Positions 1-64,000 of a stretch of DNA of 64,000 nt are shown one piece after another. Within the stretch, counting starts at the first letter, position 1. The number at the start of each line of letters is the position of its first letter. The notes below the pieces were generated by a model that was not told where the DNA came from, ran no database searches, and saw only the letters and a list, made by a program, of their open reading frames with translations. The DNA comes from Klebsiella grimontii (lineage in GTDB: Bacteria; Pseudomonadota; Gammaproteobacteria; Enterobacterales; Enterobacteriaceae): contig NZ_FZTC01000045.1 of the NCBI RefSeq assembly GCF_900200035.1, positions 1 to 64,000 on the forward strand, read 5' to 3'. The position numbers and the translations under genes are program-made.

Positions 1-377
<377 letters not shown>

Positions 378-384
378 GGCGCGA

Positions 385-413
385 AGTATAGAGGGTTTGC
401 CGGCGGTTGTCAT
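385..413 (-). promoter_or_regulatory. rnpB sigma-70 promoter
   Basis: On the minus strand, ATGACA (413-408) and TATACT (390-385) are separated by 17 bp. The -10 box ends 7 bases before the expected first base of M1 RNA at 377. The -35 hexamer overlaps the garK stop codon, so the strong stable-RNA promoter is embedded in the end of the gar operon. Confidence 0.75.
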
Positions 414-1555
414 CCTTCCGTCGCCATCCCGACCTGCAATGTCGCCGCAATATTACGCGACGCACGATAAATATTGTCCGCCGCGCCGCGAAACGCCTCT
501 TCCAGCGTCGTTACGCTGGTCAGCACGCTAAATACCGCATCAATCCCATACTGATGAACCACGCCCACGTCGCGGGTCAGGCTGCCGGCGATACCAATCA
601 CCGGCTTATGGTACTTTTTCGCCACGCTCGCCACGCCAACCGGCACTTTACCGTTAATGCTCTGGCTATCCAGCCGGCCTTCGCCGGTCACCACCAGCGA
701 GCAATCGAGAATATGCTCTTCCAGATTCAGCGCCTGGGTCACGATTTCAATCCCGCTGCGTAATTCAGCATTGAGAAACGCCATCAGCGCAGCGCCCATA
801 CCGCCCGCGGCGCCCGCGCCAGCAACCTGCTTCACATCGACATGCAGATCGGCCTTAATAACGTCCGCATAGTGCGCCAGGTTGCTGTCCAGCTCGCGGA
901 TCATCGCTTCGGTAGCCCCTTTCTGCGGGCCAAATATCCTTGATGCGCCGGTATCGCCGATCAGCGGATTGGTGACATCGCAGGCCACCCGAATGGCGCA
1001 ATCATGCAGCCGCGCATCGAGGCCGGTGATATCTATCGAATTCAGACTACTCAGGCTACCGCCGCCGTGGCCGATCTCCGCGCCATTGGCATCGCAAAGA
1101 CGCGCGCCCAGCGCCTGCACCATCCCCGCGCCCCCGTCGTTGGTGGCGCTGCCGCCAATGCCAATAATGATGTTTTTCGCTCCGTGATCCAGCGCGTGCA
1201 AAATCAGCTCGCCGGTACCGCGCGATGTCGTCAGTAGCGGATTACGCTGAGCGGGCGGCACCAGCCCCAGCCCGCTGGCCGCCGCCATTTCGATAAACGC
1301 GGTTTTGCCATCGCCGGAAAGCCCCCAGCAGGCATCCACCGGGACGCCCAGCGGCCCCGTCACGCAGGCGCTCATTTCGGTTCCCTGCGTCGCGGCAATC
1401 ATCGCCTCAACGGTCCCCTCTCCGCCATCGGCGAGAGGAACCTTCACGTAGAGCGCATCGGGGAAAATTTCCCGAAAACCTTTTTCTATAGCCTGAGCAA
1501 CCTCGGTGGCCGAGAGGCTTTCTTTATAAGAGTCTGGGGCGATTACGATTTTCAT
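410..1555 (-). CDS. garK: Glycerate 2-kinase GarK
   Basis: Phosphorylates D-glycerate with ATP to 2-phosphoglycerate, the last step of galactarate/glucarate breakdown, in the cytoplasm. The 381-residue product begins MKIVIAPDSYKESLSA, the typical start of the glycerate kinase type 1 family. It contains the glycine-rich GIGGSATNDGGAGM segment (about residues 130-143) and the VTGEGRLDSQS motif near residue 290. An in-frame ATG 33 bases upstream is possible, but the family N-terminus fits the start at 1555. It is the last gene of garPLRK. A GC-rich stem-loop (about 1597-1614) sits in the 65-nt gap after garR and may set relative expression. Confidence 0.96.
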   Translation of the reverse strand: MKIVIAPDSYKESLSATEVAQAIEKGFREIFPDALYVKVPLADGGEGTVEAMIAATQGTEMSACVTGPLGVPVDACWGLSGDGKTAFIEMAAASGLGLVPPAQRNPLLTTSRGTGELILHALDHGAKNIIIGIGGSATNDGGAGMVQALGARLCDANGAEIGHGGGSLSSLNSIDITGLDARLHDCAIRVACDVTNPLIGDTGASRIFGPQKGATEAMIRELDSNLAHYADVIKADLHVDVKQVAGAGAAGGMGAALMAFLNAELRSGIEIVTQALNLEEHILDCSLVVTGEGRLDSQSINGKVPVGVASVAKKYHKPVIGIAGSLTRDVGVVHQYGIDAVFSVLTSVTTLEEAFRGAADNIYRASRNIAATLQVGMATEG

Positions 1556-1620
1556 AGTTATGTAGCCTGACAGTGCCGCGCAAGGCAAGAATTACAGGGC
1601 GCGCATCCGCGCCCTTCTTG

Positions 1621-2505
1621 TTAGCGAGTGACTTCCACTTTCGCCAGTTTTTCGTAGTAACATGCAAGCGCGCTATGGTCGGCGGTACCCAAACCGTCGG
1701 CGCGCAGCGCCTGCATCATCTCCATCACCGCGGCGGTCAGCGGCAGCTGGGCGCCCACGCCGTGGGAGGTGTCCAGCGCATTCGCCAGATCTTTAATATG
1801 CAGATCGATACGGAAGCCCGGCTTGAAGTTGCGGTCCATTACCATTGGCGCTTTGGCATCCAGCACGGTGCTCCCGGCCAGCCCGCCGCGAATGGCCTGA
1901 TACACCAGATCCGGGTTTACGCCCGCTTTGGTCGCCAGCGTCAGCGCTTCGGACATCGCCGCAATGTTCAGCGCCACGATCACCTGGTTGGCCAGCTTGG
2001 TCACGTTGCCCGCGCCGATCTCGCCGGTATGCACCACGGAACCCGCCATCGCTTTCAGCAGCTCGTAATATTTGTCGAAAATCGCTTTATCACCGCCCAC
2101 CATCACCGACAGCGTACCGTCGATGGCCTTCGGTTCGCCGCCGCTGACCGGCGCATCCAGCATATCGACGCCTTTCGCTTTCAGCGCTTCGCTGATTTCG
2201 CGGCTCGCCAGCGGCGCAATGGAGCTCATATCGATAAGCACGGTGCCCGGCTTCGCGCCTTCGATAATGCCGCCTTCGCCCAGCGCCACTTCTTTCACAT
2301 GCGGCGAGTTCGGCAGCATGGTGATGATCACATCGCATTGCTCGGCAATCGCTTGCGCTGACGCGGCGGTTTCTGCGCCTGCGGCAATCACTTCGGCAAT
2401 CGCTTCCGGATTACGGTCAGCAACCACCAACGAGTAACCTGCCTTGAGGAGGTTTTTACTCATTGGTTTACCCATGATACCGAGGCCAATAAAACCAACT
2501 TTCAT
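1621..2505 (-). CDS. garR: Tartronate semialdehyde reductase GarR
   Basis: Reduces tartronate semialdehyde (2-hydroxy-3-oxopropionate) to D-glycerate with NAD(P)H. The 294-residue protein starts MKVGFIGLGIMGKPM, a Rossmann dinucleotide-binding motif. It has the beta-hydroxyacid dehydrogenase signature with substrate-binding DAPVSGGE (about residue 117) and the catalytic Lys in GNVTKLANQ (about residue 170). It is nearly identical to E. coli GarR throughout. Another ATG lies two codons upstream (2511); 2505 matches the known start. It lies between garL and garK in the gar operon and feeds GarK. Confidence 0.96.
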   Translation of the reverse strand: MKVGFIGLGIMGKPMSKNLLKAGYSLVVADRNPEAIAEVIAAGAETAASAQAIAEQCDVIITMLPNSPHVKEVALGEGGIIEGAKPGTVLIDMSSIAPLASREISEALKAKGVDMLDAPVSGGEPKAIDGTLSVMVGGDKAIFDKYYELLKAMAGSVVHTGEIGAGNVTKLANQVIVALNIAAMSEALTLATKAGVNPDLVYQAIRGGLAGSTVLDAKAPMVMDRNFKPGFRIDLHIKDLANALDTSHGVGAQLPLTAAVMEMMQALRADGLGTADHSALACYYEKLAKVEVTR

Positions 2506-2539
2506 TGTCATGTCTTTATCTCTCTAGTTTCGGTGGTGG

Positions 2540-3310
2540 TTATTTCTTAAAGGAGTCAGCCAGTTTCTGCGTGGCAGAGCGGAATACGCCCAGGTCGCTG
2601 CCGACGGCGACAAAGGTCGCGCCCCATTCCAGATAGCGGCGCGCGTCGGCTTCAACCGGCGCCAGAATACCGCTCGGCTTACCGTGCTTCTTCGCGCTGG
2701 CAAAAATGTGCTGAATCGCTTTCTGCACTTCCGGATGGGAAGCATTGCCCAGATGGCCCAGCGCAGCGGCCAGATCGCTTGGGCCGACAAAAATACCGTC
2801 CACGCCCGGCGTGGCGGCTATCGCATCAACGTTATCCACGCCCTGCTGGCTCTCGATTTGCACGAGAATGGTGATATTTTTGTTCGACTGCGCGAAGTAA
2901 TCCGGCACGGTGCCAAACATATTGGCGCGGTGCGATACAGATACGCCGCGAATGCCTTCAGGCGGATAGCGGGTTGAGGCGACGGCGTTAACCGCCTGCT
3001 CTTCCGTTTCGACAAACGGAATCAGGAAGTTATAAAAACCGATATCCAGCAGACGCTTAATGATCACCGGCTCATTGGTCGGTACGCGGACGACCGGCGC
3101 GCTGGCGCTGCCTTTCAGCGCCATCAGTTGCGGGATAAAGGTGGAGATATCGTTCGGCGCATGTTCGCCGTCCAGTACCAGCCAGTCGAAACCTGCCAGA
3201 CCTAAAACTTCGGTGCTAATTGGGCTCGCCAGCGCGGACCAGCAGCCAATCTGAACCTGATGCGCCGCCAGGGCCGCCTTAAATTTGTTCGGGAAGATAT
3301 CGTTATTCAT
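2540..3310 (-). CDS. garL: 5-keto-4-deoxy-D-glucarate aldolase GarL
   Basis: Class II aldolase of the HpcH/HpaI family. It splits 5-keto-4-deoxy-D-glucarate (and 2-keto-3-deoxy-D-glucarate) into pyruvate and tartronate semialdehyde. The 256-residue protein shows the family signatures [11 protein letters not shown] (about residues 43-53), the pyruvate-binding region with VRVPTNEP, the metal-ligand segment [11 protein letters not shown], and [14 protein letters not shown]. Two ATGs are adjacent (3313 and 3310); the second gives the E. coli-like N-terminus [14 protein letters not shown]. It lies 34 nt upstream of garR and downstream of garP in one transcription unit. Confidence 0.96.
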
Positions 3311-3338
3311 CACTTATACCTTGTCACTTAACCGTTAA

Positions 3339-4673
3339 TTATTTCTGCAGTTCCATACGTTTGATGTCGCCGACCACAAACAGATAGCAAACCATCGCCA
3401 TCAGGGCCGAGCATCCGACGAAGACCAGCGCTGCGTTGAATGAGTGCAGCTCGCTCACCAGGTAACCGATAACCAGCGGGGTTACGATGGAAGCGACGTT
3501 ACCAAATACGTTAAAGACGCCGCCGCACAGGCCGACAATCTCTTTCGGCGCGGTATCGGAAATCACCGGCCAGCCCAGCGCGCCGAACCCTTTACCGAAG
3601 AAAGCCAGCGCCATCAGGGTCACCACCAGCGCGGTGTTATCGGTGTAGTTACACAGAATGATGGTGGACGCCAGCAGCATTCCGAGGACGATCGGCAGTT
3701 TACGCGCCACGGTGATGGAAAAACCGCGTTTAATCAGATAGTCAGAGAACACGCCGCCCAGCACGCCGCCGGCAAAACCGCACAGCGCCGGAATCGATGC
3801 GACCAGACCCACTTTCAGAATCGACATACCCTTTTCCTGCACCAGATAAATCGGGAACCAGGTGAGGAAGAACCAGGTAATGGTATTGATAAAATATTGA
3901 CCGAAGAATACGCCCAGCATCATGCGGTTGGTCAGCAGCTGCTTGATATAGTGAAGCTTCGGGCCGCTGGCCGCCGCGCTGCCGGGCTTTTTATGGTCCA
4001 TATCAACCACTGCGCCATTCTCGGAGATAAACTTCAGCTCCTCTTGCGTCATGCGCGGATGGTCGGTGGGATTATGGATCAGTTTTATCCACAGGCCGGT
4101 CAGCACAAAACCAATCACACCCATCACGGTGAAAACGTGCTCCCAGCCCCAGGCGAAGGTCAGCCAGCCCAGCAGCGGCGAGAACAGCGCCAGGGAGAAA
4201 TATTGTGCGGAGTTAAAGATCGCCGATGCGGTGCCGCGCTCTTTCGTCGGAAACCAGGCCGCGACGATACGGGCGTTTGCCGGGAAAGAAGGCGCTTCTG
4301 AAAAGCCCAGCATAAAGCGCATAAAAAACATTGAGATGCCCGCCCACGCCAGCGGAAACATATCCACAAAGCCTTGCAGGAAGGTGAACAGCGACCAGAA
4401 GAACAGGCTGTAAGAGTAGACCTTTTTCGATCCAAATTTATCGAGCAGCCAGCCGCCGGGGATCTGCATCAGCAGGTAGGCCCAGCCGAAAGCGGAGAAA
4501 ATATAGCCCATTGATACCGCGCTCAGCTGCAGCTCTTTCGCCACCTCTGTACCGGCGATCGACAGCGTCGCCCGGTCGGCATAGTTAACGGCGGTAACAA
4601 TGAAAATGATCAACAGAATTAAATATCGGGTTGGCACTTCCTTTTTCTGTTCTATCGTTGCATCCAGACTCAT
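3339..4673 (-). CDS. garP: D-galactarate/D-glucarate:H+ symporter GarP
   Basis: Major facilitator superfamily transporter of the anion:cation symporter family, inner membrane. The 444-residue sequence has about 12 hydrophobic segments. After TM1 comes NYADRATLSIAG, the family motif in which the Arg contacts the substrate carboxylate. MRFMLGFSEAPSFPAN lies near residue 120. It is the first gene of garPLRK, facing garD across a shared 392-nt control region, so uptake and breakdown are co-induced. CdaR is the known activator in E. coli; its gene is not in this window. Confidence 0.95.
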   Translation of the reverse strand: MSLDATIEQKKEVPTRYLILLIIFIVTAVNYADRATLSIAGTEVAKELQLSAVSMGYIFSAFGWAYLLMQIPGGWLLDKFGSKKVYSYSLFFWSLFTFLQGFVDMFPLAWAGISMFFMRFMLGFSEAPSFPANARIVAAWFPTKERGTASAIFNSAQYFSLALFSPLLGWLTFAWGWEHVFTVMGVIGFVLTGLWIKLIHNPTDHPRMTQEELKFISENGAVVDMDHKKPGSAAASGPKLHYIKQLLTNRMMLGVFFGQYFINTITWFFLTWFPIYLVQEKGMSILKVGLVASIPALCGFAGGVLGGVFSDYLIKRGFSITVARKLPIVLGMLLASTIILCNYTDNTALVVTLMALAFFGKGFGALGWPVISDTAPKEIVGLCGGVFNVFGNVASIVTPLVIGYLVSELHSFNAALVFVGCSALMAMVCYLFVVGDIKRMELQK

Positions 4674-5065
4674 TTAATATTCCTCAGGTACAACACACCT
4701 TCCATTATTTATTTTGGTGTGACTCTTCATTATTCAGAAATCAATATCATAAGGTATCGATTTACTTATCCGGCGCATTGCAAGCATGACTCAGTATAAT
4801 CAGCTTACGAGCGTTAAACACTGTGCACATAACCTGTAAATGGCGTTTAATTATCGTTATTGTTGTGCAAATGCAGTAATGAGTGGGCGCTGATCCACAG
4901 TTCCAGCGATTTCCCACTTTAGCGAATTGGCGCTCACAGCAATGGGTGATATAGATCACATTTTCAGATTCAAACACCTGACATTCTCTATTTCACAAAT
5001 CTGCACATCAGAAATTGAATAAACGTTTTATTTATTATTCGCACCTTGCTGGAGAATACTGGACA
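4674..5065. promoter_or_regulatory. garP/garD divergent control region with CRP-like site
   Basis: This 392-nt gap separates two divergently transcribed gar genes and is AT-rich with no credible gene. A near-consensus CRP site, GGTGA-N6-TCACA, is at 4945-4960, on the garD side. In E. coli this region is controlled by the sugar-diacid activator CdaR; I cannot assign a CdaR site with confidence. Catabolite control is inferred from the CRP match only. Confidence 0.6.
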
Positions 5066-6637
5066 ATGGCTGACATTGAAATTAAACAAGAATCGCCAAC
5101 GGCGTTTTATATAAAAGTACACGAAACGGATAACGTGGCGATTATTGTTAACGATCGAGGTTTAACGGCCGGAACGCGTTTTCCTGACGGGCTCACGCTG
5201 GTTGAACATATCCCGCAAGGCCATAAAGTCGCGCTGGTCGATATTCCTGTACACGGTGAAATCATCCGCTATGGCGAAGTGATTGGCTACGCGGTACGCG
5301 ATATCCCGCAGGGCAGCTGGATTGACGAATCGCTGGTCGAACTGCCGAAAGCGCCGCCGCTGCATACTTTGCCGCTGGCGACCAAAGTCCCGGCGCCGCT
5401 GCCGCCGCTGGAAGGCTATACCTTCGAAGGCTATCGCAACGCCGACGGGAGCGTGGGCACCAAAAACCTGCTCGGCATTAGCACCAGCGTGCACTGCGTG
5501 GCGGGCGTCGTCGATTACGTGGTGAAAATAATCGAACGCGATCTGCTGCCGAAGTATCCCAACGTCGATGGCGTCGTGGGTCTGAACCACCTGTATGGCT
5601 GCGGCGTGGCGATTAACGCCCCGGCGGCGGTCGTGCCCATCCGCACCATTCACAACCTGGCGCTTAATCCAAACTTCGGCGGCGAAGTGATGGTCATTGG
5701 CCTCGGCTGCGAAAAACTGCAGCCGGAGCGCCTGCTGGAAGGCACCGATGATGTGAAAGGCATCCCGGTGGATAGCGCCAGCATCGTCAGCCTGCAGGAT
5801 GAGAAGCACGTCGGTTTTAAATCAATGGTGGATGACATTTTGCAGGTCGCCGAGCGCCATCTGGAGAAACTGAACCAGCGCCAGCGTGAAACCTGCCCTG
5901 CCTCCGAGCTGGTTGTCGGTATGCAGTGCGGCGGCAGCGATGCGTTTTCTGGCGTCACCGCCAACCCGGCGGTGGGCTACGCGTCCGATCTGCTGGTGCG
6001 CTGCGGAGCGACGGTGATGTTTTCCGAAGTCACCGAGGTGCGCGATGCGATCCATCTTCTGACGCCGCGCGCCATCAACGAGGAAGTCGGTAAACGCCTG
6101 CTGGAGGAGATGGCCTGGTATGATAACTATCTCGATATGGGCAAAACCGACCGCAGCGCCAACCCCTCCCCGGGCAACAAGAAAGGCGGCCTGGCGAACG
6201 TTGTAGAGAAAGCGCTGGGCTCTATCGCCAAGTCCGGGAAGAGCGCGATTGCCGAAGTACTCTCTCCGGGGCAACGCCCAACCAAACGCGGTCTGATTTA
6301 CGCCGCGACGCCGGCGAGCGACTTTGTCTGCGGTACTCAGCAGGTGGCGTCCGGGATCACCGTGCAGGTGTTTACTACCGGTCGCGGTACGCCGTATGGC
6401 CTGGTCGCCGTGCCGGTGATTAAAATGGCGACGCGTACCGAGCTGGCAAACCGCTGGTACGACTTAATGGATATCAACGCGGGAACCATCGCCACCGGCG
6501 AAGAAACCATCGAAGAGGTAGGGCTGAAGCTGTTTGAGTTTATTCTTGATGTCGCCAGCGGCCGCAAGAAAACCTTCTCGGATCAATGGGGATTGCACAA
6601 TCAGCTGGCGGTGTTTAACCCGGCGCCGGTGACCTGA
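5066..6637 (+). CDS. garD: Galactarate dehydratase GarD
   Basis: Dehydrates galactarate to 5-keto-4-deoxy-D-glucarate, the first catabolic step. The 523-residue enzyme belongs to the UxaA/altronate dehydratase family: an N-terminal SAF-like domain (about residues 15-90) is followed by the large catalytic domain. Motifs seen include [17 protein letters not shown] and [12 protein letters not shown], whose cysteines and histidines are probable metal ligands. The frame is open back to 5015, but ATG 5066 has a good GGAGAA ribosome-binding site and gives the E. coli N-terminus (MADIEIKQE). It is divergent from garPLRK. Confidence 0.96.
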
Positions 6638-6651
6638 TCGAATCAGCGATT

Positions 6652-6681
6652 TATCCCGCTCGTGATGCTTCGGGCGGGATA
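6652..6681. terminator. Hairpin between convergent garD and sugar kinase
   Basis: Inverted repeat TATCCCGC / GCGGGATA with a 14-base loop, in the 50-nt gap between two converging genes. There is no long T tract on either side, so terminator activity is likely but not certain. Confidence 0.5.
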
Positions 6682-6687
6682 CCTCCG

Positions 6688-7635
6688 CTATTGATGCGCG
6701 TTAAGAAAGGCCTCTATCTGCGCCTTCGTGGAAGTTCCCTCCATCGGGCCACGGCGGGAAATCGCCAGAGAGCCGCTGGCATTAGCCCATCTCAGTGCCT
6801 CCTGCGGCGATGCGCCGGACAGGAACAGGCTGACAAAGGTCGCGCCGAAGCAGTCGCCAGCTCCCGTTGGATCCACAACCGGGACATGAAACCCGGTAAC
6901 ATGATGCGTTTCCCGGGCGCTGAAATAGCTCGCTCCGCGCGGGCCGCGTTTAATCACCACGTGCTTTACGCCGCGCTTTAAAAGCTTATCCACCAGCACC
7001 TGTTCATCGCGCCCCGGGTTGAGGCCAAAGTAATCCAGTTCGCCGTCGCTTGGCAGGAAGATATCGGTATAATCAAGAATATATTCAAAGGCCTGCGACA
7101 TTTCCGGGATATTGAGCATCTCTTTACGGATATTGGGATCGAACGAAACCGTGCCGTCGCGCGCTTTAATATTTTCAATCGCTTTACGCATCGCGTCGAT
7201 CATGCGAAACGAAAACAGCGAAGAGCCCATAATGTGGAAATGGTTGCACTGGTTAAGCAGGCGGTCATCGATATGGTCGGCGGTTAGCAGACCACAGGCG
7301 CTGTTTGGCATATTGAAAATAAAATCGCGCTGCGCCTGGCTGCGGTAGCTCACAAAAGCGCTGCCTGTAGTCGCCTTTTGCAGCATCGCGATCCCGTTAA
7401 CGTTGACGCCATCGCTTTCCAGCCGCGCAATATTCATTTCCCCAAAAGCATCGTTGCCGACGCAGCTGAAAAGCACCGAACCTAGCCCCAGCTTCGCCAC
7501 CTGATCGGCGAAAATTGCTGGCGCGCCGCTGGGATATGGCCCCCAAAACTCTCCCGGACGAGAAAAACCCTGGCTCTCTTCTTTTGCCAGAAACTCCACC
7601 AGTAGTTCGCCAATGGTGCAAATGGTCACGTTCAT
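6688..7635 (-). CDS. PfkB-family sugar kinase of the gat/tag locus
   Basis: A ribokinase/PfkB-type carbohydrate kinase of 315 residues. It has the N-terminal glycine-rich substrate lid (PSGAPAIFADQVAKLG, about residues 36-51) and the C-terminal signature DPTGAGDCFGATF (about residues 250-262) with the catalytic Asp. The tandem ATGs at 7638 and 7635 follow AAAGGAG; the second has better spacing. It lies 10 nt downstream of a DeoR-family regulator and is divergent from gatY. The substrate is not certain: 2-keto-3-deoxygluconate and tagatose kinases are the nearest families I recognise, and the context favours tagatose or a related ketose. It is a second, distinct PfkB kinase besides the one at 9672. 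Confidence 0.85.
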   Translation of the reverse strand: MNVTICTIGELLVEFLAKEESQGFSRPGEFWGPYPSGAPAIFADQVAKLGLGSVLFSCVGNDAFGEMNIARLESDGVNVNGIAMLQKATTGSAFVSYRSQAQRDFIFNMPNSACGLLTADHIDDRLLNQCNHFHIMGSSLFSFRMIDAMRKAIENIKARDGTVSFDPNIRKEMLNIPEMSQAFEYILDYTDIFLPSDGELDYFGLNPGRDEQVLVDKLLKRGVKHVVIKRGPRGASYFSARETHHVTGFHVPVVDPTGAGDCFGATFVSLFLSGASPQEALRWANASGSLAISRRGPMEGTSTKAQIEAFLNAHQ

Positions 7636-7645
7636 CATCGCTCCT

Positions 7646-8476
7646 TTACTTTGCCTTTTGCAAAGCAGGGTTGAGCCATGTCAGGCACTCGTTATTGGTA
7701 TAGCTATTCGTCAGTCCGGCAGCAAGAAGGCGGGCGTGATACTCCGCGGCAACCACCTGCGGCGTAACGATGCCGCTAAGTTGCTGCAACTCGCCAATCG
7801 CGTAACGCTTATCGCCATAGACCGGACGATGTGCGGCTACCGCGATCACCCTCTCGCTTTGCGACACCGCTTCGCTCAACAGGCGGGCGCTGGCTTCCTG
7901 CCTGACGCTTAAAGTGCCATCCTCAGCAATATGATCGACAGCTATCAGCGCTCGCGAGGGGCGATAATGACCCAGCGCGCTTAACGCCAGATCGCCTTCG
8001 ACTATTTTGCCGCTGCTCCCTAGTACGCCGCCGAGTAGCACGGTTTCGCCATTCAGAAACTCCTGCGCCAGCGGCACATGCGCCAGGTCGTTCAACAGTA
8101 GACAGAGCTCGTCATAACCGGCAAGGAAGGGGATCACTTTACGTAATATCGAGCCCTGACCCAGGAATAGCGTTTCACTATCTTCGATCTGCGCGGCGAT
8201 CTGGCGAGCCATTTCGGTCTCCAGCGCTTTATCGGTGACAACCGGCGCCTCCTGAACCAGGGCAACCGGCGTCCCTGCCTGGGAAGTGTATATTGCGCCG
8301 CCAAAAGAGCGCTTCAGGTAGCCCTGCTGTTCAAGGTAGTTAAGATCGTTACGAATCGTTACCCCGGAAACAGCCAGCATTTCAGCCAGATCGTCGACTT
8401 TGATCTCTCCGTTCTTACGCACGATCTCCGCGATGTCCAGGCGCCTTTTCAGCAGACTTGTTGACGGTTTTGCCAC
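7646..8476 (-). CDS. DeoR-family transcriptional regulator of the gat/tag locus
   Basis: A 276-residue DeoR/GlpR-type repressor. The N-terminal winged helix-turn-helix (about residues 8-62) includes VDDLAEMLAVSGVTIRNDLN. The C-terminal DeoR sensor domain, which normally binds phosphorylated sugars, carries the LLGGVLGSSGKIVEGDLA segment. It is transcribed with the adjacent sugar kinase and divergently from gatY, so both the kinase operon and gatY-tag are candidate targets. The 316-nt region upstream carries two exact 17-nt repeats that could be its operators. It is distinct from GatR at 17655; which regulator answers to which sugar cannot be read from sequence. Confidence 0.85.
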   Translation of the reverse strand: MAKPSTSLLKRRLDIAEIVRKNGEIKVDDLAEMLAVSGVTIRNDLNYLEQQGYLKRSFGGAIYTSQAGTPVALVQEAPVVTDKALETEMARQIAAQIEDSETLFLGQGSILRKVIPFLAGYDELCLLLNDLAHVPLAQEFLNGETVLLGGVLGSSGKIVEGDLALSALGHYRPSRALIAVDHIAEDGTLSVRQEASARLLSEAVSQSERVIAVAAHRPVYGDKRYAIGELQQLSGIVTPQVVAAEYHARLLAAGLTNSYTNNECLTWLNPALQKAK

Positions 8477-9647
<1,171 letters not shown>

Positions 9648-9671
9648 TTTTCGGATCGAAGGAGCAATGTC

Positions 9672-10586
9672 GTGATCCATACCCTGACACTCAATACGGC
9701 AATCGATATGAATATCTTTTGCGATCCGCTGAAGCCGTCGGCAGTGAACCGAACCCGACACACGGAATATTGCCCAAATGGTAAAGGAGTGAACGTATCG
9801 CTGATATTAAATCATTATCAGCAGCCCACTCACATTATAGGTATTTTCGGTGGTTTCACTGGCCGTTATATTGTGGAAGAGTTACGTCAGAAAAAAATTA
9901 AAGTGACGCCGGCATGGGTCTCTGAGCCAACCAGAATTAATATTTTTATTAATGACGGCGCTGAGGAATATAAGCTCGTTAATCCTGGAGCAAAAATTGA
10001 TGATGAGTGTAAACAGCAGGTTATGCATCATCTGCAATGCGTCGCCTCTGGTGATTATTTAGCGATCAGCGGCAGCCTGCCCCCGGGGATTGAAAGCCGA
10101 TTGTATGCTGAAATTATTGAATTATGCCAGCAGAAAGGCTGTGAAGTTATCCTCGATATCAGCCATCCGGTCCTGCGCCAGCTGCTTGAATTACGGCCTT
10201 TGTTGATCAAACCCAACGATGACGAGCTGCGGGAAATCTTTGGTCTCGACGTCAGCAACCACCAGCAGGTACGCGAGGCAATGCGAACCCTGCATCAGCT
10301 GGGCGCTCGCAACGTGCTGCTGACGATGGGGGCGGAAGGACTCTACTTTTCTGATGGCGAAGGCGTGTGGTTTTGCTCCGCACCGAAAATTGCGCTGGTC
10401 AGCTCCGCCTGCGCCGGTGATGCCGCCCTGGGCGCTTTTCTTAGTAAATGGCTTAATAAAGAAGATGTTGCTCACGCCCTGGCACTAGCCAGTGCGACCG
10501 GCGCCGACGTCGCCGGCTCCGCCGGATTAGGAAAATTACAACGCACAGAAGAATTATTACAGCAAATTCAGGTCGTCCAATTATAA
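9672..10586 (+). CDS. tagK: Tagatose-1-phosphate / 1-phosphofructokinase-type kinase (TagK)
   Basis: PfkB kinase of the FruK/LacC branch, 304 residues, starting at GTG after a GAAGGAG ribosome-binding site. It has the FruK-type N-terminus (HTLTLNTAIDM), the PNGKGVNVS nucleotide/substrate motif (about residues 36-44), GSLPPGI (about residue 135) and a C-terminal SACAGDAALGAF segment with the catalytic Asp. It lies between gatY and a fructose-type PTS. This implies that it turns imported tagatose 1-phosphate (or fructose 1-phosphate) into the 1,6-bisphosphate used by GatYZ. The symbol follows the tag genes described in the Klebsiella/Salmonella gat cluster; substrate preference is inferred from context. 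Confidence 0.8.
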   Translation: MIHTLTLNTAIDMNIFCDPLKPSAVNRTRHTEYCPNGKGVNVSLILNHYQQPTHIIGIFGGFTGRYIVEELRQKKIKVTPAWVSEPTRINIFINDGAEEYKLVNPGAKIDDECKQQVMHHLQCVASGDYLAISGSLPPGIESRLYAEIIELCQQKGCEVILDISHPVLRQLLELRPLLIKPNDDELREIFGLDVSNHQQVREAMRTLHQLGARNVLLTMGAEGLYFSDGEGVWFCSAPKIALVSSACAGDAALGAFLSKWLNKEDVAHALALASATGADVAGSAGLGKLQRTEELLQQIQVVQL

Positions 10587-10596
10587 AGGTCCGATT

Positions 10597-12009
10597 ATGA
10601 AAAAAATCATTGCAGTTACCGGTTGCCCTACGGGTATTGCGCATACTTTTATGGCTGAAGAGGCCTTAAAAACCGCAGCAAAGAAATTAAATCTTGAAAT
10701 TAAAGTCGAAACCAACGGCGCCTCAGGTGTTGAAAATGCGATTACGCCCGCGGATTTAAAAGATATTTATGGTGTTATTATTGCCGCTGATAAAGACGTT
10801 AACGCCGAGCGATTTAATGGTCTGCCGGTCATTGAAGTTCCGGTTAAAGAAGCCATTCACCATCCGGCCGACTTAATTAATAAAGTTATCAGCGGCCAGG
10901 CGGCGCGTCGTCAGGGTATTTCTGCCTCCGACGATTCAACGGAGAAATACGAGCGGGAGTCTTTCGGGCGCCAGGTATATAAGCACCTGATGAGCGGCGT
11001 CTCTAACATGCTGCCGTTTGTTGTCGCCGGAGGGATTTTGATTGCCATCTCCTTCCTGTGGGGCATCTACTCCGCCGATCCAAACTCGCCGCAATATAAC
11101 GTTATCGCCGCCACGCTAATGAAAGTGGGTCAACAGGCCTTCTCAATCATGGTGCCGATTTTCACCGCTTATATTGCCTGGTCTATTTCCGGGCGTCCCG
11201 GTATGGTCGCGGGCTTTGTCGGTGGGCTATTAGCCAACGCAACCGGCGCAGGCTTTCTCGGCGGGATTATCGCCGGTTTCGCCGCCGGTTATTTTATGCT
11301 GCTGATCCGCAATATGCTCAACGGCCTGCCGCGCCAGTATGAAGGGCTGAAATCGATCTTCATTATGCCGCTCGTTGGCGTACTGGTGATTGGCGTGATG
11401 ATGGTGCTGCTGGGTCAACCCGTCGCCGCTATCAACAACGCGATGATGAACTGGCTGAGCTCATTGCAGGAAGCAAACCCAATTCTGCTGGGTATTGTGG
11501 TAGGCGCGATGTGCTCCTTCGACTTTGGCGGCCCGGTGAATAAAGCCGCCTACGTCACCGGTACGCTGCTGCTTGGCCAGGGTAACTACTTCTTTATGGC
11601 CGGGGTTTCCGCCGCCTGCATCACGCCGCCGCTGGTTATCGCGCTGGCGACTACCTTCTTCCCGAAAGGCTTCAGTGAAGAAGAGCGCGCCGCCGGAATG
11701 GTTAACTATATCCTCGGCTGTACCCATATTACTGAAGGCGCTATTCCGTTCGCCGCGAAAGATCCTTTACGCGTCATCCCTATGATGATGATCGCCTCTT
11801 CCATCTCTGCGGTTCTCAGCTATAGCCTGCAAATCCAGGTTCCTGCTCCGCACGGCGGCTTCCTGATCCTGCCGCTGGTAAGCAAACCGCTGATGTGGGT
11901 ACTGTGTATTCTCGCCGGTTCCGCCTGCGGCGCGGTCATGCTGGGATGCTGGAGGCTATGGCAAAAACGGAACCAGGAAGCGACAACGCTTGCCGGTGCC
12001 ATTAAATAA
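10597..12009 (+). CDS. tagT: Fructose-type PTS permease EIIBC (tagatose, TagT)
   Basis: Membrane permease of the phosphotransferase system, 470 residues. The N-terminal EIIB domain (about residues 1-100) carries the phosphocysteine motif VTGCPTGIAHTFM (Cys9). A short linker leads to a fructose-family EIIC domain with about ten membrane segments (about residues 120-455), including the family's FDFGGPVNKAAY and ITEGAIPFAAKD motifs. There is a single EIIB domain, unlike FruA with its extra B' domain. Its EIIA partner is the next gene. Surrounding genes point to tagatose imported as the 1-phosphate; fructose cannot be excluded. Confidence 0.85.
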   Translation: MKKIIAVTGCPTGIAHTFMAEEALKTAAKKLNLEIKVETNGASGVENAITPADLKDIYGVIIAADKDVNAERFNGLPVIEVPVKEAIHHPADLINKVISGQAARRQGISASDDSTEKYERESFGRQVYKHLMSGVSNMLPFVVAGGILIAISFLWGIYSADPNSPQYNVIAATLMKVGQQAFSIMVPIFTAYIAWSISGRPGMVAGFVGGLLANATGAGFLGGIIAGFAAGYFMLLIRNMLNGLPRQYEGLKSIFIMPLVGVLVIGVMMVLLGQPVAAINNAMMNWLSSLQEANPILLGIVVGAMCSFDFGGPVNKAAYVTGTLLLGQGNYFFMAGVSAACITPPLVIALATTFFPKGFSEEERAAGMVNYILGCTHITEGAIPFAAKDPLRVIPMMMIASSISAVLSYSLQIQVPAPHGGFLILPLVSKPLMWVLCILAGSACGAVMLGCWRLWQKRNQEATTLAGAIK

Positions 12010-12019
12010 GGAGCTATTT

Positions 12020-12835
12020 ATGCAACTGAGTTGCGCAGATATCCATTTCGATCGCGAGATTAAAACGAAAGATGAAGCGCTGCAACGCGTCGTTGGCAGA
12101 TTAACCGAAGCCGGGCATACCACGGCCGCTTATCTGAACGGTATGCGCGATCGCGAAGGGCAAATCAGCACGTACCTTGGCAACGGTATCGCCATTCCTC
12201 ACGGCACGCCGCAGAGTCGCGATGCGGTACTGAAAACCGGAGTGAAAGTGCTGGCCTGCCCGCAGGGGGTAGATTGGGGAGAGCAACAAAGGGCTTATCT
12301 GATTGTGGGTATCGCCGCACAGGATAGCGAACACCTCGATATTCTACGCCAGCTTACCCATGCCATGAGCGACGAGCGCGTGCCTGAAGCGCTCTCGCGC
12401 GCCGAGAGTCCGCAGGCGGTGCTGGAGATTCTGGCCGGAAATATCTTTCCTGCCGAAGGGGAAGATATGGAACCGCCTCCGGTGTTCGATGAAGAGGCGA
12501 CGTTTACCCTCCGCAATCCCCACGGACTGCACGCGCGGCCAAGCGCGGTCCTGGTGAAAGCGGTGAAGCAGTGGCGATCGCAAATTCGGGTGGAAAATCT
12601 CGACACCCGTTCCGCTATTGTTGACGCCAAAAATCTGATGCGGGTCGTTTCTCTCGGCGCAAAGCAGGGGCATCGGCTGCATTTTATGGCCAGCGGGGAA
12701 GATGCCCATCAGGCGCTGGAGGCTATCGGTACGGCCTTTAATGCCGGATTAGGCGAAATTGCCGCACAGCCGCAGCGGGTCGTTCAGCCAGCAGAAAAGC
12801 CTAAACGGAGCTGGCTTTCACGAATATTTAGTTAA
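12020..12835 (+). CDS. tagH: PTS EIIA-HPr fusion protein (TagH)
   Basis: A 271-residue phosphoryl-transfer protein. The N-terminal mannitol/fructose-type EIIA domain (about residues 1-140) has the active-site His in [10 protein letters not shown]. The C-terminal HPr domain (about residues 160-250) has the active-site His in [11 protein letters not shown]. It resembles FPr (FruB) without a long central domain and should pass phosphate from Enzyme I to the preceding EIIBC. The start at 12020 follows AAGGAG, 11 nt after tagT; the frame is open upstream inside tagT but lacks the family N-terminus. It ends this transcription unit at a strong terminator. Confidence 0.87.
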
Positions 12836-12848
12836 ATTTCAATAAATT

Positions 12849-12884
12849 AAAAACGCTCTGCCGTTATCGCCAGAGCGTTTTTTT
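12849..12884 (+). terminator. Rho-independent terminator after tagH
   Basis: Perfect 11-bp stem AAAACGCTCTG / CAGAGCGTTTT with a 10-base loop, continuing into a run of seven T. It separates the gatY-tag operon from gatZABCD. Confidence 0.9.
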
Positions 12885-13011
12885 ATCTTTAATTTTCGAA
12901 ACATTACGTTTTATCTTTCTTTTTTTCGAGATTGATCACAAATCAAAACAAAGGAGTTTGCGAGCAAAACAAAACATAACGAATATATTCGAAAGAAAAC
13001 GGAGGATTGAA
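12885..13011 (+). promoter_or_regulatory. gatZ upstream control region
   Basis: An AT-rich gap after the terminator that should hold the gatZABCD promoter. It contains TTTTCGAAA at 12893-12901 and a related TTCGAAAG at about 12989, and a TTGATCACA segment at 12932-12940. The same TTGATCACA occurs in the CRP-like site upstream of gatY. TTTCGAAAA recurs upstream of gatR at 17582. These are candidate GatR or CRP elements; no -10/-35 pair is clear. Confidence 0.45.
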
Positions 13012-14283
13012 ATGAAAGATATTATTTCCCGCCACAAAGCTGGCGAACACATCGGCATCTGCTCAGTTTGTTCCGCGCATCCGCTGGTTATCGAAGCCGC
13101 GCTACGTTTCGATCTGCATACCAACAACAAGGTTCTTATCGAAGCAACCTCTAATCAGGTTAACCAGTTTGGCGGCTACACCGGAATGCAGCCTGCGGAC
13201 TTTCGTGATTTCGTGAATAAAATTGCCCGCGAAGTCGGTTTCCCGTCAGAGCGTATTATTCTCGGCGGCGACCATCTCGGGCCGAACTGCTGGCAGGGCG
13301 AACCCGCCGCCGAAGCGATGGAGAAATCGGTCGATCTGATTAAAGCCTATGTCGCCGCGGGCTTCAACAAAATCCATCTCGATGCCTCCATGTCCTGCGC
13401 TGACGATCCGGTACCGCTGGACCCGGCCATCGTCGCCGAACGTGCCGCTCGCCTGTGCCAGGCCGCGGAAGAGACGGCAACCGACGAACAGAAACGCCAT
13501 CTGACCTATGTCATCGGCACCGAGGTTCCGGTTCCCGGCGGCGAAGCCAGCACCATCGGCAGCGTCCACGTGACCCGCGCCCAGGATGCGGCGGCAACGC
13601 TGGAAACCCATGAAGCCGCCTTCCACAAACTGGGTCTTAACGCAGCGCTGGAGCGCGTCATTGCTATCGTGGTGCAGCCCGGCGTTGAGTTCGACCATAC
13701 GCAAATTATTCATTACCAGCCGGAGGCCGCCAAAGCGCTCTCCGCGTGGATCGAAGGCACGCCGATGGTCTACGAAGCGCACTCAACTGATTACCAGTCT
13801 CGTCAGGCCTACCGGGCACTGGTGCGCGACCATTACGCCATCCTGAAAGTGGGCCCGGCGCTGACCTTCGCGCTGCGTGAAGCCATTTTTGCCCTCGCGC
13901 AAATGGAAAATGAGCTGGTCGCTCCGGAGTCCCGCAGCCGCGTAATGGAAGTGATTGATGAAGTGATGCTTAACGAGCCGGGCTACTGGAAAAAGTACTA
14001 CCGCCCGACCTGGAGCCAGGCAATGGTGGATATTCACTTCAGCCTGTCCGACCGCATTCGCTACTACTGGCCGCATCCACGTATTCGCCAGAGCGTGGAA
14101 AAGTTAATTGCAAACCTGACCGAAACTAAGCTACCGCTGGGCCTTATCAGCCAGTATATGCCCGTGCAGTTTGAACGACTGTCGTTAAACGAACTTGCCG
14201 CCGTGCCGCACGACCTCATCCTCGACAAGATTCAGGATGTGCTGCGAGCTTACCGTTACGGCTGTTCATCTGAAATCGCCTGA
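13012..14283 (+). CDS. gatZ: Tagatose-bisphosphate aldolase subunit GatZ
   Basis: Non-catalytic partner needed for full activity and stability of the GatY aldolase; it belongs to the GatZ/KbaZ family. The 423-residue protein starts [20 protein letters not shown] and has the family segments [28 protein letters not shown] and [12 protein letters not shown]. The start at 13012 follows GGAGGA; the frame runs open 54 nt further upstream without a good ribosome-binding site. It is first in gatZABCD. GatY sits in the preceding operon, so the two aldolase subunits are made from separate transcripts here. Confidence 0.94.
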
Positions 14284-14296
14284 GTAAAGAGGATTT

Positions 14297-14764
14297 ATGA
14301 GTCAATTGTTTGTTCGTACCGGCATTCATTTTAGCTCCAGCCAGCAGGCGTTGGAGCATATTGGCGAAGAGATGCTGGCGCGCGGCGTCGTGCACGATAG
14401 CTACCCACTGGCGCTGCTCGAACGAGAAGCAACTTTCCCAACCGGCATTGCGCTGGAGCAGCACGCGGTCGCTATTCCCCACTGCGAGGCAGTACATGCA
14501 AAGTCTCCGGCTATCTATCTGATTCGCCCGGACAATCCGGTCCCTTTTCAACGCGCTGACGACGACGGAGAAATCGACGTTTCGTTAATCATCGCGCTGA
14601 TTGTAGAAAATCCGACCGCACAGCTGCAGCTGCTGCGCCGGTTATTTAGTGAGCTACAGAATCCGACCACGCTTGAAGCATTATTGGCTGCCTCGCAAGA
14701 GCAGCTGCCCGAGCTGTTTCGGCACTCTATCCTTGAGTCAGAACCCAGCGTTCAGGCTTTATAA
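14297..14764 (+). CDS. gatA: Galactitol PTS EIIA component GatA
   Basis: Cytoplasmic phosphocarrier of the galactitol PTS, 155 residues, of the mannitol/fructose EIIA fold. It has the active-site His in HAVAIPHCEAVHA (about residue 62) after FPTGIALE. It receives phosphate from HPr and passes it to GatB. It lies 13 nt after gatZ and 26 nt before gatB, the usual order, and is full length. Confidence 0.93.
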   Translation: MSQLFVRTGIHFSSSQQALEHIGEEMLARGVVHDSYPLALLEREATFPTGIALEQHAVAIPHCEAVHAKSPAIYLIRPDNPVPFQRADDDGEIDVSLIIALIVENPTAQLQLLRRLFSELQNPTTLEALLAASQEQLPELFRHSILESEPSVQAL

Positions 14765-14790
14765 CAGACTGATAATAAAAGGGGTACCCT

Positions 14791-15075
14791 ATGAAACGTA
14801 AAGTAATTGTCGCCTGTGGAGGCGCTGTCGCCACCTCGACCATGGCCGCAGAAGAGATCAAAGATCTGTGCACGGACCATAGCATTGAACTGGACCTGGT
14901 GCAGTGTCGGGTGAATGAAATCGAAACCTATATGGACGGCGCGCACCTCATCTGCACCACCGCCCGGGTCGACAGAACCTTTGGCGATATTCCAGTGGTT
15001 CACGGTATGCCTTTCATATCCGGCGTAGGTATTGAAGAGCTGCAGCAAAAAATCCTGAACATCCTGACGGAGTAA
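14791..15075 (+). CDS. gatB: Galactitol PTS EIIB component GatB
   Basis: A small cytoplasmic EIIB protein of 94 residues. The phosphocysteine is in [13 protein letters not shown] (Cys9), the P-loop-like motif typical of galactitol/lactose-type EIIB domains. It takes phosphate from GatA and phosphorylates galactitol during transport through GatC. It has an AAGGGG ribosome-binding site and lies five nt ahead of gatC. Confidence 0.94.
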
Positions 15076-15080
15076 CGCTC

Positions 15081-16454
15081 ATGTTTAGCGAAATCATGCG
15101 TTATATCCTCGATCTTGGTCCAACGGTGATGCTGCCGATCGTGATCATCATCTTCTCCAAAATACTGGGGATGAAGCTCGGGGACTGTTTTAAATCAGGC
15201 CTTCATATCGGGATTGGTTTCGTCGGTATCGGCCTGGTCATCGGCCTGATGCTCGACTCTATCGGCCCGGCGGCGAAAGCGATGGCGGAGCATTTCCAGA
15301 TTAACCTGCACGTGATTGATATTGGTTGGCCAGGGTCGTCGCCGATGACCTGGGCATCGCAAATCGCACTGGTGGCGATTCCTATCGCTATCGCAGTCAA
15401 CATCTTCATGCTGGTGACCCGGATGACTCGCGTTGTGAACGTCGATATCTGGAACATTTGGCATATGACCTTTACCGGTGCAATGCTGCATATCGCCACC
15501 GGCTCTTACTGGATCGGTATTCTCGGCGTGGTGGTACATGCGGCTTTCGTCTACAAGCTCGGCGACTGGTTTGCGAAGGATACCCGCGACTTTTTCGGCC
15601 TTGAGGGTATCGCTATTCCGCACGGTAGCTCGGCGTATCTAGGGCCAATAGCCGTGCTGGTCGATACGATTATTGAGAAAATCCCCGGCCTGAACCGCAT
15701 TCACTTCAGCGCTGACGATATCCAGAAGCGCTTCGGCCCGTTCGGCGAGCCGGTCACCGTTGGTTTCGTGATGGGTCTGGTCATCGGCGCGCTGGCGGGC
15801 TACGACCTGAAGGGTATCCTCCAGCTGGCGGTGAAAACCGCCGCCGTAATGCTGCTGATGCCGCGCGTTATCAAACCTATCATGGACGGCCTGAACCCGA
15901 TTGCCAAACAGGCGCGTAAACGCCTTCAGGCAAAATTCGGCGGCCAGGATTTCCTGATTGGCCTCGATCCTGCGCTGCTGCTTGGCCATACCTCGGTCGT
16001 GTCCGCCAGTCTGATCTTTATTCCGCTCAGTATTCTGATCGCGGTCTTGGTGCCAGGCAACCAGGTCCTGCCGTTCGGCGACCTCGCAACCATTGGATTC
16101 TTCGTCGCCATGGCGGTTGCAGTGCACCAGGGGAACCTGTTCCGTACGCTAATTTCCGGGATCATCCTGATGGGGATCACGCTATGGATTGCGACGCAAA
16201 CCATCGGCCTGCATACCCAACTGGCGGCTAACGCTGGCGCTCTGAAGGCGGGAGGCCTTGTGGCCTCCATGGACCAGGGTGGTTCGCCGATTACCTGGCT
16301 ACTCATTCAGCTCTTCACCTGGCAAAACGTGGTGGGTTTTGCGGTTATCGGTGTCATCTATGTTGCCGGCGTGCTGCTGACGTGGCGCCGGGCTCGCAAC
16401 TTTGCCGCCGCAGAGAAAGCGGCCACCGCGCAACAAAGCCCAAGCATTTCTTAA
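15081..16454 (+). CDS. gatC: Galactitol PTS EIIC permease GatC
   Basis: Inner-membrane channel of the galactitol PTS, 457 residues, with about 10-12 hydrophobic segments. Recognisable EIIC-Gat segments are LGMKLGDCFKSGLHIGIGF near the N-terminus, VDIGWPGSSPMTWA-like (about residue 75) and IAIPHGSSAYLGP (about residue 178). With GatA and GatB it delivers galactitol 1-phosphate. A GC-rich hairpin without a T tract follows (about 16461-16480) and may stabilise or process the mRNA before gatD. Confidence 0.94.
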   Translation: MFSEIMRYILDLGPTVMLPIVIIIFSKILGMKLGDCFKSGLHIGIGFVGIGLVIGLMLDSIGPAAKAMAEHFQINLHVIDIGWPGSSPMTWASQIALVAIPIAIAVNIFMLVTRMTRVVNVDIWNIWHMTFTGAMLHIATGSYWIGILGVVVHAAFVYKLGDWFAKDTRDFFGLEGIAIPHGSSAYLGPIAVLVDTIIEKIPGLNRIHFSADDIQKRFGPFGEPVTVGFVMGLVIGALAGYDLKGILQLAVKTAAVMLLMPRVIKPIMDGLNPIAKQARKRLQAKFGGQDFLIGLDPALLLGHTSVVSASLIFIPLSILIAVLVPGNQVLPFGDLATIGFFVAMAVAVHQGNLFRTLISGIILMGITLWIATQTIGLHTQLAANAGALKAGGLVASMDQGGSPITWLLIQLFTWQNVVGFAVIGVIYVAGVLLTWRRARNFAAAEKAATAQQSPSIS

Positions 16455-16500
16455 CCTCAAGGGGGAGCATCCGCTCCCCCGGACATTTCTGGAGAATTAT

Positions 16501-17544
16501 ATGCAATCAGTGGTAATCCATGCTGAGGGGACAGTGCGTGTTGAAGAACGCCCGATACCGACTCTGCAAACGGAAAACGATGTCCTGGTCAAAGTCGTCA
16601 GCTCCGGATTGTGCGGTTCTGATATTCCGCGCATCTTCGCCAAAGGCGCACACTACTACCCCATCACCCTGGGTCATGAGTTCAGCGGTTACGTTGAATC
16701 TTACGGCTCCGCGGTGACCGATCTGCAGCCTGGCGACGCAGTGGCCTGCGTGCCTCTGCTTCCCTGCTTTAACTGCCCGCAGTGCCAGCGTGAATATTTC
16801 TCTCTTTGCAAGCAGTACCAGTTTGTCGGTTCGCGTAGCGAAGGCGGCAATGCGGAGTATGTGGTGGTTAAGCGCGCCAATCTGTTCCGTCTGCCGGATC
16901 GGATGCCGATTGATGACGGCGCGTTTATTGAACCGATGACCGTCGGCCTGCACGCCTTCCATCTGGCTCAGGGCTGCGAAGGAAAAAACGTCATTATTAT
17001 TGGCGCAGGCACGATTGGTCTGCTGGCGCTGCAGTGCGCCCGCGAACTGGGCGCCAAAAGCATTACGGCAATCGATATCAATCCGCAGAGGCTGGCGCTG
17101 GCAAAAACGCTCGGCGCAACGTACGTCTTTAACAGTAAAGAGATCAGCAGCAAAGAGATTCAAACGGCGCTGGAAGAGATTCAGTTCGACCAATTGGTGC
17201 TGGAAACCGCCGGTACGCCGCAAACCGTGGCGCTGGGTATTGAGGTCGCCGGACCGCGAGCGCAGCTGGCGCTGGTGGGCACGCTGCACCACGATTTGAC
17301 GCTGCTCTCCGCCACCTTTGGCCAGATTCTGCGTAAAGAGCTGACTATCGTCGGCAGTTGGATGAACTACTCAGGTCCGTGGCCGGGAGAAGAGTGGCAA
17401 ACGGCGGTTCGCCTGCTGACGGAAAAACGCATTCAGCTTGCTCCGCTTATCGCCCATATCGGCAATGCAGAAAGCTTTGCCCGCGAAGTTCAGGCGCTGA
17501 ACGGCGCGCCGATGCAGGGGAAAATTCTGCTAAAACTTTCCTGA
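16501..17544 (+). CDS. gatD: Galactitol-1-phosphate 5-dehydrogenase GatD
   Basis: Zinc-dependent medium-chain dehydrogenase that oxidises galactitol 1-phosphate to D-tagatose 6-phosphate with NAD+. The 347-residue protein has the catalytic zinc site in SGLCGSDIPR and GHEFSGYV (about residues 38 and 59), the structural zinc cysteines in CFNCPQCQREYFSLC (about residues 89-103), and the Rossmann GAGTIG motif (about residue 168). The start at 16501 follows CTGGAGAA; the frame is open upstream into gatC's end. A 6-phosphate kinase step is then needed before GatYZ; none is encoded beside it, so the housekeeping PfkA or a local kinase may serve. Confidence 0.94.
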   Translation: MQSVVIHAEGTVRVEERPIPTLQTENDVLVKVVSSGLCGSDIPRIFAKGAHYYPITLGHEFSGYVESYGSAVTDLQPGDAVACVPLLPCFNCPQCQREYFSLCKQYQFVGSRSEGGNAEYVVVKRANLFRLPDRMPIDDGAFIEPMTVGLHAFHLAQGCEGKNVIIIGAGTIGLLALQCARELGAKSITAIDINPQRLALAKTLGATYVFNSKEISSKEIQTALEEIQFDQLVLETAGTPQTVALGIEVAGPRAQLALVGTLHHDLTLLSATFGQILRKELTIVGSWMNYSGPWPGEEWQTAVRLLTEKRIQLAPLIAHIGNAESFAREVQALNGAPMQGKILLKLS

Positions 17545-17592
17545 TCGACTGAGCCAGCAATCAGAGCTGGCTCACATAACCTTTCGAAAATT

Positions 17593-17654
17593 ATCGTTCA
17601 ACTTTCATTACCCTTCGATTACACTAAGATCAGTTAATTATCAGGCAAATTAAT
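17593..17654 (+). promoter_or_regulatory. gatR upstream region with shared AACTTTCATT element
   Basis: AACTTTCATT at 17600-17609 is identical to the core of both 17-nt repeats upstream of gatY (8508-8517 and 8658-8667), in the same orientation. TTTCGAAAA just upstream is shared with the gatZ region. This suggests one regulator acts on gatY, gatR and perhaps gatZ. Confidence 0.5.
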
Positions 17655-18428
17655 ATGAACTCATTTGAGCGAAGGAACAAAATCGTCGAAATGGTTAATG
17701 CGCAGGGTAGCGTATTGGTACTGGACCTTTCGAATCTCTTTGGCATCTCCGAAGTGACTATTCGGGCCGATCTCCGTTTGCTGGAGGAAAAGGGGTTACT
17801 CACCCGCTTTCATGGCGGCGCCGCAAGGCCTGGCAGTAATTTGACCGAAGGAGATAATCTGGAAGTGGTACTTGAAGACCGTTATCAGCTGGCCAGCGAT
17901 CCGAAAAAGCGGATCGCTCAGGCGGCGGTAGCGATGATTAGCGAAGGCATGACGGTGATCCTGGATAGCGGCAGCACTACTCTGCTGATTGCCGAGGCGC
18001 TGGTACGTATGACCAATATTACGGTAATTACCAACAGTCTGCCCGCGGCGTTTACGCTATCAGAAAACAAAGATATCACGCTGGTCGTGTGCGGTGGCAC
18101 CGTGCGCCATAAAACGCACTCGATGCACGGCACCATCGCTGAACGCTCGCTTCAGGGTATCAGTGCCGATTTGATGTTCGTCGGCGCGGACGGTATCGAC
18201 ACCACCAACGGCATCACGACCTTCAACGAAGGCTACTCCATCAGCGGCGTCATGGCCGCCGCGGCGCATAAGGTGGTAGCAGTGCTGGATGCCAGCAAAT
18301 TTAATCGTCGCGGGTTCAACCAGGTTCTGCCGATGGAGAAAATAAACTGCGTCATTACCGACAGCGGAATAAACGATGAGTATCGGAAGGCATTAAAAAG
18401 TACCCGGATTGAGTTACACATCGTATAG
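17655..18428 (+). CDS. gatR: Galactitol operon repressor GatR (DeoR family)
   Basis: A 257-residue DeoR-type repressor. The N-terminal helix-turn-helix (about residues 5-58) has LDLSNLFGISEVTIRADLR. The sensor domain has ILDSGSTTLLIAEAL (about residue 105) and the FVGADGID motif (about residue 180), both typical of sugar-phosphate-sensing family members. The position after gatD is that of GatR. A stem-loop GGCAGATG / CATCTGCC at 18436-18457 follows the gene but lacks a T tract. Confidence 0.9.
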   Translation: MNSFERRNKIVEMVNAQGSVLVLDLSNLFGISEVTIRADLRLLEEKGLLTRFHGGAARPGSNLTEGDNLEVVLEDRYQLASDPKKRIAQAAVAMISEGMTVILDSGSTTLLIAEALVRMTNITVITNSLPAAFTLSENKDITLVVCGGTVRHKTHSMHGTIAERSLQGISADLMFVGADGIDTTNGITTFNEGYSISGVMAAAAHKVVAVLDASKFNRRGFNQVLPMEKINCVITDSGINDEYRKALKSTRIELHIV

Positions 18429-18492
18429 AAAATAAGGCAGATGCGGTGACATCTGCCCTATTGACCATCACGTTTTGTACGCTGATAACCCG

Positions 18493-19494
18493 CTAAAGAA
18501 TGCGCCAGGCTCCCCTTTTTTTTGCGCCGGTCCGCTGTAATCTTCCCTTTTGCTGCAGCGTCTTCAGATACCGCTCAACGGTTCTGGCAGAAACATCCAT
18601 TTCCTGAGCCATGTCTTTCGCGGTACGCGTGGGTTCTTTGGACAAAAGCTTGAGGATCCGTTCCTCAACGGCAGCCAGCATTTCCACTTTTTCTTCCGAC
18701 ATTTTTTCCGACATTTCTTCCGACAGAGAAGCGGTTTGTCCCATGCCATCTTTCAACGCGATAACCATATTTTCCAGCATAAATTCAATAAACGGCGTGC
18801 TGTCACTCTGGCTATCACACATCCCTAAAACCTGGTAATAGCGCTCCTGCTGATAATGCATCAACGTTTCAACTGGTAGCCAGGCAAGCTCCGCGCGCCA
18901 CTGGCTAAGAATTAAGGTTTGCCACAGGCGTCCCATTCGGCCATTACCATCGGCAAATGGATGGATAAACTCAAATTCGTAGTGGAAGACAGCTCCAGCG
19001 ATAAGCGGATGAATGTCAGTGACTTTCAGCCATAGCAGCAACTCGTTTATCAAACGCTCGACCTGAGAGGCGGGGGGAGCCATATGAACCAGTCGGGTAT
19101 CCCGGTAGATCCCTACATCTCCGTCACGCAGCTGGCCAGGGTTATCAACCAGCCCTATCATCAGCGTCCGGTGGGCGGTCAAAAGATCGGTTAACCGGTG
19201 GCTTTTCCATGCAGGCATTTTTTCATATGCCAGAATAGCGTTTCTCACTTCCTGAATATCTTTTGCTGGCGCAAGAACACGTTTACCCTCCACTAGCGCA
19301 GTGACCTGATCGGTACTCAGGCTGTTATGCTCTATCGCCAGCGACGCCTGAATCGTACGAATACGATTCTCTTTTCGCAGAAGGGGGGAGGCTCGTCCCG
19401 TTTGAGCCGACCAGTGCCCTAACAGCTCACCAATCTCAACAACCAGATTGAGAATGGCAGGAGTAATGCTAAACGGCGGCTGGTAATGACTCAT
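18493..19494 (-). CDS. Fic-domain protein with C-terminal winged helix
   Basis: A 333-residue Fic family protein; family members usually transfer AMP from ATP to target proteins. The catalytic motif HPFADGNGRMGR (residues 178-189) is complete. Upstream, SLAIEH (residues 51-56) matches the class II inhibitory motif S/T-x-x-x-E-G/N except for His at the last position. The C-terminus (about residues 275-333) is a winged helix with DVSARTVERYLKTLQQKG. An acidic/Lys-rich linker (residues 247-260) comes from a 12-bp tandem repeat. The start at 19494 is four bases beyond the rsmI stop, so it is probably co-transcribed with rsmI. Target unknown; the gene is not at this place in E. coli K-12. Confidence 0.9.
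   Translation of the reverse strand: MSHYQPPFSITPAILNLVVEIGELLGHWSAQTGRASPLLRKENRIRTIQASLAIEHNSLSTDQVTALVEGKRVLAPAKDIQEVRNAILAYEKMPAWKSHRLTDLLTAHRTLMIGLVDNPGQLRDGDVGIYRDTRLVHMAPPASQVERLINELLLWLKVTDIHPLIAGAVFHYEFEFIHPFADGNGRMGRLWQTLILSQWRAELAWLPVETLMHYQQERYYQVLGMCDSQSDSTPFIEFMLENMVIALKDGMGQTASLSEEMSEKMSEEKVEMLAAVEERILKLLSKEPTRTAKDMAQEMDVSARTVERYLKTLQQKGRLQRTGAKKRGAWRIL
18694..18729 (-). repeat. 12-bp tandem repeat in the fic gene
   Basis: Three near-identical 12-bp units with the core TTCCGACA on the plus strand encode four-residue units SEEM/SEKM/SEEK. They link the Fic domain to the winged helix. The unit keeps frame, so slippage would change only linker length. Confidence 0.75.
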
Positions 19495-19498
19495 GAGG

Positions 19499-20362
19499 TT
19501 AGTCTCCCTGCTGCTCCAGGGCATACTTATACAGCGCATTTTTCTTCACGCCGTGGATTTCCGCGGCCAGCGCGGCGGCTTTTTTCAGCGGCAGCTCGGC
19601 CTGCAGCAGGGCCAGCGTACGCAGCGCTACCGCCGGCAGCGCCTCTTCCTGCGCTTTAAAACCTTCTACGATCAGCACCATCTCGCCTTTACGGCGATTT
19701 TCGTCCTCTTTCACCCACGCCAGCAGCTCGCCGATCGGCGCTCCGTGAATCGATTCCCAGGTTTTGGTCAGCTCGCGCGCCAGCACCACGTAGCGGGACT
19801 CCCCCAGCACGGTACAAATATCTTCCAGGCTTTCCAGCAGGCGGTGGGTGGATTCATAAAAAATAATCGTCCGCGGCTCTTCTTCCAGCGCCTTCAGCGT
19901 ATCGCGACGGCCTTTGGATTTGGCGGGTAAAAAGCCTTCATAGCAAAAACGATCCGAAGGCAGGCCGGCTGCGCTCAGCGCCGCAATCGCCGCACAGGGT
20001 CCGGGCAGCGGCACCACGCGGATATTGGCCTCGCGGCAGGTGCGCACCAGATGATAGCCGGGGTCGTTAATCAGCGGCGTTCCGGCGTCGGAAACCAGCG
20101 CGATGTTTTGCCCCGCTTTAAGCTTCGCGACCAGCGTTTCCGCCTTTTGCTGCTCGTTGTGGTCGTGAAGCGCGAATAAACGGGCATTGATCGCAAAATG
20201 CTGCAGCAGCAAACCGGTATGGCGGGTATCTTCCGCCGCAACTAAATCAACGGCTTGCAGCACTTCCAGCGCGCGCTGCGTGATATCAGACAGATTCCCT
20301 ATCGGAGTGGGCACAATAAAGAGCTGTCCCTGAGAATTATCTGCTGATTCGTGTTGTTTCAT
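19499..20362 (-). CDS. rsmI: 16S rRNA C1402 2'-O-methyltransferase RsmI
   Basis: Methylates the ribose of C1402 in 16S rRNA using S-adenosylmethionine. The 287-residue protein is of the tetrapyrrole-methylase fold, with [14 protein letters not shown] near the N-terminus, [12 protein letters not shown], and the [12 protein letters not shown] motif (about residues 90-101) that forms the cofactor site. Length matches E. coli (286). It is divergent from lpoA across 63 nt, as in E. coli. The fic gene follows immediately on the same strand. Confidence 0.96.
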
Positions 20363-20425
20363 TGTCTCGTCCGTATTGCCGAATTAATATTGAGCATTGA
20401 GCCAAAAAAATATCACTGGACACAT

Positions 20426-22507
20426 ATGGTACCGTCAACATTTCTTCGTTCTAAACCCGTGCGTTGTCTGCCCGTACTGCTGGCCGCTCTGATCTTTGCC
20501 GGCTGCGGTACCCATACCCCGGACCAAAGCACGGCGTATTTGCAGGGTACGGCCCAGGCAGACTCCAGTTACTATCTGCAACAGATGCAGCAAAGCGCGA
20601 ATGATAGCAAGACCAACTGGCAATTACTCGCCATTCGTGCACTGCTGAAGGAAGGTAAGAAACCGCAGGCGGTCGATCTGTTCAATCAGCTGCCGTCTAA
20701 CCTCAACGCCGCGCAAAGTCGCGAAAGGTCGCTGCTGGCGGTTGAAGTGAAGCTGGCGCAGAACGATTTCCAGGGCGCGCAGACGCTGCTCAGCAAGCTC
20801 GACCCGGCAAGCCTTGAGCAGAATCAGCAGCCCCGCTACTGGCAGGCGCAAATTGACGCCAGCCAGGGTCAACCCTCGCTGAACCTGCTGCGGGCCCTGA
20901 TTGCCCAGCAGCCGCTGTTAAGCCTGCCTGCGCAAAAGCAGAAAAACATCGACGCGACCTGGAAAGCGCTCACCGCCATGACCAAAGATCAGGCCAACGC
21001 GCTGGTCATTAACGCCGACGAGAACGTCCTGCAGGGCTGGCTGGATCTGCAGCGCATGTGGTTTGATAACCGCAACGACCCGACGATGCTCAAGGCGGGG
21101 GTGAAAGACTGGCAGACCCGCTACCCGCAAAACCCGGGGGCGAAAATGCTGCCGACGCAGTTAGTGAATATGCAGAACTACCAGGCCGCATCGACCAATA
21201 AAATCGCCCTGCTGCTGCCGTTAAACGGCCAGGCGGCGATTTTTGGCCGTACCATCCAGCAGGGCTTTGAAGCGGCGAAGAACGGCGCGCCTGCCGTTGC
21301 AGGAAGCGCGGTGCCCGCCCAGGTCGCCCAGGCGGCGAATGTTGCCGAAAGCGCGGTGGTCAGCCCATCGCAGGCGGAGGTCACCGATCTGACGACGACC
21401 AATAACGCCCAGCCCCCGGTACAGACGCCAGCGGCCGACCAGGCGCAACCCGCGGCGCCGGTCACCGCGCCGGCGGCAGTACAAGCCCCGACGCCGGAGG
21501 CCACCAGCCAGCCGGCGGAAGCGCCACAGGCTCAGGCGGTCGCCGCAACGCCAGCCAACCCTTCGGCAGAACTGAAAATCTACGACACGACCACTCAGCC
21601 AATGAGCCAGCTGCTGGCCCAGGTGCAGCAGGACGGCGCAACCATCGTCGTCGGCCCGCTGCTGAAAGATAACGTCGAACAAGTCATCAAGAGCAATACC
21701 TCGCTGAACGTGCTGGCGCTCAACCAGCCGGAGAAAATCGAAAGCCGGGCCAATATCTGCTATTTCGCCCTCTCTCCGGAAGACGAAGCTCGCGACGCGG
21801 CGCACCACATACACGATCAGGGTAAACAGACTCCGCTGCTGCTGGTGCCGCGCGGCGCGCTGGGCGATCGGGTAGTTACCGCCTTCGCCAACGAGTGGCT
21901 GAAGCTGGGTGGCGGTACGGTGCTGCAACAGCGCCTGGGCTCCACCGCCGAGCTGCGCGGCAGCGTTAACAGCGGTATTTCATTAAGCGGTACGCCGGTC
22001 TCAACCCTGCCGTCAGGTCAGGACAGCGCCCTGGGCAGCCCGAGCGATGTGCCGGTCAGCAGCACCGGCGGCGTCGACGCCGCGTATATCCTGGCCACGC
22101 CAGAACAAATTGCCTACATCAAGCCGATGATCGCACTGCGTAACGGTAGCCAGAGCGGTGTGACGTTGTACGCCAGCTCCCGCAGCGCCCAGGGGACTTC
22201 CGGCCCGGACTTCCGCCTGGAAATGGAAGGCCTGCAATATAGCGAGATCCCGATGCTGGCGGGAAGTAACCCTGCCCTGCAGCAGCAGGCGCTGGCGGCC
22301 GTTCGTAACGATTACTCGCTGGCGCGTCTGTACGCCATGGGCGCCGACGCCTGGTCACTGGCCAACCATTTCTCGCAGATGCGCCAGGTTCCCGGCTTTG
22401 AGCTGAACGGCAATACCGGCGATCTTACGGCCACGCAGGATTGCGTGATCAACAGGAAACTGTCATGGCTCAAATACCAGGGTGGGCAAATCGTCGCGGC
22501 CAACTAA
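20426..22507 (+). CDS. lpoA: Penicillin-binding protein activator LpoA
   Basis: Outer-membrane lipoprotein that activates PBP1a. The 693-residue precursor has an N-terminal signal with lipobox FAGC (Cys27). Next is a TPR-like N-terminal domain (to about residue 255), a low-complexity Ala/Pro/Gln linker (about residues 300-375), and the C-terminal periplasmic-binding-protein-like domain. The linker makes it slightly longer than E. coli LpoA (678). The start at 20426 gives a proper signal peptide; the frame is open 75 nt upstream. It overlaps yraN by 43 nt in a different frame. Confidence 0.95.
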
Positions 22508-22851
22508 GTAAACAGACCGGCGACGCCTGGGAAATCCAGGCGCGCCGCTGGCTGGAGAGCCAGGGTCTGCATTTTATCGCCGCCAACGTCCGCGAGCGCG
22601 GCGGCGAGATTGACCTCATTATGCGCGACGGCAGCGTTACCGTGTTTGTCGAAGTGCGCTATCGTCGCAGCGCAAACTACGGCGATGCCGCCTCCAGCGT
22701 CACGCCGCAAAAGCAACAACGACTGCTCAAAGCCGCGCGTCTGTGGCTCTGCCGACAGAATGGGAGCTTTGAGACTGTGGATTGCCGTTTCGATGTGGTA
22801 GCCTTCACCGGAAACGACATCCAGTGGCTAAAAAACGCCTTTGGCGAATAG
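22465..22851 (+). CDS. yraN: UPF0102 endonuclease-fold protein YraN
   Basis: A 128-residue protein of the UPF0102 family, which has a restriction-endonuclease-like fold. Motifs typical of the family are [26 protein letters not shown] (catalytic-type Glu/Asp) and VFVEVRYRR. The biochemical role is unknown. The ATG at 22465 lies inside the end of lpoA, giving overlapping genes; a TTG eight codons upstream is a less likely start. The lpoA-yraN-diaA order is as in E. coli. Confidence 0.92.
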
Positions 22852-22873
22852 CGTAAATGAATTAAGGGATCCC

Positions 22874-23464
22874 GTGCTCGACAGAATCAAAGCCTGCTTC
22901 ACCGAAAGCATTCAAACCCAAATTGCAGCAGCGGAAGCACTCCCGGACGCCATCTCCCGTGCGGCGATGACGCTCGTTCAGTCGCTGCTGAACGGCAACA
23001 AAATCCTCTGTTGTGGTAATGGCACTTCCGCCGCCAACGCACAGCATTTTGCTGCCAGTATGATTAATCGTTTTGAAACAGAGCGTCCTGGTTTACCCGC
23101 CATTGCACTAAATACCGATAATGTGGTCTTAACCGCAATTGCCAACGATCGCCTGCATGACGAAATCTATGCTAAGCAGGTGCGTGCGTTGGGACACGCC
23201 GGCGACGTGCTGCTGGCGATTTCTACGCGCGGCAACAGCCGGGACATTGTGAAAGCCGTGGAAGCGGCGGTCACCCGCGATATGACTATCGTGGCGTTAA
23301 CCGGTTATGACGGCGGTGAACTGGCTGGTCTGTTAGGGCAGCAGGACGTCGAAATCCGCATTCCCTCACATCGCAGCGCGCGAATTCAGGAAATGCACAT
23401 GCTCACCGTCAACTGTCTGTGCGATTTGATCGATAACACGCTTTTTCCACACCAGGACGATTAA
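22874..23464 (+). CDS. diaA: DnaA initiator-associating protein DiaA
   Basis: SIS-domain protein of 196 residues that binds DnaA and stimulates its assembly at oriC. The sequence is nearly identical to E. coli DiaA, with [16 protein letters not shown] (about residues 49-64) and the SIS-type [11 protein letters not shown] segment. It uses a GTG start after AAGGGA, which gives the E. coli length exactly; open frame upstream of the GTG lacks homology. It lies 22 nt after yraN and 9 nt before dolP. Confidence 0.95.
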
Positions 23465-23473
23465 GGAGAACAC

Positions 23474-24049
23474 ATGAAGGCTCTCTCGCCCCTCGCCATT
23501 CTGCTGTCTGCGCTACTGCTTCAGGGATGCGTTGCTGCCGCGGTAGTCGGAACGGCAGCAGTCGGCACTAAAGCCGCGACGGACCCGCGTACGGTAGGTA
23601 CTCAGGTGGACGACAGCACGCTGGAGCTGCGCGTCAACAGCGCGCTGTCGAAAGATGAACAAATCAAGAAACAGGCACGTATCAACGTGACCGCCTACCA
23701 GGGTAAAGTCCTGCTGACCGGGCAGTCTCCAACCTCCGATCTCTCCGCGCGCGCGAAGCAAATCGCTATGGGCGTAGAAGGGACAACGGAAGTGTTTAAC
23801 GAAGTGCGTCAGGGCCAGCCGATCGGCTTAGGCACCGCGTCTTCGGATACCTGGATCACCACCAAAGTCCGCTCTCAGCTGCTGGGTACCGACCAGGTGA
23901 AATCCTCCAACGTGAAGGTGACAACCGAAAACGGCGAAGTGTTCCTGATGGGTCTGGTCACCGACCGTGAAGGACGCGCGGCGGCGGATATCGCCAGCCG
24001 GGTGAGCGGCGTGTCTCGCGTGACCACCGCCTTTACCTATATCAAGTAA
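23474..24049 (+). CDS. dolP: Division/outer-membrane lipoprotein DolP (YraP)
   Basis: Outer-membrane lipoprotein of 191 residues that supports envelope integrity and localises to division sites. The signal peptide ends in lipobox LLQGC (Cys19). Two BON domains follow at about residues 45-113 and 122-190, each with the family glycine in the GKVLLTG or GEVFLMG strand. It is probably co-transcribed with diaA; a sigma-E promoter is known in E. coli but is not assigned here. Confidence 0.94.
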   Translation: MKALSPLAILLSALLLQGCVAAAVVGTAAVGTKAATDPRTVGTQVDDSTLELRVNSALSKDEQIKKQARINVTAYQGKVLLTGQSPTSDLSARAKQIAMGVEGTTEVFNEVRQGQPIGLGTASSDTWITTKVRSQLLGTDQVKSSNVKVTTENGEVFLMGLVTDREGRAAADIASRVSGVSRVTTAFTYIK

Positions 24050-24054
24050 GCGTT

Positions 24055-24252
24055 CTGCCTCCCGGCTTGCGCTACGCTGAGCCGGGCGACAAAGCCACGC
24101 GGTCTGCATTTGTAGATCCCGCAACTCTTTTAGCTGACGCCGCCCTCTGCCCCTTTATCCCGGAGGCGGCGCTGCTCGCCTGTCCGGGCTACCGGCCCAC
24201 AGCCGACGGCGAACCCGTAGCCTGGGTAAGGCGTTTACGCCGCAACCCGGGA
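24055..24252. repeat. REP/BIME-type palindromic elements
   Basis: This gap between convergent dolP and yraQ holds GC-rich inverted repeats. The first is CCCGGCT / AGCCGGG at about 24061-24087. The second is an inverted pair with GGCGGCGCTG, CCGGGCTAC and GTAAGGCGTTTACGCCG at about 24162-24252. The composition and pairing match enterobacterial REP units in a BIME. No gene is credible here. Confidence 0.7.
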
Positions 24253-24257
24253 AAATA

Positions 24258-25298
24258 TCAGATTAAAGCCAACCCGCCTGCTACCGCGCCGCACAGCGCC
24301 ACCAGTCCGCCGGTCAGCCACAGCGCCTTCGCCGGGAACGCTTTACGCAGCATAATCAGCGACGGTACGCTAACAGCAGGCAGCGTAATCAGCAGCGCCA
24401 GCGCGGGCGCCACGCCCATTCCAGCCAGCATCATGGTCTGCACAATCGGGATCTCCGCCGCCGTCGGTATGACAAACAGGCAGCCGGCAATCGCCATGGC
24501 AATCACCCAGAACAACGTATTATCCACCACGCCATCGGCGTGAGGGAATAGCCACACCCGCGCGGCGCCCAGCACCAGAACCGCCAGAATATAAACCGGG
24601 ATGGTATTCCAGAACAGCGTCCACAGCGCGCGTAGCCAGCGGCTGAAGAAGCCGCCCTGCGCGGTTTCCGCCGGCAATTCAGGCACATCTGCGGGCTGCG
24701 TCGCCGCTTCTTTCACCCATTTCTGCACCAGCGTGGCGACCACCAGTACGGTCGCCAGTCCGGCCAGCAGGCGAATCAGCGCGAACTGCCAGCCCAGCAC
24801 AAAGCCCATGAATACCAGCGTCGCCGGGTTGAGCAGCGGATTGCCCAGCCAGAATGCCAGCGCGCCGCCCATGGAGACCTGCTGTTTACGCATGCCCGCC
24901 GCCACCGGCGCGGCGCAGCAGGTACACATCATCCCCGGCAGAGAGAACGCGGCCCCCAGCAGCGTGCCGCGAAAGCGCGACTGCCCCAACGTGCGCAGCA
25001 GCCAGTCACGCGGGATCAGCACCTGAATAAGCGATCCCAGCAGCACGCCTAATACCGCCGCTTTCCATACCGCCAGGAAATAGACCAGCGCGTAATCCCA
25101 GGCCGCGGCTAAAGGGTTCGCGTCACCGTTAGCGAGGATAGATTTACCGATACTGTGCGTCTCGGCGGCGGTAAAAGCTTTGCCGTAGTAGGGCTGCCAT
25201 TTGACGAACCACAGGCCGACGATAACAACGAGAAAAAAGAGCGCGGGCTTCCACCATTGAAACGGTGCTGCCGCCTGAGATGAAGACTGACCAGCCAT
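24258..25298 (-). CDS. yraQ: Putative permease YraQ (UPF0718)
   Basis: An inner-membrane protein of 346 residues with about eight to ten hydrophobic segments, of the YraQ/ArsP-like permease family. The hallmark PGMMCTCCAAPVAAGMRK (about residues 121-138) holds a cysteine cluster that may bind a metal or metalloid. FWLGNPLLNPATL follows. Substrate is unknown. It is the same size as its E. coli homologue and convergent to dolP. Confidence 0.9.
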   Translation of the reverse strand: MAGQSSSQAAAPFQWWKPALFFLVVIVGLWFVKWQPYYGKAFTAAETHSIGKSILANGDANPLAAAWDYALVYFLAVWKAAVLGVLLGSLIQVLIPRDWLLRTLGQSRFRGTLLGAAFSLPGMMCTCCAAPVAAGMRKQQVSMGGALAFWLGNPLLNPATLVFMGFVLGWQFALIRLLAGLATVLVVATLVQKWVKEAATQPADVPELPAETAQGGFFSRWLRALWTLFWNTIPVYILAVLVLGAARVWLFPHADGVVDNTLFWVIAMAIAGCLFVIPTAAEIPIVQTMMLAGMGVAPALALLITLPAVSVPSLIMLRKAFPAKALWLTGGLVALCGAVAGGLALI

Positions 25299-25370
25299 AG
25301 CATTCCCCAGGGAGTGTCATGTTAAATTGAGGCCATGAATACTACGCTTTCAGGGAAATTTTGGAAATTA

Positions 25371-26018
25371 TTAATCCCCTGACCGCGCCGCTCTCTCACG
25401 AAGCTGCGATGACGAGAGAATCTGTACGCTTTCATGTGTTGGCGATAGCGACTCCGCGAGCAGTGCGCTCGCTACGTCCCGCGCGTCTATCGATTTCAGG
25501 TTCCCCGGCAGGAGGCGGAAGAGCGGCGCAAACAGGGTCTCACTGGTCCGCTGCTTTTCCCGTTCGCCTATCAGCATGGACGGGCGAGCAATGGTCAACC
25601 GCGGCCACTGCTGCGCAATCAGCGCCTCTTCCATCTCGCCTTTTACCCGATTGTAGAAAAAGGGCGAATGAGCGTTCGCCCCCATCGCGCTGACCACCAG
25701 CATATGCTGCGCGCCCAGCCTTTTCCCCACCAGCGCGGTATCAATGACCAGCGTATAATCGGCATGCACAAACGCCTCTTTGCTCCCCGCTTCCCGGCGG
25801 GTAGTTCCCAGGCAGCAGAAAACGATATCGATCGGATCGACCACCTGCGCCAGGGCATCCGTAAGCTGCGGATCGTGCGGGTTAAATACGCCGGCGATAT
25901 CGGCCAGCGGCCGACGCGTGGGCGCGGCAATGGATTTAATCGCCGGCGCGTTAAGCAGCATTCGTAGTAAGTGACCGCCAACTAACCCGGTCGCCCCCGT
26001 TAACAGTACCTGACTCAT
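25371..26018 (-). CDS. yraR: NAD(P)-binding protein YraR
   Basis: A 215-residue atypical short-chain dehydrogenase-like protein. The N-terminal nucleotide-binding motif [14 protein letters not shown] (about residues 5-18) is followed by [18 protein letters not shown] and [22 protein letters not shown], with the Tyr-x-x-x-Lys-like element used by extended SDRs. The function is unknown; relatives are oxidoreductase-like or TIP30/HTATIP2-like proteins. The start at 26018 follows an AAGGAG ribosome-binding site. Confidence 0.88.
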
Positions 26019-26146
26019 CGAAACTCCTTTGCAGACTTTTCTGCCTTGCGATCCCCGGCTCATGTTCCAGGCTTAATACTCTACGAGGTAATTATCCATC
26101 ATCATCAGGGAAATGCCTCATTCCACACCGAAACACTGGAGGAAGA

Positions 26147-26665
26147 ATGAGTAAGAAGATAGCCGTATTAATTACCGACGACTTTGAAGATTCAGAATTT
26201 ACCTCACCGGCTGACGCCTACCGTCTTGCCGGCCACGAGGTGGTCACGATTGAAAAACAGGGGGGGAAGAAGGTAAAAGGGAAAAAAGGGGAAGCCGAAG
26301 TCGTTATCGATAAAGCCATTGATGACGTCAGCCCTGCGGACTTTGACGCCTTACTGCTGCCGGGCGGATATTCACCAGACTCGCTGCGCGGCGACGAACG
26401 CTTTGTCACCTTCACCCGCGATTTTGTCAACAGCGGCAAACCGGTCTTCGCCATCTGCCACGGTCCGCAGCTGTTGATTAGCGCCGATGTGATTCGCGGG
26501 CGTAAGCTGACGGCCGTGAAACCTATCATTATCGACGTGAAAAACGCCGGCGGCGAATTCTATGACCAGGAAGTGGTTATCGACAACGAGCAGCTGGTAA
26601 CCAGCCGAACCCCGGACGACCTGCCGGCGTTTAATCGTGAAGCCTTACGCCTGCTCGGCGCCTGA
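26147..26665 (+). CDS. yhbO: PfpI/DJ-1 family protein deglycase YhbO
   Basis: A 172-residue PfpI-type member of the DJ-1 superfamily, linked to stress resistance and repair of glycated proteins in E. coli. The nucleophile elbow is AICHGPQLL with Cys104 followed by His105, and an upstream acidic residue completes the usual triad. It ends 21 nt into the 3' end of yhbP on the other strand (convergent overlap, 26645-26665). Confidence 0.93.
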
Positions 26666-27088
26666 TTCACGCAGCCAGTGCAGCTTTTTACCAAAGCCCA
26701 GCGTGTTATCGGTGAACTTGATCTCATCGGGTCGAATCTCCCAGACGGGCACCGATAGCATGCGGGCCACCGGAAAACGGCTAACGTAGCGCTTACGCAT
26801 CGCCGCCTCTTCTTCCCCGGCCAGGCGGCGAATTTTGCCTTTAAACTGCACGCCGCGGATCAGCGCGACGGTTTTCGGCTGCCCGTTGACCGTCCCGGCT
26901 ACGTTGGCGCCTTCCCCGGTCATTTGGCCGTGGCGCGTTTTTTCATCGCTGAGCAGATAAAATGCGACCTGCTGCGGGTCATAGACGTAAAAGGCGTTGG
27001 CGCACCATAGCTCGTCATCGCGGGCGACGCACCAGGTGACGACGTGCTGTTTGCCCAGCCAGCGGCTGATAGCAGCGAGCGTATCCAT
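26645..27088 (-). CDS. yhbP: UPF0306 protein YhbP
   Basis: A 147-residue protein of the pyridoxamine-phosphate-oxidase-like split-barrel fold (UPF0306). It starts [20 protein letters not shown] and ends with [13 protein letters not shown], both close to E. coli YhbP. A flavin-related role is possible; no function is established. The start at 27088 gives the same length as E. coli; the frame is open 30 nt further. The last 21 nt overlap yhbO. Confidence 0.88.
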
Positions 27089-27143
27089 CTTTACTCTCCA
27101 GTATGTTATGGTGCTCACACCTTAACATAGCGATCTCTGTACC

Positions 27144-27428
27144 GTGTGCTGGTTTCTCTATCTGATTCGTACCGCCGATAATCGCCTCTATACCGGGATT
27201 ACCACCGATGTCGCACGCCGCTTTTGCCAGCACCAGGACGGCAGGGGCGCGAAAGCGCTGCGTGGCAAAGGAGAGCTTCAACTGGCCTTTAGCAAGGAAG
27301 TTGGTGAACGCTCACTAGCGTTGCGTCTTGAATATCGTATCAAGCAGCTAACGAAGCGCCAGAAAGAGCGCCTCGTTGCCGGGGACGGTTCATTTGAGGC
27401 GCTGCTTGAAAGCCTCAGAAGCGATTAA
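27144..27428 (+). CDS. yhbQ: GIY-YIG nuclease-like protein YhbQ
   Basis: A 94-residue small protein of the GIY-YIG endonuclease superfamily (UPF0213). The signature is spread over [19 protein letters not shown] (about residues 4-22), with Arg in ARRFCQH and catalytic-type Glu in [12 protein letters not shown]. It uses a GTG start and is divergent from yhbP. It overlaps the 3' end of yhbS by 14 nt (27415-27428). The substrate is unknown. Confidence 0.9.
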
Positions 27429-27918
27429 AGTGGTCGCTATATTCGACCAGCCCGCTGACGCCATCAAGCGCGTTATCGGCCAGACGATGAACCTGGAAAG
27501 CCTCGGCGCTATTGGGCCAGCGGCAGCGCAGATCGAAACGCGCCGCCGGTTCAAAGCCCAGACGGCCATAGAGCGCCGGATCGCCAAGCGTCACGACGGC
27601 GGCATAGCCAAACTCGTTCAGGGAATCAAGCCCTTCATAGACCAACTGACGCCCGATGCCCTGACCGCGGTAGCTTTCATCGACCGCCAGCGGAGCCAGT
27701 CCGACCCACTGCAGCTCTTCGCCTTCGACGGCGACCGGGCTAAAGGCCACGTAGCCTACGACCTGACCTTCGTCATCCGTCGCCACCACGCCCAGCGTGA
27801 TCAGGCCATCTTCACGTAGACTGTGCACCAGCTGCGCTTCCGCGTCGCCGCCAAAGGTACGACGCAATAAAGCATCGATTCCCGGCGCATCAATCCCAAT
27901 CTCTACTCGAATCAGCAT
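27415..27918 (-). CDS. yhbS: GNAT-family acetyltransferase YhbS
   Basis: A 167-residue GCN5-type N-acetyltransferase. The acetyl-CoA-binding motif A is [17 protein letters not shown] (about residues 76-92), followed by [18 protein letters not shown] near residue 120. The acceptor is unknown. It overlaps ubiT by 7 nt upstream, so the two are probably translated from one mRNA, as in E. coli. Confidence 0.91.
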
Positions 27919-28436
27919 GCCTCACCTACCGATGTCTGTTCAGGTTTCTGCGGGCCTTTCAGGCCAGCTTCAACAAAGTCCGCCAGCTGCAGCAGCATGA
28001 TGCGCAGCGCCTTCGGCATCTGCTCCAGCTCAATGGCATCCATCAGGTTTTTTACATACAGTCCCAGCTCGGTATCGCCTTCGATAACCAGGCGACGCTG
28101 GAAGAACAGCGTATCCGGATCCTGCTTACGCGCCGCAATCATCAGCAGGTCGCTGGCGTCGGCGCTGAAGCTGACGTCCGCTTCGGCCGCAGGACTGACC
28201 ACCAGACGCCCATCAACCACCGAGGTATACCACAGCAGACCGATGTCGCGCACATGAATACTTAACCAGCGCCCCTCGAGAAAATCCAGTTCCCCATCCG
28301 CCAGCGCCTGGCGAAATTGCCAGCTTAATACTTGTTCCAGCACCTGGCGCTTGAGGGCAAATGGCGCCAGCTTAACCGGCACGCTCATCATCGACGGGCC
28401 AAAGTGAACCAGTTTGGAACGCAGTTTATCCAACAC
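27912..28436 (-). CDS. ubiT: Anaerobic ubiquinone accessory factor UbiT
   Basis: A 174-residue SCP2 sterol-carrier-domain protein (formerly YhbT) that binds lipid quinone intermediates in O2-independent ubiquinone synthesis. The SCP2 region spans about residues 45-140, with LEGRWLSIHVRDIGLLWY and ADVSFSADASDLLMIA. It is divergent from ubiUV, whose products act in the same pathway, across a 221-nt region with an FNR-like site. Confidence 0.93.
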   Translation of the reverse strand: MLDKLRSKLVHFGPSMMSVPVKLAPFALKRQVLEQVLSWQFRQALADGELDFLEGRWLSIHVRDIGLLWYTSVVDGRLVVSPAAEADVSFSADASDLLMIAARKQDPDTLFFQRRLVIEGDTELGLYVKNLMDAIELEQMPKALRIMLLQLADFVEAGLKGPQKPEQTSVGEAC

Positions 28437-28469
28437 AAGCTTTACTCCATGAATGCAATAGTTCCTCTA

Positions 28470-28483
28470 TTGTGCCATATCAA
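28470..28483. promoter_or_regulatory. FNR-like site between ubiT and ubiUV
   Basis: TTGTG-CCAT-ATCAA matches the FNR consensus TTGAT-N4-ATCAA at nine of ten defined positions. It sits 34 nt upstream of the ubiT start and 175 nt from ubiU. FNR control of the E. coli homologues is established; use of this exact site is inferred. Confidence 0.65.
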
Positions 28484-28657
28484 ATAAACGACATAGCGGC
28501 GTAAATCAACAAAATCACGATGCCGGGCCGCTGGTATTGATTCCGCCAATACGCTTTTAACTGCCTCAAATCAAAAATTGTCACCAGAAGGTTAACTAAA
28601 ATCCCAGCTCATTAACCATCCAGCGTCCCTGACGGGCCGCATTTTTCAGGAAAAATT

Positions 28658-29653
28658 ATGGAGCTGCTCTGCCCAGCCGGTAACCTTCCGGCGCTTAAGG
28701 CGGCCATCGAAAACGGCGCCGATGCCGTCTATATCGGGCTGAAAGATGACACCAACGCCCGCCACTTTGCCGGCCTTAATTTCACCGAAAAGAAACTGCA
28801 GGAAGCCGTCAGCTTTGTGCATCAGCATCGTCGCAAACTGCATATTGCCATCAACACCTTCGCCCATCCTGATGGTTATGCCCGCTGGCAACGCGCGGTC
28901 GACATGGCGGCGCAGCTGGGCGCCGATGCGCTAATCCTCGCCGATATCGCGATGCTGGAATACGCCGCCGAGCGTTACCCGCATATTGAGCGTCACGTTT
29001 CCGTTCAGGCTTCGGCCACCAACGAAGAGGCGGTGAAGTTTTATCATCGCAATTTCGACGTCGCCCGCGTGGTGCTGCCGCGCGTGCTGTCGATTCACCA
29101 GGTCAAACAGCTGGCGCGCAACACGCCTGTGCCGCTGGAGGTTTTCGCCTTCGGCAGCCTGTGCATTATGGCGGAAGGACGCTGCTACCTTTCCTCCTAC
29201 CTCACCGGCGAATCGCCGAATACCGTTGGCGCCTGTTCGCCGGCGCGCTTCGTGCGCTGGCAGCAAACGCCGCAGGGCCTGGAATCACGCCTTAACGAAG
29301 TGTTGATCGACCGCTACCGGGATGGTGAAAACGCCGGTTATCCCACCCTCTGCAAGGGGCGTTATCTGGTCGACGGCGAGCGCTACCACGCGCTGGAAGA
29401 GCCCACCAGCCTGAACACCCTGGAGCTGCTGCCGGAACTGATGGCGGCAAATATTGCCTCGGTGAAAATTGAAGGCCGCCAGCGCAGCCCGGCCTACGTC
29501 ACCCAGGTGGCGAAGGTCTGGCGTCAGGCGATCGATCGCTGCAAAGCCGATCCGCAAAACTTCGTGCCGCAGTCCGCGTGGATGGAAACCCTCGGTTCCA
29601 TGTCCGAAGGGACGCAAACCACCCTTGGCGCTTATCACCGTAAATGGCAGTGA
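28658..29653 (+). CDS. ubiU: Anaerobic ubiquinone hydroxylation protein UbiU
   Basis: Peptidase U32-family protein of 331 residues (formerly YhbU) that forms a complex with UbiV for O2-independent ring hydroxylation. Four cysteines at 169, 176, 193 and 232 match the 4Fe-4S ligands known in E. coli UbiU. The N-terminus MELLCPAGNLPALKAAIENG is typical of U32. The stop lies 8 nt before the ubiV start. Confidence 0.95.
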   Translation: MELLCPAGNLPALKAAIENGADAVYIGLKDDTNARHFAGLNFTEKKLQEAVSFVHQHRRKLHIAINTFAHPDGYARWQRAVDMAAQLGADALILADIAMLEYAAERYPHIERHVSVQASATNEEAVKFYHRNFDVARVVLPRVLSIHQVKQLARNTPVPLEVFAFGSLCIMAEGRCYLSSYLTGESPNTVGACSPARFVRWQQTPQGLESRLNEVLIDRYRDGENAGYPTLCKGRYLVDGERYHALEEPTSLNTLELLPELMAANIASVKIEGRQRSPAYVTQVAKVWRQAIDRCKADPQNFVPQSAWMETLGSMSEGTQTTLGAYHRKWQ

Positions 29654-29661
29654 GAACAGCA

Positions 29662-30540
29662 ATGAAATATTCATTAGGGCCGGTGCTTTATTACTGGCCA
29701 AAAGAGACGCTGGAAGATTTTTACCAGCAGGCGGCAAACTGCAGCGCGGATACGATTTACCTCGGCGAAGCGGTATGCAGCAAACGCCGCGCCACCAAAG
29801 TCGGCGACTGGATCGAGATGGCGAAAGCGCTGGCGGGAAGCGGTAAACAGGTGGTGCTTTCCACCCTCGCGCTGGTGCAGGCCTCCTCTGAGCTGGGCGA
29901 ACTTAAACGCTATGTCGATAACGGCGAGTTTCTGATTGAAGCCAGCGATCTCGGAGTCGTCAACCTGTGCGCGGAACGTAAGCTGCCGTTCGTCGCCGGC
30001 CATGCGCTCAACTGCTACAACGCCGTCACCCTGCGCCTGCTGCTCAAGCAAGGCATGGTGCGCTGGTGTATGCCAGTTGAGCTTTCCCGCGACTGGCTGG
30101 CGAACTTGCTGACCCAGTGTGACGACCTGGGCATCCGCCATCAGTTTGAAGTGGAGGTGCTCAGCTACGGCCACCTGCCGCTGGCTTACTCCGCCCGCTG
30201 CTTTACCGCCCGCTCGGAAGACCGGCCAAAAGATGAGTGTGAAACCTGCTGCATTAAATACCCTAACGGGCGCGACGTGCTCTCACAGGAGAACCAGCAG
30301 GTGTTCGTCCTCAACGGCATTCAGACCATGAGCGGCTACGTCTATAACCTCGGGAATGAGCTCAACACCATGAACGGGCTGGTGGATATGGTTCGCCTAT
30401 CGCCGTTGGGCAGCGAGACCTTTGCGATGCTGGACGCCTTCCGCGCCAATGAAAACGGCGCAGCGCCGCTGTCGCTGACGGCGAACAGCGACTGCAACGG
30501 CTACTGGCGACGGCTGGCCGGACTGGAATTGCAGAGCTGA
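29662..30540 (+). CDS. ubiV: Anaerobic ubiquinone hydroxylation protein UbiV
   Basis: A 292-residue U32-family partner of UbiU (formerly YhbV). Cys39 and the cluster YSARCFTARSEDRPKDECET plus the following CC pair supply the 4Fe-4S ligands. The ATG at 29662 gives the E. coli N-terminus MKYSLGPVL; an ATG at 29644 inside ubiU is unlikely. It is co-transcribed with ubiU. Confidence 0.94.
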   Translation: MKYSLGPVLYYWPKETLEDFYQQAANCSADTIYLGEAVCSKRRATKVGDWIEMAKALAGSGKQVVLSTLALVQASSELGELKRYVDNGEFLIEASDLGVVNLCAERKLPFVAGHALNCYNAVTLRLLLKQGMVRWCMPVELSRDWLANLLTQCDDLGIRHQFEVEVLSYGHLPLAYSARCFTARSEDRPKDECETCCIKYPNGRDVLSQENQQVFVLNGIQTMSGYVYNLGNELNTMNGLVDMVRLSPLGSETFAMLDAFRANENGAAPLSLTANSDCNGYWRRLAGLELQS

Positions 30541-30683
30541 TTAACCGCTCACTTTGTTAATGGCTATCGCTGCTTTTTAATGCACTATTAAAGATGCAGC
30601 TTTTCTGGCAGGCGTATCCTGGATACGCCAGGCTGGAAGAAGACCTTCAATCTGATGACGATGCTGTAGCAAAGTGAGCCTTT

Positions 30684-31691
30684 ATGACTGACAAACCTGT
30701 TTCGTTCTCGGTGCTCGATCTGGCGCCGATCCCGCAGGGGTCTTCCGCAAAGGAAGCCTTCTCCCACTCTTTAGACCTGGCGCAGCTGGCGGAAAAGCGC
30801 GGCTATCACCGCTACTGGCTGGCCGAGCACCATAATATGGTCGGTATCGCCAGCGCCGCGACTTCGGTGCTGATTGGCTACCTTGCCGCGAATACCACCA
30901 CTCTGCATCTTGGCTCCGGCGGCGTGATGCTGCCAAACCATTCGCCGCTGGTGATTGCCGAGCAGTTCGGCACGCTCAATACGCTGTACCCAGGACGAAT
31001 CGATCTCGGCCTTGGCCGCGCGCCGGGCAGCGATCAGCCTACCATGCGCGCGCTGCGTCGCCATATGAGCGGCGATGTCGATAACTTCCCGCGCGATGTC
31101 GCGGAGCTGGTGGACTGGTTCGACGCCCGCGATCCTAATCCGCACGTGCGCCCGGTTCCCGGCTATGGCGAGAAGATCCCGGTCTGGCTGCTCGGCTCAA
31201 GCCTGTACAGCGCCCAGCTGGCGGCGCAGCTTGGGCTGCCGTTCGCCTTTGCCTCGCACTTCGCCCCGGATATGCTTTTCCAGGCCCTGCACCTCTACCG
31301 CACTCACTTCCAGCCGTCAGAACGGTTAGAGAAGCCGTACGCGATGGTGTGCATCAATATTATTGCCGCCGACAGCGACAGAGATGCGGAGTTTCTGTTT
31401 ACCTCCGTGCAGCAGGCGTTCGTCAAACTGCGCCGCGGCGAAACCGGGCAGCTGCCGCCGCCGGTGCAAAATATGCATCAGCTGTGGTCCGCTTCAGAGC
31501 AGTACGGCGTGCAAAAGGCGCTGAGCATGTCGCTGGTCGGCAATAAAACCAAAATCCGCCACGGGCTGGAATCGATCCTGCGGGAAACCCAGGCCGATGA
31601 AATCATGGTTAACGGTCAAATCTTCGATCATCAGGCCCGCCTGCATTCATTTGATTTGGCGATGCAGGTGAAAGAAGCGCTTCTCGGATAG
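30684..31691 (+). CDS. yhbW: Luciferase-like monooxygenase YhbW
   Basis: A 335-residue protein of the bacterial-luciferase/flavin monooxygenase group. Family features are [18 protein letters not shown] near the N-terminus, [10 protein letters not shown] (about residues 47-56), [16 protein letters not shown] (about residue 75) and [11 protein letters not shown] (about residue 108). It probably uses FMNH2 or a similar reduced flavin; the substrate is unknown. It is the last conserved gene before the malonate block; in E. coli mtr follows here. Confidence 0.92.
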
Positions 31692-31696
31692 TGAGC

Positions 31697-31723
31697 AATG
31701 CGGCATTTTTGCCGCATTTTTTT
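31697..31723 (+). terminator. Rho-independent terminator after yhbW
   Basis: Stem AATGCGGC / GCCGCATT with a T-rich loop and a following run of T (to 31723). It separates yhbW from the malonate operon. Confidence 0.88.
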
Positions 31724-31780
31724 CCGCCTGAATGACAATCTGTGACCCACCTCATTCTTCTCACGCCTTTTCCCTCATCT

Positions 31781-31820
31781 GGTTACGTTAAGCGTAATTA
31801 CGTTACCCCGAGCGTAATTG
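31781..31820 (+). promoter_or_regulatory. Repeat cluster upstream of the malonate operon
   Basis: TTACGTTA occurs at 31783-31790 and 31798-31805 (15 bp apart). AGCGTAATT occurs at 31791-31799 and 31811-31819 (20 bp apart). The cluster lies 74 nt upstream of the first gene. Its spacing suits a LysR-type activator, and the operon has such a regulator at its far end. No protein-DNA evidence exists here; the promoter hexamers are not clear. Confidence 0.5.
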
Positions 31821-31893
31821 TTCTCTAAAAAAAGCGATGTTACTTTCTCTCTTGTTTTACTTTTCATAAATGCACGCGTCAAAGAGAATCGCC

Positions 31894-32784
31894 ATGAGCC
31901 AACCAACCGCCAATGCAATAAGGATCGGTGAGTGTTTATTAAAAGCGCTATTAATGGAAGTTTGCGCCTGGCCGAAACCCGGCCTGGTGACGCCGCACTC
32001 GCAGGGCGCGCATGACGATATGGATATATGGCTTTTTATTACCAGTAGCTCTGCCATAGCGCCCTGTTTTTATGCTTGCGCGCAGGCCGGTGAATATCAT
32101 CAGGGCGAGCTGGCAGATTTATTTCCCAAAATACGTCTTATCGGTATTGAATACGAATCCAGGCTGCTGCAATCCACCCGCGAGATAAATACTCAGCGCG
32201 GCATACTCTTTGCCGGAGCCGTTCTGGCCGCCGCCGCCGGCTGGCTAAAAGGTCGGAGACAGCCGCTTTCCAGCGAGTCATTAAGCCAGTGCGTCGCCGG
32301 GCTGTGCCTCGATCTCTGCCGCAACGATTTCGCCGCGCTCGCCCATCGTTCCGCGCAAACTCACGGTGAAAAACTGTATCTGCAATTTGGTATCACCGGC
32401 GTGCGCGGCGAGGCCGAACGGGGCTTTCCGCTGGTCTGCCATATTGGTCTCCCAGCCCTGCGCCAGGCGCTCTCGCTGAGATTTAGCTGGCGTGAAGCAC
32501 TGGTACATACGCTGCTCGCGCTAATGGCGCACTGCGATGATACGACGGTACTTTCGCGCGCAGGTCCCCCTGCGCTGCACGAAATGAAACAGCGCGCGCA
32601 GCGCCTGGTCAACCTGGGAGGAATGAGCCACCCCGGCATAGAACATGAGCTCAACGAATTTAATGCCTGGTGCGTGGACAAATGGGTCAGTCCGGGCGGG
32701 TCGGCAGATTTATTAGCGCTGACCCTGGCGATGTACTTTCTTTGCCATCAATTGCAAGAGGACCCTAACGAGGAAGAGATATGA
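31894..32784 (+). CDS. mdcB: Triphosphoribosyl-dephospho-CoA synthase MdcB/MadG
   Basis: Makes 2'-(5''-triphosphoribosyl)-3'-dephospho-CoA from ATP and dephospho-CoA, the precursor of the malonate decarboxylase ACP prosthetic group. The 296-residue protein belongs to the CitG/MdcB family. It has the family opening ALLMEVCAWPKPGLVTPHSQGAHDDMD-type segment (about residues 19-45), TRINTQRG-like TREINTQRGILFAGA (about residue 95), and a C-terminal SPGGSADLLALT signature. The ATG at 31894 follows AAAGAGA; another ATG lies 24 nt upstream. It is first in the malonate operon; its stop overlaps the next small gene (ATGA). Confidence 0.9.
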   Translation: MSQPTANAIRIGECLLKALLMEVCAWPKPGLVTPHSQGAHDDMDIWLFITSSSAIAPCFYACAQAGEYHQGELADLFPKIRLIGIEYESRLLQSTREINTQRGILFAGAVLAAAAGWLKGRRQPLSSESLSQCVAGLCLDLCRNDFAALAHRSAQTHGEKLYLQFGITGVRGEAERGFPLVCHIGLPALRQALSLRFSWREALVHTLLALMAHCDDTTVLSRAGPPALHEMKQRAQRLVNLGGMSHPGIEHELNEFNAWCVDKWVSPGGSADLLALTLAMYFLCHQLQEDPNEEEI

Positions 32785-32903
32785 GTATCTATTTATATAC
32801 ATTATTAACTTATGCCATGACGATTGTTATTTCTTTTGCCGTGGTCGGAGTCATTGTTGGCGTTAATAGAGTCATGAATAAGCTGAATATTACCGACGAC
32901 TAA
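32781..32903 (+). CDS. 40-residue single-pass membrane microprotein
   Basis: A 40-residue reading frame with one hydrophobic segment (about residues 4-29, rich in Val, Ile and Leu) and a polar tail VNRVMNKLNITDD. Its ATG overlaps the mdcB stop (ATGA) and AGGAAGAG lies just upstream, so it is almost certainly translated. It sits 36 nt before the membrane decarboxylase subunit madB. In related Na+-pumping decarboxylases (oxaloacetate, methylmalonyl-CoA) a small single-pass gamma or delta subunit helps assembly. This could be an analogue, but I see no recognisable OadG motif and length is about half. Function is inferred from position only. Confidence 0.7.
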   Translation: MSIYLYTLLTYAMTIVISFAVVGVIVGVNRVMNKLNITDD

Positions 32904-32939
32904 TACGCCTCTTTTTATGCGTTATCAGGAATATATTTT

Positions 32940-34148
32940 ATGGATATCTTTATTAAGCTCTTTTCGGGCATTGGTACCTTTTTTATTGAAGATCCCACAA
33001 TAGCCATTGCGCGAATATTATTAATTATTCTGGGTTTTGTCCTGGCGTGGATGGGTTTTCGCCGCACCCTCGAACCGCTGATTATGGTGCCGATGGGCTT
33101 AGGCATGATTGCCGTTAACGCCGGGGTGCTCTTTCTCGCGGGCGGGCAAACCGGCACCTTAATTCTCGACCCGATGATCAGCGACCCTACCGAGCTGGTT
33201 AACATTATGCAGATAAACTTCCTGCAGCCGGTTTATAACCTGACCTTCAGTAACGGCCTGATCGCCTGTATCGTTTTCTTCGGCATCGGTGCGATGAGCG
33301 ATATCAGCTTTATTCTGCTCCGCCCCTGGGCCAGCATCATCGTTGCGCTGTTCGCCGAAGCGGGTACCTTCGCCGCACTGCTGCTGGGAATAGAAGTATT
33401 TGGCCTCCCGGCTAACGAAGCGGCTTCTATTGCGACCATCGGCGGCGCCGACGGCCCGATGGTGCTCTTCGCCTCCTTGATTCTGGCGCCGAATCTGTTT
33501 GTCCCCATTGCCATTATCGCCTACCTGTATCTGAGCCTGACCTACGCCGGCTATCCGTATCTGGTGCGCCTGCTGGTACCGAAAAAGTACCGCGGGATGG
33601 AAGTGGATATCGAATATCCCACCGTATCAAAAAAAGCGAAGTTCATCTTCACCATCTGCGCCTGCCTGCTGCTGTGCCTGCTGTTGCCGGTCGCCGCGCC
33701 GCTGATCCTCTCATTCTTCCTCGGGATCGCGATTAAAGAAGCGGAGATCGAACCGTTCCAGAAGCTGCTGGAGACCACCCTGACTTATACCGCGACGCTG
33801 TTTCTCGGCCTGCTGCTCGGCACGCTGTGCGAAGCGCAAACCATTCTTGACCCGAAAGTCGGCATCATTCTGATTCTCGGTATTGGCGCGCTGGCTATCT
33901 CGGCAATCGGCGCCCTGCTCGGCGGCTGGTTTATCTGGCTTATCTCGAAAGGACGCTACAACCCGGCCATTGGCATCGCCGGGGTTTCGTGCCTGCCGAC
34001 CACCGCCAAAATCGCGCAGAAAGAAGTCAGCCATGAAAACCCCTACGCCGTCATTCTGCCGCTGGCCATGGGCGCTGGCGTCAGCGGCCTGATCGTTTCG
34101 GCCATCGCCACCGGGGTCTTTATCTCCACGCTATTCCTGCTGAAATAA
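32940..34148 (+). CDS. madB: Na+-translocating malonate decarboxylase membrane subunit MadB
   Basis: A 402-residue polytopic membrane protein of the OadB/GcdB/MmdB family. These subunits decarboxylate carboxybiotin and couple it to Na+ export. Family signatures seen are VPMGLGMIAVNAG, the FGIGAMSDISFILLRPWAS region, and IGGADGPMVLFASL (about residues 166-179) with the Asp that is essential in OadB. SCLPTTAKIAQKE (about residue 350) resembles the family's second intramembrane polar motif. Its presence marks this as the biotin-dependent type of malonate decarboxylase, unlike the soluble Mdc enzyme of K. pneumoniae. It lies 12 nt before mdcA. Confidence 0.92.
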   Translation: MDIFIKLFSGIGTFFIEDPTIAIARILLIILGFVLAWMGFRRTLEPLIMVPMGLGMIAVNAGVLFLAGGQTGTLILDPMISDPTELVNIMQINFLQPVYNLTFSNGLIACIVFFGIGAMSDISFILLRPWASIIVALFAEAGTFAALLLGIEVFGLPANEAASIATIGGADGPMVLFASLILAPNLFVPIAIIAYLYLSLTYAGYPYLVRLLVPKKYRGMEVDIEYPTVSKKAKFIFTICACLLLCLLLPVAAPLILSFFLGIAIKEAEIEPFQKLLETTLTYTATLFLGLLLGTLCEAQTILDPKVGIILILGIGALAISAIGALLGGWFIWLISKGRYNPAIGIAGVSCLPTTAKIAQKEVSHENPYAVILPLAMGAGVSGLIVSAIATGVFISTLFLLK

Positions 34149-34160
34149 GGGAGTAAAAAC

Positions 34161-35828
34161 ATGCTTAAAGAGCACAACTGGCATCAACTTAAGGATGACA
34201 CGGCGCAGCGCCTGAGCCTTCTGGCGCCGTATTTCCGCGATGGCAAGATTATTGATGCTAAAGATACCGTCGCGGTGCTGGAGGCGGCGATCCGCCGCTT
34301 TGATCGCGTCAATATTGAGGGCAACAACCAGAAGCAGGCGGATTTTCTCGCCGAATGCCTGTGCAAAGTGGACCCGGAAAAAATTTCCGGCCTGCATATG
34401 GTGCAGTCTTCCGTGCCGCTCAGTACGCACCTCGATCTGTTCGAGAAGGGCATTGCCGAAAAGCTCGACTTCGCCTACGCCGGCCCGCAGGATGGCCGCC
34501 TCGCGCAGCTTATTCAGCAGGGCAAGATCAAGCTCGGGGCGATCCACACCTATCTGGAGCTGTTCAGCCGCTACTTTGTCGATCTCACTCCGCGAGTCTC
34601 GCTGATCACCGCCTTTGCCGCCGACAAAGACGGCAACCTCTACACCGGCTTTAACACCGAAGACACGCCGGTAATCGCTGAAGCGACCCACTTCCGCCAG
34701 GGGATCGTGATAGCCCAGGTGAACAAGATCGTCGATAAAGTGCCGCGCGTCGATATTCCCGGCGACTGGGTGAACGCGGTTATTGAAGCGCCGCGCCCGT
34801 TCTACGTTGAACCCCTGTTCACTCGCGATCCGGCGCTGATCACCGATACCCACGTGCTGATGGCGATGATGGCGCTCAAAGGGATCTACGCCGAATACGG
34901 CGTCGAGCGCATTAACCACGGCATCGGCTTCTTCACCGCCGCCATTGAACTGCTGCTGCCCACCTACGGCGAAGAGCTGGGGCTGAAAGGCAAAGTGTGT
35001 ACCCACATGGTGCTGAACCCGCATCCGACGCTGATCCCGGCGATCGAGAGCGGATGGATCCAGTCCGTTCACTGCTTCGGCGGCGAGCTGGGAATGGAAA
35101 AATACGTCGCCGAGCGCCCGGATGTGTTTTACATCGGCCAGGACGGCACTCTGCGCTCAAACCGCGCCTTCGCCCAGGCCGCCGGACACTATGCGCTGGA
35201 TATGTTTATCGGCGGCACGCTGCAAATCGATAAGTACGGCAACAGCAGCACCGCTACCGCCAGCCGCGTTTCCGGTTTTGGCGGCGCGCCGAATATGGGC
35301 TGCGATGCCAAAGGCCGCCGCCACGTCACTCAATCCTGGCTCAAATGCGGCGAAGAGTTCAATGCGACTCAGCAGCAGCTAATCGGCGATATGCCGCGCG
35401 GCAAACGCCTGGTGGTCCAGATGCAGGAGACCTTCCGCGAGAAACGCCAGCCCGCCTTCGTCGACAAACTGGACGCCTGGGAACTGGCGGAAAAAGCCGG
35501 TCTCGCCCTGCCGCCGGTAATGGTTTACGCCGACGACGTCACCCACGTGCTCACCGAAGAAGGTATTGCCCACCTGCACCGCTGCGATGGGCTGGAGCAG
35601 CGGATGGCGGCCATTCGCGCCGTGGCGGGCTACACCGATATCGGCCTCGCCGCCGACCCGGCGCAAACGCAAGCGCTACGCGATGCGGGCATTGTGCAGA
35701 CGCCGGAAGATTTAGGCATCGACAGACGCCGCGCCAACCGCCAGATGCTGGCGGCGAAGAGTATTCGCGATTTGGTCGAGTGGTCCGGCGGACTGTACAA
35801 CCCTCCTGCTCGATTCCGTAACTGGTAA
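34161..35828 (+). CDS. mdcA: Malonate decarboxylase alpha subunit (acetyl-ACP:malonate ACP transferase) MdcA/MadA
   Basis: A 555-residue class I-type CoA transferase relative. It exchanges acetate for malonate on the thiol of the ACP prosthetic group, giving malonyl-S-ACP. The sequence is of MdcA type over its length, with LFSRYFVDLTPRVSLITAFAA-like and FGGAPNMGCDAKGRRHVTQ segments, and has the expected full size. It follows madB and precedes the ACP gene by 11 nt. It is common to both soluble and Na+-pumping malonate decarboxylases. Confidence 0.94.
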   Translation: MLKEHNWHQLKDDTAQRLSLLAPYFRDGKIIDAKDTVAVLEAAIRRFDRVNIEGNNQKQADFLAECLCKVDPEKISGLHMVQSSVPLSTHLDLFEKGIAEKLDFAYAGPQDGRLAQLIQQGKIKLGAIHTYLELFSRYFVDLTPRVSLITAFAADKDGNLYTGFNTEDTPVIAEATHFRQGIVIAQVNKIVDKVPRVDIPGDWVNAVIEAPRPFYVEPLFTRDPALITDTHVLMAMMALKGIYAEYGVERINHGIGFFTAAIELLLPTYGEELGLKGKVCTHMVLNPHPTLIPAIESGWIQSVHCFGGELGMEKYVAERPDVFYIGQDGTLRSNRAFAQAAGHYALDMFIGGTLQIDKYGNSSTATASRVSGFGGAPNMGCDAKGRRHVTQSWLKCGEEFNATQQQLIGDMPRGKRLVVQMQETFREKRQPAFVDKLDAWELAEKAGLALPPVMVYADDVTHVLTEEGIAHLHRCDGLEQRMAAIRAVAGYTDIGLAADPAQTQALRDAGIVQTPEDLGIDRRRANRQMLAAKSIRDLVEWSGGLYNPPARFRNW

Positions 35829-35839
35829 GGGAATAGCAA

Positions 35840-36172
35840 ATGGCTCTACATCAAATATCACATCATTTCAGCGGTAAAAGCGACCGTCCGTCTCTGCCGC
35901 AAACCGTGCACTGCGGCATCGTAGGCTCTGGCGATCTGGAAGTGTTGCTGGAACCTAAAGCCCTGGCAGGCGGAATCGACATCAGCATTTGTACGCCGGT
36001 CACCGGGTTCGACGCCATCTGGAAAATCGTCCTCACCCGCTTTTTAGACAACGGTCCGCTGGGCGATATGCAGGTCAGCATCAATGATAACAACGCGACG
36101 CCTGCCGTGGTGGCGTTACGCCTTCAGCAAGCATTACAACAGGCAATTCCGGGGGAAAACCATCATGAGTGA
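35840..36172 (+). CDS. mdcC: Malonate decarboxylase acyl carrier protein (delta) MdcC/MadE
   Basis: A 110-residue carrier protein with GIVGSGDLEVLLEP. The Ser in GSGD (residue 30) is the expected attachment site for the phosphoribosyl-dephospho-CoA group made by MdcB and attached by MdcG. The C-terminus ends NNATPAVVALRLQQAL, typical of MdcC. Its last 8 nt overlap the start of mdcD, which implies coupled translation. Confidence 0.92.
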   Translation: MALHQISHHFSGKSDRPSLPQTVHCGIVGSGDLEVLLEPKALAGGIDISICTPVTGFDAIWKIVLTRFLDNGPLGDMQVSINDNNATPAVVALRLQQALQQAIPGENHHE

Positions 36173-37094
36173 TCTGCGTTTTCTGGAAGCCAGCGCCCGC
36201 GTTCGCGCCGAAGGGTTGGTGGATAAAGGCTCGTTTACCGAACTGATCGGTCCGACGGCGAAACGGATTAGTCCGCATCTGCCGGTACTGGGCGAAGCGG
36301 TAGAGTTTGATGACGGCGTGGTGACCGGTATTGGCCTGCTCGGCCAGCATCCGACCATCGTTATCTCGCAGGAAGGACGTTTTATCGGCGGCTCCGTTGG
36401 TGAGGTTGGCGGCGCAAAGATGGTCGGCGCGCTGATGCTGGCCGACGAGCTGGCGGCGCAAACTAACGATCCGGCCCGCCGTCCCATCGTGCTCATCTCG
36501 TTTGAAACCGGCGGCGTACGCCTGCACGAGGCCAACGCCGGGCTGCTGGCGCACGCCGAGTGCATGGATATGCTGCAAATCCTGCGCGGCCGCGTACCTG
36601 TGGTGGCGCTGATCGGCAGCAAGATCGGCTGCTTCGGCGGTATGGGCTTTGTCGCCGCCGCCACCGATCTGATCGTCATGAGCGAGTCGGGCCGTCTCGG
36701 ACTCACCGGCCCGGAAGTCATTGAGCAGGAGATGGGTCGTAGCGAATTTGACGCCTCGGATCGCGCCCTGGTGTTCCGCACTACCGGCGGCAAGCACAAA
36801 TATATCGTCGGCGACTGCAACTACCTGATTGCCGATTCGCTGGCGGCCTTCCACCAGCAGGCTTCACTGATTGCCGACCTGCCGTGGCCTGAGATTGAAG
36901 CGATGCGCCGGATCGGCAGCGAGGCGAAAGTCCGCGCACAGATGGCGCTGACGCAAAAAATCAACGAACTTGCGCCAACCGACGCGCGCGATGTCTGGGC
37001 TGCGGCGGGAAATTCAGTGCCGCAATCGCTGGTTGATATGAGCCTGGAGACCTTTCTGAGCAATGTCCAACGCCTGTCCGTGGAGGAAGTATGA
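36165..37094 (+). CDS. mdcD: Malonate decarboxylase beta / carboxyltransferase subunit MdcD/MadC
   Basis: A 309-residue carboxyltransferase-fold (crotonase-like) subunit. With the next gene product it removes the carboxyl group of malonyl-S-ACP. SQEGRFIGGSVGEVGGAKM and ISFETGGVRLHEANAGL carry the oxyanion-hole glycines; SKIGCFGGMGFVAAATD follows. In the Mdc enzyme the carboxyl leaves as CO2 directly. In the Mad type it goes to a biotin protein, and the madF and madB genes here favour the latter. The start at 36165 overlaps mdcC; the stop overlaps mdcE (ATGA). Confidence 0.93.
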   Translation: MSDLRFLEASARVRAEGLVDKGSFTELIGPTAKRISPHLPVLGEAVEFDDGVVTGIGLLGQHPTIVISQEGRFIGGSVGEVGGAKMVGALMLADELAAQTNDPARRPIVLISFETGGVRLHEANAGLLAHAECMDMLQILRGRVPVVALIGSKIGCFGGMGFVAAATDLIVMSESGRLGLTGPEVIEQEMGRSEFDASDRALVFRTTGGKHKYIVGDCNYLIADSLAAFHQQASLIADLPWPEIEAMRRIGSEAKVRAQMALTQKINELAPTDARDVWAAAGNSVPQSLVDMSLETFLSNVQRLSVEEV

Positions 37095-37975
37095 TGGAAA
37101 ATTTACTCGGTCAGGGGCGCGCAGCCATCGACCTGATTGTCGATGAAGGCAGTTTTGCCGAAAACGCCCTTGAGCAACTTAACCTCCCCTGCGACGACTA
37201 CGGCCCCGGCGCGGTCGTCGGCAGCGCGCGGATCAACGGCGAAACCTGCACGGTGATCGCCAACGACGCCATGACCTTCAACCCGCGTTTTCCGGTGGTT
37301 TACGCCGGGATAATCGGTCTCGAAGAGGGCTATAAAATGGCGCTGGCGGTCTACCGCACGCTGGCGATGGATAAAGACAAACCTGCGAGCGAGAAGCGTC
37401 CGCTGGTGCTGATTGTCGACACGCCAGGGAACGGACCAGGCAAGCTGGAAGAGATTATCGGTATGAATAAAGCGACCGGCGCATACCAGCTGGCGCTGGC
37501 CGAAGCGCGCCATGCCGGGCACCCGATTATCGCCATGGTGATTGGCCGCGCCATCAGCGGCGCGTTCCTGTGCCACGGGCTGCAGGCCGACCATATCCTC
37601 AGTCTGACCTCGGAATTCGGCACCATGATCCACGTGATGCCGCTGAGCAGCATCGCGCGCATTACGCGTCAGGACGTCGAGCGGCTGAGCGAACTCTCCC
37701 GTAGCAACCCGGTCTTTGCGGCAGGTCCGGAGTTTTTCTGGCAGCTGGGCGGCGTGGAAGAGTTAATCAAAACCATCCCGGCGATGAAAGAGGCGATCGT
37801 TCGACATATCGCTGAAGTACGCCAGCAGAAACAGGCTGCGGGTATTCAGGCCACCGGTCCGCAGGGGCGCGGCATCTCTGGCGAGGAACGCGGCGGCAGG
37901 AAAGCCCGCGGCGTGATTCTGGCGCAGATGCGCGAAGAGTATCAGCACGTCGCGGCGCGTTATCAGCCCGGCTGA
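37091..37975 (+). CDS. mdcE: Malonate decarboxylase gamma / carboxyltransferase subunit MdcE/MadD
   Basis: A 294-residue second carboxyltransferase subunit. It has VLIVDTPGNGPGKLEEIIGM and VIGRAISGAFLCHGLQADH, both typical of MdcE. Two in-frame ATGs are adjacent (37091, 37094). The C-terminal tail (about residues 255-294) is rich in Gly, Arg and Gln. It forms the catalytic pair with MdcD and is translationally coupled to it. Confidence 0.92.
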   Translation: MMENLLGQGRAAIDLIVDEGSFAENALEQLNLPCDDYGPGAVVGSARINGETCTVIANDAMTFNPRFPVVYAGIIGLEEGYKMALAVYRTLAMDKDKPASEKRPLVLIVDTPGNGPGKLEEIIGMNKATGAYQLALAEARHAGHPIIAMVIGRAISGAFLCHGLQADHILSLTSEFGTMIHVMPLSSIARITRQDVERLSELSRSNPVFAAGPEFFWQLGGVEELIKTIPAMKEAIVRHIAEVRQQKQAAGIQATGPQGRGISGEERGGRKARGVILAQMREEYQHVAARYQPG

Positions 37976-37992
37976 TCCAGGGGAAAAGTGAG

Positions 37993-39096
37993 ATGAACGA
38001 TCCCATCGCCACGCTTGAATGGCTTCTTGAGGCCCAGCCCGGCATTCCCTCTCTGCAAGAGATGCCGCGCCGGACGCTGGAGGACAAAGGCATTGCCGGC
38101 CCAACGGCGGCGCACGTGATTGAAGAGATCCATACGCCGCTTAACCTGGCGCTGGTCACCTTCACCACCGGCAGCAGCGCGTTTCAGAATATCGTCGGCG
38201 TCACGCACGATGAACTGGCGCTGCGCACCGCCGCCGGAAAGCGCGCGCTGGCGGCATGTGGCGTAACCGCAGGGCAGCAGGTGCTGGTGACCTACGCGCC
38301 GCTGGTCAACGTGTTTACCCGCCAGGCGCTGGATGAGAGCGGCCTTCGCTGGTCGTTTTTATCCCGCTCCTGCCGGGACGCGCTGCTGATCGCCCTGTGC
38401 CGGCAGCCGCCGGACGCGGTGGTGGGCGAGTCCTCTTTTTTACGCGCCACCCTGGAGCAGGCGCTGAAGATGGAGCTGGCGGACAGGCTGCCGAAAAAGC
38501 TGACGCTGATAACGGCCGGCACGCCGCTGGATGAAGCGCTGGTTCCGCTGGCGGCTTCTCTGGGTTATGCGCTGCACGATATGTATGGCTGTCAGGAATT
38601 CGGCTGGCTGACGCTTGATGGCATCCCGCTACGCGAAGATATTTCGCTGGTTCCCGCTCCGCAGGGCGGAGACTGGCGGGAAGCGATCGTTGGCGGTTTA
38701 CCAACCGGCGACAGCTTTCCCGTCGCCGCCGGCGGACATCTCTGCAATCCGCAGGGCAAAATCCAGACCTGGAAGCGCCAGCGCACCACGCCGGAATACG
38801 ACATGGTGGTCATGGCGACCACCGCGCGGCATCGGGAGATCGTGGAGCGCACCGCACGGACGATTTTGCGTATTAAGGGACGCGTTTGCCACGTGTCAAC
38901 GCAGCTGATAACCGAGGCCACGGCCACCCATATTCGCCTCTGGCCAAAGGCGGTTCCCGGCGAATGTACCGCAGGCGTTGCGCCCATCGATATTATCGGT
39001 CCGCAGGCAACGGCCCAGTTTGACGCTCTGCTGCAGTCCCAGCGGGATTTACAGCGGCAGGCGAAAAACGATCCTGCCTGGTGTAAAGCGCGATGA
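37993..39096 (+). CDS. madH: AMP-forming ligase, MadH-type acetate:ACP ligase
   Basis: A 367-residue ANL-superfamily adenylating enzyme, short and most like the phenylacetate-CoA ligase branch. The phosphate loop is TFTTGSSAFQN (about residues 55-65). The acyl-adenylate motif is MYGCQEFGWLTLDG (about residues 197-210), and ARTILRIKGR (about residue 290) fits the hinge motif before a reduced C-terminal domain. In Malonomonas, MadH acetylates the free ACP thiol with acetate and ATP to prime the enzyme. The order here, between the carboxyltransferases and mdcG, is that of madH. It replaces MdcH, the malonyl-CoA:ACP transferase of the soluble system, which is absent. Substrate is inferred. Confidence 0.8.
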   Translation: MNDPIATLEWLLEAQPGIPSLQEMPRRTLEDKGIAGPTAAHVIEEIHTPLNLALVTFTTGSSAFQNIVGVTHDELALRTAAGKRALAACGVTAGQQVLVTYAPLVNVFTRQALDESGLRWSFLSRSCRDALLIALCRQPPDAVVGESSFLRATLEQALKMELADRLPKKLTLITAGTPLDEALVPLAASLGYALHDMYGCQEFGWLTLDGIPLREDISLVPAPQGGDWREAIVGGLPTGDSFPVAAGGHLCNPQGKIQTWKRQRTTPEYDMVVMATTARHREIVERTARTILRIKGRVCHVSTQLITEATATHIRLWPKAVPGECTAGVAPIDIIGPQATAQFDALLQSQRDLQRQAKNDPAWCKAR

Positions 39097-39779
39097 CCGC
39101 CCTGCAACGACATACCCTGTGCTGGCTGGAGCCTTCGACGCTGGATGAAATCGCGGCGCAGCTGGAGGATGAATTCGGCCACCTTCCTGCCGTATTGCGG
39201 CAGCAAGCGCGGGAATATCTGCTCAGCGGATCGCTACCGGGCATCGTACGTCGCGGCCTGCGGAGTGAGAATAGTGTTCCGCTTGGGTTCTCTTTCCCAC
39301 TGCGCTGGCAAGGGCAGCGAGTGCGTCTGGCCACTGAAGCGGCGTTATCAGCGATAACACGTTACTCAACCCCAGAGCAAACGGCATCGCTCTCCATTGC
39401 AGAGCGCACTAATGCGATAGGCGCATTTCATGCCTTGCGCCAGGCATGGCGCTGGCCCGGGCTCCAGCTCGGGGTCTGGGGTTCGGTAGGGCTGGAAATG
39501 GCCACGCCGTGGCGATGGAGCGATGCCCACTCGGATCTGGATATTCGCGTTATCCCCACCGCGCCAGGCGAACTCAACGCATGCTGGGCCTGTTTACGTC
39601 ATACCGAAGAGCAATTTCAGTTACGTATTGATGGCGAGATTGGTTTAGCTGACGGATACGCAATCAATATCAAAGAGTGGTTCAGCGGAAGCGCAACTCT
39701 GCTGGCTAAAGGAGAGGATGATGTTCAATTAAGATCGCGACAGCAGGTCACGGCAGCAATGAGAACATATCTCTGTTAA
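39093..39779 (+). CDS. mdcG: Phosphoribosyl-dephospho-CoA transferase MdcG/MadK
   Basis: Attaches the triphosphoribosyl-dephospho-CoA precursor to the ACP serine. The 228-residue nucleotidyltransferase-fold protein has the metal-binding WGSVGLEMATPWRWSDAHSD segment (about residues 130-149) followed by LDIRVIP, with paired acidic residues. The RQQAREYLLSGSLPGIVRRG N-terminal part is typical of MdcG. Its start overlaps the madH stop. It works with MdcB on MdcC. Confidence 0.9.
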   Translation: MTALQRHTLCWLEPSTLDEIAAQLEDEFGHLPAVLRQQAREYLLSGSLPGIVRRGLRSENSVPLGFSFPLRWQGQRVRLATEAALSAITRYSTPEQTASLSIAERTNAIGAFHALRQAWRWPGLQLGVWGSVGLEMATPWRWSDAHSDLDIRVIPTAPGELNACWACLRHTEEQFQLRIDGEIGLADGYAINIKEWFSGSATLLAKGEDDVQLRSRQQVTAAMRTYLC

Positions 39780-39801
39780 ATACATCAAAAAGGAATCTAA
39801 T

Positions 39802-40020
39802 ATGTCTGAAGTTAAATCAAAAGTCCCGGGTGTGGTCGATGAAGTAAAAGCCGCTGCCGGGGATAAAATCGAAAAAGGCCAGGTGGTGATTGTGCTCGAA
39901 GCCATGAAAATGAAAATGCCGGTCGCCTCGCCGGAGACGGGTATATTAAAAACGCTGTCACTCAATACCGGAGACCGCGTCAACCCAGGCATGGTGTTAT
40001 TTGAAATTATTGCAGAGTAA
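39802..40020 (+). CDS. madF: Biotin carrier protein of malonate decarboxylase MadF
   Basis: A 72-residue free-standing biotinyl domain. The biotinylation motif is EAMKMKM with the acceptor Lys at residue 36, in the usual hairpin position. KVPGVVDEVKAAAGDKIEKG precedes it and TGDRVNPGMVLFEI follows, all typical of biotinyl domains. It should accept the carboxyl group from MdcDE and deliver it to MadB. No biotin ligase gene is nearby, so the host BirA must modify it. It is followed by the only long gap in the operon. Confidence 0.92.
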   Translation: MSEVKSKVPGVVDEVKAAAGDKIEKGQVVIVLEAMKMKMPVASPETGILKTLSLNTGDRVNPGMVLFEIIAE

Positions 40021-40287
40021 AGTGAGTTAACACGCATTTAATTAAAAAAACAATGCGACATTCTATTGTGAGATTATTTCTATGTTAATGTCATATCAGT
40101 AAGCATTTTGCTTGCTGATATGATAAATCATAGTGACTGAGCAAACCTGTGTTCTTACGAATGTCCGCAAATAAAAACGCGCTATGCTAAAAGCCGCTGA
40201 TTAATTTTTTGTCATTTCTCCAACGCGGGCATTATCAACCCGCGTTGTGTAATTCGCTTTTAGTATGGATAGACAAAGAGAAACATC
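40021..40287 (+). promoter_or_regulatory. Structured 267-nt leader between madF and madL
   Basis: This AT-rich gap has no credible gene and interrupts an operon whose other gaps are 43 nt or less. Hairpin 1 at 40091-40123 pairs 14 positions (TCATATCAGTAAGC with GCTTGCTGATATGA, one T-G pair) around an ATTTT loop. Hairpin 2 at 40221-40247 has a perfect stem CAACGCGGG / CCCGCGTTG and ends 40 nt before the madL ATG. It is followed by TGTAATTCGCTTTTAG, only a weak T tract. TAG triplets follow at 40261 and 40270, close to the AAAGAG ribosome-binding site. It may be an internal promoter, an attenuator or an RNA-binding target. Confidence 0.55.
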
Positions 40288-40683
40288 ATGATTATTTACG
40301 GATTGATGTTAATGGGACTGTGCATGTTCGCCGGGCTAATCGTGGGCGATCTTCTTGGCCTGGTCTTGGGTATTTCCGCCAATATCGGCGGCATCGGCTT
40401 CGCGATGCTGTTTTTAGTTATCGTGTCACAAAAATTAGTGGATAAAGGATTGCTCTCCAAGCCTGCGGAACAGGGGGTAGGTTTCTGGAATGCAATGTAT
40501 ATCCCGATTGTCGTCGCTATGTCGGCAAACCAGAACGTTATCGCCGCCCTTAAAGGCGGTCCGGTTGCCTTGATTGCCGGCGTTGGCGCCGTTTTTATTG
40601 GTTTTCTGCTGATTAAGCCTTTGAGCAAAATCGGCGGTCGCGACCATCAGGAAAGCTCCGCCGTTAGCGAGGAGTGTAAATAA
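40288..40683 (+). CDS. madL: Malonate transporter subunit MadL
   Basis: A 131-residue membrane protein with about four hydrophobic segments. It is the small partner of the MadLM malonate carrier. Recognisable family parts are MLMGLCMFAGLIVGDLLG, SANIGGIGFAMLFLV and FWNAMYIPIVVAMSANQNV. The polar C-terminal tail is short. The stop overlaps the madM start by one base (TAATG), implying coupled translation in a fixed ratio. Confidence 0.92.
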   Translation: MIIYGLMLMGLCMFAGLIVGDLLGLVLGISANIGGIGFAMLFLVIVSQKLVDKGLLSKPAEQGVGFWNAMYIPIVVAMSANQNVIAALKGGPVALIAGVGAVFIGFLLIKPLSKIGGRDHQESSAVSEECK

Positions 40684-41453
40684 TGGAACAGCTGACAAAG
40701 ATTCTAACCGGTAGCTTCACCAGCAACGGTTTGATTACCGCTTTTGTCGTGGTGGGTATCGTATGCTGGGCCGCAAGCTGGATCTCAACGCATCTGCTTC
40801 GCGGCAAGATCCACAGCTCAGCTATTGCCATCGTCGCCGGATTGCTGCTGGCCTGGCTTGGCGGGGAACTGACCGGCGGTAAAAAAGGTCTGGCCGATAT
40901 CAGCTTGTTTAGCGGTATTGCGCTGATGGGCGGCGGTATGTTCCGCGATTTCGCCATCATTTCCACCGCCTTCGGCGTTAAGCTTGAAGAACTGAAAAAA
41001 GCCGGCATGGCTGGCGCGCTGGCGCTGGTTATCTCGACGGTGCTCTCTTTTTATCTCGGGGCGATTGTCGCCTGGGCTTTTGGCTATACCGACGCCATCA
41101 GCATGGCGACCATTGGCGCGGGGGCCGTAACCTTCATCGTCGGCCCGGTAACCGGCGCAGCGCTTGGCGCAAGCTCGGATGTTATCGCGCTGAGCATCGC
41201 CGCCGGCGTGATTAAGTCTATTGCCGTCATGATCTTAACGCCGCTGGTAGCGAAAGCCGCGGGCCTGAACTCGCCTGCCGCCGCTATCGTCTACGGCGGG
41301 CTAATGGGCTCCACCAGCGGAGTCGCCGCGGGTCTGGCGGCCACGGACCCGAAACTCGTTCCCTATGGCGCAATGACGGCAACCTTTTATACCGGCCTTG
41401 GCTGTCTGCTGGCCCCTTCGGCCCTCTATCTCTCTTTAACCCCCTTCTTTTAA
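40683..41453 (+). CDS. madM: Malonate transporter subunit MadM
   Basis: A 256-residue polytopic membrane protein, the larger MadLM subunit, probably a Na+- or H+-coupled malonate symporter in the inner membrane. Family features are FSGIALMGGGMFRDFAIISTAFG-like (about residue 78), ATIGAGAVTFIVGPVTGAALG and IVYGGLMGSTSGVAAGLAATD, which are glycine-rich intramembrane stretches. It replaces MdcF-type transport. Confidence 0.92.
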   Translation: MEQLTKILTGSFTSNGLITAFVVVGIVCWAASWISTHLLRGKIHSSAIAIVAGLLLAWLGGELTGGKKGLADISLFSGIALMGGGMFRDFAIISTAFGVKLEELKKAGMAGALALVISTVLSFYLGAIVAWAFGYTDAISMATIGAGAVTFIVGPVTGAALGASSDVIALSIAAGVIKSIAVMILTPLVAKAAGLNSPAAAIVYGGLMGSTSGVAAGLAATDPKLVPYGAMTATFYTGLGCLLAPSALYLSLTPFF

Positions 41454-41460
41454 TGACGGA

Positions 41461-41483
41461 CGCCTGCTGTGATGCAGCAGGCG
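41461..41483 (+). promoter_or_regulatory. Perfect hairpin upstream of the HutP-like gene
   Basis: CGCCTGCTG / CAGCAGGCG, a 9-bp perfect stem with a TGATG loop, lies between madM and the next ribosome-binding site (AAGGGA at 41485-41490). No T tract follows, so it is not a simple terminator. It may regulate translation or mRNA decay. Confidence 0.6.
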
Positions 41484-41496
41484 CAAGGGATGTTCA

Positions 41497-41928
41497 ATGT
41501 ACTCATTTCAGCGCATGAAACCTGGGCAAATCGCGCTTCTGGCCTCACTTTGTACGCAAGAAGACGAAGATAATTTTCGCCAGAAGCTATTAGCGGATAA
41601 GCCCGAACATAAGGTGGGTTTTGTTTTTATGACCGGGACATCGGATGAAATAAAAAATAAACTACAGCGCTGTATCATCGGCTGCGCGTTTAAGCATCAG
41701 ATAATTACGCGCCAGGAATCGGCCATTTTTACGTTATGTCAGGTCAGCCATCAGGCGCTGACCCATGCTTTAGCGAACAGCATCAATGGCGATCGGATGA
41801 GAATAAAAATAGCCTTAGTCAGTAATCCAAAGTGGCTTGCCGTCGCTATCTACGGCGAAAGCGTGGTCTATCAGCGATTGAGTCATGAGCTTACGGGGTT
41901 TTCTCTGTCTCGCTTTTCTCCATCATAA
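41497..41928 (+). CDS. HutP-family-like protein of the malonate operon
   Basis: A 143-residue protein with no membrane segment. By eye it aligns over most of its length with Bacillus HutP, a metal- and histidine-dependent RNA-binding antiterminator. Matching parts are KVGFVFMTGTSDEI (against HutP KVCLGKVGSMDAHK), VSHQALTHALANSING (against ESHALYHATMEALHG), WLAVAIYGESVVYQRL (against DWIAVSLYGTIGAPIKGL) and SHELTGFSLSRF (against EHETFGVGINHI). Of the three HutP metal ligands, the second and third His seem kept; the first aligns with Gln, though a His is adjacent. It follows madM by 43 nt with a good AAGGGA site. Its 3' end overlaps the convergent LysR gene by 38 nt. An RNA-level regulatory role is inferred. 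Confidence 0.7.
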   Translation: MYSFQRMKPGQIALLASLCTQEDEDNFRQKLLADKPEHKVGFVFMTGTSDEIKNKLQRCIIGCAFKHQIITRQESAIFTLCQVSHQALTHALANSINGDRMRIKIALVSNPKWLAVAIYGESVVYQRLSHELTGFSLSRFSPS

Positions 41929-42832
41929 GCTGTCTGGCGTACATACGGCACTCGGCTAGTAAGGACAGCAGACCCGGCTGATTTTCCTGGCTACGCGGGA
42001 AGACCAGCGAAATTTCCTGTTCCATTCGATAGGGCTCCTGCAGCGGCAGCAGGCGAATGCCGTTACTGAACAGGCCGCGCATCCTCCCCGGAATTAAGGT
42101 ATAGCCCATGCCGGCATTCACCATACTCATCAGTGAAAAAATATCATGTACCCGGACGGTAATGTCGGGCGTAAATCCAGCAATCTGAAAGGCCTCCTGA
42201 AATCCTCGCCAGGTCGCGAAGCCTTCGCTCAAGGCAATAAACTTTTTATTTTGCAGATGCCGTAAATCTACGGGGGTCGATAAGCTATCCGCTTCGGTTA
42301 CCGGAACTGCAAGGTAGATGGAATCAGAGAATATGGTCCATGTCTCAAATAACTGGGCGTTATAATCATCGGGAGTCGATATCAGAACCGCATCAATCTT
42401 CTCTTCATTAAGCGCTTCTAATAATTTCTTATTAGAGTTCATGATAAATTCAATGGTCAGTTCCGGGCAGCGTTTTTTCAATCCCTGAACAATTTGCGGT
42501 GCGGTTTTTAACACTAGCGAATAAAGTAGCCCTAAACGTAAAACCTGAGAATGATACCCCGAAGCCTTACGGGTAAGATAAATACAGCGTTCCAGTGCAT
42601 TAATGACTTCCCGCGCTTCCTTTTGCATAACCCATGCGCCAGGTAAAGGATAAAGATTGCGGCCATTATGGGTAAACAAAGGACAGCGTAAATTATCTTC
42701 CAGCGAATGAAGCGCGCGATGAACGCTAACGGATGAAATGTTCATTAGCTCTGCAGTTTTTGATATATTCATCGACTCCATATAGCTAAGGAAAATCTCG
42801 AGCTTCCGCAGAGTAATATCGTTATTCAGCAT
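41891..42832 (-). CDS. LysR-family regulator, probable malonate operon activator
   Basis: A 313-residue LysR-type regulator. The N-terminal winged helix-turn-helix (about residues 8-66) has SKTAELMNISSVSVHRALHSLED. The substrate-binding domain (about residues 95-295) is of the type found in malonate utilisation regulators (MdcR/MadR-like). It is convergent to the operon and overlaps its last gene by 38 nt, an unusual place since LysR genes are often divergent from their targets. The likely ligand is malonate, and the repeat cluster at 31781-31820 is the candidate target. Both are inference. Confidence 0.85.
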   Translation of the reverse strand: MLNNDITLRKLEIFLSYMESMNISKTAELMNISSVSVHRALHSLEDNLRCPLFTHNGRNLYPLPGAWVMQKEAREVINALERCIYLTRKASGYHSQVLRLGLLYSLVLKTAPQIVQGLKKRCPELTIEFIMNSNKKLLEALNEEKIDAVLISTPDDYNAQLFETWTIFSDSIYLAVPVTEADSLSTPVDLRHLQNKKFIALSEGFATWRGFQEAFQIAGFTPDITVRVHDIFSLMSMVNAGMGYTLIPGRMRGLFSNGIRLLPLQEPYRMEQEISLVFPRSQENQPGLLSLLAECRMYARQLMMEKSETEKTP

Positions 42833-42892
42833 ATAAATATTCCCTTATTCAAGACAATATTCATAGTAAGAGAAATAAAGAAAATATTTTTT

Positions 42893-42916
42893 GAGCCAGA
42901 TCGTTAAATCTGGCTC
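42893..42916. terminator. Stem-loop between mtr and the LysR gene
   Basis: GAGCCAGAT / ATCTGGCTC with a 6-base loop follows mtr on the minus strand. The adjoining homopolymer is T on the plus strand (A on minus), so it lacks the canonical T tract for mtr transcription. It may still protect or end the mtr message. Confidence 0.4.
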
Positions 42917-42930
42917 AGCGGAAAATTCAA

Positions 42931-44175
42931 TTATTGATAGGTGGGTAATACATTAAAGCTCGACAGGAAATGCACAATCACGTTGCCCAGACCAAACAGC
43001 AGGACCAAAGCAATCATCGGCTTTCCGCCCCAAACGCGAAACAATGGGCTGCCAAAGCGTTTACGCGATGCGCGAGCCAGCAGCGCCGGTACGATTGCCG
43101 CCCAGATGGTCGCCGCCAGACCCGCATAGCCGATCGCGTAGAGGAACCCGTTCGGCCACAGCAGGCCGCCCACCATTGGCGGGACAAAGGTGAAAATCGC
43201 GGTTTTAAAGCGTCCCAGCGCGGAGTCGTCGAAACCGAAAAGATCCGCCAGATAATCAAACAGGCCGAGAGTGACGCCAAGGAATGAGCTGGCTACGGCA
43301 AAGTTTGAGAAGATCACTAACAGCAGATCCAGACTCCGGCTATTCAGTACCCCGCTGAGCGCCTGGACCAGGACATCAATATTGCCCCCCTTCTGCGCGA
43401 TACCGATAAACTCCGGACGAGGGATATTGCCCATCGTCACCAGCAGCCACACCACGTACAGACCCAGCGCCAGCAGCGTACCGTAAACCAGGCACTTAAC
43501 GATTGTGCGCGGATCTTTGCCGTAGTACTTCATCAGGCTCGGCACATTGCCGTGATAGCCGAAGGACGCGAGGCAGAACGGCAGCGTCATCAGCAGGTAG
43601 GGCAGATACGAGGCATTCTTTTCAGCAACGTTAAACAGGGTGGTCGGCTGAACGTGTCCCAACAGGCTGCCAAAGGTCAGAAAGAAAGTAATAACCTTCG
43701 CCCCGAGCACAATGGCCGTCATGCGGCTCACCGCTTTGGTACTCATCCAGACGATAAACGCCACCAGCAGGGCAAAACCAAAACCTGCCGCCCTTGCCGG
43801 GACGTTCAGCGACATTTCGCTAAACGTATGGTGCAGGATCGAGCCGCTGGCGGAGATATAGGCGTAAGTCAGAATATAAAGCACAAAGGCGATCGACACG
43901 CCGTTAAGCAGATTCCAGCCCTTACCGAGCAAATCTTTGGTAATGGTATCGAAGCTGGAGCCAATGCGATAATTCAGGTTCGCTTCGAGGATCATTAACC
44001 CGGAGTGAAGCATACAAAACCAGGTAAAAACCAGCGCCGCCAGAGACCAGAAGAACCACGCGCCGGACATCACAACCGGCAGTGAGAACATCCCCGCCCC
44101 AATAATCGTCCCGCCAATAATCACTACGCCGCCAAACAAGGACGGTCGGGTTGCCGTAGTGGTAAGTGTCGCCAT
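42931..44175 (-). CDS. mtr: Tryptophan-specific transporter Mtr
   Basis: High-affinity tryptophan:H+ symporter of the hydroxy/aromatic amino acid permease family, inner membrane, 11 helices. The 414-residue protein equals the E. coli length and is highly similar, with [19 protein letters not shown] (about residues 15-33) and [20 protein letters not shown] (about residue 205). The start at 44175 gives the E. coli N-terminus; the frame is open 93 nt further. A trp operator lies 53 nt upstream. Confidence 0.96.
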
Positions 44176-44227
44176 TTGCCGAAATCTCCAGTCGAAAATA
44201 CTTTTGTTGTTATCAACGTGACGCACT

Positions 44228-44245
44228 GTACCAGTACACGAGTAC
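44228..44245 (-). promoter_or_regulatory. TrpR operator upstream of mtr
   Basis: On the minus strand GTACTCGTGTACTGGTAC matches the trp operator palindrome GTACTAGTTAACTAGTAC at 14 of 18 positions, including both GTACT half-site ends. TrpR repression of mtr is established in E. coli. It implies the mtr promoter lies here. Confidence 0.85.
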
Positions 44246-44260
44246 AAAGGAAATAAAAAA

Positions 44261-44285
44261 AGCCCCAATCGTTAAGATCGGGGCT
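44261..44285 (-). terminator. Rho-independent terminator after deaD
   Basis: On the minus strand AGCCCCGAT / ATTGGGGCT pairs (one G-T) and is followed by TTTTTTT. It ends the deaD transcript upstream of mtr. Confidence 0.88.
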
Positions 44286-44319
44286 GTATCGTTTACTTTA
44301 CGTTAGCGGAAAGCGCTAA

Positions 44320-46281
44320 TTATGCATCGCCACCGAAACGACGACGACCTGCGGAGTCATCGCGACGCGGAGCTGAAGCATCATCGCGGCGCGGCGCGCG
44401 GCCGCCTTCACGACGTTCGCCGCTGAAACGACGACCTTCACTACGGCCGCCTTCGCGACGCTCGCCGCCGAAACCACGACCTTCACGACGTTCACCGCCG
44501 CCGAAGCTACGACCGCCTTCACGACGCTCACCGCCGCCACGACGTTCGCCGCTGCGCTCAGGACGCGGCTGAGCATCACCCAGCAGCTGCATGTTCATCG
44601 GCTTGTTCAGGATGCGGGTACGCGTAAAGTGCTGCAGCACTTCGCCCGGCATGCCTTTCGGCAGTTCGATAGTGGAGTGAGAACCAAACAGCTTGATGTT
44701 ACCAATGTAACGGCTGCTGATGTCGCCTTCGTTGGCGATTGCGCCAACGATATGACGTACTTCAACGCCGTCATCACGGCCCACTTCAATGCGGTACAGT
44801 TCCATATCGCCAACGTCACGACGTTCACGCTTAGGACGATCTTCGCCGCTGCGTTCAGGACGGTCGCCGCGCGGGCCACGGTCGTTACGGTCGCCACGAC
44901 GCTCAAAACGATCGTCACGGTCGCGGAACTCGCGCTTAGGACGCATTGGCGCATCCGGCGGCAGGATCAGCGGACGTTCGCCCTGAGCCATTTTCAGCAG
45001 CGCGGCGGCCAGCGTTTCCACATCCAGCTCTTCGCCTTCGGCAGACGGCTGGATTTTCGCCAGCAGCGCGCGGTACTGATCCAGATCGCTGCTTTCCAGC
45101 TGCTGCTGAACTTTCGCGGCAAATTTTTCCAGGCGACGTTTGCCCAGCAGTTCTGCGTTCGGCAGTTCAACTTCCGGAATGGTCAGCTTCATCGTACGTT
45201 CGATGTTGCGCAGCAGACGACGCTCGCGGTTCTCAACGAACAGCAGCGCGCGACCAGCACGACCCGCACGACCGGTACGGCCGATACGGTGAACATAAGA
45301 CTCGGAATCCATCGGGATATCGTAGTTAACTACCAGGCTGATACGCTCAACGTCCAGGCCACGGGCCGCAACGTCGGTTGCAATCAGGATATCCAGACGA
45401 CCGTCTTTCAGACGCTCCAGAGTCTGCTCACGCAGGGACTGGTTCATATCGCCGTTCAGCGCAGCGCTGCTATAGCCGCTACGCTCCAGCGCTTCGGCCA
45501 CTTCCAGGGTCGCGTTTTTGGTACGAACGAAGATAATCGCCGCATCAAAATCTTCCGCTTCCAGGAAACGCACCAGCGCTTCGTTTTTACGCATACCGTA
45601 AGCAGTCCAGTAGCTCTGGCTGATGTCCGGACGAGTCGTTACGCTCGACTGGATGCGCACTTCCTGCGGCTCTTTCATAAAGCGGCGGGTAATACGACGA
45701 ATCGCTTCCGGCATGGTGGCGGAGAACAGAGCGGTCTGATGACCTTCCGGGATCTGCGCCATAATCGTTTCTACGTCTTCGATGAAGCCCATGCGCAGCA
45801 TTTCGTCAGCTTCATCCAGAACCAGACCGCTCAGCTTAGAGAGATCCAGCGTACCGCGTTTCAGGTGGTCCAGCAGACGACCCGGGGTACCAACAACAAT
45901 TTGCGGTCCCTGACGCAGCGCGCGCAGCTGCACGTCATAACGCTGGCCGCCGTAGAGGGCAACCACGTTTACGCCGCGCATATGTTTAGAGAAATCCGTC
46001 ATTGCTTCAGCTACCTGTACCGCCAGTTCGCGGGTCGGCGCCAGCACCAGAATCTGCGGTGCTCTCAGCTCAGGATCAAGGTTGTTCAGCAGCGGTAAAG
46101 AGAACGCTGCGGTTTTACCGCTACCCGTCTGGGCCATACCCAGAACGTCGCGGCCGCCCAGCAGATGCGGAATGCACTCAGCCTGGATCGGAGATGGTTT
46201 TTCGTAACCCAGATCGTTAAGCGCTTCAAGGATGGGAGCCTTCAGGCCCAGATCTGCAAAAGTGGTTTCGAATTCAGCCAT
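44320..46281 (-). CDS. deaD: ATP-dependent RNA helicase DeaD (CsdA)
   Basis: Cold-shock DEAD-box helicase acting in ribosome assembly and mRNA decay. The 653-residue protein has the Q motif [13 protein letters not shown], Walker A AQTGSGKT (about residues 47-54), DEAD at [13 protein letters not shown], and [11 protein letters not shown]. The RNA-binding domain precedes a C-terminal tail (about residues 575-653) of repeated [17 protein letters not shown] units. The tail is longer than in E. coli K-12 (629 in total). The start at 46281 overlaps the end of yrbN. Frames on the opposite strand are shadows. Confidence 0.96.
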
Positions 46282-46354
46282 GTAGTACGTGTGCCTCAAA
46301 ATTAATGGCGGCCAGTCTACATAACTCATCGTGAAAATTTACGGTAATTTTCAT
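46274..46354 (-). CDS. yrbN: Small protein YrbN
   Basis: A 26-residue reading frame between nlpI and deaD, the position and exact length of E. coli YrbN. The product starts [19 protein letters not shown]. The stop overlaps the deaD start (ATGGCTGA), which suggests translation of the small frame is coupled to deaD. Its own function is unknown; a leader-peptide-like role in deaD expression is inference. Confidence 0.75.
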
Positions 46355-46454
46355 TGAAAAGTGTGAACCGGCTCAAAGTAGGTGTATTAACGAACAACAA
46401 CGCCCTCACCCGCAAAGGTGATGGCAATCAAAAAAGGGCTGATGTGTTCGTCAG

Positions 46455-47339
46455 CTATTGCTGGTCCGATTCTGCCAGGTCATCTTGCTCCTGGCCCAAG
46501 AGCGATAATTCCAACAATGCGTATCGGTGCTCAACGTAGTTATGAACGTTGTTTGCGACCGCCAGTTTGAACAGTGCCGTAGCGCTGTCCTTGTCCCCCA
46601 GACTTAGGTAGTACTTACCTAAATAGAAGTTGGTTTCACTGAGATGCTCAGCGAGCGAGGTGTTATCCGTTGCGTCTGCCTTCAGACGGGTCATTAGCTC
46701 TTTTTCGCTAATGTCGCCAAGGTAGAACCCGACAATGTTCCATCCCCATTGTTCTTTATCCGACTTGTCTAAGCGCTGTCTCAGTGCTTCAAGCGCCTGC
46801 TTCTCATCGAGCTGACGCTCGGCGAGATAAAGCCACAGGCTTCGGAAAGGATCATTGGGATCGTCTTGATAAAACGCCAGCAGATCATCTTGCGCTAACT
46901 TAGCACGACCGCCGTAATACAGGGCGATGCCGCGATTTAAGTGCGCGTAGTTGTAAGTTGGATCAAGCTCAAGTACAGAATCAAACGCTTCATAGGCAGC
47001 ATCAAAATTGCCTGCCTGCGTTAAATAAATGCCTAAGTAATTGAATACTTCAGGCATATCCGGTCGGATTGCCAGCGCTTGTGAAAAATCATTTCGCGCT
47101 AATGCCCTCAGACCGAGACTATCATACAACACTCCGCGCTCATATAAAAGCTGTGCGCGTTCGTCATCGGTTAAAGCCCGACTGGCAAGAATTTGTTCCA
47201 TGCGCGCCAGAATCACTTCTTGCTGCAAAGTCGGTTGCAATGGCACCGCGAGGACTGCGTCCTTACGCCAGGCAGAGTTGCTGCATCCTGCCAGCGTGAG
47301 AGCTGTCGCCACGAAACACCAGCGCAAAAAAGGCTTCAT
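46455..47339 (-). CDS. nlpI: Outer-membrane lipoprotein NlpI
   Basis: A TPR-repeat adaptor lipoprotein of 294 residues. It helps regulate peptidoglycan hydrolases, notably MepS through the Prc protease. The signal [19 protein letters not shown] has its lipobox Cys at residue 19. TPR units include [20 protein letters not shown] and [10 protein letters not shown]-like [20 protein letters not shown]. Length equals E. coli. The start at 47339 is fixed by the signal peptide; the frame is open 105 nt upstream into the pnp gap. Confidence 0.95.
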
Positions 47340-47414
47340 TTCCCACTCCCGAAGACAACGATTGGATGAACGTCCAGTTCCCCGGCTGCAAACAGGGCGT
47401 CCTGCCCGTAATGC

Positions 47415-47435
47415 GCCCTCCGCTATGCGGAGGGC
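47415..47435 (-). terminator. Hairpin after pnp
   Basis: Perfect GCCCTCCGC / GCGGAGGGC stem with a 3-base loop, starting 12 nt past the pnp stop. No T tract follows on the minus strand, so it may stabilise the pnp 3' end rather than terminate. Confidence 0.5.
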
Positions 47436-47446
47436 AAACGGCAACC

Positions 47447-49585
47447 TTACTCGCCCTGCTGTTCGGCAGCCGGAGCTTCCGGCGCAGCCGCAGGCTGAGT
47501 TTGTTCAGTTGCTTCTTTGATGCTCAGACGGACACGGCCCTGACGGTCAACTTCCAGAACCTTAACCGGCACTTCCTGACCCATCTGCAGATAGTCGGTC
47601 ACTTTCTCAACGCGCTTGTCGGCGATCTGAGAGATGTGAACCAGGCCTTCTTTACCGCCGCCAATGGCAACAAACGCGCCAAAGTCAACGATGCGGGTCA
47701 CTTTACCGTTATAGATACGGCCAACTTCGATCTCAGCGGTGATCTCTTCGATACGACGAATCGCGTGCTGCGCTTTGTCGCCATCGGTTGCTGCGATTTT
47801 AACGGTACCGTCATCTTCGATTTCGATAGTGGTGCCGGTCTCTTCGGTCAGCGCGCGGATAACGGAGCCGCCCTTACCGATAACGTCTTTAATTTTGTCC
47901 GGGCTGATTTTGATCGTGTGGATACGCGGTGCGAATTCGGAGATATCGCCGCGCGGCGCGTTAATCGCCTGTTCCATCACGCCCAGGATGTGCAGACGCG
48001 CACCTTTAGCCTGGTTCAGAGCAACCTGCATGATCTCTTTGGTGATACCTTCAATTTTGATATCCATCTGCAGCGCAGAGATACCTTCGCGGGAACCCGC
48101 TACTTTGAAGTCCATATCGCCCAGGTGATCTTCATCGCCCAGAATGTCAGACAGTACGACGAAGTTGTCGCCTTCCTTCACCAGACCCATTGCGATACCC
48201 GCAACGGCGGCTTTCACCGGCACGCCTGCGTCCATCAGCGCCAGAGAAGCGCCACAGACGGAAGCCATGGAGGAGGAACCGTTAGATTCGGTGATTTCAG
48301 AAACCACGCGAACGGTGTACGGGAACTCTTCGATAGTCGGCATAACGGCCAGGACGCCGCGCTTGGCCAGACGACCGTGACCGATTTCACGACGCTTCGG
48401 AGAACCGACCATTCCCGTTTCGCCTACGGAGTACGGAGGGAAGTTATAGTGGAACAGGAAGGAATCCGTGCGCTCGCCCATCAGCTCATCGATGTTCTGC
48501 GCGTCGCGTGCGGTACCCAGGGTCGCGGTAACCAGCGCCTGAGTTTCGCCACGAGTAAAGAGTGCGGAACCGTGGGTACGCGGCAGAACGCCGGTACGAA
48601 CGTCCAGACCACGAATCATATCTTTTTCACGACCATCGATACGCGGCTCACCGGCCAGTACGCGGCTACGAACCACGTTTTTCTCGATTGCGTGCAGGAT
48701 TTCACCCAGTTCGTTAGCGTCCAGGGATTCATCTTCCGCAACCAGGGTCGCGATAGTTTCAGATTTGATCGCGTCAACCTGAGCATAACGCTCCTGTTTG
48801 TCGGTGATACGGTAAGCATCGCTCAGGCGAGATTCAGCCAGCGCGGCAACGCGCGCGTTCAGCGCCGCATCAACCACTTCCGGCTGCCAGTCCCAACGCG
48901 GTTTACCGGCTTCTTTCACCAGGTCGTTGATGTTCTGAATAACAATCTGCTGCTGGTCGTGACCAAACACGACCGCGCCCAGCATCTGGTCTTCGCTCAG
49001 CAGTTCAGCTTCGGATTCAACCATCAGTACTGCGGCTTCGGTACCTGCAACAACCAGATCCAGTTTGCTGGACTTCAGCTCTTCCTGGGTCGGGTTCAGC
49101 ACGTACTGGTCATTAATATAACCGACGCGAGCGGCGCCAATTGGGCCGTTGAACGGAATACCGGACAGGGACAGGGCTGCGGAAGCGCCAATCATCGCGA
49201 CGATATCCGGGTTAACCTGCGGGTTAACGGAAACCACGGTCGCAATAACCTGGACTTCGTTCACGAAGCCTTCCGGGAACAGCGGGCGAACCGGGCGGTC
49301 AATCAGACGCGCGATCAGGGTTTCGCCTTCACTCGGACGGCCTTCACGACGGAAGAAACCACCCGGGATTTTACCTGCAGCGTAGGTACGCTCTTGATAG
49401 TTAACGGTCAGCGGGAAGAAATCCTGGCCTGGTTTCGCTTTTTTCTGGCCCACAACGGTAACGAATACCGCGGTGTCATCCATGCTAACCATAACGGCGG
49501 CAGTTGCCTGGCGCGCCATCATGCCGGTCTCCAGGGTTACGGTATGTTGGCCGTACTGGAATTTACGAACGATCGGATTAAGCAA
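47447..49585 (-). CDS. pnp: Polyribonucleotide nucleotidyltransferase (PNPase)
   Basis: A 3'-5' phosphorolytic exoribonuclease and degradosome component, trimeric. The 712-residue protein has two RNase PH-like domains (about residues 1-210 and 300-545; [19 protein letters not shown] in the second). A KH domain ([15 protein letters not shown], about residue 567) and an S1 domain (about residues 620-690) follow. It starts at TTG after AAGGATAG, as in E. coli; no ATG lies nearby. The tail ends in an Ala/Pro/Gln-rich stretch. Large open frames on the plus strand here are shadows. Confidence 0.96.
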
Positions 49586-49788
49586 AATTCTATCCTTATA
49601 TCTATAGATGATGTCAAATCCACGATAAGACATCGTATGACCCGATCTTCTGCATCCTCGCGACTAATGACAACCTTTACCCGCCCCTGCGAGTCAAGCC
49701 TCTCATTAGCCGCGCGAACCTCTGCATGAAGATCATTAATAGCAACAATACATGAGTTTTTAATGAATTGCTGCCGCCCGGTCGAAAA
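49586..49788 (-). promoter_or_regulatory. pnp leader with RNase III-type hairpin
   Basis: The untranslated region upstream of pnp holds a long imperfect inverted repeat at 49644-49734 (GATCTTCTGCA against TGCATGAAGATC, with CTAATGA against TCATTAG inside). In E. coli this leader hairpin is cut by RNase III, after which PNPase represses its own mRNA; the same control is inferred here. The sRNA SraG is reported from the opposite strand of this gap in E. coli; I cannot confirm it from sequence. Confidence 0.7.
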
Positions 49789-49808
49789 AAGGGGCCGTGA
49801 GGCCCCTT
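49789..49808 (-). terminator. Terminator between rpsO and pnp
   Basis: AAGGGGCC / GGCCCCTT stem with a GTGA loop (GTGA read on plus), followed on the minus strand by TTTTTTC. This is the known partial terminator position after rpsO, with read-through to pnp. Confidence 0.88.
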
Positions 49809-49826
49809 CTTCTGAAACTCGCAGAA

Positions 49827-50111
<285 letters not shown>

Positions 50112-50243
50112 TTAAAAGAAAGAAAGGGTGCCGATCTCTAATTCAGCAACCCCTGATATAACGCTCGCAAATGTTAAATCACTTTGGCGAGCGTTAAGCG
50201 GCGATATTCTACTCGCAGCAGCCTTTTATCGCAAGGAAAGCGC

Positions 50244-51188
50244 TCAGGCAGGGTATTCAACCACCAGACGACGAGGCGCAACGCGGCCTTCATCATCAAT
50301 TTCACCCATACCAAGAAACTTCTCTTCCGCGCCTTCCGTGACGCGAACCAGCCCCTGTAGCGGCGCGCCCGATGTACGAACCGGGTTACCGTTTTTAAAG
50401 TAGACGGCTGAGGTTTCCGGAATATTAATCAACGGGTAATCCGAAGCCGGACTGTCCATCGGCATCAGCAGCGGGTCCAGCAGCTGAGCGGCGGGAATAT
50501 CCTGCGCATTGGCCTGCTCGACCAGCGCCTGCAGTTGCTCCAGCGTCACCATTCGTTCGACAGGATATTTACTGACCGCCAGGCGACGGAGAAAAGTGAC
50601 GTGCGCGCCGCATCCTAGTTTCTCGCCTAAATCATCAATAATCGTGCGAATGTAGGTGCCTTTCGAGCAGTGGATTTCCAGCTCAAGCTCGCTACCCTCA
50701 TGACGAATAAATAGCAGTTCGTATACCGTAATCGGCCGGGATTCACGCGGTACTTCAATGCCCTGGCGGGCATATTCGTACAGCTTTTTGCCCTGGTATT
50801 TCAACGCCGAATACATCGACGGTATCTGCTGAGTTTCGCCGCGGAAGCCGTCAAGCGCGGCTGCCAGCTGCTCCGGGCTAAAAGCCAGCGGACGCTCTTC
50901 CACCACCTGGCCATCGGCATCAGAGGTATCGGTGCGCTGGCCGAGCTTTGCAATCACGCGGTAGCGCTTGTCAGAATCGAGCAGATACTGGGAAAACTTT
51001 GTCGCTTCCCCGAGGCAAATCGGCAGCATACCGGTCGCCAGCGGATCCAGCGCGCCCGTGTGCCCTGCCCGGTTGGCGTTATAAAGCCGTTTGACTTTCT
51101 GCAACACGTCGTTGCTGGATGCGCCTTGCGGTTTATCCAGCAACAGAACGCCGTGCACATCGCGGCCGCGACGACGAGGACGACTCAT
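50244..51188 (-). CDS. truB: tRNA pseudouridine-55 synthase TruB
   Basis: Converts U55 of the T-loop to pseudouridine in nearly all tRNAs. The 314-residue protein has the catalytic Asp48 in [32 protein letters not shown] near the N-terminus, and a C-terminal PUA domain (about residues 250-314). The start overlaps the rbfA stop by one base (TAATG), so the two are translationally coupled. Confidence 0.96.
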
Positions 51189-51589
51189 TAGTCCTCCTTG
51201 CTGTCGTCCGGGTTCACACGACGCTCATCGTCATGTTTCACCACGCTGGTCACCAGATTCGACATGCGCATCCCTTCGACTAACGAATTATCGTAGAAAA
51301 ACGTCAGTTCAGGCACGATACGCAGGCGCATCGCTTTGCCCAGCAGCGAGCGAATAAAACCAGACGCTTCCTGCAAAGCCTTGATGCCCGCTTTCACGGC
51401 GGCTTCGTCTTTATCGTTCAGGAAGGTCACAAACACTTTGGCATAGGCCAGATCGCGGGACATTTCGACACCTGAAACCGTGGTCATCATGCCCAGACGC
51501 GGGTCTTTAATTTCGCGCTGCAGGATGATTGCGATCTCTTTTTGCATCTCCTGGGCCACACGCTGCGGGCGACCAAATTCTTTCGCCAT
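51188..51589 (-). CDS. rbfA: Ribosome-binding factor A
   Basis: A 133-residue KH-like late 30S assembly factor, cold-shock associated. It starts [15 protein letters not shown] and has [19 protein letters not shown] (about residues 25-43) and the [18 protein letters not shown] strand. The start at 51589 matches E. coli; the frame is open 18 nt upstream. It is downstream of infB in the rimP-nusA-infB-rbfA-truB operon. Confidence 0.95.
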
Positions 51590-51610
51590 AATAAATTCTC
51601 CAGACAAATA

Positions 51611-51630
51611 AGGGGGCCACGCGGCCCCCT
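51611..51630 (-). terminator. Hairpin between infB and rbfA
   Basis: AGGGGGCC / GGCCCCCT stem with a 4-base loop in the 91-nt gap. On the minus strand it is followed by TATTTGTC, a weak T stretch. It probably acts as a partial terminator or mRNA stabiliser inside the operon. Confidence 0.5.
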
Positions 51631-51680
51631 TTAATTTTGTATAACCGGGTGGCGCTGCGCTTCCCCGGCCTACTAAACGA

Positions 51681-54371
51681 TTAATCGATGGTACGTTGAA
51701 TCTCGATGATTTCGAACACTTCGATCATATCGCCGACGCGAACGTCGTTGTAGTTCTTAACGCCGATACCACATTCCATGCCGTTACGGACTTCGTTAAC
51801 GTCATCTTTAAAGCGGCGCAGGGATTCCAGCTCGCCTTCATAGATAACCACGTTGTCGCGCAGAACGCGGATTGGGTTGTGACGCTTAATCGTACCTTCG
51901 GTGACCATACAGCCCGCGATGGCGCCGAATTTCGGCGATTTGAACACATCACGCACTTCAGCCAGACCGATGATCTGCTGTTTCAGTTCCGGAGACAGCA
52001 TGCCGCTCATCGCTGCTTTCACTTCGTCGATCAAATGGTAGATGACGGAGTAGTAGCGCAGATCCAGGCTTTCCGCGTCGATAACTTTACGCGCAGATGC
52101 GTCAGCACGAACGTTAAAGCCAACCAGAATCGCGTTGGATGCGGCCGCCAGGGTTGCGTCGGTTTCGGTGATACCACCTACGCCGGAACCAATGATCTTC
52201 ACTTTCACTTCGTCGGTAGACAGTTTCAGCAAGGAGTCGGAGATCGCTTCCACAGAACCCTGAACGTCCGCTTTGAGGACGATGTTCACTTCGTGAACTT
52301 CGCCTTCAGTCATGTTGGCGAACATGTTCTCCAGCTTAGATTTCTGCTGACGAGCCAGTTTAACTTCACGGAATTTGCCCTGACGATACAGCGCAACTTC
52401 ACGCGCTTTCTTCTCGTCACGCACGACGGTCACTTCGTCGCCGGCAGCCGGTACGCCAGACAGGCCGAGGATTTCCACCGGAATGGATGGACCCGCTTCC
52501 AGCACTTCCAGACCCAGTTCGTTACGCATCGCACGAACGCGACCGTATTCGAAACCGCACAGGACGATGTCGCCTTTATGCAGCGTACCTTCGCGTACCA
52601 GAACGGTTGCAACCGGACCACGACCTTTATCGAGGAAGGATTCGATCACCGCGCCGCTCGCCATACCGTTGCGAACCGCTTTCAGCTCCAGAACTTCCGC
52701 CTGCAGCAGAATAGCATTCAGCAGATCGTCAATACCGGTACCGGCTTTAGCGGATACAGGGATGAACTGCGCTTCGCCGCCCCACTCTTCCGGCATAACG
52801 CCGTACTGAGACAGTTCGTTTTTAACGCGATCCAGGTCAGCTTCCGGCTTATCGATTTTGTTCACCGCAACGACCAGAGGTACCTGCGCCGCTTTCGCGT
52901 GCTGGATAGCTTCGATGGTCTGCGGCATCACGCCGTCGTCTGCCGCCACAACCAGAACCACGATATCCGTCGCCTGCGCACCACGAGCACGCATAGAGGT
53001 AAACGCGGCGTGGCCCGGGGTATCCAGGAAGGTGATCATACCGTTGTCGGTTTCAACATGGTACGCACCGATGTGCTGGGTGATGCCGCCCGCTTCGCCA
53101 GAGGCCACTTTCGTTGAACGAATGTAGTCCAGCAGAGAGGTTTTACCGTGGTCAACGTGACCCATGATGGTCACTACCGGTGCGCGCGGTTCAGCCGCTG
53201 CGCCGGTGTCACGGTCGCTCATTACCGCTTCTTCCAGCTCGTTTTCACGACGCAGGATAACCTTGTGGCCCATCTCTTCGGCAACCAGCTGCGCGGTTTC
53301 CTGGTCGATGACCTGGTTGATGGTCGCCATGGCGCCCAGTTTCATCATCGCTTTGATGACCTGAGAACCTTTGACGGCCATCTTGTTGGCCAGATCGCCA
53401 ACGGTGATGGTTTCGCCGATAATGACATCACGGTTAACCGCCTGAGCCGGCTTCTGGAAACCTTGCTGCAGAGCAGAACCTTTACGATGCTTACCGCCTT
53501 TACCGCCGCGAACGGCCGCACGGGCTTCTTCACGATCGGCTTTCGATTCAGCGTGTTTATTGCCTTTCTTCGCCGGGCGCGCTGCTTTCGCATTACGTCC
53601 GCGGCCGCGACCGCCTTCAACTTCACGATCGTTGTCGTCTTCAGCCTGACGAGCATGCTGAGAAGTCGTTACGTGATAGTCAGTGGTCTCTTCAGGCGTT
53701 TCTGGCGCTTCAGTCCAGTTCTTTTCATTTTCTTGAGCCATACGGCGTGCTTCTTCCGCTACACGGCGCGCTTCTTCTTCAAGTTTGCGGCGTGCTTCTT
53801 CTTCCGATTTGCGCTTGAGCTCCGCTGCTTCATTTTCGCGGCGTTGCTTTTCAGCCTGGGCGGTTTTGGTCATATCGTCGGTTTGTTGATTGCTCACTTT
53901 GTCTTTTTCCGCGGCTTCACGTTTCGCTTTATCGGCGAGTTCACGTTTCGCTTGTTCTGCGGCCTCACGTTCAGCTTTTAATTGCGCCTCGCGTTTGGCT
54001 GATTCTTCAGCTTCACGACGGGCTTGCTCTTCCGCTTCACGCTGCGCCTGCTCTTCCGCGGCAAGGCGTTCGGCCTCTTGCGGATCGCGTTTCACAAAGG
54101 TGCGTTTCTTGCGGACTTCGATTTGTACCGATTTGCTCTTTCCACCGGTACCCGGAATATTTAACGTGCTGCGCGTTTTGCGCTGCAGCGTCAGCTTGTC
54201 GGGCGCCGAGCCGTGTTCACGGTTCAGGTGCGTCAACAAGGTTTGCTTCTCTTGCGCGGTCACAGAATCATCAGCCGATTTGCGGATCCCTGCATCAGCA
54301 AACTGCTGTATCAGGCGATCCACAGAGGTCTGAATCTCTGAGGCCAGCGCTTTAATGGTCACATCTGTCAT
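51681..54371 (-). CDS. infB: Translation initiation factor IF-2
   Basis: GTPase that places initiator tRNA on the 30S subunit. The 896-residue protein has an N-terminal conserved subdomain, a long charged Ala/Glu/Arg coiled region (about residues 95-225), and the G domain with [12 protein letters not shown] (about residue 405), DTPGHAAF and NKIDKP. Domains II, III and IV follow. An in-frame GTG at 53897 (codon 159, VSNQ) corresponds to the internal start of the short isoform IF2-beta in E. coli. Plus-strand open frames here are shadows. Confidence 0.96.
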
Positions 54372-54395
54372 GCTGTTCCTTCCTGCTACAGTTTA

Positions 54396-55883
54396 TTACG
54401 CTTCGTCGCCGAACCAACAAATATTACGAGCGGCCATGATAAGTTCTCCGGCTTTCTCGTCGGTCAAGCCTTCGATATCAGCCAGATCATCAATGCCCTG
54501 CTCGGCGAGATCTTCCAGCGTACAAACACCACGGGCGGCCAGGGTGAATGCCAGAGCGCGATCCATACCTTCGAGATTCAAAAGATCGTCGGCAGGTTTG
54601 CTGTCTCCCAGGCTCTCTTCTTTGGCCAGCGCCAGCGTGGTCAGCGCGTTTTTCGCCCGCTCACGAAGTGCTTCAACGGTTGCTTCATCCAGACCGTCGA
54701 TTTCCAGCAGTTCCTTCATTGGCACATAGGCCAGTTCTTCCAGAGTGGCGAAACCTTCTTCAACCAGCAGCGTGGCGAAATCTTCATCAATATCAAGATA
54801 TTTAGTGAAGGTATCAATCGCTGCATGGGCTTCGGCCTGATGCTTAGCCTGGAGGTCGTCAACGGTCATGACGTTGAGTTCCCAGCCGCTGAGCTGAGAT
54901 GCCAGACGTACGTTCTGACCGTTACGGCCAATGGCCTGCGCCAGGTTGCCCGCTTCGACTGCGATATCCATGGTGTGCTTGTCTTCATCTACCACGATAG
55001 ATGCGACGTCAGCCGGAGCCATGGCGTTAATCACGAACTGCGCCGGGTTATCGTCCCACAGCACGATATCGATACGCTCGCCGCCCAGTTCAGTCGAGAC
55101 AGCCTGAACGCGCGCGCCGCGCATGCCGACGCAGGCGCCAACCGGATCGATACGCTTGTCGTTAGTTTTAACGGCGATTTTGGCACGAGAGCCAGGATCG
55201 CGAGCCGCCGCTTTAATTTCGAGAACTTCTTCACCAATTTCCGGTACTTCAATGCGGAACAGTTCAACCAGCATTTCCGGCTTGGAGCGAGTCACGAACA
55301 GCTGCGCGCCGCGCGCTTCCGGACGAACTGCGTACAGTACGCCACGGATACGGTCACCCGGACGGAAGTTCTCACGCGGCAGCATATCTTCACGCAGGAT
55401 CACGGCTTCAGCGTTGTTGCCCAGATCCAGCGTAATGTTGTCGCGGTTCACTTTCTTCACTACGCCCGTGATGATTTCACCTTCGTGCTCACGGAACTGA
55501 TCGACGACCATCGCACGTTCGGCTTCACGTACTTTTTGTACGATAACCTGCTTGGCGGTCTGCGTAGTGATACGGTCAAAGGTGACAGATTCAATCTGGT
55601 CTTCGACGTAATCGCCAGGATTCATGCTTTCATCTTCGTAGCGCGCAGCTTCCAGCGTGATTTCGCGCGTCGGCTGAGTGACTTCTTCAACTACCAACCA
55701 GCGACGGAAAGTATCGAAATCACCGCTTTTGCGATCGATTTCTACGCGCACGTCGATCTCTTGCTCATATTTTTTCTTGGTAGCCGTCGCTAACGCACTT
55801 TCCAACGCTTCGAAAATTTTCTCACGCGGCAGCGCCTTTTCGTTGGAAACGGCTTCAACAACAGCCAAAATTTCTTTGTTCAT
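54396..55883 (-). CDS. nusA: Transcription termination/antitermination protein NusA
   Basis: An RNA polymerase-binding factor for pausing, termination and antitermination, 495 residues. It has the N-terminal RNAP-binding domain, S1 (about residues 135-200, [20 protein letters not shown]), two KH domains ([15 protein letters not shown] and [17 protein letters not shown]), and two C-terminal acidic repeats. It lies 24 nt ahead of infB and 27 nt after rimP. Confidence 0.96.
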
Positions 55884-55910
55884 CGGGGCCTTTCACCTCA
55901 ATCCAGACTG

Positions 55911-56363
55911 TTAAAAGTGGGGAACCAGGTTCGCCTTCTGGATGTTACTCAGCGCGAACACTTCATCTTTGCCTTCGACGGTTACCGTGATCATCTCACC
56001 GTCTACCGCTTTGATAAGGCCCTGCCATTTGCGTCGGTTCTGTACCGCCATGCGCAAAACCAGCGAAACTTCTTCACCAATGAAACGCTCATAGTGCTCG
56101 GCGGTGAACATGGGACGATCGAGACCAGGGGAAGAGACTTCCAGGTTATAAGCGACTGTAATCGGGTCTTCGACGTCCATGACAGCACTGACCTGGTGGC
56201 TCACATCAGCACAATCATCAACATTGATGCCATCGTCACTATCAATATAGATGCGCAGTGTGGACGTGCGACCGCGAATAAATTCGATGCCGACCAGCTC
56301 AAAGCCAAGCGCTTCAACTGGCGCAGTGAGCATCTCTGTTAATTTTTGCTCTAATGTGGACAA
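55911..56363 (-). CDS. rimP: Ribosome maturation factor RimP
   Basis: A 150-residue 30S maturation protein of two small domains. [17 protein letters not shown] and [21 protein letters not shown] are family signatures. I chose the TTG at 56363, which gives the E. coli N-terminus STLEQKL after GGGGGTGG; ATG 56375 or GTG 56369 a few codons upstream cannot be excluded. It is the first protein gene after metY in the nusA operon. Confidence 0.93.
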
Positions 56364-56424
56364 ACCCACCCCCAAGACATAAAAAAAGGGCGTATAGCCC
56401 AGTTATTCTGAAGTCAGATAACAA

Positions 56425-56450
56425 AAAACCCCGATAAATCGGGGCTTTAG
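56425..56450 (-). terminator. Terminator between metY and rimP
   Basis: On the minus strand AAAGCCCCGAT pairs with ATCGGGGTTTT, then T runs on. It lies about 120 nt after the metY tRNA gene. It should end most tRNA transcripts while some read through into the nusA operon. Confidence 0.85.
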
Positions 56451-56569
56451 ATAACTGAACCCTGAGATCGCAACTGCGATCTGGAACACTTTCCAGAAGA
56501 ATTCTTTCAAATTCGTCTACGAAGGACCCGGTCCTCACAGTATATTTGAAAAAGTACTTAATGGGAAAG

Positions 56570-56646
<77 letters not shown>

Positions 56647-56738
56647 CCTGAAACGTGGCATATTTTACTCGTTTTGAGCAAAAGACGCAAATACTGCTGG
56701 GATTTGGTACCGAGAGACGGGACATAAAATCGTAGTGA

Positions 56739-56768
56739 ATTGTATTGATACTTCATATATTTTGTCAA
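56739..56768 (-). promoter_or_regulatory. metY promoter
   Basis: On the minus strand a consensus TTGACA (56768-56763) and TACAAT (56744-56739) are 18 bp apart, about 95 bases before the tRNA. It faces away from argG. The rest of the 307-nt gap is AT-rich leader for both sides. Confidence 0.85.
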
Positions 56769-56884
56769 CATGAATTTCACATTGCAGGTTTCGGTTCATG
56801 CTGGTATTTCAGGCTTTTTTGGCAAAAATAGGCTCTGCCTCTTCCTGTCGCCAGCAAAAGATGATTAAATGAAAACTCACAATT

Positions 56885-56902
56885 AATGCATAAACATGCA
56901 AT
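56885..56902 (+). promoter_or_regulatory. ARG box (ArgR operator) upstream of argG
   Basis: AATGCATAAACATGCAAT fits the 18-bp ArgR consensus at 15 positions and lies 52 nt before argG. A weaker half-like copy may adjoin it upstream. ArgR repression of argG is established in E. coli. Confidence 0.75.
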
Positions 56903-56914
56903 AAAGATTGTTGA

Positions 56915-58297
<1,383 letters not shown>

Positions 58298-58318
58298 CGT
58301 TCCAGAGAAAATAGTGAA

Positions 58319-58340
58319 GGCCGCGCGAGCGGCCTTTTTT
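58319..58340 (+). terminator. Terminator after argG
   Basis: GGCCGC / GCGGCC stem with a GCGA loop and TTTTTT directly after, 22 nt past the argG stop. Confidence 0.9.
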
Positions 58341-58412
58341 ATGCAGAAATATCCGCGCCAAAGCGACGTGGAATATCCGGCACTGATGCTGCCGTTCACC
58401 TTTCTCTGGACG

Positions 58413-58442
58413 AAAAAAAGACGCTTTTCAGCGTCTTTTTTT
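58413..58442 (-). terminator. Terminator after leuU (bidirectional)
   Basis: AAAAAAAGACGC / GCGTCTTTTTTT perfect 12-bp stem with a 6-base loop. It can end transcription on both strands; it lies 8 nt past the tRNA-Leu gene and backs up argG. Confidence 0.9.
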
Positions 58443-58449
58443 AAGAAAT

Positions 58450-58536
58450 TGGTACCGAGGATGGGACTCGAACCCACAAGCCCGTTAGGGCACTACCACC
58501 TCAAGGTAGCGTGTCTACCAATTCCACCACCTCGGT
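58450..58536 (-). tRNA. leuU: tRNA-Leu (GAG)
   Basis: An 87-nt class II tRNA with encoded CCA at 58450. On the minus strand it begins ACCGAGGTGGTGGAATTGGT. The anticodon loop CTTGAGG carries GAG, the long variable arm is TGCCCTAACGGGCT-like, and the T-arm is GGTTCGAGTCC. It follows secG by 14 nt and is probably cut from a secG-leuU transcript, as in E. coli. Confidence 0.96.
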
Positions 58537-58550
58537 ACGGATACTACTTA

Positions 58551-58880
58551 TCAGTGCGGGATATCGCTGCTCGGCTGCGCCGGAGCTGTCGGCTGAGTTT
58601 GCTCAGTTTTCGGAGCGCTCAGATTATCCCACTCACTTCCTTTATTGGTCTTGTTGCTGTTGATATTGCCCAGCGCCAGACTGATGATGAAGAACAGCGC
58701 AGCCAGGATACCAGTCATGCGGGTCATAAAATTACCTGAACCGCTGGATCCAAACAGAGTGCCGGAAGCGCCTGCTCCGAAGGAGGCTCCCATATCAGCG
58801 CCTTTACCTTGCTGCAGCATAATCAGACCAACAAGGCCAATCGCCACAATAAGGAAAACAACTAAAAGAGCTTCGTACAT
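58551..58880 (-). CDS. secG: Protein translocase subunit SecG
   Basis: A small SecYEG subunit that aids preprotein export. The 109-residue protein has two transmembrane helices (about residues 2-20 and 53-72) joined by GADMGASFGAGASGTLFGSS-type linker, with a Gln/Pro-rich C-terminus. The ATG at 58880 gives the E. coli MYEALLVVFLIVAIGLVGLI start; the frame is open 36 nt further upstream. Confidence 0.95.
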   Translation of the reverse strand: MYEALLVVFLIVAIGLVGLIMLQQGKGADMGASFGAGASGTLFGSSGSGNFMTRMTGILAALFFIISLALGNINSNKTNKGSEWDNLSAPKTEQTQPTAPAQPSSDIPH

Positions 58881-59060
58881 AATCAACCTGTTCCTTGCGG
58901 ATTTGCCGCATACCAAGTGCTTCGACCAATAAAGCGGGACGTTTCAACGTTTCCCACTGAAGCGGGTGTGAATACTAACCAAAGCGAATGACCTTCGCAA
59001 GGGCAATTTCAGCGCATTGTATCAAGTGCGGAAAAAAACAGCAAAAAGCGATTTATTGTC

Positions 59061-59094
59061 GACTAAAAAGGCGGCAAGCGTCGCCTTTTTAGTC
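59061..59094 (-). terminator. Terminator after glmM
   Basis: A 13-bp perfect palindrome GACTAAAAAGGCG / CGCCTTTTTAGTC with an 8-base loop, 16 nt after the glmM stop. The T-rich arm gives terminator character in both directions. The rest of the secG-glmM gap has no gene. Confidence 0.85.
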
Positions 59095-59109
59095 ACTTAG
59101 CAAGAGAGA

Positions 59110-60447
59110 TTAAACGCTTTTCACCGCATCAGCGATACGGTGGGCAAATTCGTGCACCTGTTCTTCATGCTCGCCTTCCACCATAACGCGAATCAGCGGC
59201 TCAGTGCCTGATTTACGCAGCAGTACGCGGCCCCGATTCCCCAGCGCCGCTTCCACTTCTGCCGTTACCGCTTTGACGTGCTCATGTTCCAGCGGGTTAC
59301 CGCTACCTTCCGTAAAGCGAACGTTAACCAGAAGCTGCGGGAACATTTTCATTCCGCTGCACAGGTCGTGCAGGCTCATATGGTTACGCACCATTGCCGC
59401 CACAACCTGCAGGCTGGCGACAATCCCATCACCCGTAGTGGTTTTATCCAGTAAGATCACATGACCGGAGTTTTCCGCGCCAATGCGCCAGCCCTTCTCC
59501 TGCAGCTTCTCCAGCACATAGCGGTCGCCCACTTTGGCGCGAACAAAAGGAATACCCAGCTGTTTGAGCGCCAGTTCGAGACCCATATTGCTCATCAGCG
59601 TCCCGACAGCGCCGCCCCGCAGCTGCCCCTGACGCAGGCCCTCACGGGCAATGATATAGAGGATCTGGTCACCGTCGACTTTGTTGCCTTCATGGTCCAC
59701 CATAATGACCCGATCGCCATCGCCATCGTAAGCAATGCCCAGATCGGCCTTTTCCGCCAGCACGCGCGCCTGCAGAGCACGAACGTCCGTCGCCCCGACT
59801 TCTTCATTGATGTTGAGACCATCAGGCTCACAGCCCATCGCAATGACCTGAGCGCCCAACTCGCGGAAAACGTTCGGCGCAATGTGATATGTCGCCCCGT
59901 GAGCGCAATCGACCACCACTTTTAAAGAGTTGAGGCTCAGCTCGTTCGGGAAAGTGCCTTTGCAAAACTCGATATAACGACCGGCAGCGTCGACGATACG
60001 GCTGGCTTTACCCAGCTCGGCGGAATCCACGCAGGTGAGTTCTTTTTCCATTTCAGCTTCAATGGCTTCCTCTACCTCATCAGGAAGCTTCGTGCCCTCG
60101 ATAGAGAAGAATTTGATGCCGTTGTCATAGAACGGATTATGCGAAGCGGAAATCACAATCCCGGCTTCCGCGCGGAAGGTGCGCGTCAGATAGGCAATTG
60201 CCGGCGTTGGCATCGGGCCGGTAAAAGAAGCGGATAATCCCGCGGCGGCCAGGCCAGCCTCCAGCGCGGACTCCAGCATATAGCCTGAAATACGGGTATC
60301 TTTACCAATAATAATCTTCCGTGAGCCGTGCCTTGCCAGTACCTTACCTGCCGCCCAGCCCAGCTTTAACACAAATTCTGGCGTTATTGGCGCATCGCCT
60401 ACGCGGCCACGAATACCATCCGTACCAAAATATTTGCGGTTACTCAT
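59110..60447 (-). CDS. glmM: Phosphoglucosamine mutase GlmM
   Basis: Interconverts glucosamine 6-phosphate and 1-phosphate for UDP-GlcNAc synthesis. The 445-residue protein has the phosphoserine loop [12 protein letters not shown] (Ser about 102), the metal loop [13 protein letters not shown] (about residue 240), the sugar loop GAENSGHVI, and the C-terminal [12 protein letters not shown] phosphate site. The start overlaps the folP end by 8 nt. Confidence 0.97.
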
Positions 60448-61288
60448 AACGTTTATTTTCCTTAGCGGCCAGGGTAGCTTCCACCACGCGCAGCGCTTCT
60501 ACCGTTTCTTTGACATCATGGACGCGAATTATCTGCGCGCCCTGCATTGCAGCAATGACAGCACAGGCCAGGCTGCCACTCAGGCGCTCCGTCGGCCCGA
60601 CATTAAGCAACTGACCTACCATCGACTTACGCGACATACCTACCAGCAGCGGAAGACCAAAATGATGGAACTCTCCAAGTCGGGCAAGCAGTTCATAATT
60701 ATGAGAAAGATTTTTACCGAAACCGAATCCCGGGTCGAGCAACAATTTATCTTTTGCGATACCGGCCCGTTCGCAGCGCACAATATGTTCGACAAAAAAG
60801 CGCTCAACGTCAGCAAACACGTCCGCGTACTTCGGCGCGTCCTGCATTGTCTTCGGCTGACCCTGCATATGCATCAGACATACCGGCAAGCCCGTTTCAG
60901 CCGCAGCCTCCAGCGCTCCCGGTTCGGTCAGCGAACGGATATCATTGATGATATGCGCGCCAACACGCGCCGACTCGCGAATCACTTCCGGTTTTGAGGT
61001 ATCAACGGAGATCCAGACCTCAAAGCGCTGGGCAATCGCCTCCACCGTCGGAATGACTCGCGCCAGTTCTTCCTCGACGCTGACATCCGCAGCCCCCGGA
61101 CGCGTCGACTCCCCACCGATATCAATGATAGTCGCCCCGGCATTGATCATCAGATTGGCGTGTTTAACGGCTTCGACCAGCGTGTTGTGAGTCCCGCCGT
61201 CAGAGAAAGAATCAGGAGTAACGTTAAGAATACCCATCACATGTGGATGAGAGAGATCGAGGGTTGAGCCCTGGGCTACAAGTTTCAT
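60440..61288 (-). CDS. folP: Dihydropteroate synthase FolP
   Basis: Condenses p-aminobenzoate with pterin pyrophosphate in folate synthesis; it is the sulfonamide target. The 282-residue TIM-barrel protein has [15 protein letters not shown] (about residues 18-32), [19 protein letters not shown], the DPGFGFGKN loop and LVGMSRKSM (about residues 215-223). It looks like the chromosomal, ordinary form and lies downstream of ftsH. Confidence 0.96.
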
Positions 61289-61324
61289 CGCTAAATCCCT
61301 GAGTCAGAGAAAGGTTGAAAAAGA

Positions 61325-61354
61325 AAAACCCCGGAGCATACGCTCAGGGGTTTT
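61325..61354 (-). terminator. Terminator-like hairpin between ftsH and folP
   Basis: AAAACCCC / GGGGTTTT outer stem with an inner GAGC / GCTC, ending in T on the minus strand. It probably gives partial termination after ftsH, since folP-glmM are usually reached by read-through. Confidence 0.8.
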
Positions 61355-61385
61355 AAAAAGTACAACAGCGTCAATAACGGCTAAC

Positions 61386-63320
61386 TTATTTGTCGCCCAG
61401 CTGTTCTGACATGGTATTGCCCGGGTTTGGCGTACGCGGTTCATCGACCGGACGCGGAGCACGAGGGGTGCCATTGTTGTCAGAATTGTTGGATGAACCC
61501 GGTTCTTCCCAGCCAGCTGGCGGGCGAACATCGCGGCGAGCCATCAGGTCATCAATCTGCGGGGCGTCGATGGTTTCATATTTCATGAGCGCATCTTTCA
61601 TCGCGTGCAGGATGTCCATGTTATCGTTCAGGAGCTGGCGTGCACGATTGTAGTTACGCTCAATCAGTGACTTCACTTCCTGGTCGATAATACGCGCCGT
61701 TTCATCGGACATATGCTTCGCTTTCGCGACGCTGCGGCCAAGGAAAACTTCACCTTCTTCTTCGGCATACAGCAGCGGGCCGAGTTTGTCAGAGAAGCCC
61801 CACTGGGTGACCATGTTACGCGCCAGGTTAGTCGCGACTTTAATGTCGTTCGACGCGCCGGTAGAAACATGCTCTACGCCGTAGATAATCTCTTCCGCCA
61901 GACGACCGCCGTACAGGGTTGAAATCTGGCTTTCCAGCTTCTGACGGCTGGCGCTGATCGCGTCGCCTTCAGGCAGGAAGAAGGTGACACCCAGTGCGCG
62001 ACCGCGCGGGATAATCGTCACTTTGTGCACCGGATCGTGTTCCGGCACCAGGCGGCCAATAATCGCATGGCCCGCTTCGTGATATGCGGTGGACTCTTTC
62101 TGCGCTTCCGTCATCACCATGGAGCGACGTTCCGCACCCATCATGATTTTGTCTTTCGCTTTCTCGAATTCAACCATCGATACAACGCGCTTGTTGCCAC
62201 GAGCCGCAAACAGCGCCGCTTCGTTCACCAGGTTTGCCAGGTCAGCACCGGAGAAGCCCGGCGTACCGCGGGCAATAATTGCCGCGTCGATATCCGGCGC
62301 CAGCGGTACGCGGCGCATATGCACTTTCAGAATCTGTTCGCGACCGCGAACGTCCGGCAGACCTACCACAACCTGACGGTCAAAGCGGCCTGGACGCAGC
62401 AGCGCAGGGTCAAGAACGTCCGGGCGGTTGGTTGCCGCGATAACGATGATACCTTCGTTACCCTCGAAGCCGTCCATCTCAACCAGCATCTGGTTCAGGG
62501 TCTGTTCACGTTCATCGTGACCGCCACCTAAGCCCGCACCACGCTGGCGGCCCACGGCGTCGATTTCATCGATAAAGATGATGCACGGAGCCGCTTTCTT
62601 GGCCTGTTCGAACATGTCACGCACGCGGGATGCACCGACACCAACGAACATTTCAACGAAGTCAGAACCGGAAATCGTAAAAAATGGAACCTTAGCTTCA
62701 CCCGCGATGGCTTTTGCCAGCAAGGTTTTACCGGTACCCGGAGGGCCGACCATCAGGACGCCTTTCGGGATTTTACCGCCCAGCTTCTGGAAACGGCTCG
62801 GCTCGCGCAGGTATTCAACCAGTTCAGCCACTTCTTCTTTCGCTTCGTCACAACCGGCGACGTCGGCAAAAGTGGTTTTGATCTGGTCTTCCGTCAGCAT
62901 ACGCGCCTTACTCTTACCGAACGACATGGCACCTTTGCCACCGCCGCCCTGCATCTGGCGCATAAAGAAGATCCAGACGCCGATAAGAAGCAGCATCGGG
63001 AACCAGGAGATGAAGATAGAAGCCAGCAGGCTCGGCTCTTCTGGCGGCTCACCAACCACCTTGACGTTTTTAGTCAGAAGGTTATCAAGCAGCTTAGGAT
63101 CGTTCACCGGGATGTAGGTCGTGTAACGGTTACTATCTTTCTTGGTAACGTTTATCTCACGTCCGTTGATACGCGCTTCGCGAACCTGGTCCTGATTGAC
63201 CTCCTGCAGGAAGGTAGAATAATCCACCTTGCGGCCATTCGACTCGCTGGGCCCAAAGCTCTGGAATACTGACATCAGCACAACGGCAATGACCAGCCAG
63301 AGTATTAGGTTTTTCGCCAT
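61386..63320 (-). CDS. ftsH: ATP-dependent zinc metalloprotease FtsH
   Basis: A hexameric inner-membrane AAA+ protease that degrades LpxC, SecY, sigma-32 and other targets. The 644-residue protein has two N-terminal membrane helices (about residues 5-22 and 98-118), Walker [12 protein letters not shown] (about residues 191-201), Walker [12 protein letters not shown], the second region of homology [20 protein letters not shown], and zinc site HEAGH (about residues 414-418). ATG 63320 gives the E. coli start; one ATG lies 9 nt upstream. It lies downstream of rlmE. Confidence 0.97.
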
Positions 63321-63419
63321 GTCACTCAAGGGATTAACCTCATATTACAACTGTGTTAAAAACAGCGTCAGGATACTCTATATCCAGCGTCTTTCAAACT
63401 TTCGTTTGAAATCTGCCGG

Positions 63420-64000
63420 TTATGGTTTACGCCCGGTCGCTACAATATACACTTCACGCGAACGGGCGCGAGAAGAGTCCGGCTTACGAACTTTGACCTT
63501 CGTAAACAGGGAGCGAATCTCTCTTAGATACTCATCGAAGCCTTCGCCCTGGAACACCTTCACTACAAAACTACCACCTGGCGCTAAGACATCACGAGCC
63601 ATTCCAAGCGCCAGTTCCACCAGATACATGGCCCGGGGAATATCCACCGCCGGTGTTCCACACATATTTGGCGCCATATCGGACATGACAACTTGTACTT
63701 TACTGTCACCTACACGCTCAAGTAACGCTTTCAGGACTAATTCATCACGAAAGTCGCCCTGAAGGAAGTCCACACCAACGATTGGATCCATAGGTAGAAG
63801 ATCGCAAGCAATGATGCGGCCGCTGTTACCGATCTGCGTAACCGCGTATTGCGACCAGCCACCGGGTGCAGCGCCGAGGTCAACTATCGTCATCCCCGGT
63901 TTAAAAATCTTGTCACTTTGCTGTATTTCATCAAGTTTAAACCAGGCACGGGAACGTAACCCCTTTTTCTGTGCCTGCTGAACATATTTATCGCTAAAGT
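63420..64000 (-). CDS. rlmE: 23S rRNA U2552 2'-O-methyltransferase RlmE (partial)
   Basis: Methylates the ribose of U2552 in the 50S A-site using S-adenosylmethionine. The N-terminus lies beyond the window; the visible part (about 193 residues of an expected 209) runs to the stop. The cofactor motif is [12 protein letters not shown]. The K-D-K catalytic set is seen as AWFKLDE, MSDMAPN and [10 protein letters not shown]. One point differs from my recollection of E. coli: Cys instead of Ser after MAPNM. It is followed by ftsH, as in E. coli. Confidence 0.95.

Follow-up and report, generated by a model that had tools for sequence, protein, structure and literature searches.

The block at positions 31894–41453 of the window, by which we mean the whole 64,000-nucleotide stretch of Klebsiella grimontii contig NZ_FZTC01000045.1 (assembly GCF_900200035.1) that was analysed, holds a complete mad cluster. 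It likely encodes a complete malonate decarboxylase sodium pump of the Malonomonas rubra type, in which the membrane subunit MadB works with a small membrane partner, here named MadX. The enzyme system itself is a further enteric example of an already known decarboxylase type. Judged from the sequences, we read MadX as the putative missing gamma/delta-type partner of MadB, cut down to its membrane helix.

A complete mad cluster between yhbW and mtr

All mad genes of the window lie on one strand and every frame is open, and each gene named in the original prediction, made from the DNA letters alone, is present. The gene order that it gave (madG, B, A, E, C, D, H, K, F, L, M) is that of the M. 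rubra contig, and the flanking genes yhbW and mtr were correctly named. The island extends further than the predicted block, to a HutP-family gene and an MdcR-like LysR gene. These two genes (41497–41928 and, on the minus strand, 41891–42832) and the 40-aa open reading frame at 32781–32903 did not figure in that prediction. The features are as follows.

31720..42905, no strand: complete island in the yhbW-mtr junction; borders set by eye, within a few bases, against empty junctions
31894..32784, plus: madG, triphosphoribosyl-dephospho-CoA synthase, CitG/MdcB family (PF01874, 261.8 bits)
32781..32903, plus: madX (name coined here), 40-aa single-helix membrane protein; relative upstream of madB in 80/80 loci
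32940..34148, plus: madB, carboxybiotin decarboxylase/Na+ pump subunit, OAD beta family (TIGR03136)
34161..35828, plus: madA, acetyl-S-ACP:malonate ACP transferase, alpha subunit (TIGR01110, 974 bits; cut-off 789.15)
35840..36172, plus: madE, malonate decarboxylase acyl carrier protein (TIGR03130, 113.5 bits; cut-off 84.1)
36162..37094, plus: madC, carboxyltransferase subunit, MdcD-like (TIGR03133, 338.3 bits; cut-off 278.15)
37091..37975, plus: madD, carboxyltransferase subunit, MdcE-like (TIGR03134, 292.9 bits; cut-off 237.15)
37993..39096, plus: madH, predicted acyl-adenylating fold (AlphaFold model against PaaK and other adenylating enzymes); putative ACP acetate ligase by position
39093..39779, plus: madK, holo-ACP synthase, MdcG family (TIGR03135, 129.6 bits; cut-off 99.7; PF10620, PF20866)
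39802..40020, plus: madF, free biotin carrier protein, EAMKM (PF00364, 63 bits; cut-off 22.1)
40021..40287, plus: madF-madL spacer, conserved inverted repeat (alignment of 7 loci), possible regulatory leader
40288..40683, plus: madL, malonate transporter subunit (TIGR00807, 143.3 bits; cut-off 113.45)
40683..41453, plus: madM, malonate transporter subunit (TIGR00808, 363.3 bits; cut-off 236.3)
41497..41928, plus: HutP-family gene, probable RNA-binding regulator (PF09021)
41891..42832, minus: LysR-type regulator gene, MdcR-like (PF03466, PF00126)

Gene families were assigned against NCBIfam curated cut-offs and Pfam gathering scores. Eight of the 11 mad genes (madB, A, E, C, D, K, L, and M) exceed a curated NCBIfam cut-off. 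MadG falls just below two of them (CitG, 267.2 versus 272.3; MdcB, 265.5 versus 282.35) and inside PF01874; a further in-frame ATG for madG is located at 31870. MadF is a Biotin_lipoyl domain (PF00364) that scores under every NCBIfam cut-off displayed, and the EAMKM motif was found directly in the madF sequence. Searching MadH against Pfam returned nothing at E <= 1, and its sole NCBIfam match was a stray model (E 0.073). In a structure search with the AlphaFold model of MadH, the best match was PaaK1 (E 7e-9, TM-score 0.44), which suggests an acyl-adenylating enzyme.

A predicted sodium pump in addition to a soluble enzyme

MadB scores 691.2 bits on the NCBIfam model TIGR03136 for the Na+-transporting enzyme (cut-off 596.9). 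A locus of the methylmalonyl-CoA type, L042 from Flavonifractor plautii, also exceeds this cut-off (619.7 bits), so the assignment to malonate rests on the neighbouring genes, not on madB alone. The top PDB match of the predicted MadB structure is 6iww, the OAD beta-gamma complex (E 2e-14). The first Na+ site is kept in this MadB (D171 and S350). The equivalents of OAD Asp203 and Ser382, which are required for Na+ binding according to the part of the source consulted (PMC7274780), are conserved in 86 of 86 MadB rows of the alignment. The second-site residue, Asn412 in OAD, is glycine in the window MadB and likewise in that of M. rubra.

Compared with the M. rubra system (contig L008), the same 11 genes occur in the same order and MadB is 75–76% identical. 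The M. rubra contig also carries a HutP-family gene and a MadX-like open reading frame; the HutP-family gene lies upstream there, whereas here it lies downstream, together with the LysR gene. The system described here differs in having an enteric host that also bears the soluble enzyme. That soluble mdc cluster is separate from the mad island and groups homologues of MadA, G, E, C, D, and K with a LysR gene. Its 14-kb stretch differs from the island in giving no match at E <= 1e-3 to MadB, MadX, MadF, MadH, MadL, or MadM.

The NCBI models for madC and madD name them "biotin-independent" subunits, as would be expected if the block encoded an ordinary soluble enzyme of the Klebsiella Mdc type, in which MadB and MadF were mere passengers. 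We regard this as extremely improbable: the separate soluble cluster argues against it, as do the presence of madF in all 40 well-flanked madA loci (found through MadB) and the identities of the subunits. MadA, MadC, and MadD are 73%, 61%, and 64% identical to those of the M. rubra locus, versus 59%, 42%, and 37% to the soluble homologues of the same genome (best tblastn segments, the last two partial). Together with the TIGR03136 score and the 6iww-like predicted fold, these identities bear out the original prediction of a biotin-dependent Na+-pump type, as far as sequence and structure models can tell. In a literature search that covered titles and the starts of abstracts, with most subscription journals outside it, a biotin-dependent malonate decarboxylase in Klebsiella was not found.

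MadX is conserved directly upstream of madB

The start of madX overlaps the stop of madG (ATGA), and the gene is absent from both public annotations examined. All 80 loci kept have a MadX relative directly upstream of madB, with one HMM match per locus and seven phylum labels among them; they are the 80 best out of 463 found and are biased toward close relatives of MadB. HMMs built from half of the lineages recovered the held-out MadX loci (53/53 and 27/27) and gave no additional match among 28,116 open reading frames. With the window MadX alone as tblastn query, a relative was found in 26 of the 40 well-flanked madA loci. The members are 35–47 aa long. MadX is tied to MadB-type subunits, accompanying MadB also where the malonate-specific MadA is absent, as in the F. 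plautii locus.

We then considered the phylum at large. A genome-wide search of 398 genomes yielded 5 MadX matches including the window, three of them (G672, G460, and G565) near divergent MadB-like genes; the match in G194 was taken as chance, that genome having no MadB-model match at E <= 1e-100. A strong TIGR03136 match was seen in 14 genomes of the phylum, and 10 of these had no MadX match at E <= 0.001. Laxer scoring, within the stretch examined, revealed a longer protein, termed the bridge protein, in nine of these 10 and none in the tenth (G528, L230). With the window set aside, 0 of the 13 phylum genomes with a strong match reach the TIGR03136 cut-off.

The ATGA overlap with madG and the marginal direct sequence likeness to OadG would also fit a M. 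rubra-type pump to which MadX does not belong, MadX being instead a small membrane protein of its own, such as a helper for MadB insertion, or a translated leader coupling madG to madB. We consider this unlikely, because the MadX helix is conserved at the residue level and madX is under purifying selection (dN 0.02–0.24 versus dS 0.32–1.96). MadX also occurs in loci that lack madG upstream (L011, L013, and L014), and the bridge family with its OadG-like tail points to a protein with a long-standing function alongside the beta subunit.

Relation of MadX to the gamma and delta subunits

As far as the consulted part of PMC7274780 goes, a gamma subunit is named for OAD and a delta subunit for MCD and GCD, and MadB alone is named for MAD. 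Like the OAD beta-gamma and Mmd/Gcd beta-delta pairs, MadB has the OAD-beta fold and a one-helix protein is encoded in the same cluster. The gamma and delta subunits have an Ala/Pro-rich linker and a C-terminal tail, whereas MadX, at its 35–47 aa, has neither, and PF04277, TIGR01195, and NF040909 do not match it convincingly. Of the OadG family features, MadX carries an N-terminal helix whose gene accompanies that of the beta subunit (80/80 loci) and lacks the family-model match and the linker with cytoplasmic tail. In the consulted part of the same source, the OAD gamma helix in 6IWW spans about 40 residues (PMC7274780), which equals the length of MadX.

No convincing family match to MadX was obtained in Pfam or NCBIfam; the window MadX matched neither PF04277 nor TIGR01195, which match 1 (E 0.0013) and 2 (best E 0.0096) of the 80 members, respectively. 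NF040909 (OadG_rel_small) is likewise short, a 37-position model of an OadG-like helix, and matches 0 of the 80 members at E <= 10 and nothing in the genome of the window. It has 14 matches in the phylum sample, of which 10 overlap OadG sites marked by PF04277 and 4 lie outside that PF04277 list. An OadG profile built for this analysis found nothing in the 80 loci at E <= 0.01. At E <= 1, its only matches among the 28,116 open reading frames were six, all of them MadX (best E 0.018) and one of them the M. rubra MadX. Direct alignment of MadX with OadG by hhalign gave 32%, and 1 of 100 column permutations was equally good. We take the six weak matches and this value as suggestive of a direct homology of the helices and do not claim membership in the OadG family.

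The bridge family comprises 13 proteins near divergent MadB-like genes, each with a MadX-like helix and an OadG-like tail. Its helix scores 95.9% against MadX in hhalign, with 0 of 200 permutations as good, and PF04277 matches the tail in 10 of the 13 proteins (best E 2.4e-4). When the helix block was permuted, the match of the bridge family to the OadG profile (74%) was equalled in 58 of 200 cases, and the helix by itself gave 1.4%; this match therefore supports homology of the tail only.

Structural comparisons were also performed. Against solved structures, the only matches of MadX were 4 to DsbB (E 1.6–1.8), none meaningful. Co-folding with MadB predicted a confident helix (pLDDT 88 for residues 1–10 and 90 for residues 11–20), in an output that comes without contacts and so does not bear on binding. 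We think it reasonably likely that the malonate pump has a second membrane subunit, a tail-less gamma/delta-type helix belonging to the MadB branch, including where that branch is wired to methylmalonyl-CoA. A gamma-type subunit of MAD was not found among the titles and abstract starts searched, most subscription journals lying outside that search.

A model for the pump

According to published work on M. rubra and general background, the chemistry and the Na+ coupling would proceed as follows. Malonate would be imported by MadLM. MadG, MadK, and MadH would equip the carrier MadE with its prosthetic group and acetylate that group, and MadA would exchange the acetate for malonate. The carboxyl group of malonyl-MadE would then be passed via MadCD to biotin on MadF, and the membrane subunit MadB would decarboxylate carboxy-MadF while moving Na+ outward. 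In this model, MadX is a small membrane partner of MadB with one helix and a probably cytoplasmic C-terminal end, a putative counterpart of gamma in OAD and of delta in Mmd/Gcd that lacks their cytoplasmic tail. We infer that it may bind MadB and stabilise or assemble the MadB oligomer. The OAD tail ties the carboxyltransferase to the pump; here, such a tail may be dispensable, since the carboxyl group would travel on a mobile carrier, MadF.

An enteric cell that has the soluble as well as the Na+-pumping enzyme could either use malonate simply as carbon or conserve energy from it, and the genus is genetically tractable. If MadX is a subunit, descriptions of the M. rubra-type pump have omitted one membrane part, which would bear on attempts to rebuild it. 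It would also offer a tail-less model for the little-understood gamma and delta subunits, a minimal natural beta-gamma unit in which the membrane role of the helix is separated from the carboxyltransferase tethering of the tail.

The island is rare in enterics and not recent

The yhbW-mtr junction holds the island in 4 of 20 genus genomes and is empty in the other 16, which agrees with the original proposal of one block inserted between these genes. The TIGR03136 cut-off is passed in 2 of 394 genomes of the order and 5 of 20 of the genus; the enteric mad cluster is rare, not unique. Outside the enterics, the alphaproteobacterium Rhodobacter capsulatus SB 1003 also has the cluster. A blastn search with positions 31894–35828 against the E. 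coli collection (20,395 records, 5,426 genomes) found nothing. The nearest named relative of MadB among the matches listed is that of Klebsiella spallanzanii (97% identity), consistent with the enteric genome that had been predicted.

Most island genes differ from those of K. spallanzanii, of two further genomes of the genus, and of Phytobacter by a dS similar to that of yhbW and mtr; the value is higher for lysR and, in part, for hutP and madG. The GC content of the island (0.557) is close to that of the window (0.554). Because of these two properties, the island does not appear, from its sequence, to be recently acquired.

The low occupancy of the junction could be taken to mean that in enterics the island is silent or degenerating, left over from a past acquisition and lost from most lineages. 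In line with this, madE, madC, and madH are matched only partly in CP125156.1 (madC and madH are unlisted there), perhaps through sequencing errors. Against it, all frames in the window are open, each gene is matched over (nearly) its full length in one tblastn segment in three other genus genomes (L209, L210, and L211), and dN is far under dS for every gene set against the five nearest loci (L004, L005, L175, L209, and L210). We therefore judge decay improbable.

Putative regulators of the cluster

The LysR protein of the island is 48% identical to the LysR beside the soluble mdc cluster of the genome. The product of 41497–41928 exceeds the PF09021 gathering score (59.8 versus 25 bits), placing it in the HutP family, and is by its sequence a probable RNA-binding regulator; a relative occurs in 34 of the 40 well-flanked madA loci. 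HutP in connection with malonate was not found in the titles and abstract starts covered by the literature search, which left most subscription journals outside. No Rfam family reached its gathering score over the island. In the madF-madL spacer (40021..40287), an inverted repeat is conserved in the 7-locus alignment, and the spacer is possibly a regulatory leader.

A predicted sodium-pump malonate decarboxylase cluster in K. grimontii

The predicted malonate decarboxylase gene block proved real: 11 open genes lie in the order G, B, A, E, C, D, H, K, F, L, M, and 8 of the 11 score above the cut-off of NCBIfam malonate decarboxylase component models. The features discussed are as follows.

31894-41453, forward strand: the 11 mad genes
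32781-32903, between madG and madB: madX, 40 codons, its ATG overlapping the madG stop (ATGA)
40021-40287: madF-madL spacer
41497-41928, downstream of madM: HutP-family gene (PF09021, 59.8 bits)
41891-42832, opposite strand, downstream of madM: LysR gene

MadB, already labelled by NCBI models, reaches 691.2 bits against a cut-off of 596.9 on TIGR03136 (carboxybiotin decarboxylase subunit of a Na+-transporting enzyme). MadF is a free biotin domain containing EAMKM, as the original prediction held, and MadG is a PF01874 member scoring slightly below both equivalog cut-offs. MadH, proposed to be an adenylating ligase, has no family match in the sequence libraries searched; a structure search with its predicted model (pLDDT 79.8) brought up PaaK and further adenylating enzymes (E 7e-9, TM-score 0.44), so the assignment holds at the level of fold.

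The M. rubra proteins are 73, 61, and 64% identical to MadA, MadC, and MadD of the window, compared with 59, 42, and 37% for the soluble mdc homologues encoded elsewhere in the host genome (best tblastn segments; residues 3-229 were aligned for MadC and 39-226 for MadD). In a MadB tree of 87 rows, the window joins two genus genomes (G396, G408) and K. spallanzanii with support of 91/99, just below the program's mark; by path length the next rows are CP125156.1 and Phytobacter, among deep forks whose order is tentative. The equivalents of OAD Asp203 and Ser382, which mutation shows to be needed for Na+ binding according to passages of PMC7274780, are invariant in 86 MadB rows. Asn occupies the position of OAD Asn412 in 54 of the 86; the window and M. 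rubra have Gly there. As an enzyme system this is a familiar type, in a host that has drawn little notice.

A small membrane gene accompanies every MadB examined

The unexpected result is the small gene madX, which encodes a single hydrophobic helix. A MadX-like ORF lies upstream of madB in all 80 loci scanned, the best 80 of 463 MadB relatives; stricter pattern matching placed 79 and missed L049. An HMM built from 80 sequences (the window and 79 loci) matched all 80 loci at E <= 1e-3, with no second match at E < 0.01 in any. HMMs built from half of the lineages recovered the held-out loci (53/53 and 27/27, worst E 3e-10) and found no additional match among 28,116 ORFs. The window's MadX as a single tblastn query reached only 26 of 40 madA-bearing loci. 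Between the window and eight enteric copies, two of them from the same genome, madX has a dN of 0.02-0.24 and a dS of 0.32-1.96. The best stray E for the 80 members was 0.0013 in Pfam (among 25 of 34 families listed) and 0.0017 in NCBIfam (among the matches listed), and NF040909 (OadG_rel_small) did not match MadX. The gene lists of CP125156.1 and NC_014035.1 pass over madX though the ORF exists in both; since the gene tables of PLSDB are not complete, this says little about annotation in general.

MadX as a proposed tail-less gamma/delta-type subunit

Passages of a 2020 structural paper describe a gamma subunit in OAD and a homologous delta subunit in MCD and GCD, and those available name MadB alone for the malonate pump (PMC7274780). 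They also place the gamma helix of 6IWW at residues 2-43, the tail beyond binding the alpha subunit (PMC7274780); MadX, at 35-47 residues, has the length of that helix. A model of MadX with MadB (pLDDT 68.4, 24 sequences) had 6iww_A, the OAD beta-gamma complex, as its best PDB match (E 2e-14).

A profile built from 26 OadG sequences gave no match in the 80 loci at E <= 0.01. At E <= 1 there were only six, the best at 0.018, and all were MadX ORFs (L069, L079, L018, L019, L020, and L008, the M. rubra contig); each match is faint by itself, but that all six would land by chance on 80 of 28,116 ORFs is unlikely. In a phylum sample, TIGR03136 matched 14 of 398 genomes at E <= 1e-100, its cut-off being passed by the window's only. 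Near a MadB-like gene, 12 of the other 13 genomes encode 13 "bridge" proteins of 107-120 residues whose N-terminal helix is MadX-like and whose C-terminal tail is OadG-like; none was found in the stretch examined of the thirteenth (G528, L230). The bridge profile matched MadX with 95.9% probability, equalled by 0 of 200 permutations. PF04277 was matched by 10 of the 13 (best E 2.4e-4), the first member scoring 21.5 bits, below the cut-off of 27. The bridge-OadG likeness sits in the tail, helix-to-helix similarity not being seen in that comparison, and the direct MadX-OadG comparison was marginal. We therefore propose that MadX works like a tail-less gamma/delta subunit, without placing it in the OadG family.

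Divergent MadB-like pumps at L215, L222, L227, L228, and related loci have a gamma-type subunit combining a MadX-like helix with an OadG-like tail; L215, L217/L227, and L228 have a second, short MadX-like ORF directly upstream.

In M. rubra, malonate is loaded on ACP and its carboxyl group is passed to biotin, after which MadB decarboxylates the carboxybiotin and transports Na+ (passages of PMC7274780 and PMC5534430, and general knowledge). By orthology, the window's operon would follow the same steps. MadX is proposed to keep MadB assembled; if the small carrier MadF visits MadB in place of a tethered alpha subunit, this role would account for a helix retained without the tail.

MadX away from malonate chemistry

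A madA match is missing in 24 of the 80 loci, 15 of which have at least 5 kb of DNA downstream of madB. The Flavonifractor plautii locus (L042:6921-11212) has MadX, MadB, and MadF, no OadG match, and neighbours above cut-off for MeaB (TIGR00750) and methylmalonyl-CoA epimerase (TIGR03081); its carboxyltransferase is nearest MmdA (TIGR01117, 791.5 bits, below the cut-off of 998.8). MadX thus accompanies the MadB-type pump subunit rather than malonate chemistry as such. The F. plautii MadB-type subunit passes TIGR03136 (619.7 against 596.9); judged by its neighbours, the malonate name of that model misleads here.

Regulatory genes and the madF-madL spacer

The HutP regulator family is known from the Bacillus hut operon. 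Among 40 madA-bearing loci with 3 kb of sequence before madB and 8 kb after it, 34 have a HutP relative and 4 a LysR relative (tblastn, E <= 1e-3). The window's LysR is 48% identical to that beside the soluble mdc cluster of the same genome. A HutP-family gene accompanies malonate decarboxylase clusters of many lineages, M. rubra included, where it lies upstream of madG (L008:1547-1999) instead of downstream of madM. A literature search pairing HutP with malonate brought up two papers, neither on the subject by its title. In the spacer, the inverted repeat CATATCAG ... CTGATATG is conserved across 7/7 enteric loci, and directly ahead of the madL start CTAAAAG ... CTTTTAG could pair; the spacer is possibly a regulatory leader.

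An old island between yhbW and mtr

On contig C5 of the host genome (6.17 Mb, 53 contigs), a soluble mdc cluster includes a second mdcA; the genome also has two additional OAD-beta genes. The predicted position of the island was borne out across 20 genus genomes, all with yhbW: the mad island separates yhbW from mtr in four (the host, G396, G408, and G409), and yhbW runs directly to mtr in 16. Comparison with empty junctions puts the island borders near 31720 and 42905. The TIGR03136 cut-off is passed in 5/20 genus genomes and 2/394 order genomes, the second order genome sharing an identical MadB with Gilliamella sp. wkB108. No match to 31894-35828 was found in 5,426 E. coli genomes. Among the best 80 of 463 relatives, the closest named one is K. 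spallanzanii (MadB 97%).

Against K. spallanzanii, G396, G408, and Phytobacter massiliensis, the dS of most island genes is about that of yhbW and mtr. The values against Phytobacter are 0.73 for yhbW and 1.29 for mtr, and 0.63 for madB, 0.70 for madA, 0.75 for madC, 0.82 for madD, 0.73 for madH, 0.94 for madM, 1.08 for madX, and 1.17 for hutP; madG (1.47) and lysR (2.19) are higher. The block is therefore old at yhbW-mtr, which would entail either many losses or transfer together with the flanks.

One genome with an empty junction (G407, L156) has a different mad cluster elsewhere (L212:4011-13094), with a LysR gene upstream, a MadB only 69% identical, and no madL or madM match within the 18.5 kb read. 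A contig binned as Sporobacter termitidis (L006) has yhbW, the mad island, and mtr, with 94% identity to an enteric record across 11.8 kb; it is probably a misplaced enteric contig. CP125156.1 (L175, 5.37 Mb), entered as a Klebsiella pneumoniae plasmid, has the chromosomal genes diaA, dolP, and deaD and a mad island in which madE, madC, and madH were matched in part; its identity is 90% over 9.5 kb with Phytobacter L005 and lower, 81% over 17.6 kb, with K. spallanzanii L004.
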